From: a virus
Length of the DNA: 41,980 nt
Virus record (IMG/VR): IMGVR_UViG_3300025000_000208
Coordinates: 1-41,980 of that record
Reading direction: 5' to 3' (one strand)
Part shown: piece after piece, positions 1 through 41,980 of the stretch
Position numbering within the stretch: the stretch's first letter is position 1
How the letters are laid out: every line of letters begins with the position of its first letter
Notes under the pieces: generated by a model
Databases searched by the model: none
Told to the model about the DNA's origin: nothing
Seen by the model: only the letters and a program-made list of their open reading frames with translations
Translations under genes and position numbers: made by a program

Positions 1-127
1 CGATCACCCTGAAATAGACCCTTCAATGTTTGAGCGATATGCCGTTTCCCTTTTAGACGCAATTGTTACAGGTATAGGATGGCAGTCCCCTTGTTGGGAG
101 ATTAAATCAAAAGAAGTTAGAGAGAGA
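1..127. repeat. Terminal direct repeat, left copy (assembly overlap)
   Basis: Bases 1-127 are identical to 41854-41980. The repeat lies inside the portal reading frame and keeps it open across the join. This is what a circular or circularly permuted molecule gives when an assembler leaves one k-mer of overlap; 127 is a common largest k. It is more likely an assembly signature than a biological terminal repeat. Confidence 0.95.
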
Positions 128-1510
128 AATATTGATAACTATGGCAATATCGACACTACTTCTATCAAGGTTAAGAAAACTAACATCTCTTATCCTGATT
201 CTATTAACAGATCAATCTTTGATGTTTTTCTGGCTACGACCCGAACAAACTCCGTACAAAAGCTTCCTTGGGTAATTATAAGGTCATATGAACCTCTCTC
301 AGACCTTAAACAACGCAATGAAGACGAGGGCGGGTATATCAACCTCGACAAGATACATAACAGGTCAATATCCGATACTGAAAGTTATGAGAGATCACGC
401 AACCGTCTAATGAATCAAGACGAAAAAGGCGATGAGACAGTTGACGAGGTGGAAAAGTGGGAGTGCTACGAAAAAGTAGGCAATAAAATCTTCGTCACAG
501 TCATTGCCAACGGCAAAGAAATCATCAAGCCTAAACAAATCTTTTCATACTGGCACTGCAAATACCCTCTAGTAGCCTTTAAGATCAAACCTAAAGCATT
601 TTCTATTATCGGTGAAGGAATCTTTGAATCAAACGAACGCTTAGTCTGGGGTATTAACGACATAGACAATCATTTCTTAGATGCTTGGAACCTGGCCAAC
701 AACCCGATGATTATGCAGGAGGAAGGCACAGTAGTCGATACTTACGAGATCGCTCCTGGCAATCAGTTCTTATACAAAGGACAAGTCGAACCAAAGCCCT
801 TTATGTTTCCTCAGCCTTCCGTTCAAGCCTTCCAAGGGGTGCGTGAAGCCTTCTTAGGGTCAGTTGAACAAAACTCCCTTTCTGGTTTTCAAATGGGTAC
901 GCCAATGGACGCAACTGATAATACGGGTGGAACGGCGGCTGGAACTAAAGCCATCCAACAGGCTGGTGACGACCTCTTAGACTTCTTTAGAAAGAACTTC
1001 AGAAAAGGGGTAAGAGAAGTTGGATTGATGTGGATGCAGATGATCCAACAGTTTCTCGATAAAAGTATCTGGGTGCAGATCGTCGGTGAAAATGGCGCTG
1101 AAAATGTCGAAATCACTCCTGAAATGATACAGGGAGAGTTCAACTTAGACATTGAAGAAACCTCAATGCAACCGCAAAACAAAGAGTTTGAACTCAATAA
1201 ATACACGGCTTTCGTGGATAAAATCATCGAAATCGCTGAGAAATCAAAAGAAACTCCTCAACCTGTCTTCCCTGAATATAACCAGTTAATCAAAGACCTA
1301 GCTCAGAAATTCCAATACAAAGACGCTGATAAATATTTAATGAGCCAAGAGCAAGTCCAAGAAATGATGATGGCTCAACAACCTCAAATGCCACAACTCC
1401 CCCCTGAAGAGCAGATGAATATGCCAGAGTTACCGCCAGAGGAGAATATGGAAATGCCACCCCTTCCGCCACAGGAAGAGATGGAATTACCGCCATTACC
1501 ACCACAATAA
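1..1510 (+). CDS. Portal protein, C-terminal part
   Basis: This is the downstream part of the portal gene that starts at 41531. Joined across the circle the protein is 610 residues, a usual portal length. The dodecameric portal forms the head vertex, docks the terminase and carries DNA into and out of the capsid. The assignment rests on the position directly after the terminase genes and before scaffold and capsid, the length, and a portal-like N-terminal half in the other fragment. The last 55 or so residues are low-complexity: Gln/Met-rich, then repeated Met-x-x-Pro-x-Leu-Pro-Pro-Glu-Glu units, ending LPPLPPQ. The first complete codon here is at base 2, and the ATG at 26 is internal, not the start. 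The next gene follows after 8 bases with an AAGGAG box. Confidence 0.85.
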   Translation, partial: DHPEIDPSMFERYAVSLLDAIVTGIGWQSPCWEIKSKEVRERNIDNYGNIDTTSIKVKKTNISYPDSINRSIFDVFLATTRTNSVQKLPWVIIRSYEPLSDLKQRNEDEGGYINLDKIHNRSISDTESYERSRNRLMNQDEKGDETVDEVEKWECYEKVGNKIFVTVIANGKEIIKPKQIFSYWHCKYPLVAFKIKPKAFSIIGEGIFESNERLVWGINDIDNHFLDAWNLANNPMIMQEEGTVVDTYEIAPGNQFLYKGQVEPKPFMFPQPSVQAFQGVREAFLGSVEQNSLSGFQMGTPMDATDNTGGTAAGTKAIQQAGDDLLDFFRKNFRKGVREVGLMWMQMIQQFLDKSIWVQIVGENGAENVEITPEMIQGEFNLDIEETSMQPQNKEFELNKYTAFVDKIIEIAEKSKETPQPVFPEYNQLIKDLAQKFQYKDADKYLMSQEQVQEMMMAQQPQMPQLPPEEQMNMPELPPEENMEMPPLPPQEEMELPPLPPQ

Positions 1511-1518
1511 GGAGAACA

Positions 1519-1821
1519 ATGATTGACAAAGCGAGGGAAGCGCTCAAAAAATATCAAGATATTGAATACACCATTTCAACAACTGGTTATCAGTACATTT
1601 TAGAGCAGATTAATAAAGAACTCCAATCTGCCTTTAGGAACTCCCGAAGTCCTGAATTTGCCAAGGATGTTAAAGACAAACCCGAAACCTACTTTAAGCA
1701 TATCGGTTATTGCGAAGGCTTGGAGTGCATTAAATCAATAATAGACAGGGCAAGGGTAGCTGGTGTCAAAGCGAAGAAAGATATAGAGAAATGGGAATCA
1801 AAGAACAACCAAGCTTTATAA
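1519..1821 (+). CDS. Hypothetical virion-operon protein, 100 aa
   Basis: This short, highly charged and probably all-helical protein of 100 residues is encoded between portal and scaffold. The ATG has a good AAGGAG box ending 4 bases upstream. The C-terminus (VKAKKDIEKWESKN) is basic. I recognise no domain. The position suggests a head-assembly accessory protein, but that is inference. The next ORF overlaps its 3' end by 31 bases. Confidence 0.75.
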   Translation: MIDKAREALKKYQDIEYTISTTGYQYILEQINKELQSAFRNSRSPEFAKDVKDKPETYFKHIGYCEGLECIKSIIDRARVAGVKAKKDIEKWESKNNQAL

Positions 1822-2012
1822 AAGGCGAACCAAACCCGATCTTTGGTGAAATCCACATGGTCAAAGAAGGAGAAATGCCTATACTGCATAACTTCCAACA
1901 CGATCACTTCTTTGAGTGGTCAGAAGGGCGAGATGTTGTTTGTAAGTGTGGCAAGGGCAAGACTTTGGGTGAGGACTTAACCTTAACAGATGGTCAGATA
2001 GTACAGATATAG
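1791..2012 (+). CDS. Hypothetical protein, 73 aa, with CxC motif
   Basis: An ORF of 73 residues overlaps the end of the preceding gene in another frame. It carries one Cys-Lys-Cys-Gly-Lys-Gly motif near the C-terminus, which could be half of a metal site. The ATG at 1791 has a poor ribosome site. An in-frame ATG at 1857, after AATCCAC, is an alternative and would give 51 residues. No family is recognised. It ends 18 bases before a predicted RNA pseudoknot. Confidence 0.55.
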   Translation: MGIKEQPSFIKGEPNPIFGEIHMVKEGEMPILHNFQHDHFFEWSEGRDVVCKCGKGKTLGEDLTLTDGQIVQI

Positions 2013-2030
2013 CCCGGTAATCGTCTGGGC

Positions 2031-2076
2031 GATGAGAATGTGGTTGGTCGCCACTCGTTCTCATCACTTAGGCGAC
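2031..2076 (+). promoter_or_regulatory. Predicted H-type RNA pseudoknot in scaffold leader
   Basis: GATGAGAATG (2031-2040) pairs with CGTTCTCATC (2056-2065), nine Watson-Crick pairs and one G-T. The 15-base loop holds GTCGCC (2047-2052), which is perfectly complementary to GGCGAC at 2071-2076 just outside the hairpin. That is the topology of an H-type pseudoknot. It lies in the 122-base gap before the scaffold gene. A role in translation or mRNA stability is inference. Confidence 0.5.
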
Positions 2077-2134
2077 TACAAATTAACGACCCCTGAGATG
2101 AGGGTGGCACAATATTCATCGGCAGAAAGGTTAT

Positions 2135-2848
2135 ATGGACGAAGCATTAGAACAGGCGGTTAATATGCCCGTTGAAAGCGGGATTGCAGAAGAAACTGCA
2201 CCAGTAGAATCAGCCCCTACTGAAACAAACGCTCAAGTGGAAGTCGAAGGGTCAGAGAAGACGGCAGAAAACACCGAAACTACACAAGAGAAGATGGTGC
2301 CTCTATCAGCACTCCAAAAGGAGAGAGCAGAGAAGAAAAGTCTAAGGGACTATATCAAGTCCTTGCAAACTGCACCAGTTCCACAAGAGGAGTACGCTCC
2401 TCAACAGGGTTACGATCAACCTTACTCGCAAGAGCAAGAGGTTGAATATGTTGACCCAAACCAGTTCCTAACAAGGGACGAGTTTGAACGGATGACGAAA
2501 GAATCACAGTCTTGGGCGGAAGCCGAGAGAGACTTTCCAGAATTAAAAGAACTGCCTCAAATCAAGAAAATGGCAGAGGGACTCAGAAGAGTCTCAGCAC
2601 TGGAAGACTTCAGGTATCTATCCCCTTATGACGCTGTTAAAGAGGCTCTAGCCCCTTACAAGATGGCTCAGGCAAAGGGACAGAGATCGGCTCAAGAATC
2701 AATCGAAATACAAAAACAAGCTCGTGTCGAAGGAAGTGGAATAAGAGTTGACGATAAAGCCGAAAGGTTAAATCAACTCAAAGGAAACTTGTCCAAAAGA
2801 GGTTCTGCCTCTAGGGACGCATTAACAGAAATATTAAAAGAATTCTGA
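2135..2848 (+). CDS. Scaffolding protein
   Basis: A 237-residue acidic, helix-rich protein lies directly before the major capsid gene, the classic position and size of a phage scaffold that templates procapsid assembly and then leaves. The first 50 residues are Glu/Thr/Pro/Ala-rich and disordered. A helical segment with VPLSALQKERAEKK (about residues 55-70), typical of scaffold-like proteins, follows, then a Gln/Tyr-rich stretch and a charged helical C-terminus that probably contacts capsid. The ATG follows AGAAAGG. The identification is by context and composition, not by a catalytic motif. The preceding leader is long for this genome and structured. Confidence 0.8.
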   Translation: MDEALEQAVNMPVESGIAEETAPVESAPTETNAQVEVEGSEKTAENTETTQEKMVPLSALQKERAEKKSLRDYIKSLQTAPVPQEEYAPQQGYDQPYSQEQEVEYVDPNQFLTRDEFERMTKESQSWAEAERDFPELKELPQIKKMAEGLRRVSALEDFRYLSPYDAVKEALAPYKMAQAKGQRSAQESIEIQKQARVEGSGIRVDDKAERLNQLKGNLSKRGSASRDALTEILKEF

Positions 2849-2851
2849 TAT

Positions 2852-2890
2852 GACACGATAAGTGTCCGGCGACTATTGGAGTAAGGACAC
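2852..2890 (+). promoter_or_regulatory. Two competing hairpins before capsid gene
   Basis: GACAC (2852-2856) can pair with GTGTC (2862-2866) around the loop GATAA. Alternatively GTGTCC (2862-2867) can pair with GGACAC (2885-2890), which overlaps the TAAGGA ribosome site of the capsid gene. The two structures exclude each other because both use GTGTC. This could tune capsid translation. The short stems make it speculative. Confidence 0.3.
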
Positions 2891-2893
2891 AAA

Positions 2894-3823
2894 ATGAGTT
2901 ACTCACCAGTAAATTCTTATGATGAACGACAAGGTGTCGGTTCAATCAAAGAGGATTTGTGGGATCTTATCTCGAATGTTGAATCAACTGAATTTCAGTT
3001 GCAAAGCGGGCTAGGAAACATCGATGTATATTCCACACGACATGAGTGGTTAGTTGATACTTTAGCTGCTGGCAACACCAATGTTGCACGAGCTGAAGGC
3101 TTCACACCTGACTATGCTGATGTCACAAACACAACTAGAATTGCCAACTATCTTCAGACTATTGACGCTTCCGTCAAAGTTACCGACAGAATGAAAGCTG
3201 TCAGAACTGCTGGTCAATTCTCAGATGATATGGCTCGCCAAAAAGCAAACGCAATCAAAGTTTTAAAGAACAGGATTGAATACGCTTTAATGGCTGGCAC
3301 TATCGCAACTGGTTCTTCAACCGTTGCTTCAGGTATGGCTGGTATTAAAGATGTTACCACTTGGGGTGTTTCAGGGTATGAAATGCTTACCACGAACACT
3401 TCCGGCACATCTTTGTCTGAGACTATGTTCAACGACTACCTAGCTAATAACTGGGATGGTACGGCTGAAGTTCCACAAGAAGCTTTCATGGGTGCTGCTA
3501 TCAAACGAAGAATATCTGGCTTCACTGCTGGTTCTACAAAGAACACTGACAATGAAGACAAGAGATTGGTAAATGCTGTCGATGTTTACGAAAGTGACTT
3601 CGGTATCATCAAGCTTTTCTTACACAGATATGCAAACGCTGGCGCTACAAACAATGACCTTGTTCTTGTAAACCCAGACTTTGCTAAGATCGGCTTCCTG
3701 CGAAGACCTGAATATGTTGAAACCGCTAAAACGGGCGATGCTACTCAGGGCTACTACGTTGCTGACCTTACCCTACAAGTAAGCAATCCAAAGACTCACC
3801 AGGTTGTCAAAAACATACTGTAA
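2894..3823 (+). CDS. Major capsid protein, DUF5309/SU10-like
   Basis: A 309-residue HK97-fold-type major capsid protein with the hallmarks of the DUF5309 (SU10-like) family: an N-terminal arm followed by a segment of the TRIANYLQTID type, then a long spine helix containing DDMARQKANAIKVLKNRIEYALM (about residues 110-135). It lies directly after the scaffold gene. It lacks the long cleaved N-terminal domain of HK97 itself, consistent with having a separate scaffold. The ATG follows TAAGGACACAAA. A 7-bp UUCG-capped hairpin follows the stop, so transcripts may be partly terminated there or stabilised, which would favour high capsid expression. Confidence 0.85.
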   Translation: MSYSPVNSYDERQGVGSIKEDLWDLISNVESTEFQLQSGLGNIDVYSTRHEWLVDTLAAGNTNVARAEGFTPDYADVTNTTRIANYLQTIDASVKVTDRMKAVRTAGQFSDDMARQKANAIKVLKNRIEYALMAGTIATGSSTVASGMAGIKDVTTWGVSGYEMLTTNTSGTSLSETMFNDYLANNWDGTAEVPQEAFMGAAIKRRISGFTAGSTKNTDNEDKRLVNAVDVYESDFGIIKLFLHRYANAGATNNDLVLVNPDFAKIGFLRRPEYVETAKTGDATQGYYVADLTLQVSNPKTHQVVKNIL

Positions 3824-3836
3824 GTCTCTTTATACG

Positions 3837-3854
3837 CTACCCCTTCGGGGGTAG
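3837..3854 (+). terminator. UUCG tetraloop hairpin after capsid gene
   Basis: CTACCCC, TTCG, GGGGTAG gives a perfect 7-bp stem with an ultra-stable UUCG loop 13 bases after the capsid stop. It is followed by TTATAA rather than a T-run, so it is more likely an mRNA-stabilising or partial terminator than a complete one. Confidence 0.55.
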
Positions 3855-3875
3855 TTATAAGCAGATCGGAGGAGG

Positions 3876-4235
3876 ATGAATAAATTTGGAGAGGAAATCC
3901 CTCAAGGACTCAAGATTAAGGGGATTTTACAGCACGAAATCGAGGGAATTAGGGCTGAATCAAAGACTTTTGAAGAGATGGTCAAAAACACCATCAATTT
4001 GTGGTTATGGAAAGATGAAAGCCACATGAAAGACCTCATGCTTGTAATGAAGGATTGCGCCGAAAGACGCTTAACCTCTAATCCTACTGGCATGAATAGG
4101 ACCAAAACCATAGGGGCAGGAATTTCGGTCCCAACAGGACTCTACATGGCGCTGGAAAAGGTAATTCCAGATATTTTTACGAAGAAAAAACTCAACGAAT
4201 TTAAGCGGAAGTTCCCGCAATTTAAGACATATTAG
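3876..4235 (+). CDS. Hypothetical protein, 119 aa, downstream of capsid
   Basis: A 119-residue basic protein starts at an ATG behind a perfect GGAGGAGG box, which suggests strong translation. It is helix-rich, with a Trp-rich patch (NLWLWKDE) in the first half and a lysine-rich C-terminus (KKKLNEFKRKFPQFK). I recognise no family. Candidates by position are a head decoration, head-completion or DNA-binding protein. It is separated by 6 bases from the GroES-like gene. Confidence 0.7.
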   Translation: MNKFGEEIPQGLKIKGILQHEIEGIRAESKTFEEMVKNTINLWLWKDESHMKDLMLVMKDCAERRLTSNPTGMNRTKTIGAGISVPTGLYMALEKVIPDIFTKKKLNEFKRKFPQFKTY

Positions 4236-4241
4236 GAGAAA

Positions 4242-4454
4242 ATGGAACCAATTGGAGATAGAACTTTAATAAAACCGATCAATGACGAGGAAAAAACATC
4301 GTCTGGCTTTATTTTGACTGTAAAATCGAGAACTCTCAAAGGAATAGCACTAACGGGAGAATACAAAGGTAAAACTGTCTATTACACAGGTGGTATTGAG
4401 ATAGACGGCAATGTTTTAGTCGATAACTGTAATTTATTAGGTTATGAATGTTAG
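4242..4454 (+). CDS. GroES/Cpn10-like co-chaperonin, short
   Basis: A 70-residue protein matches the Cpn10 pattern end to end. It opens PIGDRTLIKP, as in the PLGDRVLVKP start of GroES, continues with DEEKTSSGFIL at the place of the GroEL-binding mobile loop (EEKTAGGIIL in GroES), and ends with a strand that would close the barrel (GNVLVDNCNLLGYE). Typical GroES has about 95 residues, so part of the middle barrel is shortened. T4 Gp31 is a known precedent for a phage co-chaperonin that helps the host GroEL fold capsid protein. The placement two genes after the capsid fits that role. AGGAGA precedes the ATG. Partnership with host GroEL is inference. Confidence 0.75.
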   Translation: MEPIGDRTLIKPINDEEKTSSGFILTVKSRTLKGIALTGEYKGKTVYYTGGIEIDGNVLVDNCNLLGYEC

Positions 4455-4618
4455 AAGATACACCAACTAAAGATAATTGTGACAAGTGTGAGGAAAGCCG
4501 AGACAAGGGCAGGTTATTTTGTCAAAAATGTGAATATATTTTATGGGAAAACCCAACACTTACTTACAAGATTGGCGGGAATATTCAAACAGGTAATAGC
4601 CATCAGGGATGGCACTAA
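4448..4618 (+). CDS. Zinc-ribbon peptide, 56 aa
   Basis: The ATG overlaps the end of the GroES-like gene by 7 bases. The peptide has two Cys pairs (CDKC and CQKC, 14 residues apart), a small treble-clef or zinc-ribbon arrangement, followed by a Gly/Asn-rich tail. It is too small for an enzyme, and a structural or regulatory metal-binding role is likely. A longer ORF in another frame across the same bases lacks any motif and was rejected. Confidence 0.6.
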   Translation: MLEDTPTKDNCDKCEESRDKGRLFCQKCEYILWENPTLTYKIGGNIQTGNSHQGWH

Positions 4619-4626
4619 GGAGGATT

Positions 4627-6906
4627 ATGTTAAGTTGTGCAATTATCTGCAAGAACGAGGAGAAACATCTCGAAAGACTTTTATCTAAGCTCAAGCCTCA
4701 CGTTGACGAGATAGTGGTAGTCGATACTGGCTCAACTGATAAAAGTATCAAAATAGCTAAAAAGTATGCGACTGTCTATAAAAAGGAGTGGGTTGATTTC
4801 TCGGACGCTCGAAACTATGCCTTTTCTAAATGTACTCATAAATATATTCTCTGGCTGGACTGTGACGATGACATTGAAGGAGCTGAAAAACTAAGAGAGC
4901 TAGCCGATGAAGCACAAGAAAGAGGCTTGGCTGGCTGGGGCTTTAAATACAACTATGCGCGCGATGAAAAAGGCAATATCCTATCCGTTCAGTGGCGTGA
5001 GCGTTTAATTGACAAGACGCAGTTTGAATGGAAGGGTAAAATCCATGAATCGGCCTGTCAAACGACTAAAAACCCCGTTCACCGAAGCGAAGAGGTCGTT
5101 ATCAACCACCTTGCTACCTTAGAGGACATGAAAAAGTCTAATAAGCGCAACTTAGAAATGCTTTTGAGTGAATACGAACAGGATAAAGATAAAACCGATC
5201 CCCGAACTCTATATTACATCGCACAAACCTACAAAGGACTAAGAGAATGGGAGAAATCCGCTAAGTTTTACACCCTCTACATTCCTCAAAGCGGTTGGGA
5301 TGAAGAGAAAGCCCAAGCTTGGCACTCTCTGGCTGACTGTATGCGTTATTTAAAGAAGTTTGACGAAGCGATCATCGCCGACATGGAGTGTTTAAAAATC
5401 CTCCCAGACTGGCCTGACGGTTTTTTGGGTGTAGCCGATACATACTTTTTCAAAGCTGATAATACCAACAACCCTAAAGACTGGAAGAATTGTTTGGAGT
5501 GGCTAAAGGCTGGCTTTACCAAGAAAATGCCCGACACTATCCGTGTGATAGAGCCTCAAAGATATACCTGGATGCCGACCCTTCAAATGGCTATCGCTCA
5601 ACTAAACTTAGGCCAAGTAGATGAAGCCTACGAACTCTATATGAAGGCTTATTCGCTTTCAAACGGTCATGAATTCATCGCTCAACACTACGCCCTATTC
5701 GAGGAGTTTAAGGAAAGAGAAAAGGCGGTCAAAGGACTCTTGGAATACACTGAATTTGCTAAAAAATACGCCAATGAAGTCTTAGAAAACTTACCTCGGA
5801 TACTCGTTCCTAAGCTTCTAGACGACCCTAGAATTGAGAGGTTGAAACTTTTATATACTCCCCCTGTGACATGGGCAAAAGACGAAATAGTTATCTTTTG
5901 TCCTTTTGGTTATGAAGAATGGGCTGATCCTTCTGTTATTAAAGGTATCGGAGGAAGTGAGGAAGCTGTTATTTATCTCTCAAGAGAATTTGTCAAAAAA
6001 GGCTATAAAGTCACTGTTTTTAATACCTGTGGAAAGTTGGCTGGAACATATAATGGCGTTATATACAAAAACCTCTCCGACTTCAATCCTAATGACGAAT
6101 TTAACATCTTTATCTCTTGGCGAAACCCTTTGCCTCTCGCAAGAATAAAAGCAAAAGTAAAGTGGGCTTGGATACACGATGTACCACAAAACCCTGATAA
6201 GGAATATTCCCCTCAAGTCTTAGAAAAACTCGACAAGGTGGTTGTTCTCTCAAAATACCACCGATCTTTAATCCCAATGGTGCCAGACGAGAAAGTCTTA
6301 ATCTCTAATAACGGTATTGTGCCTGAACACTTTAAAGAAGTTGAAAAGGAACCAAACACGATCTTTTGGGGGTCTTCCTATGATCGAGGTCTTCATTGCT
6401 TGCTAAGGGACATAATACCCTTAATCAAAAAGGAAATACCCGATGTTAAATTACATGTTTGTTACGGCTGGAATACCTTTTTAAAGATGAACTCTGAGAA
6501 CGAAATGGCAATGGCTTGGAAATATAAGATGGACGAACTTTTAAACCAAGACTGTATAGAACATCATGGACGGGTAGGACATCGCAAGCTGGCTAAAATC
6601 ATGGGGGAGTGCCAAGTCTGGGCTTATCCGACAGAGTTTGATGAGATAAATTGTATCACCGCTCAAAAAGCTCAAAGTGCAGGGTGCGTTCCAGTAACTA
6701 CCGATAGGGCAGCACTCAATGAGACTAATGTTCAGGGCTTTAAGATTTACGGACATAAAATCTACACCTCAACAGTTCAGCAAAAAGAATTTGCTAAAAA
6801 GATAATTGAACAACTTAAAAACCCGATAAAGATAGACACTCAAAAAGCCGTTAACGACTTCGGTTGGGAGAGGACTTGCGATCAATGGATAAAAAACTTC
6901 AAATAG
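4627..6906 (+). CDS. Fused glycosyltransferase: GT2, TPR, GT4 domains
   Basis: A 759-residue multidomain glycosyltransferase. Residues 1-180 form a GT-A family 2 domain: start LSCAIICKNEE, nucleotide-binding VVVDTGSTD (about 30-38) and metal-binding LDCDDD (about 77-82), as in SunS/TPR-type transferases. Residues 190-400 look like helical TPR repeats. Residues 430-759 form a GT-B family 4 domain: GGSEEAVIYLSREF, a Rossmann second half beginning NTIFWGSSYDRGL, and EFDEINCITAQKAQSAG as the donor-binding region. It probably adds two sugars in sequence, with TPRs holding a protein or glycan acceptor. The ATG at 4627 follows AAGGAGGATT; an upstream in-frame ATG at 4609 lies in the previous gene and lacks a box. 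The next gene overlaps by 22 bases. Confidence 0.85.
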   Translation: MLSCAIICKNEEKHLERLLSKLKPHVDEIVVVDTGSTDKSIKIAKKYATVYKKEWVDFSDARNYAFSKCTHKYILWLDCDDDIEGAEKLRELADEAQERGLAGWGFKYNYARDEKGNILSVQWRERLIDKTQFEWKGKIHESACQTTKNPVHRSEEVVINHLATLEDMKKSNKRNLEMLLSEYEQDKDKTDPRTLYYIAQTYKGLREWEKSAKFYTLYIPQSGWDEEKAQAWHSLADCMRYLKKFDEAIIADMECLKILPDWPDGFLGVADTYFFKADNTNNPKDWKNCLEWLKAGFTKKMPDTIRVIEPQRYTWMPTLQMAIAQLNLGQVDEAYELYMKAYSLSNGHEFIAQHYALFEEFKEREKAVKGLLEYTEFAKKYANEVLENLPRILVPKLLDDPRIERLKLLYTPPVTWAKDEIVIFCPFGYEEWADPSVIKGIGGSEEAVIYLSREFVKKGYKVTVFNTCGKLAGTYNGVIYKNLSDFNPNDEFNIFISWRNPLPLARIKAKVKWAWIHDVPQNPDKEYSPQVLEKLDKVVVLSKYHRSLIPMVPDEKVLISNNGIVPEHFKEVEKEPNTIFWGSSYDRGLHCLLRDIIPLIKKEIPDVKLHVCYGWNTFLKMNSENEMAMAWKYKMDELLNQDCIEHHGRVGHRKLAKIMGECQVWAYPTEFDEINCITAQKAQSAGCVPVTTDRAALNETNVQGFKIYGHKIYTSTVQQKEFAKKIIEQLKNPIKIDTQKAVNDFGWERTCDQWIKNFK

Positions 6907-7793
6907 TCCACTTCGTCGAAACAACCAACATCGGGGGCATACAGGAGATAATTAACTTTATTTCCAAGTATTCAAAACACAACCATTCAGTCCTATGCAA
7001 TCAAATGGGCGATATTGGCTATGAAATGATCGAGCGAGGCGTGGAAGTTACCACTGATCGGGGAATCGTTGATAAAGCAGACATCATACATACTCATACC
7101 TGCGGTAATCAGTTAAACGATGGGGTGTATTTAGCTAAAGACTATGACATTCCTTTAATTGAAACAATCCACTCACCGCAAGGCTCGATCACTGGTGCTA
7201 ATTTTGTAACAACTGTGGCTAAGTTTTACGCCCATACCTTTGAACACATCCCCAACTGTGTCGAGGTTGAGAAATTCAAAGCAAGTGAAGGTCAAGCAAT
7301 CGGAAGGGTTGGAAGGATGGTTCTAGAGAAGAGATATGAGGATTTTATCCGCGTATATGACCTATTAAGCCCTACAATGCCATCCGTTGAGTTTTTACTG
7401 GCTGGGACGGCTCCCGATACCTTTGAACACCAAATTTATGTGGGTAAAACCAGGAATCTAGTTGATTTTTACTCCAAACTTAAAATATTCCTTTACCCGA
7501 CAATGGACGAGACTTGTCCCTTAACTATTTTACAGGCAATGGCTTCAGAAGTTGCGGTTGTTACTTATGACATACCCGCTACTAGAGAAATGCTTGAAGA
7601 TACTGGCGTTTTAGTGCCTTACGGAGACATTGACGAACTAGCAAAACAAACCAAACTTTTGTACTACGACGAAGAGAGAAGGAAAGACCTTGTTAAAAAA
7701 GCTTATGAGAGAGTACAAACTTATTCCTGTAATAAGGTTATCCCAATGTATGACAATTTATATGAAAAGTTAGCGAGGTGGAATGATTGCTAG
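6885..7793 (+). CDS. Glycosyltransferase family 4 (GT-B)
   Basis: A 302-residue GT-B fold enzyme. The N-terminus has the acceptor-side TTNIGGIQE loop and a HTHTCG motif. The C-terminal half has GRVGRMVLEKRYEDFI and the family signature DETCPLTILQAMASEVAVV (about residues 205-225), whose glutamates hold the nucleotide-sugar donor. It is somewhat shorter than typical GT4 enzymes (about 350). The ATG at 6885 overlaps the end of the preceding glycosyltransferase and is better placed than an upstream in-frame codon. The donor sugar cannot be read from sequence. Confidence 0.85.
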   Translation: MDKKLQIVHFVETTNIGGIQEIINFISKYSKHNHSVLCNQMGDIGYEMIERGVEVTTDRGIVDKADIIHTHTCGNQLNDGVYLAKDYDIPLIETIHSPQGSITGANFVTTVAKFYAHTFEHIPNCVEVEKFKASEGQAIGRVGRMVLEKRYEDFIRVYDLLSPTMPSVEFLLAGTAPDTFEHQIYVGKTRNLVDFYSKLKIFLYPTMDETCPLTILQAMASEVAVVTYDIPATREMLEDTGVLVPYGDIDELAKQTKLLYYDEERRKDLVKKAYERVQTYSCNKVIPMYDNLYEKLARWNDC

Positions 7794-8517
7794 TGTAACC
7801 CCCTGTTATAGGGAAGAAAAGTGGATAGGTGCTTATTTAGACGGACTTGATGTTGACAGAAAGTTTGTCGTTATCTCTGAAAAGCCTTTTTTTGGTGAAA
7901 CTCTACCAATGGACAGAACGGAAGAAATAGCTCTTGAAAAAGGTGCAGAGGTGATAAAAGGAACATGGCCGGAAGACTCACACATGAGAAATTTAGTGAT
8001 TGAGCTCTGCCAAGATTGCGACTGGATTATCACAATGGACGCTGACGAACACATGACCAAAGAGGACTTTGCTAAATTCAAAGATTTCTTAAATAAAACC
8101 GATAAACCAGCAGTGGCAATGACCACTATGAATACATACTTTAAATCTTTTGATTACCGAGTTAACCCTAGAGAAAAGTTTAATCCGATTGTCGCAGTAA
8201 GACCAAGCACGAGGTTTTCCTATGTCAGGGGGGTAAATTCAGAGTTTTCCATGACTCCAGATGATATGGTTTTACACCATTTCTCTTACGCTAAATCAGA
8301 TAAGGATATGTATAAAAAAGTCACAACCTTTTCCCATGCGGGGGAGTTTGATGGCAAGAAGTGGTATGAGGAGGTTTGGAAGACTTGGACACCAGAAGCT
8401 ATTAATCTGCATCCAACTCACCCTAATCAATATGAAGGAGTAATTTTTGACCCTGCGCCGAAAGAAATAAAGAAGAGATTTAATTTACATAATGGAATAC
8501 CAAAAGGAGGAGAGTGA
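7783..8517 (+). CDS. Glycosyltransferase family 2-like protein
   Basis: A 244-residue GT-A-type protein. It opens with IASVTPCYREEKWIGAYLDG, the usual first strand and nucleotide loop, and has a metal-binding MDADEH motif near residue 88 (DxD). The C-terminal third contains histidines (LHHFSYAK) at the place where many GT2 enzymes bind the second metal face. It overlaps the preceding gene by 11 bases and the next by 4, so it is translationally coupled within the sugar cassette. The acceptor is unknown. Confidence 0.8.
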   Translation: MIASVTPCYREEKWIGAYLDGLDVDRKFVVISEKPFFGETLPMDRTEEIALEKGAEVIKGTWPEDSHMRNLVIELCQDCDWIITMDADEHMTKEDFAKFKDFLNKTDKPAVAMTTMNTYFKSFDYRVNPREKFNPIVAVRPSTRFSYVRGVNSEFSMTPDDMVLHHFSYAKSDKDMYKKVTTFSHAGEFDGKKWYEEVWKTWTPEAINLHPTHPNQYEGVIFDPAPKEIKKRFNLHNGIPKGGE

Positions 8518-9446
8518 AAATTCTAATCACTGGTGCAAGCGGTCTCATCGGCTACAACTTATTTCAGTGGATGAGAAGGAATAATAAGGAAGCTGAAATA
8601 GTTTGTTTTGACCATAAATACGGCCAGGACATATTGAATTTTGAACAGCTAGAGAAAGCCGTCGAAGGAAAAGATGTTGTCTTTCATCTGGCGGCTTTAA
8701 CGATGGTAGATTACAGTATTCAGGGAAACTGGAAAGACCGCCAACTGTTCATTGATGTCAACTATAAGGGTACCTGGAACGTTTTAGAGGCTTGCAGAAA
8801 ACACAAGGTCAAAATGGTTCATGTCTCTACTTCTGAGGTCTATGGCTCAAATCTATTCCCTGGCAAACCAATGACTGAAGATCATCCTCTAAATCCAGAC
8901 GCTGGTACTTATGCGGTTTCTAAATGTGCCGCCGATCATGAGTGTCGAGTTGCCTATGAGGTATTCGGACAGGATGTGGTTATTATCAGACCCTTTAATC
9001 AATATGGGCCTCACCAATCTAGGGAAAAACTAATTCCTAAATTTATCGCTGCCGCTAGGTATGGCGAGCCTTTAACTATTCACGGAGATGGCAACCAAAA
9101 AAGAGATTATGTTTACACTGAAGACACTGCCTCTGCTTTGTGGGCGGCTAAAGACCTCCCTGCCGGAACGATAGTAAACATAGGAACTGAACACGCCTAC
9201 TCGATCAATGAGATTGCCGACATGATTATTAAAAAAGTCAATTCTCGTTTTCCATCACTTAAAGTTTATGTCGAGAAAGACACTCCCCGGCCAAACGACC
9301 TGGCTGAATTAAATGGAAGTTATCAAAAAATTAACCAACTGTGTGGCTGGAAACCATCCCATACCCTAGAACAGGGTATCGAGAAATGCGTTGATTGGTA
9401 CTTCGCCAATCAAGTAATAGAACCGCCACAAGTATCGAAAGGATAA
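8514..9446 (+). CDS. NDP-sugar epimerase/dehydratase (extended SDR)
   Basis: A 310-residue extended short-chain dehydrogenase/reductase. It has the NAD-binding GASGLIG at residues 7-13, HLAAL near 58-62, STSEVYG with Thr106 and Glu108, and the catalytic YAVSK with Tyr133 and Lys137. The Thr and Glu of TSE are in the positions used by 4,6-dehydratases of the GDP-mannose type, though 4-epimerases and decarboxylases share the fold. The start is GTG at 8514, overlapping the previous stop after AGGAGGA. Together with the next gene this could make an NDP-4-keto-6-deoxy sugar; the exact substrate is inference. Confidence 0.85.
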   Translation: MKILITGASGLIGYNLFQWMRRNNKEAEIVCFDHKYGQDILNFEQLEKAVEGKDVVFHLAALTMVDYSIQGNWKDRQLFIDVNYKGTWNVLEACRKHKVKMVHVSTSEVYGSNLFPGKPMTEDHPLNPDAGTYAVSKCAADHECRVAYEVFGQDVVIIRPFNQYGPHQSREKLIPKFIAAARYGEPLTIHGDGNQKRDYVYTEDTASALWAAKDLPAGTIVNIGTEHAYSINEIADMIIKKVNSRFPSLKVYVEKDTPRPNDLAELNGSYQKINQLCGWKPSHTLEQGIEKCVDWYFANQVIEPPQVSKG

Positions 9447-9447
9447 A

Positions 9448-10575
9448 ATGATAAAATTTGCAGGTATCAAACAGGGACTAAAAGAGATTATTGCCGTCAA
9501 CAAGGTGCTACTAAGCCCTCAACACGCTTCTGATAAAGAGTGCGATAAGTTGGAGAGAGAGTTTGCTAATTTTATAGGAACTAAATATGCTCTGACTTTA
9601 AATTCTGGTTCAAGTGCTAATTTGTTAGCTTTGAAAGTTTTAAACCTTCCCAAAGGGTCTAAGGTTATAACCTCTGGCTGTGGCTTTCCTGCCACTCTCT
9701 CACCTATTCTTCACTTGGGGTATGAGCCTATTTTAGTTGACTACGATATTCACACCCAAAACATTGACCTAGACCAAGTAGAAAAAGAAGCACCTAATGC
9801 CAAAGCTATTCTGTTTGCTCACACAATGGGCAATCCAGTCGATATGGACAGATTAATGAGTATCGCCAAAAAGTATAAATTAAAAGTAATTGAAGACTGT
9901 TGCGAGGCTGTTGGGAGTAAATTTGGCGGTAAATATGTTGGAACTTTCGGAGATATATCTACTTTTTCTTTTTACCCAACTCATCAAATTAATGGACTTG
10001 GAGGCGGAGGGTGCTTAGTTACTAATAACGAAAAATACGCCATAGAAGCAAGATCGCTAAGGAATTGGGGCAAGGTTGCTAAAACTCCTTATTTCTCAAA
10101 ACCGCCAAAGGACTATACGGAGAACATAGACGGAGTTAAGTACCACGAACAATATACCTATCAAACAGTAGGCTTTAATATGCTGATGAGCGATGTTCAA
10201 GCTGCCTATTTAAGAGTTCAATTAAAGCGTCTGCCAAAGTTTATCAAGATCAGAGAACGCAACTGGAATATGTTTAAAAAAGCTCTAGGTGCTGACATGA
10301 TAGTTCACGAGAAAGCCGAACCAGCATATTTTGGCTTTACCTATATCGCCAAAGACAGAAACAAACTCATTCAGAAGCTAGAAGATAACGGTATTAAAAC
10401 CAGACCTTTCTTTGCTGGTAATATCACGAGACATAAACCTTTCGAGCAATTTAAAAGAAAGTTTAAGTCTGCCGACTATCTAATGGAACATGGGCTTTTT
10501 TGGGGAGTATGGCAGGGAATGACCAGAAGAGATGTCAAAATCATAATAAAAGTAATTAAAGGTTACAATGCTTGA
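9448..10575 (+). CDS. DegT-family enzyme, ColD/E1-like 3-dehydratase
   Basis: A 375-residue fold-type I PLP enzyme of the DegT/DnrJ/EryC1 family: SGSSAN (53-58), VIEDCCEAVGS (148-158) and STFSFYPTHQINGLGGGG (171-188). In the sugar aminotransferases the last motif carries the Schiff-base lysine. Here that position is His179 in FYPTHQI, as in E1/RfbH and ColD, which use a non-covalently held cofactor to remove the 3-hydroxyl of an NDP-4-keto-6-deoxyhexose. I see no four-cysteine iron-sulphur pattern of E1, so ColD is the closer model. The product would be a 3,6-dideoxy sugar for the adjacent transferases. The gene starts 2 bases after the SDR stop region. Confidence 0.8.
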   Translation: MIKFAGIKQGLKEIIAVNKVLLSPQHASDKECDKLEREFANFIGTKYALTLNSGSSANLLALKVLNLPKGSKVITSGCGFPATLSPILHLGYEPILVDYDIHTQNIDLDQVEKEAPNAKAILFAHTMGNPVDMDRLMSIAKKYKLKVIEDCCEAVGSKFGGKYVGTFGDISTFSFYPTHQINGLGGGGCLVTNNEKYAIEARSLRNWGKVAKTPYFSKPPKDYTENIDGVKYHEQYTYQTVGFNMLMSDVQAAYLRVQLKRLPKFIKIRERNWNMFKKALGADMIVHEKAEPAYFGFTYIAKDRNKLIQKLEDNGIKTRPFFAGNITRHKPFEQFKRKFKSADYLMEHGLFWGVWQGMTRRDVKIIIKVIKGYNA

Positions 10576-11269
10576 TATCTGTATTGTCAGTGGCATGCAC
10601 GCTGATTATAAAAAATACTTTGATAAATGCGTGGAAATGGTCGAAAAAAACACGACTTCCCCATATAAGCTATATACCTTAGTCACCAATACAGGGAGTT
10701 TTGCACAAAACTATAACAAGCTCATCAAACAGGGCAAAGGGGAATATGTGGTCTTATTATCTGATGATGTTTTGGTTTTTAAAAACTGGGACAAAGCCTT
10801 ACTGAAAGCCACTGATGATAAAACAGGCGTAACTGGACTTTGTTCTAACTGTGACTATGGTGATTATCACGGATATGTTTATCCTTTCCAATACAACGGA
10901 ACTCGCAATATTGAAGACTTGAATATTGAGGAAGTCTCCGAATGGGCTGAATCATTGTGGGGGAACGGTTACAAAGAAATTGATGTCGGCTTTCCACCAT
11001 TTAACAAGCCTAAGTTAAAGTTCTACATGGTGATGATACCACGAAAAGTAATAGAATCAGTTGGACTTCTGAACGAGAGTTATAAGAATTGTTTTGAAGA
11101 CGATGACTATTCTAACAGGGTCAAGGAAGCAGGACTAAAACTAATGTATTCGCTAGACTCCTATTGCTGGCACTTTATTGAAACTTCTATTAGGCACAAC
11201 CAGGAAGAACACAATAAGAACTTTGAAGAAAGCAAGAAACTTTACTTTTCTATTGACAAACATAATTAA
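10568..11269 (+). CDS. Glycosyltransferase family 2-like protein
   Basis: A 233-residue GT-A protein with ICIVSGMHADYKKYFDKC at the N-terminus and the metal-binding SDDVLV motif after GEYVVLL. FEDDDYSNRVKEAG about two thirds along is the usual catalytic-base and acceptor loop of GT2 enzymes (ED(D/E)xxxxxR). It is the last gene of the sugar cassette and overlaps the preceding one by 8 bases. A strong promoter for the next block begins inside its last codons. Confidence 0.8.
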   Translation: MLDICIVSGMHADYKKYFDKCVEMVEKNTTSPYKLYTLVTNTGSFAQNYNKLIKQGKGEYVVLLSDDVLVFKNWDKALLKATDDKTGVTGLCSNCDYGDYHGYVYPFQYNGTRNIEDLNIEEVSEWAESLWGNGYKEIDVGFPPFNKPKLKFYMVMIPRKVIESVGLLNESYKNCFEDDDYSNRVKEAGLKLMYSLDSYCWHFIETSIRHNQEEHNKNFEESKKLYFSIDKHN

Positions 11270-11279
11270 TAAATATAAG
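11253..11279 (+). promoter_or_regulatory. Late-type promoter copy 1
   Basis: TTGACA (11253-11258), 15 bases, then TATAAG (11274-11279) followed by TGTGGGCTA. The same spacing and TATAAGTGTG extension occur at 20987-21013 and 41464-41490. It would drive the connector/tail block independently of the sugar cassette. Confidence 0.7.
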
Positions 11280-11290
11280 TGTGGGCTAAG

Positions 11291-11647
11291 ATGGATATAG
11301 AACCAGTATCAACGGCTGTAACTTCAGAGCCTAAAACAGATGTTACACCAGAAATTCAACAGGGAGAGGATAAAAGTTATGCTAAACTTTTTCCTTTTTT
11401 CGGCATAGAACTGAAGGAATCAGACAAGCCAGATATCAACAATGCTATTAAAAATATTTATGAGATTGTTAAAGGTGAATCAGACGGCACGATTGAGGAT
11501 ATACTCTGGAAGATCAGGCACTATGAGGGCAAGATCGGCGCACCAGCGTTCGGCGAGAGACGCTTTCAAAAATTAAGAACTTATTTGACACTATACAAGC
11601 AAGAGACGGCGACCAGAAAGCAACGCGAAGCTTATGAGCGAGTTTGA
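11291..11647 (+). CDS. Hypothetical structural-region protein, 118 aa
   Basis: An acidic protein of 118 residues with a disordered, Thr/Glu/Pro-rich first third and a helical remainder (GTIEDILWKIRHYEGKIGAP, then basic RRFQKLRTYL). The ATG at 11291 is used because the only codon further upstream is inside the promoter. The gene starts about 12 bases after the promoter -10 element, so the leader is very short. No family is recognised. It is located between the sugar cassette and the connector genes. Confidence 0.65.
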   Translation: MDIEPVSTAVTSEPKTDVTPEIQQGEDKSYAKLFPFFGIELKESDKPDINNAIKNIYEIVKGESDGTIEDILWKIRHYEGKIGAPAFGERRFQKLRTYLTLYKQETATRKQREAYERV

Positions 11648-11921
11648 AGGCGGTAATGCTGTTCCCTCTATATTTAGAGAAGTTTACTCTCCAAGCCATA
11701 AAGCCCTCAAGCTGATTGAGGTGCCTTCTACTGTCATTAAGAATTACGACTGGACTTCCGGGAACTTAGATTATCAGGGATTTGCGGCAAAAGGTTCATT
11801 AGACACTCAAGCTGTTTGGTTTATTATTAAGAGAACTTGGGACGCAAACGGAAACCCTTTGACTGAAAAAACGGCTGATAATGTAGTTTGGAATAGCCGA
11901 ACAGGAGCTACATATTCTTGA
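11634..11921 (+). CDS. Hypothetical structural-region protein, 95 aa
   Basis: A 95-residue protein with beta-rich composition (many Val, Trp and Thr; NYDWTSGNLDYQGFAAKG; AVWFIIKRTWDANGN). It overlaps the previous gene by 14 bases. A copy of the GGCGACCAGAAAG leader motif (11608-11620) lies within the upstream gene, 13 bases before this ATG. A small virion protein is likely from its neighbours. No family is recognised. Confidence 0.65.
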   Translation: MSEFEGGNAVPSIFREVYSPSHKALKLIEVPSTVIKNYDWTSGNLDYQGFAAKGSLDTQAVWFIIKRTWDANGNPLTEKTADNVVWNSRTGATYS

Positions 11922-11925
11922 GGAT

Positions 11926-11976
11926 TATATCCTGAGTGAGGCCCCCCTCCCCTCTAGCGTACGCACTCAGGATATA
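11926..11976 (+). terminator. 13-bp perfect inverted repeat
   Basis: TATATCCTGAGTG (11926-11938) is the exact reverse complement of CACTCAGGATATA (11964-11976), around a 25-base C-rich loop. It starts 5 bases after a stop codon and ends 11 bases before a GGCGACC leader motif. There is no T-run on either strand, so it may be an RNA-processing or stabilising hairpin rather than an intrinsic terminator. Confidence 0.5.
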
Positions 11977-11986
11977 GCACTTAAGA

Positions 11987-11999
11987 GGCGACCAGAAAG
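11987..11999 (+). promoter_or_regulatory. GGCGACCAGAAAG leader motif (representative)
   Basis: This motif stands before several late genes. Copies of 13 bases are at 11608-11620, 11987-11999 and 21027-21039. GGCGACCAGAA is at 16060-16070, GGCGACCA at 41504-41511, GGCGACC at 41353-41359, and GGCGACT at 2071 and 2868. In the closest copies the start codon lies 6-9 bases after it. At 21027 and 41504 it is exactly 19 bases after the TATAAG of the promoter. The AGAAAG part could act as a weak ribosome site, but the conserved GGCGACC does not match anti-Shine-Dalgarno. Confidence 0.55.
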
Positions 12000-12004
12000 T
12001 TAAT

Positions 12005-12646
12005 ATGGCTGTTACCCTCTTGCAGATTTTAGAAGACCTCAATTACTTGATGGGAGATACTTCAGTACCTTCGAGCGGTATTGATAATCAAAAAAGATTT
12101 ATCAATCGAATTGTTGAAGACATTTATGACAATGTTGACTTCAGGGGATCGTCTTGTGCTACTAACTACGCTTTTTCAGGCACTACTCAAGCTCTTCCTG
12201 GTGACTTTGGACACATCATAGAAGTTCGGGAAATAATCGCTGGAACTGATACCGATGTTGTTTACGAGGAAAGAACATCTGCCGATCAGGACGCAGGAAC
12301 TAGCGAGTATATTTCATGGACTACCGGCAATGAAGAAGACGGCTATGTTCTTAATATAAACCAAACAGACAATCCAACTCTAAAAGTAACCTATAAATGC
12401 GCTCCTGAGACATTGACTAATAACTCAGATACTACAAGAATACCCCGAAGTATGCCTATCGCTAGAGGTGCTTTGGCGTATATGCAAGAAGCAGAAGACC
12501 CATATAGAGACACATCTGACGCATGGGCTAAATATGAGAGATCAAAAATCGACCTTATAAGGTTAACAGCACACCAAGAACCACCTAAGAAGTTTTTTAC
12601 CCGTTCTCAATATAGTTCTAAACCAATAGGACAACCACGTGGCTAA
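12005..12646 (+). CDS. Head-tail connector / adaptor protein (probable)
   Basis: A 213-residue protein. The first helix (MAVTLLQILEDLNYLMGD) and the mixed beta region followed by helical PRSMPIARGALAYMQEAEDPYRDTSDAWAKYERSK resemble phage adaptor proteins that attach below the portal ring. Its position immediately before the beta-propeller tail protein matches the adaptor-nozzle order of short-tailed phages. The next gene overlaps by 8 bases. The assignment is by layout and secondary structure, so it is moderate. Confidence 0.6.
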   Translation: MAVTLLQILEDLNYLMGDTSVPSSGIDNQKRFINRIVEDIYDNVDFRGSSCATNYAFSGTTQALPGDFGHIIEVREIIAGTDTDVVYEERTSADQDAGTSEYISWTTGNEEDGYVLNINQTDNPTLKVTYKCAPETLTNNSDTTRIPRSMPIARGALAYMQEAEDPYRDTSDAWAKYERSKIDLIRLTAHQEPPKKFFTRSQYSSKPIGQPRG

Positions 12647-14222
12647 TAAAATGCGAAAATCTGTCGGAGGGTCAAATCCTGCCGAATGGGTGATTGATTC
12701 ATGGAAGAAAGGCTTAAATACCCTTGTCTCAGATACTCGTGTTGATCCCCAGGAGTCTCCTGAGCTTTTAAACATGAACCTGACCGAAGACGGCTTGCCG
12801 ACTAAAAGAGGCGGGACAACCGCACATAGGCAAGCTGTTGGGAGCAGAATAAGAGGTCTGGCTTCTTATTACATGGATTCGGGGAGTAAATACTTTCTTT
12901 CGGCTGCTGCTGGAACTCTATCTTATGATAACGGTACTGCGTGGACTGCTATTGCCGCAGGAAGTGGCTGTACTATCCCTGATCTAAATATAAATTTTGT
13001 TCAGGCTAGAGACAACCTCTATTTACATACTGGTGGTAGTGCCATGAGCCAATTATCAGGCTTGACTTGGACTGCTCCTGCTAATGGAGTGTCGGCTAAA
13101 TTCGGACTTTACTGGAAAGGTCGTCATGTAGTAAGTGGTAATGCATCAAATCCTTCGAGAGTCTTTATTTCTAGAGCCGATGATGCCGGACACTTTATCA
13201 CCACTGGTACAGATACAACCGCAGAGTGGTTTGATGTCTCCAAGTCTGACGGTGATAAAATCACAGGTTTGGCTTCATTTTATGACAACCTCATAATTTT
13301 CAAAGAGAGGTCAATCCATAAAGCCGTACCTTCCAACTCAACGACTGGCGATTTTATTTCTAAGGTTGAAACAATAAACAGAAATATCGGTTGTGTTTCA
13401 CATAGAACAATAGATTCAGTTGATAATGATATTTTCTTCCTCTCAAGAAAAGGTGTGTTTGTACTAGGAAACGAGCCTAACTTTTTTGACACGCTTAGAA
13501 CGAACGAAATCACCGCTAAAGTACACCCTGAAATTGAAGGTATTACTTCGCAGAATTTTGATAAGGCTTCAGCTTTTTACCACAATTACCGCTATTACCT
13601 AGCCTATCCTCATGGTGGAACTACCTATAACAACCGCGTACTCGTCTATGACACTCGTTATGGTGCGTGGACACTTCACAAAGGTTATACCCCGAATTGT
13701 TTTAACGCTTTTATCGACTCCAATAACAACGAAGAACTGTTTATCGGATCGGACTCAAACGGAAAAGTCTTACAAATGGAGTCGGGCTACGGCGATGACG
13801 GAGCAACAATAGAGTCTTATGTTAAGACCTACAACAACGACCTCGATTCTCCCGATGTGACTAAGTTCTGGATGGACACCACAACCCAATTTAGAAATAC
13901 CCAAGCCAATGTTGATGTCGATGTTTACATAGACGGCGATGTTTATAAATCCCAAACCTTCTCAATTGGTAGGGTAGGGCAATCTAATGGCTATGGCGTT
14001 ACAGCGTTTGGCGAAGAAGTTTATGGTCTAGGTGGTGGAGCTACCATCTCCTCTGAGACGACTTCTAATATTATGAAACGCTTTAGACTTAAGAAAAGAG
14101 GTCAATCGCAACAAGTAAAAGTATCTAATATATCTAATAACGAAACATGGACTCTTATGTCTTTAAGGGGAACATATCGACCTTTGTCGCATTTTGTATT
14201 CCCTTCGAGTGATAAAGTCTAG
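12639..14222 (+). CDS. Tail nozzle/stabilisation protein, beta-propeller-like
   Basis: A 527-residue beta-rich protein with repeated strand-turn blocks, such as the VFISRADDAGHF, DNLIIFKERSIHKA, NDIFFLSRKGVFVLG, NNRVLVYDTRYGAWTLH and EELFIGSDSNGKVLQMESG segments. This is the pattern of P22 gp10-like and T7 gp12-like nozzle proteins, which close the tail below the adaptor. The N-terminal PQESPELLNMNLTEDGLPTKRGG motif (about residues 36-60) is typical of this group. It supports a short-tailed virion. Translation is coupled to the preceding gene by an 8-base overlap. Confidence 0.7.
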   Translation: MANKMRKSVGGSNPAEWVIDSWKKGLNTLVSDTRVDPQESPELLNMNLTEDGLPTKRGGTTAHRQAVGSRIRGLASYYMDSGSKYFLSAAAGTLSYDNGTAWTAIAAGSGCTIPDLNINFVQARDNLYLHTGGSAMSQLSGLTWTAPANGVSAKFGLYWKGRHVVSGNASNPSRVFISRADDAGHFITTGTDTTAEWFDVSKSDGDKITGLASFYDNLIIFKERSIHKAVPSNSTTGDFISKVETINRNIGCVSHRTIDSVDNDIFFLSRKGVFVLGNEPNFFDTLRTNEITAKVHPEIEGITSQNFDKASAFYHNYRYYLAYPHGGTTYNNRVLVYDTRYGAWTLHKGYTPNCFNAFIDSNNNEELFIGSDSNGKVLQMESGYGDDGATIESYVKTYNNDLDSPDVTKFWMDTTTQFRNTQANVDVDVYIDGDVYKSQTFSIGRVGQSNGYGVTAFGEEVYGLGGGATISSETTSNIMKRFRLKKRGQSQQVKVSNISNNETWTLMSLRGTYRPLSHFVFPSSDKV

Positions 14223-14231
14223 AAAGGCAAT

Positions 14232-14945
14232 ATGGCTTTTGAAACTTCACTGGTGAATTTAACAAACATTAACTTCTCAAACTTCTTTGAGACAACCCTT
14301 AAAACCGCTGTAACAGACGGGACAGATACAAACATCTATCTGACCGCCCTACCGACTGATGATGATGGGGCTTCTATTACAGAAGGTTTTTTGACAATTG
14401 AGCCGACTTCTTCTTCCAAGAGAGAAATAGTCTACTTCAATGCTGTTGGTGCTGATTATGCCACAGTACCTAGCGCGGCTAATGGTAGAGGTGTAGGCGG
14501 GACAACCGCACAGGGTCATGCCTCATCTTCGGTTGTGAGAATGACTCCGACTGCTGAGGTGATGAGACTATTTAGGGACAGGCTGTCTTCACCGCTATCC
14601 TCTAAAGTCATTTCTTCCACTAGGGATTTAGCGGCTGCTTCAGGCGATGTAGCCTATACAGGAGTTGGATTTGTTCCAACAGCTATTGTAGCTTTGAGTG
14701 CCAATTTAGGGTCAACAATGTCTTTTGGAGTGTGCGATAGCGCCAAAACTGAGAAAAGCATTGCTCAACTAAGCGATGGTGCTGGTTCGTCTGATGTTAA
14801 CGCCCTCCTTCAGCTTTCAACAGGAATCGGAGCGCAACAGTCTTGTATTGTTAAATCTTTTGACGCTGACGGCTTTACCTTGACATGGACGAAAACCGGA
14901 AGCCCAACGGGGACGGTAACCTTAATATTCTTATGTTTTAAATAA
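14232..14945 (+). CDS. Virion-associated protein, 237 aa
   Basis: A 237-residue protein rich in Thr, Ser, Ala and Gly. The N-terminal half (about residues 30-110) has the EPTSSSKREIVYFNAVG and NGRGVGGTTAQGHASSS segments seen in phage tail or decoration proteins. The C-terminal half is a beta domain (TGVGFVPTAIVAL... FDADGFTLTWTKTG), similar in style to small tail-fibre head domains. It is probably an exposed tail component. The name beyond that is uncertain. Confidence 0.55.
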   Translation: MAFETSLVNLTNINFSNFFETTLKTAVTDGTDTNIYLTALPTDDDGASITEGFLTIEPTSSSKREIVYFNAVGADYATVPSAANGRGVGGTTAQGHASSSVVRMTPTAEVMRLFRDRLSSPLSSKVISSTRDLAAASGDVAYTGVGFVPTAIVALSANLGSTMSFGVCDSAKTEKSIAQLSDGAGSSDVNALLQLSTGIGAQQSCIVKSFDADGFTLTWTKTGSPTGTVTLIFLCFK

Positions 14946-14953
14946 GGAGATAT

Positions 14954-15058
14954 ATGAAAAAAGCACCCAAAAAGATGCCAAAGAAAATGCCTAAGAAACC
15001 AATGACCGATGAGGAAATGATGATGAAAGCGGCTAAAATGGGCATGAAAAAGAAATAG
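14954..15058 (+). CDS. Lys/Met-rich basic peptide, 34 aa
   Basis: A tiny ORF behind AAGGAGA encodes a peptide of almost only Lys, Met, Pro and Ala (KKAPKKMPKKMPKKPM at the start, KMGMKKK at the end). The strong ribosome box and position at the end of a late operon make it credible. Such peptides in phage heads can bind DNA, but this is inference. It ends 12 bases before a bidirectional hairpin. Confidence 0.6.
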   Translation: MKKAPKKMPKKMPKKPMTDEEMMMKAAKMGMKKK

Positions 15059-15070
15059 TGTAATCAATAT

Positions 15071-15086
15071 CTGCCCTTCGGGGCAG
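15071..15086. terminator. UUCG hairpin between convergent genes
   Basis: CTGCCC, TTCG, GGGCAG gives a 6-bp stem between the plus-strand operon ending at 15058 and the minus-strand operon ending at 15098. It can act in both directions. T-runs are short on both sides, so efficiency is uncertain. Confidence 0.6.
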
Positions 15087-15097
15087 GATTGAGAACA

Positions 15098-15595
15098 TTA
15101 AAACCCAAATAAATTCCAGACAGTTTTCCAATTAAGATCAGGTTTAGTAGCATTTTTGAGATCTCTTTTGAGAGTATCTACTTCACTTCTAAGACTAGTA
15201 TTATCAGAGATTTGATTGTTTATTTTTAATTCATATTCGCTTGTCTTTGAAGCACACAAGTTCAATCTATTGTTTAAATCATTTTTAACTGGTTTTAAGT
15301 TATTCAATTCAGACTCACACTTATCCGCTCTTTGTTTTTCTTCTTGTTTGGCGGTATTCATAGCCATTCCGCAAGTATTAATATCAATTTTGCCAGAACT
15401 ACCGCCATATGATGAGCAAGTACAACTTGGACTTAAGGTTCCATCACCACAAATTGTACGACCTGATGAGGAACACCATGATTCACCGCCATGCCACGAA
15501 CAACAACCACTTTGAGCCTCAACCCTTGAGATATAAAAAACACCACAGACTAATAGAAATGTGGCAACCCAAATCAAAACACCCAACTTTTTCAT
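15098..15595 (-). CDS. Secreted Cys-rich protein with coiled-coil tail (moron)
   Basis: A 165-residue protein with a classical signal peptide: MKKLG, a hydrophobic core to about residue 20, and a VEA cleavage site near residue 27. The mature N-terminus has about ten cysteines in about 50 residues (GCCSWHGG, GRTICGDGTLSPSCTC), a motif that occurs in small secreted bacterial proteins, followed by a long coiled coil (about 80-155). It is exported and probably disulphide-bonded. It is transcribed against the surrounding late operon with the signal peptidase gene 8 bases upstream, which may process it. A lysogenic-conversion or superinfection role is inference. Confidence 0.8.
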   Translation of the reverse strand: MKKLGVLIWVATFLLVCGVFYISRVEAQSGCCSWHGGESWCSSSGRTICGDGTLSPSCTCSSYGGSSGKIDINTCGMAMNTAKQEEKQRADKCESELNNLKPVKNDLNNRLNLCASKTSEYELKINNQISDNTSLRSEVDTLKRDLKNATKPDLNWKTVWNLFGF

Positions 15596-15603
15596 ACACC
15601 CCC

Positions 15604-16008
15604 TTATTTTACTTTAATAACCCAAATATCACTTATTTCACTCGGTAATAACCAACCGTAATAATCAGAGTCAAAAGAATTTTCCTTGTTATCACCATCT
15701 ATCCACCAAGCGCCGTCATCACGAATCTTTATAAGTCTTTTAATAAAGTGACCATCATACTTAGTCTCACCCCATTTTAAACATTTATCAGAGTAACAAT
15801 CGAAAGATACTATATCTCCTACTTCAAATTCGGCTTTATAGCCAGTTATCTCCTGACCAGGGTGTAGTGTCGGCTCCATGGAATCACCCCATGTATCACT
15901 TGTAGCAACTCTTTCCCGCATAAAAAATCTATCGGTCTTGTACTTATAACCAATATACCCCAAACCAACCAACATAATCAATAAAATTGCAAGCAATAAC
16001 TTTTTCAT
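15604..16008 (-). CDS. Type I signal peptidase (S26 family)
   Basis: A 134-residue serine protease with one N-terminal transmembrane helix (residues 4-21) and all catalytic boxes: GDSMEPTLHPGQ with nucleophile Ser43, FIKRLIKI with general-base Lys90, and box E DGDNKENSFDSDYYGWL (104-120). It cleaves signal peptides at the outer membrane face. It is short, like the minimal catalytic core. The ATG at 16008 was chosen because the TTG further upstream at 16023 overlaps the -10 element. The predicted transcription start coincides with the ATG, so the message may be leaderless. The secreted Cys-rich protein downstream is a likely substrate. Confidence 0.88.
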   Translation of the reverse strand: MKKLLLAILLIMLVGLGYIGYKYKTDRFFMRERVATSDTWGDSMEPTLHPGQEITGYKAEFEVGDIVSFDCYSDKCLKWGETKYDGHFIKRLIKIRDDGAWWIDGDNKENSFDSDYYGWLLPSEISDIWVIKVK

Positions 16009-16014
16009 AACTAA

Positions 16015-16043
16015 CTTATACAACTAATATATTAATTTGTCAA
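16015..16043 (-). promoter_or_regulatory. Minus-strand promoter of signal peptidase operon
   Basis: On the minus strand TTGACA (16043-16038), 17 bases, TATAAG (16020-16015). The spacing is ideal. Six bases separate the -10 element from the ATG at 16008, so the usual +1 falls on the start codon. Confidence 0.7.
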
Positions 16044-16079
16044 TAACAAGAACTAACTAGGCGACCAGAACAGGAAATA

Positions 16080-17258
16080 ATGGCTGAACCAAGAATGGGT
16101 ACTATCTCTACCAAAAAGCCTAATTGGTGGGAGAATACTAAGGAAAACTTTGGTGCCGGTTTATCTGCGGTAGGATCAAAGTTTAATCTACCCGAATATG
16201 GACTTTCGGAAAAAATAAGTGGAGGAGTCAAGACTTACGACTACCTTCCTGGGGGAAACGCATATAACAACGCTAAAAGTTCACCCGCTGGTGGATTTTC
16301 CAATGCCCCTGTTGGTGGTATGTCAACATCTAAAGATGCACCTATCGGTTCTGGCATCAACGATAGAATGAACGCCCCAATAGTAGGAGGCGATCAATAC
16401 AAGACTGGTCAAGCTGGTACTGGAACTACTGAGGCAGACTTTCAAAAAGCGATTGACGAGAGAAACCAAGCAAGAGACAGATACACAAATCAGTTTAATA
16501 CTTATCAGCAGAGACAAGGCGAGACCGATCAATACATGGGCGATCAGTACAATACCGCAGTCTCAAGAGCTGGTGAGAAAAAAGGCGAACTAACTGGTCA
16601 ATATGGACAGGCTAAAGGTGATCTAACCGATCAATTTGGACAAACCAAAAACACCTTAGCAAGTGCTTATTCTGCTCGTGGTTTGGGCGATTCTTCCTTT
16701 TCAGAAAAAGCAAGTACAGAAGCCGACAAGTCATTTCAAAGAAACTTATCCCAGCTTAATAAGGACGAAGCCTCACAAGTAAAACAGGTTGACGACTATT
16801 TATCAGACCTAGCCAAACAACAAGAATACAAAAAGAAACAAATCTCATGGCAAGATTTCGATACAGCAGAACAATATAACCAAGCAATTCAAGACCTCGA
16901 CTCGGAAATTTCACAGATCAATGAGAAGAAAAACCAGTTCAGATCAAGCCTTGACCAATACTCTCAAAGCCTTGGTGGAGTAAGCGAGCAATCAGCTAAC
17001 TCAATGATGCAGTTTGGCAGTGATATTTCTGGAATCTACAAATCAGCTCTACCAAACGCAACTAAGAAACAACTCCTGTCTAATATTGTATTACAAGCTG
17101 GTTCAAAGAACCCAGAGAGAGACGCAGACGCTTATTTACAATATCTAAATTATTCAGACCAAATCTCAAACGCCCCCGATCCTGACATGGCAATGAAGTC
17201 GTTTGACGATAAACTTGCCTCTACTTTCAACGGCTGGAGACCTTTTGGCACTAACTAA
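16080..17258 (+). CDS. Internal virion / ejection protein, 392 aa
   Basis: A 392-residue protein. Residues 1-110 are Gly/Ser/Asn-rich and disordered. From about 115 to 330 it is a long Gln/Glu/Lys/Arg-rich helix bundle or coiled coil, with short repeats such as GQYGQAKGDLTDQFGQTKN. The C-terminus is a small helical domain. The size, composition and position between nozzle and the 1246-residue protein fit a protein packaged in the head and ejected with the DNA. AGGAAATA precedes the ATG, and a GGCGACCAGAA motif is 10 bases upstream. Confidence 0.6.
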   Translation: MAEPRMGTISTKKPNWWENTKENFGAGLSAVGSKFNLPEYGLSEKISGGVKTYDYLPGGNAYNNAKSSPAGGFSNAPVGGMSTSKDAPIGSGINDRMNAPIVGGDQYKTGQAGTGTTEADFQKAIDERNQARDRYTNQFNTYQQRQGETDQYMGDQYNTAVSRAGEKKGELTGQYGQAKGDLTDQFGQTKNTLASAYSARGLGDSSFSEKASTEADKSFQRNLSQLNKDEASQVKQVDDYLSDLAKQQEYKKKQISWQDFDTAEQYNQAIQDLDSEISQINEKKNQFRSSLDQYSQSLGGVSEQSANSMMQFGSDISGIYKSALPNATKKQLLSNIVLQAGSKNPERDADAYLQYLNYSDQISNAPDPDMAMKSFDDKLASTFNGWRPFGTN

Positions 17259-17266
17259 AGGATACA

Positions 17267-20200
17267 ATGGGATTTTATGATTATCTTAAAAAAGGTAAAG
17301 AATACTTTGGCGTAGGCAAAGCAGGGTTAGGTCAGTTCGGTAGTGATGTTCAGAATGTTAGAGCCAACCCCAAAACAATTGCCAAAGGAATAGGTGTCGG
17401 TCTTGCAAAGACTGGTGCTGATTTTGCTGGTGCATTAAATAGAGCCACTACTTCTAATATTGGTAGAAAGGCTATTAATGTAGCTTCCTATATCCCAATG
17501 ACCTCAGGACTAGCAGCAAGTTCTAGATTAATCGGCCAAGTAGCCAAACCAGTCCAAAGAGGATTAAACAAAATAGTAAAAAACAACCCTGCAAATGACG
17601 CTGCTGGTAGATTTGGAAGATTTATCGGTGAAAACGCTGCTTATGCCGCCATTCCTTCAGCCAAAATACCTAAGTTTATTAGAGCCGCTAGCCCTGCTGC
17701 TAGATTGGCAGCGTCCTCTCTTATTCGTGGTACTGAAGGTGCGGCTGTTTCATCAGCTCAAAGGTATGGTAAAGGAGAAGATGTCAAAAAAATAGCAAAG
17801 GATATACCAGGAACTATTTTGGCTGGTGGAATTGTTAATACTGGAATGAGTTTAGGTCTTGCAAAAAAAGCAGGAAGCCAATTAAAGACTAATCTAAAAT
17901 CTAATATTGCCGAGCAGTCAGCCCAAAGAGACATAAACAATATCGCTTATGATATTTCAAGAACCTTTAACACTAAGTCTGTAAAGGAAATATTACAAAA
18001 AACCACTTTATCTAAAAGCTTAAGACCATCTCAGCTTCAAAGACTATCCGAACAGCTTAGAGATGTTGACAGTCCCATAACAGCGCTAAGAATTATAAGG
18101 GAATTTACACCCCAAGAGATCAAAAACACTCTAAAAGTAAATAACTATTATAAGCCAGGTACTTCACCGGGCTTTGCTAGTCCGACAGGAACAGGTCGAG
18201 GAGATATTATTCCATCACCCACTGCAACCACCAAGCAAACAAAGGGAATAGAGCTAAAAGCCCAAGAAAAGAACCTACCTTTGCAACCGAGTACCAAAAA
18301 CCAGGGCGATCTCCCCATTTCTCAATCGGAACTTTCAACACAAAAAACGCAATCCCCACTAGACCAAGGACTACAAACTTCCAAGTTAAATCAAGAACAA
18401 TCATTGCAGGTTCAATCATTTGATAATACCTTACCACAAAACACACGATCTTTCAAGGAGACAGTAAGAAACTCATCTCTAACTTCACCAGAACTCAGAG
18501 AGAGAGTCACTAGCGATTTGTATAAAACTAGAAATACTCAAGAGCTAACTGTAAAAGCTAAGAATTTTGTTAATGATTACCCCGATATTTCTAGGGATTT
18601 AGCGTATTCGTCAAAACACGATGATAAAACTGTTGCCATTGCTCAAGAGCTTATTAAAAAGTTTCAAGCAGAGGGCAGAATTGACGAAGCCCTAGACCTA
18701 GTTGATGATTTAGCACCAAAGTTGACAGAAGTAGGTCGCACCGCACAGATAGTGTCTGCTTATGGAAAATTGACACCGGACGGAGTTTTGAGATTTGCAC
18801 AGCGTGAAATCAATAAAGCTATGCAACTTAGACCGGACTTGAAAATAAAAATAACCAACGAAAAAGCAACTAAGTTGTTGGATTTGTCATCTAGAATCCA
18901 GAAAATGCCTGATGGTTACGAAAAAACCCTTGCCACACAAAAAATGCTTAAAGAAATTTATGATGTAATCCCACCCACTCTTGTTCAGAAAATAGCTACA
19001 TTTCAGACAATGGCACAGTTATTAAACCCAAAGACAGCGATCAGAAACCTGGGTGGAAATCTCGGATTTTCAGGATTAGAGAATACTTCTCAAACACTAG
19101 CAACTCCCATAGATGCCTTGATGTCAATTTTTACAGGCAAAAGAACAATAGCCCTGCCTAGTTTAAAAACACAGTCAAAAGGATTTGTTGGCGGTATTAA
19201 AGAAGGAACTAGAGAAGTCATGGCTGGTGTAAACACATTAAACGCATCTAGTCAGTTTGACCTACCGAAAGTACCAGTATTTAGAAATAAATTATTAGCT
19301 GCTGCCGAAAAAGCAATGGGCGTTGAGTTAAGAGCAACGGATAGAGGCTTTTATAAAGCTGCTTTTGATGACTCCATAAGAAGCCAAATGAGAGCATTAA
19401 AATCTGACAAAGTTACCTCCGAAATGATGGAAATAGCTCATTTAGATGGTCTTTATAGAACATTTCAAGACGAAACTACTCTTACAAAAGTTTTTCAAGG
19501 GCTTAAAAATGTTCTTAATTATATCGGAATTAAGGACGGAAATGACAAGTTTGGGCTGGGCGATTTTATACTAAAATATCCAAAAACTCCCGCTTCCATT
19601 ATATCTAAAGGGATAGATTATTCACCTGGTGGAATTGCAAAGGCATTATTTGAGGTTGGAAAGGGAGTAACCGGAAGAGGATTTGACCAGCGTAAATTTG
19701 TGATGAGTTTATCACGGGGGACTGTCGGAACCGCTGGTCTAGTAGGGACTGGCGCTCTGCTTGGTTCTCTTGGCATTATTACTGAAGCACCAAATAAAGA
19801 TAAGGACGTGAGAGGAATACAAAAATCGGTTGGATTGGGTTCTTATCAGATCAACGTATCAGCACTTAAAAGGTTTGTCTTTTCTGGTCTCAATAAAGAT
19901 ACAGCCAAATTGCGACAAGGGGATATGCTGGTTAGTTACGACTGGGCGCAACCTATGGCAATCGGTCTCACTATGGGTGCAAAGATGGCTAATGAGAAGA
20001 AGATTATAGACGCTAATGTTGCCAAGAGCGGAATAGAATCGTTGAATGCAGGTGTTGAAACTTTGGCAGAACAACCTCTTGTCAGTGGTATTAGGGATAT
20101 CGCACAAGGCAACAAGCCAATAGGTGATGTGATAGTAGATACGGCAAAAAAAGCACCATCTTCTTTTATACCAACACTTTCTAACCAAGTAGGACAGTTG

Positions 20201-21007
20201 ACAGATAATACTTCAAGAATGACCTATAACCCTAACCCGGCCAGCGAGTCAATAAATATGGTTAAAGGTAGAATTCCGATTCTTAGAAATACTTTACCTG
20301 AAAGAACTGATGTCTTTGGTCAAACTCAAGAACAATACCAAAATGGGTCAAACAATTTTTTCAATGTATTTTTAAACCCTGCTTTCGTCACAAAATATAA
20401 GCCCACTCCTGAGGCGCAAGAGGTGTTAAGACTAATGGAAACTACTGGCGAGACATCACAAATTCCAAGAGTTCAAAACTATAAAGTCAAAGTAAACGGC
20501 GAAAATGTAAGCCTATCGCCACAGCAGATAAATGAAATGCAAAGGTATATTGGCACAAGAACACAGTCAATATTATCCAATTTAGAAGGAAGTCAATCAT
20601 ACCAAATATTGTCCGATGAAGACAAAGTTAAAAAGATAACAAACCTTTTAAGTGATATTTCAGTGGCTGCTAAAATCTCAATTTTGGGAGATCAACCTAA
20701 AAAGATAGGATCAGGAACAAAAGCCATTTTAGGCGGCGGTTATTCTTTCGGGGGAGGTAATTCTTTCTCCAAAAAAGACGTTCAACTCTCTATCCTCTCT
20801 AACCAACTCCAGCAAGACCCCAACAACAAGTCTATTTTAGCCGCTATGCAACAAGTAGCTACCGGAAGAAAACCAAAAAAACTAAGAATTGCAAAACCCA
20901 AAAAAGTTACTGCTAAAAAAATAAAATTCAGAACTACCAAACCCGCCCCTATAAAGAAACTCTCCCTAAAGGTTAAGAAACCAAAATTGACAAAGAAACT
21001 TGCCTAG
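17267..21007 (+). CDS. Large internal virion / ejection protein, 1246 aa
   Basis: The largest gene. Residues 1-220 are Ala/Gly-rich with amphipathic and hydrophobic segments (GLAASSRLIGQVAKPV, FIRAASPAARLAASSLI). Residues 290-400 are a Gln/Ser/Pro linker. Residues 400-800 are helical and include AQLLNPKTAIRNLGGNLGF, a motif seen in large phage minor virion proteins. There is a Gly-rich membrane-active-looking stretch near 835 (GTVGTAGLVGTGALLGSLGI). The C-terminal 50 residues are Lys-rich with KPKK-type repeats, suited to DNA contact. It fits the role of T7 gp16-like proteins that form the ejection channel. I see no lytic transglycosylase motif in it. A late promoter lies in its last codons. 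Confidence 0.65.
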   Translation: MGFYDYLKKGKEYFGVGKAGLGQFGSDVQNVRANPKTIAKGIGVGLAKTGADFAGALNRATTSNIGRKAINVASYIPMTSGLAASSRLIGQVAKPVQRGLNKIVKNNPANDAAGRFGRFIGENAAYAAIPSAKIPKFIRAASPAARLAASSLIRGTEGAAVSSAQRYGKGEDVKKIAKDIPGTILAGGIVNTGMSLGLAKKAGSQLKTNLKSNIAEQSAQRDINNIAYDISRTFNTKSVKEILQKTTLSKSLRPSQLQRLSEQLRDVDSPITALRIIREFTPQEIKNTLKVNNYYKPGTSPGFASPTGTGRGDIIPSPTATTKQTKGIELKAQEKNLPLQPSTKNQGDLPISQSELSTQKTQSPLDQGLQTSKLNQEQSLQVQSFDNTLPQNTRSFKETVRNSSLTSPELRERVTSDLYKTRNTQELTVKAKNFVNDYPDISRDLAYSSKHDDKTVAIAQELIKKFQAEGRIDEALDLVDDLAPKLTEVGRTAQIVSAYGKLTPDGVLRFAQREINKAMQLRPDLKIKITNEKATKLLDLSSRIQKMPDGYEKTLATQKMLKEIYDVIPPTLVQKIATFQTMAQLLNPKTAIRNLGGNLGFSGLENTSQTLATPIDALMSIFTGKRTIALPSLKTQSKGFVGGIKEGTREVMAGVNTLNASSQFDLPKVPVFRNKLLAAAEKAMGVELRATDRGFYKAAFDDSIRSQMRALKSDKVTSEMMEIAHLDGLYRTFQDETTLTKVFQGLKNVLNYIGIKDGNDKFGLGDFILKYPKTPASIISKGIDYSPGGIAKALFEVGKGVTGRGFDQRKFVMSLSRGTVGTAGLVGTGALLGSLGIITEAPNKDKDVRGIQKSVGLGSYQINVSALKRFVFSGLNKDTAKLRQGDMLVSYDWAQPMAIGLTMGAKMANEKKIIDANVAKSGIESLNAGVETLAEQPLVSGIRDIAQGNKPIGDVIVDTAKKAPSSFIPTLSNQVGQLTDNTSRMTYNPNPASESINMVKGRIPILRNTLPERTDVFGQTQEQYQNGSNNFFNVFLNPAFVTKYKPTPEAQEVLRLMETTGETSQIPRVQNYKVKVNGENVSLSPQQINEMQRYIGTRTQSILSNLEGSQSYQILSDEDKVKKITNLLSDISVAAKISILGDQPKKIGSGTKAILGGGYSFGGGNSFSKKDVQLSILSNQLQQDPNNKSILAAMQQVATGRKPKKLRIAKPKKVTAKKIKFRTTKPAPIKKLSLKVKKPKLTKKLA

Positions 21008-21013
21008 TATAAG
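20987..21013 (+). promoter_or_regulatory. Late-type promoter copy 2
   Basis: TTGACA (20987-20992), 15 bases, TATAAG (21008-21013) then TGTG. It lies within the last codons and just after the stop of the 1246-residue protein gene and would drive the fibre and lysis genes separately. Confidence 0.7.
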
Positions 21014-21045
21014 TGTGCATTGTAACGGCGACCAGAAAGATAATT

Positions 21046-22722
21046 TTGCCTTTTAAAGCCCAAATAAAAGGACTCGACTACTTTAGTCAGGAAACCCAAG
21101 CCTCAATCAAGGAAAAACTTGGTGCTGCTTCTGCTGATGGCGATGGATACATGACTCAAGAACAAGCTGCTCAACTGGCGGCTAATGTTACTATCTTCCA
21201 AGATGCTGTTATCTCCAAAACAGTCACTGACCCACCAACACTTCCTGAAGAAGGCTGGAGATATATTATCCCAACAGGGGCTACTGGTGATTGGTCGGGA
21301 AAAACTAATCAAATCGCTGAATATAGTGCCGACCTTTTGGATTGGGTTTATACAGTTCCTGTCGCTGGTTGGGTTGTCCAGGTATTAAACCCGACTCTAA
21401 CTACTTATACCTATTATGGTGCTTCGTGGGTACTTTCTACAGCAGAAAGCACAATAACTGCTTCCTATGTTCAATCAAGAGGGCAAAACCTTGTAACTAA
21501 CGGTGGTGGATTATTAGGTACTAACTATAATTTCTCAGGATTTACTTTTGACCAGACTGAAACCTTTGGGGGAATGGGGTCATTTTTACAAACCTTAAAA
21601 AAAGTTATCGCAACAAACGAACTTATCCCTGTTGATGTTGATAAAAGATACAGAATGATACTCCACGCTAAATCAGGTGATACAGGAGGTGGTAATTTTA
21701 ACGCTACAAACAGACAGTATTCAGGAGTTGACCCTCGTGATGTTGATAATTTGAGCGTTGGGACAAGACATTCTTGCAAATATGAAGGTTCTGTTGACAC
21801 AACCTTAGCGGCTCAGCTAAATCCTGGCGACACAACCGTAACCTTAACCGATGCCACGGGTTGGTATGAAGGCAGTGCTTACTCAAGAAGGCATTTTTGC
21901 TGGTATGGCTACACCAACGCTAAAGGCTACACTTACCCAGACTACACATATACCAGAAATGTCTCTCAGACTTTTTCCAGTAACTACACCTTAGGAACTT
22001 GGGACGAAAACGCCATAGTCGGCAATGTTATTACTTTGAGAGTCCCTTGGGCTGGTCCGACTATACCTGCTGGTTCTGCCGTTAGAAATAACCCCGATGG
22101 TGGAACTTACCAGTACTGCACAATGAACTATTTGGTAGTTCCTAACGAATGGACTAAATACGAAGGATATATGACTCCTGCCGCTGGCGATGGGATAGCC
22201 AGACAAGAGGAATATAGAGCAGGAACCGCTTATGTCAAACTATTATTTTTAACCAACTATGACGGCGTTACTCAGAATTACCGTGTTTCGATGATTTGGT
22301 TTTCTGAAATGTCCGTTCATAACTTAGAATATGTCCCATCTCCTTTAGAGGGTTCAACCTCCATAGTTTCATTAGGAAGGGTCACATCGGGAAGTGTCGA
22401 CCCAAGAACTAATACTGTGGCTTCAAGTGCCACTCCTTCTATAAACACTGATACAACGGATGCTTTTACGATTACTGCCCTGGCGGCTAACATAACCTCG
22501 ATGACAACTAACCTATCGGGAACTCCTGTTAACGCTCAAAGACTTTTAATTAGATTCAAGGATAACGGCACAGCGAGGACTATTCTTTGGGGAACTTCCT
22601 ACGGACACATGACCGACAATCTACCAGGAACAACAATCGCCAATAAAGAATTGTATGTCCTTTTACAATATAACTCCGTTGCCTCTAAATGGTACTGCAT
22701 GGCAGCAGGGAGTCAAGCATGA
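21046..22722 (+). CDS. Tail fibre / receptor-binding protein with DUF2793
   Basis: A beta-rich tail fibre of 558 residues if it starts at TTG 21046. Residues 50-115 match DUF2793: PPTLPEEGWRYIIPTGATG followed by DWSGKTNQIAEY and VPVAGWVVQV. The middle is Thr/Gly/Tyr-rich beta (DTTVTLTDATGWYEGS). The C-terminal 120 residues (NTDTTDAFTITALAANITSM... RFKDNGTARTILWG) form a domain common at fibre tips. The TTG follows GGCGACCAGAAAG at the same place as the ATG at 12005; the upstream GTG at 21013 overlaps the promoter and is unlikely. It recognises the host surface. Confidence 0.75.
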   Translation: MPFKAQIKGLDYFSQETQASIKEKLGAASADGDGYMTQEQAAQLAANVTIFQDAVISKTVTDPPTLPEEGWRYIIPTGATGDWSGKTNQIAEYSADLLDWVYTVPVAGWVVQVLNPTLTTYTYYGASWVLSTAESTITASYVQSRGQNLVTNGGGLLGTNYNFSGFTFDQTETFGGMGSFLQTLKKVIATNELIPVDVDKRYRMILHAKSGDTGGGNFNATNRQYSGVDPRDVDNLSVGTRHSCKYEGSVDTTLAAQLNPGDTTVTLTDATGWYEGSAYSRRHFCWYGYTNAKGYTYPDYTYTRNVSQTFSSNYTLGTWDENAIVGNVITLRVPWAGPTIPAGSAVRNNPDGGTYQYCTMNYLVVPNEWTKYEGYMTPAAGDGIARQEEYRAGTAYVKLLFLTNYDGVTQNYRVSMIWFSEMSVHNLEYVPSPLEGSTSIVSLGRVTSGSVDPRTNTVASSATPSINTDTTDAFTITALAANITSMTTNLSGTPVNAQRLLIRFKDNGTARTILWGTSYGHMTDNLPGTTIANKELYVLLQYNSVASKWYCMAAGSQA

Positions 22723-23363
22723 TTCCTATAACCTTTAGAGCATTATCCAATTACAACAAACCAGGGGCAAATAAGTTAGCACCCACGCCTAAACCGACTG
22801 GCACACTTGAAACCGACCTGATGATCGCTGTTCTTTTGCAAGCCTCTGCTTCAGTTATTGATGTCCCTGCTGGTTGGGTCGAGTTTGATTCAGATACGAG
22901 TGCAGGAGCAGTTATCACTCAGAAAAAATACTGGAAAATAGCAGGAGCAAGCGAGCCGACAAGTTACACTTGGGGCAACTTCAATACTGGTGCTGGGGGA
23001 GTCTGTATTACCTCTTGGTATGGCGATTATGACCCATTAGACCCGATGGGAGATAGTTCGTATTTGACGACAGCTTCGACCGTAACACCAGCAACCGCTT
23101 CTTTGAATATGTTGAATTACGGGAATTTGATTATCACAACTTTTGTGACGACAATCATTACTGCCTTGACTTTAGCCTCAAACCCAACTGATGAAACAAA
23201 CTTAATCGACTCAGCTTATCTCGGCAAAAGATTTTCCTACTTCTATGAAATAGACAAACTAGGAGCAACAGGAGCAAAGACAGCCACTTATACGGGAGCA
23301 GCTTGTGTATTTCAAACCTCGATTATAAGTATAAACGCTAAAAAATCTAATTTTTTCTTTTAA
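22719..23363 (+). CDS. Tail-fibre-associated protein, 214 aa
   Basis: A 214-residue beta-sandwich-like protein, rich in Thr, Ala and Gly (TGTLETDLMIAVLLQAS, VPAGWVEFDSDTSAGAV, KKYWKIAGASEPTSYTWG). This pattern is common in phage distal tail proteins and tail-fibre accessory domains. The ATG at 22719 overlaps the preceding TGA (ATGA), so the two are coupled. The C-terminus ends in Lys-Lys-Ser-Asn-Phe-Phe-Phe. Function beyond virion attachment is unknown. Confidence 0.6.
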   Translation: MIPITFRALSNYNKPGANKLAPTPKPTGTLETDLMIAVLLQASASVIDVPAGWVEFDSDTSAGAVITQKKYWKIAGASEPTSYTWGNFNTGAGGVCITSWYGDYDPLDPMGDSSYLTTASTVTPATASLNMLNYGNLIITTFVTTIITALTLASNPTDETNLIDSAYLGKRFSYFYEIDKLGATGAKTATYTGAACVFQTSIISINAKKSNFFF

Positions 23364-23371
23364 GGAGAACT

Positions 23372-23626
23372 ATGTACACAGCCAAATTATCACAAAATCT
23401 AGCAGACGGAACACCTGTTTATGAGTTTTATTCCGAATATGAAACGACAGACTCAAACGGAAATGTCGTCACCATGTTGCAAAAAGAGGATGAAAAAACC
23501 GTCAAGGAATTACAGGATAGAATAGCTGAAGCTCAGGCCAGACTAGATGCTATTGCTCTTTTGCCAGCTCAGGAAGAAGTAATTGATCCTTTTATTGAGG
23601 GGATGTTACCAGAGCCACTAAATTAA
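23372..23626 (+). CDS. Hypothetical protein, 84 aa, tail region
   Basis: An 84-residue acidic protein. The N-terminal half is predicted beta (KLSQNLADGTPVYEFYSEYET). The middle is a short coiled coil (KTVKELQDRIAEAQARLDAIA), with a Pro/Glu-rich tail. AAGGAGAAC precedes the ATG. It could be a fibre chaperone or small tail protein. No family is recognised. Confidence 0.65.
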   Translation: MYTAKLSQNLADGTPVYEFYSEYETTDSNGNVVTMLQKEDEKTVKELQDRIAEAQARLDAIALLPAQEEVIDPFIEGMLPEPLN

Positions 23627-23656
23627 TTATCAATTTATCATTAAACAAATATTAAA

Positions 23657-23860
23657 ATGACAGCAAAAGGCGAACAACTAGCAGTTGTGGTAGAAGCAAT
23701 GAAAATAAACAACCAAGAGCATAAAGAGATGAAAGACGCTCTTTTGAGGATCGAAAACAAACTTGACAAAAAGGCCGACAAGGAAGAGTTCATCTTCTGG
23801 AGAAACTTACTAGTCTCTGGAATGTTATTGGCAATAGCTCTCGGCGTTTGGTTTAAATAA
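23657..23860 (+). CDS. XhlA-like membrane protein, lysis cassette
   Basis: A 67-residue protein with an N-terminal coiled coil (residues 10-42, KDALLRIENKLDKKADKEE) and a single C-terminal transmembrane helix (about 50-66, LLVSGMLLAIALGVW). This matches the layout of XhlA-type holin partners. It directly precedes the M15 endolysin (7-base gap), which supports a lysis role. The start lacks a strong ribosome box. Confidence 0.65.
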   Translation: MTAKGEQLAVVVEAMKINNQEHKEMKDALLRIENKLDKKADKEEFIFWRNLLVSGMLLAIALGVWFK

Positions 23861-23867
23861 GGAGAAT

Positions 23868-24563
23868 ATGAGTGAAGTTATTAGAAAATTAGATCTCTTA
23901 AAATCACCTTTTAGGGAAAGTATTGAGGAACTTCTTAGGCGGGCAAAAGAAGCTAATTTACCAGAGGTTTGCGTAGCTGAAACATACCGAACACAAGAAA
24001 GACAACTTGAACTCTACAACACTGGGTATTCCAAGACTAAGGTTTCCAGTTTCCACAACAAAGGTTTAGCGGCTGATTTCTTTACAACTGGATACAAAGA
24101 CGCAGACATGAAGAAACTTTGGGAACTTTCCAAAGATATACCATACATCGTTAACGGATTTTATGATCTAAACTGGGGATTTGACAAGCCCCACTATCAA
24201 TATGACGCTAATAAAAAAGGAGTTACCATGCCAGACGAAACACTAAAGGAACTAAAAGAGTGTCAAATAAACTATGCCATGAGACAGCAGAATGTTCTTG
24301 ACCTACAAGTAACCGCTGTTCGTATGCAAAACGACATCGATTCACTAGCTAGGGATAAGATTGGGTTACAAAACGACATCGACGCATTAGCTAAAGAGAG
24401 AGACACCCTAAAATCTGAGAATATAAGGCTAATGGAAAAGATCGGCGAACAAGCTGAAACGATTAAGCTTTTAAATGAACACATTGAGGTTACAAGCAAT
24501 AAGAAGATCACAATTCAAGAAGCAATAAAAACACTATTAGAAGCTATATTTAACAAGGAGTAA
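23868..24563 (+). CDS. Endolysin, M15 family peptidase with coiled-coil tail
   Basis: A 231-residue zinc peptidase. Residues 1-115 form the M15 (VanY/CwlK-like) domain: ETYRTQERQLELY (38-50), SFHNKGLAADFF with metal ligands His63 and Asp70, and WGFDKPHYQY with His109. These enzymes cut peptide cross-bridges of peptidoglycan. Residues 125-215 are a heptad-type coiled coil with two similar units (MQNDIDSLARDKIGL and LQNDIDALAKERDTL), an unusual tail for an endolysin that may oligomerise it. AAGGAGAAT precedes the ATG. The neighbours on both sides encode membrane peptides. Confidence 0.85.
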   Translation: MSEVIRKLDLLKSPFRESIEELLRRAKEANLPEVCVAETYRTQERQLELYNTGYSKTKVSSFHNKGLAADFFTTGYKDADMKKLWELSKDIPYIVNGFYDLNWGFDKPHYQYDANKKGVTMPDETLKELKECQINYAMRQQNVLDLQVTAVRMQNDIDSLARDKIGLQNDIDALAKERDTLKSENIRLMEKIGEQAETIKLLNEHIEVTSNKKITIQEAIKTLLEAIFNKE

Positions 24564-24566
24564 AAA

Positions 24567-24761
24567 ATGATCGAGATTTACAATTGGATCGTCGCCAATC
24601 AAGAGAGCGTTAAAGAACTAGGGCAAGCTATTGTAGTCCTTTATCTTGCATCTATTGGAGTGGCATCAATAATAGTAAAATTAACCCCTACTTTACGAGA
24701 TGACAACGCCCTAAAGGCAGTTATCAAAATTGTCGGCAAGTACGGAGCTTGGAATAGATAG
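24567..24761 (+). CDS. Small membrane protein, possible holin
   Basis: A 64-residue protein with one clear transmembrane helix (about residues 21-41, AIVVLYLASIGVASIIVKL) followed by a short polar tail (TPTLRDDNALKAVIKIVGKYG). The LTPTxxDD element after the helix is common in small phage holin-like proteins. It is 3 bases downstream of the endolysin and is the last gene before the hairpins in front of integrase. Confidence 0.6.
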   Translation: MIEIYNWIVANQESVKELGQAIVVLYLASIGVASIIVKLTPTLRDDNALKAVIKIVGKYGAWNR

Positions 24762-24768
24762 TCCTTGT

Positions 24769-24803
24769 GGAGGGCAGAGGAGCATCAACCCCTCCGACCC
24801 TCC
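24769..24803 (+). terminator. GC-rich hairpin after lysis genes
   Basis: GGAGGG (24769-24774) pairs with CCCTCC (24798-24803), with inner GAGG/CCTC. There is no T-run directly after it, so it is probably a partial terminator of the late operon, followed by a stronger one at 24861. Confidence 0.5.
24779..24790 (+). repeat. 12-bp direct repeat GGAGCATCAACC, copy 1
   Basis: Identical to 24860-24871, 81 bases apart. Both copies lie upstream of the integrase gene, each within the left arm of a hairpin. They could be integrase arm-binding sites or simply shared hairpin sequence. Confidence 0.5.
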
Positions 24804-24824
24804 AACCTACTTATTTTGTCATAC

Positions 24825-24852
24825 TTGACAAGCAATTCAAAGAGAGTAAATT
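24825..24852 (+). promoter_or_regulatory. Possible integrase promoter
   Basis: TTGACA (24825-24830), 16 bases, TAAATT (24847-24852). The -35 element is perfect and the -10 is weak (4 of 6). A terminator lies immediately downstream, so the transcript would be attenuated before reaching integrase. Confidence 0.4.
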
Positions 24853-24860
24853 GTGGATAG

Positions 24861-24902
24861 GAGCATCAACCTTATTTTGAGGTGTGTATGCTCTCTTTTT
24901 TT
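24861..24902 (+). terminator. Rho-independent terminator before integrase
   Basis: GAGCAT (24861-24866) pairs with ATGCTC (24888-24893), with inner CCT/AGG, followed by TC and seven T (24896-24902). It insulates integrase from late read-through. It contains copy 2 of the GGAGCATCAACC repeat (24860-24871). Confidence 0.75.
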
Positions 24903-25022
24903 ACCCAAATTTATGACAATATCATACAGCCAGATTTGACCGATCTTTTGTGTTGTGCTATGGTATGTAGTTCTTTAAATCGCTGTGGTGGCGATTTTTG
25001 GAATGGCTTTAGTGTCCCAAAC

Positions 25023-25919
25023 ATGGACACACAAACTGCACTTGATAAATATATAATCAAGTGTAGATCAGAAAATATAAATGAACATACCATCAAGGCT
25101 AAGATCAGACTCATTAGTCCATTTTGTGTTTGGTGTCAAAAACTAATCAAAGACATTACCATTGATGAGCTTTTTAAATGGCTGGAAATAGAGTGCAAAG
25201 GAAAAAGTCCAGAAGTAACTTTCCGTATCAAAACTCATTTAAGGCAACTTTTCAAGTATCTAAGCGAAGTAGGGGAGTCCAAAGTTCCTTATTCACTGAT
25301 TAAAATCAGACGACCCGAACATAAGCCGACCAACGCCTTAACTTATGACGAATTTATACTGTTAAATAAATTATGTCTTAGCAAAAAAGGCAATCGGAGA
25401 TATATAAGGTGGCACGCCTTAATAAACATGATGTTCTTTAGCGGGTGTAGAAGAAGCGAAGTCTTAAACATCAAAGTAGAAGATTTAGACCTCATCAATA
25501 AAACTGTCCGAATTAAAACAGCCAAGACCTACAAATACTCAATTAGGTTTTTTGACTTTGATATTGAGCCATATTTAAAAGCCTACAAGCCGACTCAAAA
25601 ACTCTTTGATCTAAGCGGTAATGCCATGTCAAATATGATCGTTGAACTTACCAAAGAACTAGGGATTAAAAGACATATCAGTTGCCACTCTTTCAGAGCA
25701 GGACTAATTACATATCTGCATTTGAAAGGTTGGGATATAGTTGACATCGCACGCTATGTTGACCACGAAGACATCTCGACAACTCAAAGATATATTGACC
25801 ATAATAGAGCCTTCATACTTAATAAAGCGAAAAAAACTTTCAGCGAAAAGGAATATGTAAACACGAAGGCTGATATTGGTAAGATATCTATTAAGACGCA
25901 GATTATTTATAGAAAATAA
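25023..25919 (+). CDS. int: Tyrosine recombinase (phage integrase)
   Basis: A 298-residue XerC/D-type recombinase that joins phage and host att sites by strand exchange. The N-terminal SAM-like core-binding domain covers residues 1-95. The catalytic domain has SGCRRSEVL with Arg143, a beta-hairpin Lys near 168 (IKTAKTYKY), CHSFRAG with His222 and Arg225, His248 in YVDHED, and nucleophile Tyr257 in TTQRYIDH. The reading frame is open upstream to a GTG at 24882, but that codon lies inside the terminator, so the ATG at 25023 is preferred. The ribosome site is weak, as is usual for regulated integrases. No excisionase is seen other than perhaps the adjacent ribbon-helix-helix peptide. Confidence 0.9.
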   Translation: MDTQTALDKYIIKCRSENINEHTIKAKIRLISPFCVWCQKLIKDITIDELFKWLEIECKGKSPEVTFRIKTHLRQLFKYLSEVGESKVPYSLIKIRRPEHKPTNALTYDEFILLNKLCLSKKGNRRYIRWHALINMMFFSGCRRSEVLNIKVEDLDLINKTVRIKTAKTYKYSIRFFDFDIEPYLKAYKPTQKLFDLSGNAMSNMIVELTKELGIKRHISCHSFRAGLITYLHLKGWDIVDIARYVDHEDISTTQRYIDHNRAFILNKAKKTFSEKEYVNTKADIGKISIKTQIIYRK

Positions 25920-25995
25920 CTAGTACAGAACTAACTAATTAAGTCATGCGATAAAATGAAATATTTTGTTATGCTTGAAGTCATAATTGCTATAC

Positions 25996-26024
25996 TTGAC
26001 ATCACTTTGATAGGAGAGTATGAT
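25996..26024 (+). promoter_or_regulatory. Strong promoter of ribbon-helix-helix gene
   Basis: TTGACA (25996-26001), 17 bases, TATGAT (26019-26024): a near-consensus housekeeping promoter. The predicted start at about 26031 gives a leader of about 25 bases with AGGAGGT before the ATG at 26056. Confidence 0.75.
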
Positions 26025-26055
26025 AGTCTTATAACGATAAATCAGGAGGTCAAAA

Positions 26056-26187
26056 ATGACATACCGACTACCAGTATCAGTACCGAAGATCATCGAGGAA
26101 AAGATCAAAGAAGAAAGTAAGCGAACAGGCAAAGGCCTAGCTGAAATTATCCGAGATATGCTTCGCAATAGATACAAGATCAAATAG
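26056..26187 (+). CDS. Ribbon-helix-helix (Arc/CopG-like) regulator, 43 aa
   Basis: A 43-residue protein whose pattern is that of the MetJ/Arc fold: a short N-terminal strand (TYRLPVSVP), helix A (KIIEEKIKEESKRTG) and helix B (GLAEIIRDMLRNRYKI). These bind DNA as dimers through the strand pair. AGGAGGTCAAAA and a near-perfect promoter indicate strong expression. It is the only recognisable DNA-binding regulator in the window and lies next to integrase. It could be the lysogeny repressor, an excisionase-like factor or an autoregulator. Which one is inference. Confidence 0.75.
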   Translation: MTYRLPVSVPKIIEEKIKEESKRTGKGLAEIIRDMLRNRYKIK

Positions 26188-26219
26188 GCAACCGAACAAA
26201 ACACCAGCCTACAAGCACT

Positions 26220-26248
26220 TTGACAATTAGATTAGAATAACATTGTAA
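26220..26248 (+). promoter_or_regulatory. Possible early promoter
   Basis: TTGACA (26220-26225), 17 bases, TTGTAA (26243-26248). The -35 box is perfect and the -10 poor. It would transcribe the long hairpin and the terminator before the early genes. Confidence 0.4.
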
Positions 26249-26293
26249 ATATAAGTCAGAACTATCTGAAATATATCCCTAAAAAGCTCCACA

Positions 26294-26358
26294 ATGCCAT
26301 TTTAACTAATTGTTAGACCCGCTAGGGTCCACCAGTTAGATTACAATTAAAATGGCAT
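26294..26358 (+). ncRNA. Elongated three-helix hairpin in early leader
   Basis: ATGCCATTTTAA (26294-26305) pairs perfectly with TTAAAATGGCAT (26347-26358). Inside, CTAATTG (26306-26312) pairs with CAGTTAG (26333-26339) with one G-T, then GACCC (26316-26320) with GGGTC (26325-26329) around a GCTA loop. About 24 pairs in 65 bases. It could be an RNA leader element, an operator or part of attP. No riboswitch family is recognised. Confidence 0.55.
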
Positions 26359-26387
26359 AACAATCGAATATAGGGTGTTTTGGATAG

Positions 26388-26426
26388 TGCGACTTTTGCA
26401 GGTCGCATTTTTTTGTTGCCTGCAAA
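26388..26426 (+). terminator. Terminator with overlapping anti-terminator hairpin
   Basis: TGCGAC (26388-26393) pairs with GTCGCA (26402-26407) followed by seven T: an intrinsic terminator. TTTGCAGG (26395-26402), in its loop, is perfectly complementary to CCTGCAAA (26419-26426) downstream. The two share base 26402 and overlap spatially, so formation of one may disturb the other. It stands 42 bases before the first early gene. Confidence 0.7.
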
Positions 26427-26467
26427 GAGTTGCTAATTAAAGTAACACTAAAGCCATGGAGGGCAAA

Positions 26468-27094
26468 ATGACACCACAGCATATAAAATTTGACAACCGT
26501 TTTAACAAAGCGACTGCCAAAGGAACGAGAACAAGAAAAACAAAGATCGACTATGCAAGACGAAGATGGAATGTATTTTTTACCTTCGCCTTCACAGTGA
26601 TAGTCGGCGGTCTGGTCTTAAACGGCATAAACCAGCCGATCAAAGCCGAGACTGTAAAAGCACAAGAAGTAAGCGAAGAGCCTTCTGAACGAGACACAGT
26701 CGCCAGAGAGATACCAAGAGTTGAGCCGGTCGTCATATTGGAACAGCCGAAGACCAGAGATGAATGGATAGATCAAATCTTTGGATCAGACGCAAGGATT
26801 ATGAAAGCAATCTGCCAGTCAGAGGGAAGTAATAACGATAGATCAATGAACACTACCCTAAACAAAGATGGAAGTTGGGACATAGGAACTTGCCAAATAA
26901 ACCTACAAGCCCATTGGGATAAAGTACCTGGAACGACAAAGGATGAAAAAGTAGAAAACCTGAAAAACAAGAAAATCAACATTGAAGTTGCAAAGAAAGT
27001 CTTTGACTCAAGACAGAAGTGGGACAAGGAATATGGAGGCTTCGGTGCTTGGTCAGATTACAAGAACGGAAAGTACAAGAAACATCTCAAATAA
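26468..27094 (+). CDS. Membrane-anchored lytic transglycosylase-like protein
   Basis: A 208-residue protein. A basic N-terminus (residues 1-34), one transmembrane helix (35-53, FFTFAFTVIVGGLVLNG), a linker (60-97) and a C-terminal lysozyme-like domain: MKAICQSEGSNN with candidate catalytic Glu119, then SWDIGTCQINLQAHW (136-150) as in SLT enzymes. It would cut glycan strands outside the membrane. The ATG at 26468 follows GGAGGG, and the ATG at 26456 contains the box itself. An early location beside integrase is odd for a lysis enzyme and suggests a role in entry remodelling, exclusion or cell-wall access. Confidence 0.75.
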   Translation: MTPQHIKFDNRFNKATAKGTRTRKTKIDYARRRWNVFFTFAFTVIVGGLVLNGINQPIKAETVKAQEVSEEPSERDTVAREIPRVEPVVILEQPKTRDEWIDQIFGSDARIMKAICQSEGSNNDRSMNTTLNKDGSWDIGTCQINLQAHWDKVPGTTKDEKVENLKNKKINIEVAKKVFDSRQKWDKEYGGFGAWSDYKNGKYKKHLK

Positions 27095-27147
27095 CTATCT
27101 GATGAGCTGGAGCAATCCAGCCACTGGGTAATTAAACAAGGAAACTT

Positions 27148-27252
27148 ATGCAAGAAATTCAAAACGAGATTGATCGAGTCAATAACTGGCTAGAAAGAAA
27201 AGTAAATTTTATTAAAAAGGAGGAACGTGACCAAGCAGATGAAGAAAATTAA
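27148..27252 (+). CDS. Small charged peptide, 34 aa
   Basis: A peptide of 34 residues, helical and charged (QEIQNEIDRVNNWLERKVNF then KKEERDQADEEN). AAGGAAA lies 4 bases before the ATG. Its end overlaps the next gene, whose AAGGAGG box lies inside it. No function is recognised. Confidence 0.5.
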   Translation: MQEIQNEIDRVNNWLERKVNFIKKEERDQADEEN

Positions 27253-27346
27253 AGACAGTTTCTTTGACGCTGACTGGAACTACCGAGAGGTAAAGAGAGG
27301 CAAGAAAGTTTTGAGCAAGGTAGTAAGAATAAAGGATTTGGTATGA
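27227..27346 (+). CDS. Small basic peptide, 39 aa, GTG start
   Basis: A GTG start behind AAAAAGGAGGAAC, one of the strongest ribosome sites in the region. The 39-residue product is basic and contains DSFFDADWNYREVKRGKK. It overlaps the upstream and downstream small genes, which indicates a coupled early operon. No family is recognised. Confidence 0.55.
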   Translation: MTKQMKKIKDSFFDADWNYREVKRGKKVLSKVVRIKDLV

Positions 27347-27426
27347 CACTTTGGGAATTAGCAGATTATTACGATTTAGATAATGAAGAAAGATTCGGCA
27401 TAGCCGAGGAAGGAGAAGATGACTAA
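27343..27426 (+). CDS. Small acidic peptide, 27 aa
   Basis: ATGA overlap with the preceding stop. The product is very acidic (LADYYDLDNEERFGIAEEGEDD). AAAGGA lies upstream. It ends 5 bases inside the annealing-protein gene, and its last codons contain that gene's ribosome box. It may act mainly in coupling or as a tiny inhibitor-type protein; its function is unknown. Confidence 0.45.
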   Translation: MTLWELADYYDLDNEERFGIAEEGEDD

Positions 27427-28111
27427 CCAAATCACGAAGTATGAAGAATTTAAGATGTCACCAGACCAACAGAAATTAGTGCTTGAAAATCTAGGTCTGA
27501 AAATGGAGGGCAATAAAGCAGTCACCGAGACAGAGTTGAGAATGTTTGCTTGGCAGTCACAAAGGCTAGAACTGGACATGTTCAACAAAGAGATTTACCT
27601 AATAGGTCGTTGGAATAGCGATCTAGGTAGGCAGGTCTATACCACTCAGATTTCGATTGACGGAATGAGACTGATCGCTGAAAGAACAAACAAGTATATC
27701 GGCTCAAAAGTCGAGTATGGAACTTATGGTGAAAACAAGAAAATGAAATGCACAGTCACGGTCAAAAAGGTAATTGGTGAACATATTGGAGAATTTGAAG
27801 GTATCGCCTACTTTGATGAGTTTAATCAAGCCAAATCTCCTCTTTGGAAATCAATGCCAAGAACTATGTTAGCTAAATGTGCCGAGTCACAAGCTCTTAG
27901 AAAAGCATTTCCTGACAAGTTTGCCGGTATTTACACAGTTGATGAGTTTCCTGCTGATGAAGCCATAGAGAAAAGAATAGAAAAAGCCGAACAAGAATTT
28001 GATTCGAAGCAAGACGAAGAGTCAGTTGAGAAAGTAAAGAAACTTGTGGCTAGGGAAAAACCAACAACACCGATAGCTCAAGAATTTAAGCCGAGAGTTT
28101 ACAATGGCTGA
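27419..28111 (+). CDS. bet: Single-strand annealing recombinase (Bet/RecT family)
   Basis: A 230-residue protein with the Bet/RecT core: AWQSQRLELDMFNKEIYLIGRW, QISIDGMRLIAERTNKYIG (about residues 75-93), then MPRTMLAKCAESQALRKAF (about 145-163). Such proteins coat and anneal complementary single strands during phage recombination and replication. The C-terminus after 180 is charged and flexible. The exonuclease gene follows with an 8-base overlap, giving the usual exo-beta pair. AAGGAGAAG precedes the ATG. The call Bet rather than RecT proper rests on the SIDGMR..AERT motif. Confidence 0.85.
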   Translation: MTNQITKYEEFKMSPDQQKLVLENLGLKMEGNKAVTETELRMFAWQSQRLELDMFNKEIYLIGRWNSDLGRQVYTTQISIDGMRLIAERTNKYIGSKVEYGTYGENKKMKCTVTVKKVIGEHIGEFEGIAYFDEFNQAKSPLWKSMPRTMLAKCAESQALRKAFPDKFAGIYTVDEFPADEAIEKRIEKAEQEFDSKQDEESVEKVKKLVAREKPTTPIAQEFKPRVYNG

Positions 28112-28703
28112 ATATAATTATCCAAATGACGGAAAACTTCATACGAGATTTTCAGAACTTACAAGGTGTACCCCTGGTCAAATTGAAAGAGTTGTGGCTG
28201 AAAGAATGGGCGATGATAACCGATATACCAATGAAATTATGGAGTTTGGCACAGTTAGGCACGAGAAACTTGCCGAGTATATCAAGAAGAATAGCCAACT
28301 CCCCCCAAGGTTTAATCTTGACTTGAAGTGCGAGCCAGAAAATGCTGAAAGACAAATTGCGATTGAGATGTTTCCAAATGTAGTCATTCATGCAACACCT
28401 GATGTCTTTGACACAGACTGGATTGCAGACTTTAAGACTACAACAGGTGACGGAAAGAACTATGGCTCAAGCAAACAAGTTACCTTTTATGCTTGGCTAC
28501 TTAGCTTTTACGGATATGACATTAAAACTGTCTATTACCTTTGTGAACGATGGGACAAGGAAAGAACAAAAATCATTGAATATCCAGAGCCAATTAAAAA
28601 GGAAGTTGATAAGGAAATATTCAACGATTTAAGAGAGTGGACATTAGGTCGAGTCCATTTATTGCAAACAACATTAAGGTATTACCAGAAAGTAGAGGTT
28701 TAA
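28104..28703 (+). CDS. PD-(D/E)XK recombination exonuclease
   Basis: A 199-residue nuclease of the RecB/Cas4-like PD-(D/E)XK class. It has FGTVRHEKLAEYI (48-60), the catalytic HATPDVFDTDWIADFKT with Asp100, Asp109 and Lys111, and the KQVTFYAWLL motif with Gln125 and Tyr129. It would resect double-strand ends to give single strands for the neighbouring annealing protein, the role of lambda Exo. I see no four-cysteine iron-sulphur cluster typical of Cas4 or AddB. Confidence 0.85.
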   Translation: MAEYNYPNDGKLHTRFSELTRCTPGQIERVVAERMGDDNRYTNEIMEFGTVRHEKLAEYIKKNSQLPPRFNLDLKCEPENAERQIAIEMFPNVVIHATPDVFDTDWIADFKTTTGDGKNYGSSKQVTFYAWLLSFYGYDIKTVYYLCERWDKERTKIIEYPEPIKKEVDKEIFNDLREWTLGRVHLLQTTLRYYQKVEV

Positions 28704-28955
28704 ATGGAATTTGAAAATGTAGGTGCAGGTTGGTGGAAAGTAGAAGAAGGAAAAGCAAGCCGATATTCAGTCAAATTGAACAACGGAATGTATATGTCAA
28801 TCTTCAAGAATAAGAAAAAGGAAGAAGGAAGCAATCAACCAGACATCAATATCACGATGAGCAAAGATGACGCTGAAAAATTGGGTCTTGTAAAAGATCA
28901 ACCACAAACAAAAACAGACACAGACGAAGTAGATATCGAAGAAATACCTTTTTAA
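28704..28955 (+). CDS. Small protein with SSB-like acidic C-terminal tail
   Basis: An 83-residue protein. Residues 8-50 look like a small beta barrel (GWWKVEEGKASRYSVKL, GMYMSIFKNKKK). The tail is acidic and ends DEVDIEEIPF, very close to the DDDIPF tip by which bacterial SSB recruits partner proteins. It starts directly after the exonuclease stop. It is much shorter than SSB (about 110 residues or more before the tail), so it may be a compact single-strand binder or a mimic of the SSB tip. Confidence 0.65.
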   Translation: MEFENVGAGWWKVEEGKASRYSVKLNNGMYMSIFKNKKKEEGSNQPDINITMSKDDAEKLGLVKDQPQTKTDTDEVDIEEIPF

Positions 28956-28966
28956 TCCCTGATATG

Positions 28967-28984
28967 CAGTCCCTAAGGGGGCTG
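28967..28984 (+). terminator. Hairpin before replication gene
   Basis: CAGTCCC (28967-28973), TAAG, GGGGCTG (28978-28984): seven pairs including one G-T, followed by AAATTAG rather than a T-run. It separates the recombination genes from the replication gene and may reduce read-through. Confidence 0.45.
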
Positions 28985-29012
28985 AAATTAGAGAATAACT
29001 ATGGAGGTGGTT

Positions 29013-29480
29013 ATGGCAAATCCGCAAAAAGAGAATGGTCGAACGGAGATAGCCAATGAAATATTGGAAAAGTTTTGCCGTTTCAGAATACCCGGCGAAG
29101 TTATGCAGGTAGTTATGGTAATAATCCGGAAGACTTATGGTTGGCACAAGAAAACAGATCAGATTTCTTATTCGCAATTTTCACAGATGACCGGATTAAG
29201 CAAATCTAATGTAGCTAGGGCGTTATCAAAAGCGAGTACCCATTGTCTAATTTACAAGGATAGAACTGGAAAATATGGATTTCAGAAAGATTTTGATGGT
29301 TGGATAGAATTTGGGGTACTCAAAAGTGATTTAAAAGTTATCAAAAGTGATAACAAACCCCACGCTCAAAAGTTATCAAAAGCGAGTACCACAAAAGAAA
29401 TAAAAGAAACTATACAAAAGAAAGGGTTTAAAGATTTATCATTTATTAACTTAGAACCCATAGAGGGTTGTGACTTTTAG
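29013..29480 (+). CDS. Replication initiation protein, phage O N-terminal domain
   Basis: A 155-residue protein whose first 95 residues are the Phage_rep_O winged-helix domain: PQKENGRTEIANEILEKF, VIIRKTYGWHKKTDQIS, SQMTGLSKSNVARALSKAS. In lambda O this domain binds origin iterons. The C-terminal half is short, charged and low in structure. There is no separate P/DnaC or helicase gene nearby, so host helicase must be recruited in another way. The ATG at 29013 follows ATGGAGGTGGTT; the ATG at 29001 would contain the ribosome box. Repeats inside the gene suggest that it carries the origin, as in lambdoid phages. Confidence 0.8.
   Translation: MANPQKENGRTEIANEILEKFCRFRIPGEVMQVVMVIIRKTYGWHKKTDQISYSQFSQMTGLSKSNVARALSKASTHCLIYKDRTGKYGFQKDFDGWIEFGVLKSDLKVIKSDNKPHAQKLSKASTTKEIKETIQKKGFKDLSFINLEPIEGCDF
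29222..29390 (+). repeat. Iteron cluster inside replication gene (putative origin)
   Basis: The core TCAAAAG occurs at 29226, 29320, 29341, 29366 and 29376. Two copies extend identically to GTTATCAAAAGCGAGTACC (29222-29240 and 29372-29390). Another forms the near-palindrome GTTATCAAAAGTGATAAC (29337-29354). The 29320 and 29341 copies are 21 bases apart, two helical turns. Confidence 0.65.
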
Positions 29481-29487
29481 GAGGGTT

Positions 29488-29670
29488 ATGTATTCAGAGT
29501 TAAACGATAAAGAGAAAATCGAGATTTTAAAGATGTCAGGTGCGGAGGTATTTACAAGATCGAAGAAAGCTCACGAAGAGGGGAAAATTAACAGTGAAAA
29601 GTTAAAGCAAATGAACGCCTTTTGGCTTAATGAACACAATATTAGAGGTAAATGGAGTAAATATAATTAG
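29488..29670 (+). CDS. Hypothetical early protein, 60 aa
   Basis: A 60-residue helical protein (LNDKEKIEILKMSGAEVF, then HEEGKINSEKLKQMNAFW). AGGAGGG lies 3 bases before the ATG at 29488, which decides the start over the codon at 29470. It lies directly after the replication gene and may be replication-linked. No family is recognised. Confidence 0.65.
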   Translation: MYSELNDKEKIEILKMSGAEVFTRSKKAHEEGKINSEKLKQMNAFWLNEHNIRGKWSKYN

Positions 29671-29677
29671 GAGGGGT

Positions 29678-29833
29678 ATGACAAACGAAGAAGTTAAAGA
29701 CCAACTGTTTGATCTTTACGGCAAGTATGTCAACTTAACTGACAAATACTTTGAGATCGTCAGAACACTGTCAGAAGTCGAGTGGCAGTACGAGCAAATA
29801 CTTAAAAATAAAGGCGTGGAGGTAATCAAATGA
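29678..29833 (+). CDS. Hypothetical early protein, 51 aa
   Basis: A 51-residue helical protein (EEVKDQLFDLYGKYVNL, KYFEIVRTLSEVEWQYEQIL) with strong TAGGAGGGGT before the ATG at 29678. It overlaps the next gene by ATGA. It resembles a short two-helix coiled coil. Function unknown. Confidence 0.65.
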   Translation: MTNEEVKDQLFDLYGKYVNLTDKYFEIVRTLSEVEWQYEQILKNKGVEVIK

Positions 29834-30255
29834 CCATAGAAGATAAATTCAACGAGATGTTCCCTGGTGTAAGGAGGTTAAAAGATGATCGTTTTGCCGA
29901 CGCCGACAAGTCGATAGGTAGAGATTTAGTTCAAGGGTCTTGGGACTTAGAAGTAGACAAATTTCTAAAAACTCGTTGTGTCAAAATACACACATATAGC
30001 GAAGAAGCAAAGATACTAGACGAAGTTTTCGATGGTGTGCCATACCAAGTATCACCAATTATGCTTAAAATACAGGTCAAATCGTGGATAGACAAAGCAC
30101 TTCAAGCTAAGGTGGAGAAGATTATAATGGGCTTAGAAAATCACCCTTTATATCAGAGATACAGAGATAATAAACATTGTGGGTTTGAGGCTAGTGTTGT
30201 AGGTTCGGAAATAGCTCGAATCCTTGAAGCCATTAAAAGCAAAGGAAAAGAATGA
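29830..30255 (+). CDS. Hypothetical early protein, 141 aa
   Basis: A 141-residue mixed charged protein with a likely N-terminal disordered part and a helical C-terminal half (MLKIQVKSWIDKALQAKVEKI, ASVVGSEIARILEAIKSKGKE). There is one Cys at each of two isolated sites and no metal motif. It is coupled by overlap to both neighbours. No family is recognised. Confidence 0.65.
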   Translation: MTIEDKFNEMFPGVRRLKDDRFADADKSIGRDLVQGSWDLEVDKFLKTRCVKIHTYSEEAKILDEVFDGVPYQVSPIMLKIQVKSWIDKALQAKVEKIIMGLENHPLYQRYRDNKHCGFEASVVGSEIARILEAIKSKGKE

Positions 30256-30428
30256 GATTTATAGATAGATATTTTATTTGTTGGTTATGGACAATCGTTA
30301 TTGACACAATCAAGCAGATAGACGAGAAGTGGTGGGAAATATTGCTTGTGGCACTAATATTCAGTGGTTTATGGCAGTTTGCTAACTTTGTAATTTATGA
30401 TTCGTGGAAGAAAGCGAGGAATAAATGA
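30252..30428 (+). CDS. Small membrane protein, 58 aa
   Basis: A 58-residue protein with a hydrophobic aromatic N-terminus (FIDRYFICWLWTIVIDTI) and a second hydrophobic segment (WWEILLVALIFSGLWQFANFVIY), ending in a basic tail KKARNK. One or two membrane segments are likely. It overlaps genes on both sides by 4 bases. It could be an early membrane-targeted accessory protein. No family is recognised. Confidence 0.6.
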   Translation: MRFIDRYFICWLWTIVIDTIKQIDEKWWEILLVALIFSGLWQFANFVIYDSWKKARNK

Positions 30429-30787
30429 CCGACATAACAAAAGAGATAGAGAAAAAAAAGAAAGACTTATTTAAATTCTGGGAAAGTGACTTGAGATACA
30501 GAATTAGGCAAGAGGAAGAAAAATACAACAATGATGCATCTCGTGAGCATGGTATTGATTGGGTTGAAATGGTAATCTGCAAATCCCTGAAAGACATTAT
30601 AAAAGAAACCGAATCACTTGTAGTCCAAGCACTGGCTGAGAATAACCAGAGAGTGATTGAAAGAATAAAGAAGCACAAGAAGAAAAATATCAAAGATACC
30701 CTGGCCAATGTCCTTGAAAACCACCAAGTCATCGGTTACAACCAAGCATTATTAGATATTTTGCAATCATTAGAGAAGGGAGAGTGA
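30425..30787 (+). CDS. Coiled-coil hypothetical protein, 120 aa
   Basis: A 120-residue protein, almost entirely helical and charged (KEIEKKKKDLFKFWES, RIRQEEEKYNN, QRVIERIKKHKKKNIKD). ATGA overlap with the membrane protein before it and a 0-base gap to the membrane peptide after it. It may be a soluble partner of one of them. No family is recognised. Confidence 0.65.
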   Translation: MTDITKEIEKKKKDLFKFWESDLRYRIRQEEEKYNNDASREHGIDWVEMVICKSLKDIIKETESLVVQALAENNQRVIERIKKHKKKNIKDTLANVLENHQVIGYNQALLDILQSLEKGE

Positions 30788-30883
30788 ATGAGCTGGACAC
30801 CTTGGTACATAACGATAGGAATATCATTGATAATATTAAGCATCGTCTGGCTATGGGTTGAAGCAGAGAAGGAGGAGGAATGA
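30788..30883 (+). CDS. Single-pass membrane peptide, 31 aa
   Basis: A 31-residue peptide: SWTPWYITIGISLIILSIVW is a clear transmembrane helix, followed by an acidic tail (EAEKEEE). GAAGGGAGAGTGA precedes the ATG. It overlaps the next gene by ATGA. The small size and position in the chain are typical of phage early membrane effectors. Confidence 0.6.
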   Translation: MSWTPWYITIGISLIILSIVWLWVEAEKEEE

Positions 30884-31053
30884 TAAGCGATTGTTGTAAG
30901 TCATCAACCACATTAGTCTATGGGATAGACAGTAGTACTTATTTTTGCAATACCTGTAAGAAAGAGTGTTTCAAAAAGACAGAACAATGTTTTTGCCAAA
31001 GTTACTACGATGACGATAACGTGCTTAGAGATTGTACTTGCGGTAAATGTTAA
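30880..31053 (+). CDS. Cys-rich peptide, 57 aa
   Basis: A 57-residue peptide with ten cysteines: a CC pair, CNTCKKEC, CFC and CTCGKC. The spacing suggests two zinc-binding knuckles. GGAGGAGG lies just upstream of the ATG in the previous gene's end. No family is recognised. It may bind metal or nucleic acid. Confidence 0.6.
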   Translation: MISDCCKSSTTLVYGIDSSTYFCNTCKKECFKKTEQCFCQSYYDDDNVLRDCTCGKC

Positions 31054-31085
31054 AAAATTAACCCTAACTTTTGGAAGGAGGATAT

Positions 31086-31433
31086 GTGAACAGCTTTGTA
31101 GATGAGGAAATGACAACGCTAAAAGAGACATTACCCCAAGAATATACCGAGCAATTTGGTACAAGGTACATCTTGGAGGAGAGAGATTTTAAAGACTTTA
31201 TCCAGCAATCCCTTGAAAGGATGGTAGATAAGTGTATAAGGGCGATAGAAAGAGTAGAGCCACTTACCACTGACGATGACAGAATAGCCTTTTTTGCGGA
31301 TATGCTATCTCGTTTACCAGACGGTAATTTACTAAAGTCAGAAGGTGCGTGTCTTATCAGATTATTAAGACAAAACCAGAAAGCTATCCAACAAGCCAAA
31401 TCCAATCTTAATAAGTTAAAGGAGAAAGAATGA
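31086..31433 (+). CDS. Hypothetical early protein, 115 aa, GTG start
   Basis: A GTG at 31086 after AAGGAGGATAT decides the start over an in-frame TTG at 31071, which would include the box. The 115-residue protein is helical with an acidic first half and a basic C-terminus (LLRQNQKAIQQAKSNLNKLKE). It is coupled to the next gene by ATGA. No family is recognised. Confidence 0.65.
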   Translation: MNSFVDEEMTTLKETLPQEYTEQFGTRYILEERDFKDFIQQSLERMVDKCIRAIERVEPLTTDDDRIAFFADMLSRLPDGNLLKSEGACLIRLLRQNQKAIQQAKSNLNKLKEKE

Positions 31434-31756
31434 AAAAAGAAGGTAAATTATTTGTTTATGAGTTTGGGATAGACTTCAATTCAGATGGCGGAGCTTTAAA
31501 TCTAGCACCAGAAGAAGTTACAAGTGGTGGGGAAGAAAGCGGCACTCACACCAGAACACATGAAGATGGCTGGACTATTACTGGAAGAATTCATGGAGAT
31601 TACTACACTTGGGTTAATGAATTTGAAGCAACACATCCTAAGTTTGGCAAAGTATGGGGAGATTTTGAGGATAAAGTTTATGCTGATAAAAAAATCGGTT
31701 ATGAAAATTTTTACTCAAACCACAAACCTCACGCTTGGGACTATGGAGATATTTAA
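31430..31756 (+). CDS. Hypothetical early protein, 108 aa
   Basis: A 108-residue aromatic and acidic, probably beta protein (KLFVYEFGIDFNSDGG, GWTITGRIHGDYYTWVNEF, FGKVWGDFEDKVYADKK) with a His-rich end (NHKPHAWDYGD). Another reading frame over the same bases is open but lacks a ribosome site. No family is recognised. Confidence 0.65.
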   Translation: MKKEGKLFVYEFGIDFNSDGGALNLAPEEVTSGGEESGTHTRTHEDGWTITGRIHGDYYTWVNEFEATHPKFGKVWGDFEDKVYADKKIGYENFYSNHKPHAWDYGDI

Positions 31757-31782
31757 CTAACCAATCTAAGGAGAAATAAAAG

Positions 31783-31932
31783 ATGAGTGATAAACCATAT
31801 ACCCATAAATTCGTAAATGGAAAATGCGAAAAGTGTGGCGTAAAGCAAGGTAAAGAAGATATGTCTTTATGCCCTGTTATCGGTCGAGAAGAAGTCGATA
31901 ATTTCAGAGAAGTTTACTGGGGCAACGATTAA
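31783..31932 (+). CDS. Small protein with CxxC knuckle, 49 aa
   Basis: A 49-residue protein with His in YTHKF, a CEKC pair and a further Cys in LCPVIG, which could make a single zinc site. AAGGAGAAATAAAAG precedes the ATG. It lies 15 bases before the YopX-domain gene. No function is recognised. Confidence 0.6.
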   Translation: MSDKPYTHKFVNGKCEKCGVKQGKEDMSLCPVIGREEVDNFREVYWGND

Positions 31933-31947
31933 ATTAAGGAGGTAAAG

Positions 31948-32361
31948 ATGAGTGATAATAGAATAATCAAATTTAGAGCGTGGAATCCGCTGGATAAACA
32001 AATTTATTATCCAGATAGAAATTTACAAGTATGGGAATTGTTAAGGGGTTATTCAGACGAAAACCTAATGCAATTTACTGGCTTACTAGACAAAAACGGC
32101 AAAGAAATTTATGAGGGAGATATTGTTGGTGAACGAACATTGACCGATTCACCTAGACTCGGAGTAGTGAAGTTCGGCGAATATGCTAATCCGTTTAACA
32201 GCGACGAATTCACTAAACATCAGGGTTTTTATGTTGATTGGAATTGCGATATGACCAGGAGAGATTTAGGATTTTGGACTGGTCATAAATTAGATTTTGA
32301 AGTCATTGGTAATATTTACGAAAATCCAGAACTACTTAACTCTACAAAAGGAGAAGAATGA
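31948..32361 (+). CDS. YopX-domain protein
   Basis: A 137-residue protein with the YopX fold signature from end to end: IKFRAWNPLDKQIYY near the start, LMQFTGLLDKNGKEIYEGDIV (about 40-60), and FEVIGNIYENPELL at the end. YopX proteins are common in early regions of phages and prophages. Their biochemical role is unknown, though the SH3-like fold suggests binding. AAGGAGG lies upstream of the ATG. It overlaps the next gene by ATGA. Confidence 0.85.
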   Translation: MSDNRIIKFRAWNPLDKQIYYPDRNLQVWELLRGYSDENLMQFTGLLDKNGKEIYEGDIVGERTLTDSPRLGVVKFGEYANPFNSDEFTKHQGFYVDWNCDMTRRDLGFWTGHKLDFEVIGNIYENPELLNSTKGEE

Positions 32362-32642
32362 AACAGAGTGAATGGAAAGGAATACTAGCAGGTCTAATAG
32401 GATCAGAAATAGCCGAGGCTAACAAAGGAAATTACGACTGTGATTTTGTTGAGAAGTTTGTAGAAATCCTCTTAGCTGAACGAGATAAAGAACTTAGAGA
32501 GAAGATAAAAAACATTAAAAAGCCAACAGCAATGGTTGATGGTCAAGGTAATTATGATCCAGAGGCAAGAGCACATATTAACGGATTTGAACAAGCAATG
32601 TTTAACATCCTATCTCTATTCAATGAAAGACAGGAGAAATGA
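32358..32642 (+). CDS. Hypothetical early protein, 94 aa
   Basis: A 94-residue helical, charged protein (EWKGILAGLIGSEIAEANK, FVEKFVEILLAERDKELREK, HINGFEQAMFNILSLFNE). AAGGAGAAG precedes the ATG. It is coupled on both sides. No family is recognised. Confidence 0.65.
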   Translation: MKQSEWKGILAGLIGSEIAEANKGNYDCDFVEKFVEILLAERDKELREKIKNIKKPTAMVDGQGNYDPEARAHINGFEQAMFNILSLFNERQEK

Positions 32643-32959
32643 AACTTAAAAAAATAGCTGAATGGTTAATCAGCCATGATACAGGTGTATCATCATTGGC
32701 GTTATGTGCGGTTGAACTTGGAGGTAAATTTGACTTTCTCAACTGGCCTATAGACCCATCAGATTTTGGAAGATGTGTAAGGTTTTTGAATAAATGTGTG
32801 ACCATTCCCAAAGGATTATTAGCAGATATGGCAGCTCAAAGTGACGAGTGGCAAACCATTTATCATCATTGGGACGAACTACTGGATTTATGGAACGAGG
32901 AAAAAGACCTAGAAAGAGCACCGAAACTTTATAAGAGAATGAAAGAATTAGGTCTTTAA
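32639..32959 (+). CDS. Conserved phage hypothetical protein, 106 aa
   Basis: A 106-residue protein with the pattern WLISHDTGVSSLALCAVELG, PIDPSDFGRCVRFLNKC and DEWQTIYHHWDELLDLW. I know this DTG-x-SS and DFGRC layout from small phage proteins of unknown function, without a name. It is probably all-helical and cytoplasmic. It is coupled to the preceding gene by ATGA. Confidence 0.7.
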   Translation: MKLKKIAEWLISHDTGVSSLALCAVELGGKFDFLNWPIDPSDFGRCVRFLNKCVTIPKGLLADMAAQSDEWQTIYHHWDELLDLWNEEKDLERAPKLYKRMKELGL

Positions 32960-32988
32960 CTAATCAATAAACAACTAAAAGGAGAATT

Positions 32989-33219
32989 ATGAAAGAACAA
33001 ATTACAAAGTCAGAGTATCTACAACTTGAGGGATTGCTATCTTTATCAACTCAAGCATTTAGGCAACTAAATGAGATTGAAAGTGCGGTAGCTAGTATTG
33101 TTGGTGATGGTACAGAACTGAGTGATTACGATGCTGGCGGATATTTGGTAAATGATAATGCCGATCAGGGCAAGACAATGAAAGAAGTGCTTAAAAAGGC
33201 TGGAATTAAAGTTGTATAA
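32989..33219 (+). CDS. Hypothetical early protein, 76 aa
   Basis: A 76-residue acidic protein: helical N-terminal half (EYLQLEGLLSLSTQAFRQLN, EIESAVASIVGDG), an acidic loop, then a helix (GKTMKEVLKKAGIKVV). AAGGAGAATT precedes the ATG. No family is recognised. Confidence 0.65.
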   Translation: MKEQITKSEYLQLEGLLSLSTQAFRQLNEIESAVASIVGDGTELSDYDAGGYLVNDNADQGKTMKEVLKKAGIKVV

Positions 33220-33250
33220 CTAATCATCATTTAAGCGTAAAGGAGGGGTT

Positions 33251-33406
33251 ATGGGACATCATAAAGAAGATAGATCAAAGAAAACTGAAATCACGCCTTA
33301 CCTTGAATACATAAAAACCATTAGAGGGACTTCCGATGTGATAGAGGACCACAAGAGGCGAAAGATGGCTGAGAAGTACTTGTGGAGGAGCGGGAGGGAG
33401 GAATGA
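33251..33406 (+). CDS. Small basic protein, 51 aa
   Basis: A 51-residue His/Lys/Arg-rich protein (GHHKEDRSKKTEITPYLEY, then VIEDHKRRKMAEKYLWRS) behind AGGAGGGGTT. It may bind nucleic acid. It overlaps the HNH nuclease gene by ATGA, whose ribosome box (GGGAGGGAGGA) is in this gene's last codons. Confidence 0.6.
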   Translation: MGHHKEDRSKKTEITPYLEYIKTIRGTSDVIEDHKRRKMAEKYLWRSGREE

Positions 33407-33687
33407 GTAAAGTAATAACCGATGGAAAGAAACGTAGAATATATAAAAAAACAGGCGGTAAATGTTACTACTGCGGAAAAGCACTGTATATCGAAAGAGA
33501 TATATTCTGGTGCAATCCTTTTGCAGAGAAGATGACGATAGATCACTTAATACCACAGGCAAGCGGAGGTACTGATAATATAAAAAACCTTTTGCCTTCT
33601 TGCGGAAGATGCAACTGTATAAAAGGTTGTCTCAATCCAATAGAACACCAGTATTTATTGTCAAAATTGTTAGAGGGGGTAGCATGA
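33403..33687 (+). CDS. HNH endonuclease
   Basis: A 94-residue HNH nuclease. It has the zinc pair CYYC (21-24), MTIDHLIPQASGGTDNIKNLLPSC with Asp47 and His48 as the first HN site, and CGRCN (67-71) closing the treble clef. The His-Asn-Asn/His set makes single-metal DNA cleavage likely. It is free-standing rather than inside an intron. It is shorter than most homing enzymes because there is no extra DNA-binding domain. The ATG at 33403 is chosen for the GGGAGGGAGGA box. Confidence 0.85.
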   Translation: MSKVITDGKKRRIYKKTGGKCYYCGKALYIERDIFWCNPFAEKMTIDHLIPQASGGTDNIKNLLPSCGRCNCIKGCLNPIEHQYLLSKLLEGVA

Positions 33688-33848
33688 ACGATAAGGAAAA
33701 AAAGGAATTGCTTGACTCAATACTAGACCAGATGTATATTGATAAAGTCGGTGAATACAGATTGTGTTTTAATTTACCGGCAAAAAACATCATAATCAAA
33801 AAGCTAGTCCAAGAGCCAAGTTTTCAGAAAGAAATTCGCTTGACTTAG
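33684..33848 (+). CDS. Hypothetical early protein, 54 aa
   Basis: A 54-residue protein (KEKKELLDSILDQMYIDKVG, LCFNLPAKNIIIKKLVQEP), helix-rich and charged, with AGAGGGGGT before the ATG at 33684. It overlaps the HNH gene by 4 bases and is the last gene before the terminator at 33917. No family is recognised. Confidence 0.6.
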   Translation: MNDKEKKELLDSILDQMYIDKVGEYRLCFNLPAKNIIIKKLVQEPSFQKEIRLT

Positions 33849-33867
33849 TTTTTGTTATCTGTAATAA
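33840..33867 (+). promoter_or_regulatory. Promoter before leader-terminator
   Basis: TTGACT (33840-33845), 16 bases, TAATAA (33862-33867). The predicted transcript starts near 33874 and reaches a strong terminator at 33917-33963, giving a short leader RNA of about 90 bases unless terminated transcription is overridden. Confidence 0.45.
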
Positions 33868-33916
33868 TGGTTATAGTACATACAAAATATAACTGTATCG
33901 GATAGCTCTAAAAACG

Positions 33917-33963
33917 GAGTCCGGATCAGAGAAGATAAAACTTCTCGGTCTGGGCTCTTTTTT
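33917..33963 (+). terminator. Strong Rho-independent terminator
   Basis: An almost continuous 17-pair stem. GAGTCCGGATC (33917-33927) pairs with GGTCTGGGCTC (33947-33957) with three G-T pairs, then GAGAAG (33929-33934) with CTTCTC (33941-33946), loop ATAAAA, one bulged A, and six T after the stem. Confidence 0.85.
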
Positions 33964-33966
33964 ATT

Positions 33967-34095
33967 ATGAACAAACAAACACAAAATTATCCCAGTCTAT
34001 TACCTGTCATTCAATCTGATGGAAAGATTAAGTGGTACAGAGTGACAGACATAGATACAACTACTGAGTTAAAGGGGGAAGATGGCGAGGATTAG
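33967..34095 (+). CDS. Small protein, 42 aa (tentative)
   Basis: A 42-residue ORF starts 3 bases after the terminator T-run. The product is polar with PSLLPVIQSDGKIKWYRVTD and an acidic end. No good ribosome box is visible because the upstream bases are the terminator. It overlaps the phosphoesterase start by 14 bases. It is credible mainly because it fills the gap in an otherwise dense operon. Confidence 0.4.
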   Translation: MNKQTQNYPSLLPVIQSDGKIKWYRVTDIDTTTELKGEDGED

Positions 34096-34822
34096 CCAGT
34101 ATGAGAGATCAATCTGTCTATCTGATGTTCACGCACCTTACCAAGATGATGTTGCAATAGCAACAGCTTGCAGATTTATCAAGTGGTACAAACCTCACAA
34201 CATATTTTTACTTGGTGACATTATTGATTTTTACTCCATCTCTAGTTTCATGAAAGACCCTGAAAAGATGGACTTACAAGAGGAGTCAGATCAAGCCAAG
34301 ATATTCTTTTCTTCAATACGAGGAGTAGCACCAAAAGCCAACATAGTAATGACTCTGGGAAACCACTGTAACCGACTTGATAAATACCTATGGCTTCACC
34401 CCGAACTTAGAAAGATGAGAATGTTCCAAAGTATCAGTAACCTATTGGATTTAGAGAAGTTCAAAATTAAATGCCTAGACCGCAAAGACCGCCTTATATA
34501 CAACAACATCAAACTTGAGCATGGAGATGTAGTCAGAAAACACTCTGCTTACTCTGCGAAGGCTCAAATGGAAAAACGAGGGATGACAGGAATATCAGGT
34601 CACACACACCGACTGGGATCGCATTACTTGAAAAACGAAAGTGGATTTTACGCTTGGTATGAGAACGGTTGCTTATGTGACTTAGACCCCGAATATGTTG
34701 ATGAACCAAACTGGCAACAAGGATTTACAGTAATAAACCACAGCCGGACAGGAGATCGCTTCGACATCAACCAAATATGTATTACAGACGGAAAGTTAAG
34801 TTTTATGGGTAAGGAATTCTAA
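34082..34822 (+). CDS. Calcineurin-like metallophosphoesterase
   Basis: A 246-residue phosphoesterase with all five blocks: SDVHAP (Asp15, His17), GDIIDF (Asp46, Asp49), GNHCNR (Asn94, His95), LEHGD (His147) and SGHTHR (His174, His176). Two metals bind between these residues to hydrolyse phosphate esters. Substrates in the family range from nucleotides to phosphoproteins and DNA ends, and the sequence does not tell which. AAAGGGGG lies before the ATG. It opens the second early or middle operon. Confidence 0.88.
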   Translation: MARISQYERSICLSDVHAPYQDDVAIATACRFIKWYKPHNIFLLGDIIDFYSISSFMKDPEKMDLQEESDQAKIFFSSIRGVAPKANIVMTLGNHCNRLDKYLWLHPELRKMRMFQSISNLLDLEKFKIKCLDRKDRLIYNNIKLEHGDVVRKHSAYSAKAQMEKRGMTGISGHTHRLGSHYLKNESGFYAWYENGCLCDLDPEYVDEPNWQQGFTVINHSRTGDRFDINQICITDGKLSFMGKEF

Positions 34823-34851
34823 CGCACAATACGCTCGCAAGGAGGTATCAC

Positions 34852-35040
34852 ATGAACGCTGTCCATAGGGCTGTCTATAAGAGAGACAAAGGACACTGTA
34901 GAACATGCCACAAGCCAGTATCAAGAAAAGGTGCTGTCTTCCATCACTTCCCCGTCTACCGCAGAAACGGTGGCAGAGCAATCACTAGCAATCTCGTAAC
35001 GAGATGCAAAACCTGTGAGAGAGCCGATCCTCACAAGTAA
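34852..35040 (+). CDS. Minimal HNH-like nuclease, 62 aa
   Basis: A 62-residue protein that is nearly only an HNH core: RDKGHCRTCHKPVS with the CxxC pair, AVFHHFPVYRRNGG with the paired His, ITSNLVTRCKTC with the Asn and second CxxC. AAGGAGGTATCAC precedes the ATG. The fold is the phage 5-methylcytosine-like or homing HNH minimal module, although the last active-site residue is ambiguous. It may be a DNA nickase or a nucleic-acid-binding relic. Confidence 0.7.
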   Translation: MNAVHRAVYKRDKGHCRTCHKPVSRKGAVFHHFPVYRRNGGRAITSNLVTRCKTCERADPHK

Positions 35041-35153
35041 CTTACCGAGGGGAATCAGAATATCGAAACCCCTCAACAACAACAATCGGTCAATATATTT
35101 TTCTAAATTAAACGGAGATTTAACAAATTAAACACTACAAAGCCTATCTCGTA

Positions 35154-35732
35154 ATGGCTTTAGTCATACCAGCACTTCTAGTAACTCATGACACAAAAGA
35201 GATAGATAGCGGAGTTAATAAGCCGTTAGATCAAACAAAAATAGAAATAGGAGAACAAAATGTTACTGCTCACAACACTAATGACAGACATAATCGTATT
35301 AATCCTTTGTTACTTGGAAAACAATTACAAGCCAATGGCGTTCATGTTTATTTTAACAGTTTGGGGGATAGCAGTAACACTCTTGAAACAAGAAAAAGAG
35401 ACACAGTTAGCCGAGAGTTGGGAATTAGATCAAGGGCGTATCAAAGTGTTTCAGCAAACCCCTTCCCAATTGGCTGGTGTACCTATTGGGCAAAAGAAAA
35501 AAGACCTGATTTGCGAGTCTCCGGAAATGCTAAAGATTGGCAAACAAATAGCCAAGAAGCAAGGGTGGGCGAAATTGTCAAAACAAGAGAAAGCAGACTT
35601 GGACACGTTGCTTACATCGAAAGAGTAGAGGGCGATAGACTCTACATCTCAGAGATGAATTACGGAGTGAACATAGTGCGATACAGAACGATAAACATAA
35701 ACGATAAAAGTATAGTGGGGTATATAAACTGA
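35154..35732 (+). CDS. CHAP-domain peptidoglycan hydrolase
   Basis: Open for 192 residues. From about residue 100 it is a CHAP amidase/endopeptidase: NPFPIGWCTYWAKEK with nucleophile Cys109, NAKDWQ, VGEIV, LGHVAYIERVEGD with His151, and ISEMNYG with Glu167 and Asn169. It cuts peptidoglycan peptides or the sugar-peptide bond. The ATG at 35154 has no ribosome box, unlike nearly all neighbours, and there is no ATG between it and the domain. A second ORF at 35260, with a good box, overlaps it in the +1 frame. The true start or a frameshift is open. Confidence 0.75.
   Translation: MALVIPALLVTHDTKEIDSGVNKPLDQTKIEIGEQNVTAHNTNDRHNRINPLLLGKQLQANGVHVYFNSLGDSSNTLETRKRDTVSRELGIRSRAYQSVSANPFPIGWCTYWAKEKRPDLRVSGNAKDWQTNSQEARVGEIVKTRESRLGHVAYIERVEGDRLYISEMNYGVNIVRYRTININDKSIVGYIN
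35260..35628 (+). CDS. Overlapping membrane ORF: holin candidate or frameshift donor
   Basis: Inside the CHAP frame, shifted, is an ORF of 122 residues behind a good AGGAGAACAAA box. The first 40 residues hold two hydrophobic segments (MTDIIVLILCYL and MAFMFILTVWGIAVTLL), then a charged tail. It could be a class II holin nested in the hydrolase gene. Alternatively a -1 slip at A-AAA-G (35394-35398) would join these membrane segments to the CHAP domain and give an anchored hydrolase. The two ORFs have the right relative frame for that. Confidence 0.45.
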   Translation: MLLLTTLMTDIIVLILCYLENNYKPMAFMFILTVWGIAVTLLKQEKETQLAESWELDQGRIKVFQQTPSQLAGVPIGQKKKDLICESPEMLKIGKQIAKKQGWAKLSKQEKADLDTLLTSKE

Positions 35733-35740
35733 GGAGGTAA

Positions 35741-36184
35741 ATGAGCGAAAAAAAAGCAAAAGCAAAAAGAAAAACTCCAGACTCAATCAAATACTGGAAG
35801 AAGAAGGCTTGGACTGAGTTCTCAATCTTTATAAGAAACAGAGATGCTTTAGCCACGACTGATGATACTGAAAACGCAATTTGTTGCACTTGTGATACAT
35901 CATATTCTGTTAAGAAACTACAAGCCGGTCACTTTATTCCAGGTAGAAGAAACTCAATTTTATTTGAGGAAAGAGGTTGTCACGCTCAATGCTATAACTG
36001 CAACATAAACCTAAAAGGAAACCCCCGAAAATATCAAAAGTATATGTTCAACAGATATGGTCAAGAAGTCATAGACGAGTTGGATAAATTGAGCGAACAA
36101 ACAGTCCAAATGAAATGGTTTGACTTCAAAGAAATCTATGAGAAATACAAAATGTTAAATAATCAAATGCCAGAGAGTTTATGA
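35741..36184 (+). CDS. ninG: NinG-like recombination nuclease
   Basis: A 147-residue protein with the lambda NinG (Rap) signature: WTEFSIFIRNRDALATT, ICCTCDTSYSVKKLQAGHFIPGR (47-69) and ILFEERGCHAQCYNCNINLKGN (73-94). The two CxxC pairs bind zinc, and AGHFIPGR supplies the HNH-type active site. In lambda this protein acts on recombination junctions and replaces host RuvC-type activity. A GGAGG box lies before the ATG. The position in the ninR-like stretch before late genes is the same as in lambdoid phages. Confidence 0.88.
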   Translation: MSEKKAKAKRKTPDSIKYWKKKAWTEFSIFIRNRDALATTDDTENAICCTCDTSYSVKKLQAGHFIPGRRNSILFEERGCHAQCYNCNINLKGNPRKYQKYMFNRYGQEVIDELDKLSEQTVQMKWFDFKEIYEKYKMLNNQMPESL

Positions 36185-36369
36185 CTGAAATAATACTACA
36201 AGCTAACATAGCCACTAAAGCGAATGGCGACCCAAAAATAACACCAAAGCAAGACGCACACGAAGTAACCTTTGTTGTCTATAACACAGATAACACAAAA
36301 GTCAGCTTAGACTTATTGGGCAACAACATTGAGACCATTTGGATTATTACACCATTAAAAAATAAATAG
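36181..36369 (+). CDS. Hypothetical protein, 62 aa
   Basis: A 62-residue beta-rich protein (IILQANIATKANGDPKITPK, HEVTFVVYNTDNTKVSLDLL). ATGA overlap with the NinG-like gene. A small OB-fold or beta-sandwich is possible. No family is recognised. Confidence 0.6.
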   Translation: MTEIILQANIATKANGDPKITPKQDAHEVTFVVYNTDNTKVSLDLLGNNIETIWIITPLKNK

Positions 36370-36378
36370 GAGGACATC

Positions 36379-36576
36379 ATGAGCGTTAAAAAGAGTGTGG
36401 ATTTCGCAAAGAAGATCATTGAGGGTGCAAAGGATGAGTTAAACAAAGAGCGTGAAGAAAACTATAAAAAGAGAGCAAAACAGTTACTAGAGGACATTGA
36501 AGAGTCAAAAAAGACTGTCATTTTACTTGAAAGACAGCTTAAAAACTTTATGAAAGAGATAGAGCTGTATAACTAA
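36379..36576 (+). CDS. Coiled-coil protein, 65 aa
   Basis: A 65-residue protein, entirely helical with heptads (FAKKIIEGAKDELNKEREEN, AKQLLEDIEESKKTVILLER). AGGAGGACATC precedes the ATG. Probably a dimeric coiled coil. It abuts the next gene with a 1-base overlap. No function is recognised. Confidence 0.6.
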   Translation: MSVKKSVDFAKKIIEGAKDELNKEREENYKKRAKQLLEDIEESKKTVILLERQLKNFMKEIELYN

Positions 36577-37070
36577 TGGACAGAGATACAGAATACAAAT
36601 ACTATCAGCTTAAAAAAGCCTGTGCTATGGTCAGCGATTATTTTAAGCAAGAGATAGAAGAACGCATAATGGATAATAAAGTTCCAGTTCTGGTAAAAGA
36701 CTTTGTTACCTCGTTCTATTATTTGGATTGTGATGATTATGGTTATCCCAAAAATAGAGACTTAACTTATCTAAGTTTTTCATCGCCTTGTGTTATAAGT
36801 CAAGATTTCTCGACAGTTGAAAATATGACAATAATGAAAAAAAGAGTAATAGCTCAACGACCGATGATAGTTCAACAATGGGGCGAATATGGATTTATTG
36901 GGAATGAAAAACCAAGAGTGTTTTTATGGGAAGGACAAATAGTCGAAAACAAAGAATTGCCAGTTGAACAGTTAGATGTTAAATACCTTCAACAACTAGC
37001 TCAGAAGTGCATAGAAAATAGAGAAGGATTGTATTTAGACGAGGCATTAACAAATAGGTTAATCAAGTAA
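36576..37070 (+). CDS. Hypothetical protein, 164 aa
   Basis: A 164-residue protein with mixed alpha/beta composition (YYQLKKACAMVSDYFKQEIE, VPVLVKDFVTSFYYLDCDDYG, QQWGEYGFIGNEKPRVFLWEG). I recognise no family or active-site pattern. It starts at the last base of the preceding stop (TAATGG). It is within the operon leading to the packaging genes. Confidence 0.6.
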   Translation: MDRDTEYKYYQLKKACAMVSDYFKQEIEERIMDNKVPVLVKDFVTSFYYLDCDDYGYPKNRDLTYLSFSSPCVISQDFSTVENMTIMKKRVIAQRPMIVQQWGEYGFIGNEKPRVFLWEGQIVENKELPVEQLDVKYLQQLAQKCIENREGLYLDEALTNRLIK

Positions 37071-37075
37071 TTATT

Positions 37076-37483
37076 ATGCAAGAAAACAACGAAAAAACAA
37101 CTAAATTAACAGGCTTTCAAGTCAACCCCCAAAACATCAACAAAGCTGGCAGACCTCCTAAAGAGTTCTCAATGACTTACGCTTTTAAAGAAGTTTTATC
37201 TGAGAAAAACCCCGAAACCAAGATAGAGAAATACAAGGAACTGATAAACAAAGCTCTTACAATGGCTCTCAGAGGCGATGGTGACATGATTAAATACATC
37301 ATCAATCGTTTAGAGGGTATGCCACAAGGCTCTGCAACTAACGTTAATATCCAAAACAACATCATCAACATCCCTAACAACGAATTAACCGATGAACAGT
37401 TTGACAGCTTATTAAATAAAACCCAAGAAGCCATAAGAGAGAGAATGGGTAAAGAAGTAAAGTTAATAATGGAGGAAGAATGA
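37076..37483 (+). CDS. DUF5681-like protein, possible small terminase
   Basis: A 135-residue protein. The start of the domain (NPQNINKAGRPPKEFSMTY, about residues 17-35) resembles the DUF5681 phage family, and the helices MALRGDGDMIKYIINRLEGM (about 63-82) recall small DNA-binding proteins found near terminases. The C-terminus is an acidic helix. No other small terminase is seen between here and the large subunit at 39458. The function is inference. Confidence 0.55.
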   Translation: MQENNEKTTKLTGFQVNPQNINKAGRPPKEFSMTYAFKEVLSEKNPETKIEKYKELINKALTMALRGDGDMIKYIINRLEGMPQGSATNVNIQNNIINIPNNELTDEQFDSLLNKTQEAIRERMGKEVKLIMEEE

Positions 37484-37626
37484 AACACGAAAACATCGAA
37501 AGGCTTAAAAAACTGTTTGAGTTTGAGACAAGAACAAAAGTTAAGTTTTACGAGCAAAGATTTCAAGAGGCTATAGAAATTATACAAGAAGAAGTTAGGG
37601 AAGCTGAAACAGCACCAAGATTTTAG
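37480..37626 (+). CDS. Small helical protein, 48 aa
   Basis: A 48-residue, all-helical charged protein (HENIERLKKLFEFETRTKVK, QEAIEIIQEEVREAE). GGAGGAAG lies before the ATG, and it overlaps the preceding gene by 4 bases. No family is recognised. Confidence 0.55.
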   Translation: MKHENIERLKKLFEFETRTKVKFYEQRFQEAIEIIQEEVREAETAPRF

Positions 37627-37662
37627 TCCCCACCTCACCACTGTAATAAAGGAGAAACACAA

Positions 37663-37890
37663 ATGACCAATGAAGAAAAAACACAAAAAATAATAGATTG
37701 CCAATCATTCAATGAACTAGATAAGGTTCTTGACGAGATTGGAGATGTTGAAGGATCAAGAGGAATTATGTATTCACCAAATCAGACACGAGAAAGAATA
37801 AAGATGGTTAGGTCAGGAGCATTTATAAATATGGTTACTCGTGGAAATGGATTAAGAGCAAAAGTAGCAGAGTTAATGTGTTTTGAGTAA
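37663..37890 (+). CDS. Hypothetical protein, 75 aa
   Basis: A 75-residue protein (IIDCQSFNELDKVLDEIGDV, SPNQTRERIKMVRSGAFINM) with AAAGGAGAAACACAA before the ATG. Mostly helical. No motif is recognised. Confidence 0.6.
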   Translation: MTNEEKTQKIIDCQSFNELDKVLDEIGDVEGSRGIMYSPNQTRERIKMVRSGAFINMVTRGNGLRAKVAELMCFE

Positions 37891-37904
37891 TTTAACCAAA
37901 CAAT

Positions 37905-38006
37905 ATGAAACACTACTACAAATGTACAAAATGTGAAAAAAGATGCGAAAGCGACAAATGCCCTTGCTGCGGTAGTTTAGCAACTATAATTATTAGTATT
38001 GGGTAA
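37905..38006 (+). CDS. Zinc-ribbon peptide, 33 aa
   Basis: A 33-residue peptide with a dense cysteine pattern: CTKCEKRC then CPCCGS, enough for one zinc ribbon, and a short hydrophobic tail (LATIIISIG). The ribosome site is weak. The clear Cys pairs argue for a real product. Confidence 0.5.
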   Translation: MKHYYKCTKCEKRCESDKCPCCGSLATIIISIG

Positions 38007-38010
38007 CAAT

Positions 38011-38229
38011 ATGAAAGACAACAGAAACGAAATTATAAATGAGTGCCAAGAATCTATCAAGGAAAGATACGAAACGATGATAGCACTGTACGAAGGAAGA
38101 ATTCCTTATGTGCCTATAGGAAGAGGAACGGAAGAAGATCGAAATCAGGCATGGTACAAGCAAGCTATCGAAGATGTCATAAATCAACTAGAAAGACTTA
38201 AAATCCCCCCACAAGAGAGTACCAAATGA
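38011..38229 (+). CDS. Hypothetical protein, 72 aa
   Basis: A 72-residue charged helical protein (NEIINECQESIKERYETMIA, AIEDVINQLERLKIPPQE). The ATG at 38011 was chosen; an in-frame TTG lies 12 bases upstream within the preceding gene. No clear ribosome box is visible. It overlaps the next gene by ATGA. Confidence 0.55.
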   Translation: MKDNRNEIINECQESIKERYETMIALYEGRIPYVPIGRGTEEDRNQAWYKQAIEDVINQLERLKIPPQESTK

Positions 38230-38447
38230 ATAGAACTGCAGAAAATATATTGATCACATTATTACTTTCTTTTTTGCAGCTGCAGTTCTTGTTGGTTTGC
38301 TTTCTAGCTGCCAGGTTTCCAGAATTTAGCAATTTTATGAGCAACCGATGGGCGGGAGCAATATATGCCTTTGTTTCAGTAATAATGTGGATAATGTCCT
38401 TGTTAGCGATTGGTGTATATTCAGTTGAAACTACCAATACACATTAA
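38226..38447 (+). CDS. Two-pass membrane protein, holin-like
   Basis: A 73-residue protein with two transmembrane helices (about 8-28 ILITLLLSFLQLQFLLVCFLA and 42-66 WAGAIYAFVSVIMWIMSLLA) joined by a short charged loop, and a polar end. Size and topology are those of class II holins, though the endolysin genes are elsewhere. It is the last gene before the RNA gene at 38458. Confidence 0.6.
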   Translation: MNRTAENILITLLLSFLQLQFLLVCFLAARFPEFSNFMSNRWAGAIYAFVSVIMWIMSLLAIGVYSVETTNTH

Positions 38448-38457
38448 CAATCTGCTC

Positions 38458-38634
38458 GGTGGAGTGGCGGAATAGGTAAACGCAATGGGTTTATGAGCAA
38501 CCACGCATACCCAAAGCCAGTGGTAATTAAGACAATGCAAGGTGACTATACGAGTAAAATGCTAGCATAGCTAGACGACATAATGCTTGTCGGGCGTTCA
38601 GCAACACGCACTCGTCAAATCCTTGCCTCCACCG
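38458..38634 (+). tRNA. tRNA-Leu-like gene interrupted in the T-loop
   Basis: GGTGGAG (38458-38464) pairs with CTCCACC (38627-38633). The D-arm GCGGAATAGGTAAACGC (38467-38483) is nearly that of a bacterial tRNA-Leu. GCAAGGT (38537-38543) and TCAAATCCTTGC (38615-38626) would join into a textbook T-arm with T54 and T55, but 71 bases (38544-38614) separate them. The anticodon region is also abnormal: TGGG and CCCA flank about 20 bases instead of 7, beginning TTTA, so a Leu UAA anticodon is possible only after removal of further bases. The 71-base insert can fold as a four-way junction. No CCA is encoded. An intron-bearing, decoy or decayed tRNA are all possible. Confidence 0.5.
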
Positions 38635-38681
38635 AATAGGTTATTAACAAATTAAACTCCCTGAAATAGCAGAAAAACAGG

Positions 38682-38856
38682 TTGTCGATCAGTCTCCATC
38701 TGAGAAGCGTAAAACGAGGGCTTTGGCTCTCTATGGGGGTTCTAGTCAGATTTGCTAAACGGTGGGTTCACCCATTTAACGCTCAAAAACGAGGTGGTCG
38801 TCAGACCAAACTGCTAAACTCGGCTGGCTGGGACAGACTTGAACAAAGGACAAATA
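38682..38856 (+). ncRNA. Structured, probably non-coding region
   Basis: The 222 bases between the tRNA-like gene and the next gene are less AT-rich than the neighbours and full of hairpins: AGCGT (38706) with ACGCT (38779); GAGGGC with GCTCTC (38716-38731); TGGG-TTCA-CCCA (38763-38774); TGGTC-GTCA-GACCA (38795-38808). AAAACGAGG recurs at 38711 and 38786, and GCTAAAC at 38754 and 38813. An open frame exists but encodes an Arg-rich string without a start box. A structured RNA is more likely. Confidence 0.4.
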
Positions 38857-39030
38857 ATGGGCATAGAAGAACTAACAGAATACGGCAGAGGTCACCATGA
38901 CGGCGTTTGGGCATCCTTAGAGGAAGGTCTAAGTAACATAAAACGCCAACGCCAAAGGATAAGAGACAAGATTATCAAATGTAACTACAACAAAGATGAG
39001 ATTGATAAGCTAATAGAGTTTCTAAAATGA
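38857..39030 (+). CDS. Hypothetical protein, 57 aa
   Basis: A 57-residue protein, acidic at the start (MGIEELTEYGRGHHDG) then basic and helical (NIKRQRQRIRDKIIKCNYNK). AAAGGACAAATA precedes the ATG at 38857, which is better than the in-frame codon at 38839. It overlaps the next gene by ATGA. No family is recognised. Confidence 0.6.
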   Translation: MGIEELTEYGRGHHDGVWASLEEGLSNIKRQRQRIRDKIIKCNYNKDEIDKLIEFLK

Positions 39031-39326
39031 ATTACCTGATAATCCTACTGGCTCATCTATATGCCGACAGCCACCTCCAGGGCAGTCACATCAGCAAGTA
39101 CAAATGCGACACCCAGTACATGATGGCACTCCATTGTGCTATGTATTCGCTGGTAATGACACTAACACTTTACTACACGCTTCATATTGGAATATGGTCT
39201 TTGCCTGTCTTGTTCCTCAGCCACTGGTATATTGACCATCAGGCTAAGTGTCAAGGAAAGCTAAATGACTGGTGGGACTTGAGCTTACATTTAACAGTAG
39301 TAGCGTTAATCATTGGGATAAAATGA
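39027..39326 (+). CDS. DUF3307-like membrane protein
   Basis: A 99-residue protein with two or three membrane segments and the conserved polar residues of DUF3307: LLAHLYADSHLQGSHISKYK near the start, HCAMY in the middle and LSHWYIDHQAK near the end. The paired His and Asp residues lie at membrane edges and could bind metal. The family has no proven function and is found in phages and bacteria. It is coupled to both neighbours. Confidence 0.7.
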   Translation: MNYLIILLAHLYADSHLQGSHISKYKCDTQYMMALHCAMYSLVMTLTLYYTLHIGIWSLPVLFLSHWYIDHQAKCQGKLNDWWDLSLHLTVVALIIGIK

Positions 39327-39424
39327 AGACTAAACTTATCATCGCTTTAATCATCCTATCAATAATCGCAATACTGATATTTACCTTACCAAGAGAGTGC
39401 TTTGAATATAGGTGTTATTTATAG
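39323..39424 (+). CDS. Single-pass membrane peptide, 33 aa
   Basis: A 33-residue peptide: KTKLIIALIILSIIAILIFT is a transmembrane helix or uncleaved signal anchor, followed by a short Cys-containing tail (PRECFEYRCYL). It overlaps the preceding gene by 4 bases. Possible small lysis or membrane accessory peptide. Confidence 0.5.
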   Translation: MKTKLIIALIILSIIAILIFTLPRECFEYRCYL

Positions 39425-39457
39425 GCTTTTCGCCCTCCAGTGTGTCGCGACCTGGGG

Positions 39458-40879
39458 ATGAAACTACTATCAGAACAATTTAGAGAATTACAATTTAAGA
39501 GTCTCCCTCTTTGCAAGTACAAACCTAATGTCAACAAAGAGACGGGTGTGTCAAAGTTCTATCCCTGGCACTTATCACTTAAAACGATAAGGGCTATTTT
39601 CGGAGGCAACCGAACAGGAAAAACAGAATCAGGAGGCTTTGAAGATGTCTGTGCGGTTTTAGGTGAAGAACTTGAAAAATACCTACCATTTATGACCGAA
39701 GAAGGGCAAGAGATCGCTAAGAAATGGATTAAGATCGGTGCACAATCTGGTTGGGTGTGTTCGGTGTCTTTTGGCTTACAGCCTGAAGGTGTACAGAAGA
39801 AGATACTTTATTACTTGCCTAAAGAAGAAATCGCTGATATTTCATGGCTTAGACGAGTTGATAAGATCATCGCCAAAATCATCTGTAAGAACGGCAAGAT
39901 GATCACTTTTAAGTCTTATGAGCAGTCCCCTGAGGACTTTCAATCAGCAGGTATTGGCTGGATACACTTTGACGAAGAACCGCCTAGAGGTATCTGGCAA
40001 GAAGCTAATATGCGTCAGGAAGCAGGAATAACTCTCTATAAGTGGCTTACAATGACACCTGTTAAGGGTATGACTTGGGTACACTCTGAGATTTACCAAA
40101 ATAAACTTAGTAACCCTAATATTGAGAAGATCACAGTCGGTTGGAACGATAACCCTCATTTAACAGACGAACAAATCTCTCAGATGTCAGCCGGACTAAC
40201 CGAAGAAGAATTACAGATGAGGCGTGACGGTAAATTCGTGAAGAAACAGGGATTAGTTTATAAGACATTTAATCAATCTATTCATGTTATCCCACCTTTT
40301 GAACTAGAATCTGACCGCTATACTTTTTATCGTGGTGCTGACTTTGGTTTTGCTGACGATCATCCCTTCTTCGGCTTGTGGCTAGCTGTCGATACTGATG
40401 GTACCGGCTATGTCTTTGATGAATTAAAACTCATACATACAGGGCAAGAGACAGTTATAAATGAATTCAAGCGTAAGTCTAACCCTTTTGTTTATCGTGG
40501 ATGTTGGGGAGACTCTGCAAGACCTGACTGGATTGATGCTTTCAACAAAGAAAGTGTGCCTATGGAGATGGCAACTAAAGATGTTGAAGCTGGTATCTCA
40601 AAGGTTGAAGAATGGTTTGCTGTCAGCCCTGTCACTAGGAAGCCGAGATTATATATTTTCTCTAATTGTACTGAACTCATTGACCAGCTAGAGCAATATT
40701 CCTATGAGCAGATAAAGGATGGAGAACAGGGTAAAAGATTACCTGAAAAGAAGAATGACGATGGTCCTGATGTTTTGAGATACATCATTTTTACCATGAC
40801 TAAACCAAGAACTGAGCCAATTAAAAAGAAAATACCGATCTATCACCCAAAGACAGGTCGAGTAATAGGATGGAAATAA
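39458..40879 (+). CDS. terL: Terminase large subunit
   Basis: A 473-residue packaging motor. The N-terminal ATPase has Walker A GGNRTGKT (49-56) and Walker B IGWIHFDEE (167-174). The C-terminal RNase H-like nuclease begins RGADFGFADDHPFFGLW with Asp295, continues with CWGDSARPDWI, and ends with the NDDGPDVLRY acid. It pumps DNA into the procapsid through the portal and cuts it. The ATG at 39458 is preferred to GTG 39440. The portal gene follows after two small genes, the usual order. Confidence 0.92.
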   Translation: MKLLSEQFRELQFKSLPLCKYKPNVNKETGVSKFYPWHLSLKTIRAIFGGNRTGKTESGGFEDVCAVLGEELEKYLPFMTEEGQEIAKKWIKIGAQSGWVCSVSFGLQPEGVQKKILYYLPKEEIADISWLRRVDKIIAKIICKNGKMITFKSYEQSPEDFQSAGIGWIHFDEEPPRGIWQEANMRQEAGITLYKWLTMTPVKGMTWVHSEIYQNKLSNPNIEKITVGWNDNPHLTDEQISQMSAGLTEEELQMRRDGKFVKKQGLVYKTFNQSIHVIPPFELESDRYTFYRGADFGFADDHPFFGLWLAVDTDGTGYVFDELKLIHTGQETVINEFKRKSNPFVYRGCWGDSARPDWIDAFNKESVPMEMATKDVEAGISKVEEWFAVSPVTRKPRLYIFSNCTELIDQLEQYSYEQIKDGEQGKRLPEKKNDDGPDVLRYIIFTMTKPRTEPIKKKIPIYHPKTGRVIGWK

Positions 40880-41058
40880 TGGATAACAAATGCTTAATCT
40901 GTGGCAAACCAATACCCTATGACAGGGTGTATTGCACTACTAACTGCGTTGGCGATTCTTACATGAATAAGGATAAATACCCTAAACAGCGCAAAGAATA
41001 CATGATCTCGTATTACATGAGATTGGAAGAAATGGGATTTGTAGAGAAATTATTATAG
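40879..41058 (+). CDS. Zinc-finger-like protein, 59 aa
   Basis: A 59-residue protein with CLICGKPIPYDRVYCTTNC (two Cys pairs, 11 residues between) at the N-terminus, a treble-clef-like knuckle, then a helical basic part (KQRKEYMISYYMRLEEM). The ATG overlaps the terminase stop (TAATGG) after AGGATGG. It may bind DNA during packaging. No family name is recognised. Confidence 0.65.
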   Translation: MDNKCLICGKPIPYDRVYCTTNCVGDSYMNKDKYPKQRKEYMISYYMRLEEMGFVEKLL

Positions 41059-41067
41059 GAGGTGGCT

Positions 41068-41319
41068 ATGGCCAAGAAGAACGAGCTGATGAAGCTCACC
41101 AATGTGGACGGGTTCGCAGATGTTATTAAAAAGAGGTACATCGAGAAGTACGCTGATGACGCTCTTAGGTTAATGGAAGATGCTAAGAAATTAACAAAGG
41201 CGCACGAGAAGTATCAGGGCTGGGTCAAGAGATTAGAAGAGGGTGATGTCACTGCCGTTGAGGAGTTTATCAAAGCTCGAAAGAAAATAGAGGACATTGA
41301 CGATTATGAATTGGGATAA
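41068..41319 (+). CDS. Hypothetical protein, 83 aa
   Basis: An 83-residue helical charged protein (FADVIKKRYIEKYADDALRL, AKKLTKAHEKYQGWVKRLEE, FIKARKKIEDIDDYELG). AGGAGGTGGCT precedes the ATG at 41068; the upstream GTG at 41062 falls inside that box. By position between terminase and portal it may be a packaging or portal accessory. No family is recognised. Confidence 0.65.
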   Translation: MAKKNELMKLTNVDGFADVIKKRYIEKYADDALRLMEDAKKLTKAHEKYQGWVKRLEEGDVTAVEEFIKARKKIEDIDDYELG

Positions 41320-41377
41320 CAATTTAATCAAATTTAGTGGCGGGTACAACACGGCGACCGCTTGTGCCTCGTCATCA

Positions 41378-41408
41378 GTTTCTTATTGGTCTTTTACTAA
41401 TAGGAAAC
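41378..41408 (+). terminator. Hairpin in portal upstream region
   Basis: GTTTCTTATT (41378-41387) pairs with AATAGGAAAC (41399-41408), nine Watson-Crick pairs and one G-T, with an 11-base loop. No T-run follows. It could separate terminase transcripts from the portal promoter. Confidence 0.45.
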
Positions 41409-41442
41409 GAAAACTAAATATTGTCCAGCTTGTCTTGGGGGT

Positions 41443-41457
41443 TAGCAAATTTTGCTA
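41443..41457. promoter_or_regulatory. Palindrome next to late promoter (operator candidate)
   Basis: TAGCAAA, T, TTTGCTA is a perfect 7-bp palindrome centred at 41450. It ends 6 bases before the TTGACA of the portal promoter, the place expected for an activator or repressor site. Confidence 0.4.
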
Positions 41458-41463
41458 GTCCTC

Positions 41464-41490
41464 TTGACAAATTGTTAAAAAGCTTATAAG
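41464..41490 (+). promoter_or_regulatory. Late-type promoter copy 3 (portal)
   Basis: TTGACA (41464-41469), 15 bases, TATAAG (41485-41490) then TGTGGGCTA. GGCGACCA starts 19 bases after the start of TATAAG, exactly as at copy 2. It drives the portal and head genes. Confidence 0.7.
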
Positions 41491-41530
41491 TGTGGGCTAC
41501 AAAGGCGACCAAATTAACCCTAGGATATCT

Positions 41531-41980
41531 ATGGCTAAAGGTCGCACTAAAGACGAACAAGAAAAGGTCTCAGTTACTAACTGGAAAAGACGCTATCAGA
41601 TAGCCCTCGACAACCAACGCCCCTGGTTTAAGAAAGCGGCTGAATGGTATGACCTTTTATACGCCAACATCAAGGACGATGACTTCGCTTGGCACTCAAG
41701 GATATTCGAACCACTCCTTTCAAGCAAGACTTGGAATATAATCGCCAAAACCATATCCGGTCAACCTGGCTGGATGTGCAACGTGATCGGTGAAAAGACC
41801 GACGACCTCTCAGACAGAGCGATGGCGATGGAGGAGGCTTTAAAATACTTCCACGATCACCCTGAAATAGACCCTTCAATGTTTGAGCGATATGCCGTTT
41901 CCCTTTTAGACGCAATTGTTACAGGTATAGGATGGCAGTCCCCTTGTTGGGAGATTAAATCAAAAGAAGTTAGAGAGAGA
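41531..41980 (+). CDS. Portal protein, N-terminal part
   Basis: The true start of the portal gene. It reads MAKGRTKDEQEKVS, then helical RRYQIALDNQRPWFKKAAEW and a FEPLLSSKTWNIIAKTISGQ segment typical of the portal region that leads into the wing domain. The frame is open to the end of the window and continues without break at base 2 of the left end, giving 610 residues. The ribosome site is weak (AGGATATCT). The gene begins 41 bases after the promoter -10 element. Confidence 0.85.
   Translation, partial: MAKGRTKDEQEKVSVTNWKRRYQIALDNQRPWFKKAAEWYDLLYANIKDDDFAWHSRIFEPLLSSKTWNIIAKTISGQPGWMCNVIGEKTDDLSDRAMAMEEALKYFHDHPEIDPSMFERYAVSLLDAIVTGIGWQSPCWEIKSKEVRER
41854..41980. repeat. Terminal direct repeat, right copy
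   Basis: Identical to bases 1-127. One copy should be removed to give the 41,853-bp circle. It lies within the portal gene. Confidence 0.95.

Follow-up and report, generated by a model that had tools for sequence, protein, structure and literature searches.

The stretch of DNA analysed here, referred to as the window, is the whole of virus record IMGVR_UViG_3300025000_000208 (41,980 bases). It encodes a phage portal, a major head protein, terminase, integrase and NinG, and it begins and ends with an identical 127-nt direct terminal repeat (1-127 and 41854-41980), so that the record probably represents an entire genome, assembled as a circle. The RNA locus described below sits within a 409-nt intergenic stretch (38448-38856) flanked by a small membrane-protein-like ORF and, on the other side, by a small ORF that precedes the large terminase gene; the latter gene lies 0.8 kb past the RNA. 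The intergenic DNA continues for another 217 nt downstream of the RNA (38640-38856), with several short hairpins; tested against shuffles, the fold of 38640-38860 was no better than theirs.

All parts of the RNA lie on the plus strand. Its closing ('acceptor') stem of 8 bp pairs CGGTGGAG (38457-38464), where covariation was found at all eight positions, with CTCCACCG (38627-38634), the latter placed by alignment and pair counts, and in the fold of a longer stretch this stem runs outward into an irregular extension (38444-38456 with 38635-38647). Inside the stem follow U8-G9 and a D-arm of the tRNA-Leu type with a 3-bp D-stem (TGGCGGAATAGGTAAACGC, 38465-38483; alignment and pair counts) and then a hypervariable central domain (38484-38536) that replaces the anticodon and variable arms and whose AT end precedes the T-stem. 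The T-stem has 6 bp (GCAAGG, 38537-38542, with CCTTGC, 38621-38626); according to pair counts it is 100% paired, with two-sided changes in three pairs. Above it, U54 and the 5' side of a conserved internal loop, TGACTAT (38543-38549; alignment), lead into a distal stem that opens the T-loop insert. This stem, helix 4 of our alignment, joins ACGAGT (38550-38555) to ACTCGT (38610-38615, with U55 as its last residue; alignment and pair counts) and shows compensatory change in four of five pairs. It encloses a hypervariable distal module (38556-38609), for which folding predicts hairpins at 38562-38574, 38576-38592 and 38594-38609. The 3' side of the T-loop, CAAAT (C56-U60, 38616-38620), is invariant in the alignment. 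Two tertiary contacts are possible: an H-type pseudoknot in the central domain (TGGGT 38486-38490 with ACCCA 38509-38513, and ACCAC 38500-38504 with GTGGT 38520-38524) and, by eye only, a loop-loop contact between TGCT 38584-38587 and AGCA 38600-38603. A preliminary description of the locus, which had interpreted it as a tRNA-Leu-like gene split in the T-loop, placed the sequence features that it named correctly, and the fold that it gave for the insert, with ACGAGT/ACTCGT closing the hairpins CTAGC-ATA-GCTAG, CGACA-7-TGTCG and GCGT-8-ACGC, is the one that we obtained.

Relatives of the window RNA numbered about 80 in IMG/VR contigs and 7 in MAG contigs. A first pattern, consisting of a tRNA-Leu D-arm and then a T-arm at an unusually long distance, recovered ordinary tRNA arrays plus RNAs sharing the opened T-loop. 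The shared sequence GGTGACTATACGAG...CTCGTCAAATCC, with no D-arm required, was found in 53 viral stretches and in the 7 MAG contigs, whose labels were Pseudolabrys, Melioribacter, Brocadia, Cytophagales, Pirellulales and two uncultured bacteria; when the distal stem was left out of the pattern, 60 viral stretches were returned. The closing stem was kept at 77 distinct places, where it took 71 different 8-nt sequences. Because the collections were scanned by exact patterns, these counts are minimum figures for the family, and the search itself partly dictated its most conserved parts. Sampled cellular genomes (385 + 392, under stricter filters) added one match beyond those already known, and in the sample examined the family is restricted to viruses. 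Two composite T-arm probes matched none of 50,697 phage records, neither the window nor one family locus had a match among known phages, and the plasmids searched gave none. Sister phages sought through the terminase or the head protein were distant relatives only and lacked the RNA, among them the related phage G832, whose head protein is 38% identical. In one phage contig (L191), two identical family RNAs (637-853 and 3386-3602) lie 2.7 kb apart, apparently through segmental duplication.

Neither ARAGORN nor Rfam reported a tRNA in the window. Rfam gave no match at E<=10 in the window region or at E<=5 in 11 member loci, and no family of Rfam 15 rose above its gathering threshold, members L006, L012, L027 and L117 included. 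A search of the open-access literature, subscription papers lying outside it, found no description of such an RNA. The tRNA-like phage RNA is a previously uncatalogued family for which no Rfam entry was found. Our covariance model, whose E-values are rough, scored family members at about 65-118 bits and ordinary tRNA-Leu genes at about 25-45 bits.

The window RNA folded with a minimum free energy of -54.7 kcal/mol (z -2.3); upon addition of 17-18 nt per side the value was -62.3 kcal/mol (z -3.46), and 0 of 200 shuffles did as well. We then relied on alignment A3, which comprises 49 family sequences. The decay of pairing in relatives that the preliminary description had named as counter-evidence was looked for there, and pairing was found to have held: 98.1% of stem cells were paired, compared with 76.5% for shuffles and no more than 45% for slid partners, and two-sided compensatory cells numbered 243, against 63 in shuffles. 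Compensatory changes affected all 8 pairs of the closing stem, the D-stem had 3 bp, and the 6 bp of the T-stem were paired throughout. In the distal stem, which follows the pattern AC-NNN/NNN-GU, GAG/CUC is swapped for UAG/CUA, AGG/CCU or UCG/CGA in other members. The internal loop UGACUAU/CAAAU between the T-stem and the distal stem is near-invariant and constitutes the signature of the opened T-loop; its 5' columns are invariant except C90 and A92, both conserved to at least 90%. A pairing of TGAC with GTCA across the T-loop was also considered and was rejected, as it is broken in L121 and L006, where the ACNNN/NNNGT stem stays.

Similar results were obtained for hits that had not been selected for pairing. 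All 28 of the 60 pattern hits that had a recognisable D-arm paired at 7 or 8 of the 8 closing positions, whereas their 5' strands set against the 3' strands of other loci paired at a mean of 4.0 of 8. Outward of the closing stem, 38 of 76 members showed pairing above the 95% level set by mismatched-flank controls; the window's own extension is short, with 11 pairs, and lies under that level. The crossing pseudoknot in the window's central domain was equalled by 0 of 60 shuffles, and a joint test reached p<=0.05 in 19 of 62 members, so that we claim a central pseudoknot for a subset only. A uniform central H-type pseudoknot was rejected, as the unconstrained test did not distinguish it from nested folds and the conditional second-stem test gave a mean p of 0.45.

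What the members share is the frame of a tRNA, including nearly all of the tertiary positions that are conserved in its corner. In tRNA numbering, U8, A14, A15, G19, U48, U54, U55, C56 and A58 are invariant or nearly so, and the elbow pairs U8-A14, A15-U48, G19-C56 and U54-A58 are invariant or conserved to at least 90% (U48 in 62 of 64). The RNA resembles the type II tRNA-Leu in these nucleotides, in its D-arm (GGCGGAAT.GGTAGACGC) and T-arm and, in a subset of members, in a stem that ends exactly 2 nt ahead of the T-stem, as a type II variable arm does. It differs from tRNA-Leu in its opened T-loop, extended closing stem and hypervariable core, and in having neither an anticodon arm nor a CCA end. 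The central domain, 29-190 nt long, cannot be aligned and has only its last nucleotides, (C)AU, in common. No more than 1 of 64 members had a candidate anticodon arm (5-bp stem, 7-nt loop, U33), and the arm in question resembles a T-arm; the expanded anticodon loop noted earlier is therefore no anticodon loop at all. The earlier term tRNA-perfect is wrong as well: the closing stem, having 8 bp (the eighth pair in 66 of 77) and running outward, is not a bare 7-bp acceptor, and together with the 6-bp T-stem it makes a stack of 14 bp instead of the 12 of a tRNA. ARAGORN and the Rfam tRNA model fail to recognise the RNA as a canonical tRNA.

A tRNA mimic directed at the ribosome or at a synthetase, affecting translation by, for example, occupying a tRNA site or LeuRS, would suit a D-arm and core of the tRNA-Leu type, and certain sister RNAs, labelled 'B1', keep a canonical T-arm and a 3' A-C. 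We nevertheless regard such a role as quite unlikely, for a 14-bp stack with an extended stem stands where a 12-bp stack with a free CCA end would be needed, the nucleotide following the closing stem is not set to A (T 32, C 21, A 21, G 3), and the elbow bears a bulky insert. The 'B1' RNAs (L008, L014, L024, L032, L039, L044, L048, L111, L115 and others) have a canonical tRNA-Leu frame, often AGTCAGG...CCTGACT + AC, with a 5-bp T-stem and a plain T-loop. Their cores of about 110 nt, of 18 unrelated kinds, replace the anticodon arm, and some of these RNAs lie within large phage tRNA arrays. Five others (L010, L011, L013, L031 and L107) combine the 6-bp T-stem of the main family with an unbroken TTCRAAT loop and are a possible insert-free sister group.

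The T-loop had been described as broken at one exact bond, T54-T55, and this position proved exact in all aligned members. Those with the insert also have co-adapted changes, the 6-bp T-stem and A57. The inserts share no core beyond the entry loop. Measured between the closing pairs, their length varies between a few nt and about 70 nt, with versions of 2-25 nt in some members (a few nt or about 25 nt in L088, L195, L196 and L052), and other members have TGCAAAT, TGACAGAAATTCAAAT or a minimal hairpin. In phage record G022 (locus L199), two RNAs (902-1065, minus strand, and 8072-8170, plus strand) are identical over 74 nt, a run that begins in the closing stem, crosses the D-arm and core and reaches into the T-stem; one carries the insert on a 6-bp T-stem, the other a plain TTCGAAT on a 5-bp stem. 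T-loop modules 74-93% identical were found atop unrelated cores (L078/L181/L184/L191 and L027/L151/L170); the same comparison found no core with a different insert. The L078-type module forms a pseudoknot with compensatory changes in both stems. The L199 pair, the short inserts and the modules on unrelated cores thus argue against a conserved intron and describe a modular RNA. Judged from sequence comparison, the T-loop domain is an optional plug-in, and its reading as an intron is not supported.

Group I introns in tRNA genes occupy an anticodon-loop site and possess a large catalytic core. The phage insert is like them in interrupting a tRNA-like gene, in beginning after U and in ending in G, but it lies in the T-loop, is small (about 71 nt), is not conserved and is optional. 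An Rfam search of the window for a group I catalytic core returned no intron match, and the insert appears both optional and graded in length. A tRNA gene split by some new small intron, self-splicing or enzyme-spliced, as was first proposed, would accommodate the exact T54/T55 position and the existence of relatives without the insert. However, even with the insert removed the product would be no tRNA, as the anticodon arm is absent, and inserts of a few or about 25 nt, the lack of a common catalytic core, the unrelated central domains and the co-adapted 6-bp T-stem and A57 make this explanation highly improbable.

Exchange also affects the central domain. The phages carrying L123 and L126 are about 95% identical on either side of the RNA; their identity ends 25 nt inside its 5' end and restarts 24 nt before its 3' end. 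The same core swap distinguishes L028 from L146, whereas L160 and L168 represent the opposite case, slow drift with pairing kept. Records G013, G014 and G015 each have two RNA loci, and none of the six cores is related to another. This turnover of cores could stem from recombination within the conserved blocks of the D- and T-arms, with no selection for new binding involved.

No recurrent protein family adjoined the RNA; terminase, integrase and HNH genes did so only two or three times each, and a protein-partner operon was ruled out by the lack of conserved context. The two nearest ORFs ran on the strand of the RNA in 99 cases and on the opposite strand in 19. A tRNA gene lay within 300 nt at 6 of 75 loci, against 2% of random positions. 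The position of the window RNA, 0.8 kb before the large terminase gene, could point to a packaging RNA or to the remnant of an attachment site near terminase or integrase. This we find hardly credible, with either gene adjacent at only a few of about 70 loci and with 71 different covarying closing stems being incompatible with a tRNA att core. When neighbours were checked for known anti-defence genes, mostly phage methyltransferases matched, with no enrichment shown. In L193, positions 1517-3219, next to an RNA locus, contain a TIR-domain gene and a gene with weak similarity to ArdA; this 58-kb record also has a replication-relaxation gene.

Several known RNAs combine comparable elements. tmRNA unites a tRNA-like part and pseudoknots within one RNA, as the phage RNA appears to do, but the latter has a full D-arm and no tag reading frame region, and it received no tmRNA call from Rfam or ARAGORN. 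In engineered tRNA-scaffold RNAs, a foreign RNA replaces the anticodon arm of a tRNA frame; the phage RNA is natural and has a second insertion site in the T-loop. It might be a natural tRNA scaffold, its elbow frame protecting RNA cargo (antisense, guide or aptamer) and displaying it at two sites. Two independent plug-in sites, modular exchange, an optional T-loop cargo and a frame conserved while the cargo varies would agree with such a function. Even so, it seems unlikely to us, because the window RNA was antisense to its own phage genome over 10 nt at most, as against 10-14 nt for random 178-nt stretches, and because the modules appear structured, with pseudoknots, unlike single-stranded guides.

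Viral tRNA mimicry, often by pseudoknots, is represented by the tRNA-like structures of plant viruses (PMC4810234). These form the 3' end of RNA genomes, whereas the phage RNA is internal, is encoded by DNA phages, and combines a conserved D/T elbow with the lack of an acceptor end. Bacterial YrlA RNAs are said to mimic tRNA in a passage of PMC7790460 that cites Chen et al. 2014. These Y RNAs, partners of Ro60, bear a tRNA-like domain on a longer stem. A comparable layout, significant for the stem in 38 of 76 phage members, would suit a tether whose long stem and tRNA-like head recruit PNPase or another nuclease, or the Ro60 protein (Rsr) of the host, in the manner proposed for YrlA. Such a tether is improbable, however. 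A TROVE/Ro60 gene was detected in 0 of 51 carrier phage records, while a control genome gave a match; the Rfam searches of the window and member loci were negative; a significant stem extension is missing from half of the members; and the split T-loop and exchangeable modules set the phage RNA apart from YrlA. For tRNA, tmRNA, Y RNA and intron alike, defining features were tested for and found lacking, so we assign the RNA to none of these classes.

Comparison of the members establishes a phage RNA family, evidently descended from tRNA-Leu, that conserves the elbow frame, lacks a decoding arm and carries two hypervariable modules independent of each other. A tRNA-derived regulatory RNA or decoy, which the preliminary description had listed among its options, is the class that fits best, as the D-arm, elbow core and T-arm are kept and the anticodon arm is lost. 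With the codon-reading part lost and two swappable inserts gained, the RNA is probably a tRNA look-alike acting on the host and not an intron-bearing tRNA. Our favoured model, which we put forward tentatively and on sequence data, is a stand-alone, trans-acting tRNA mimic in which an elbow scaffold presents exchangeable modules that bind host factors. The locus would encode an RNA derived from a tRNA-Leu gene and neither spliced nor decoding. It would fold into an L-shaped mimic with the corner as a rigid scaffold, and its fast-changing modules, by binding RNA or protein(s) of the host, may serve as decoy, sponge or inhibitor in counter-defence or host takeover. Module turnover might then mirror changing hosts or targets, that is, selection for diversity. 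It is possible, if rather doubtful, that the constant elbow chassis with its two sockets and swapped modules amounts to phage-specific binding of host factors, most plausibly in an arms race. We prefer a decoy or inhibitor role because the changing part would carry the specificity and otherwise similar phages differ there. Several points weigh against the model. The long stem and the T-loop hairpin should hinder RNase P, EF-Tu or LeuRS, so that the RNA does not readily suggest a mere decoy for proteins that bind the elbow; no enrichment beside anti-defence genes was shown; core turnover has the alternative explanation by recombination; and the related phage G832 lacks the RNA.

The family illustrates that the T-loop of a tRNA can open at one exact bond while the entry loop stays evolutionarily constrained, and that phages which are nearly identical can differ in the RNA modules mounted on a tRNA chassis. 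It is conserved, structured and phage-enriched, and it supplies specific sequences open to testing. Should its modules prove to bind host factors, the family would parallel, at the RNA level, the counter-defence that proteins provide, and would represent tRNA-scaffold technology in natural form.

Two further observations concern contigs carrying RNAs of these kinds. Phage contigs with tRNA-frame RNAs also gave matches to Pistol ribozymes, HEARO RNA and tmRNA (L013 739-804, L030 649-709, L016 848-1055 and 5417-5716). In a MAG contig labelled Candidatus Brocadia, two family RNAs stand in tandem (G054:C224:10127-10333 and 10513-10678).
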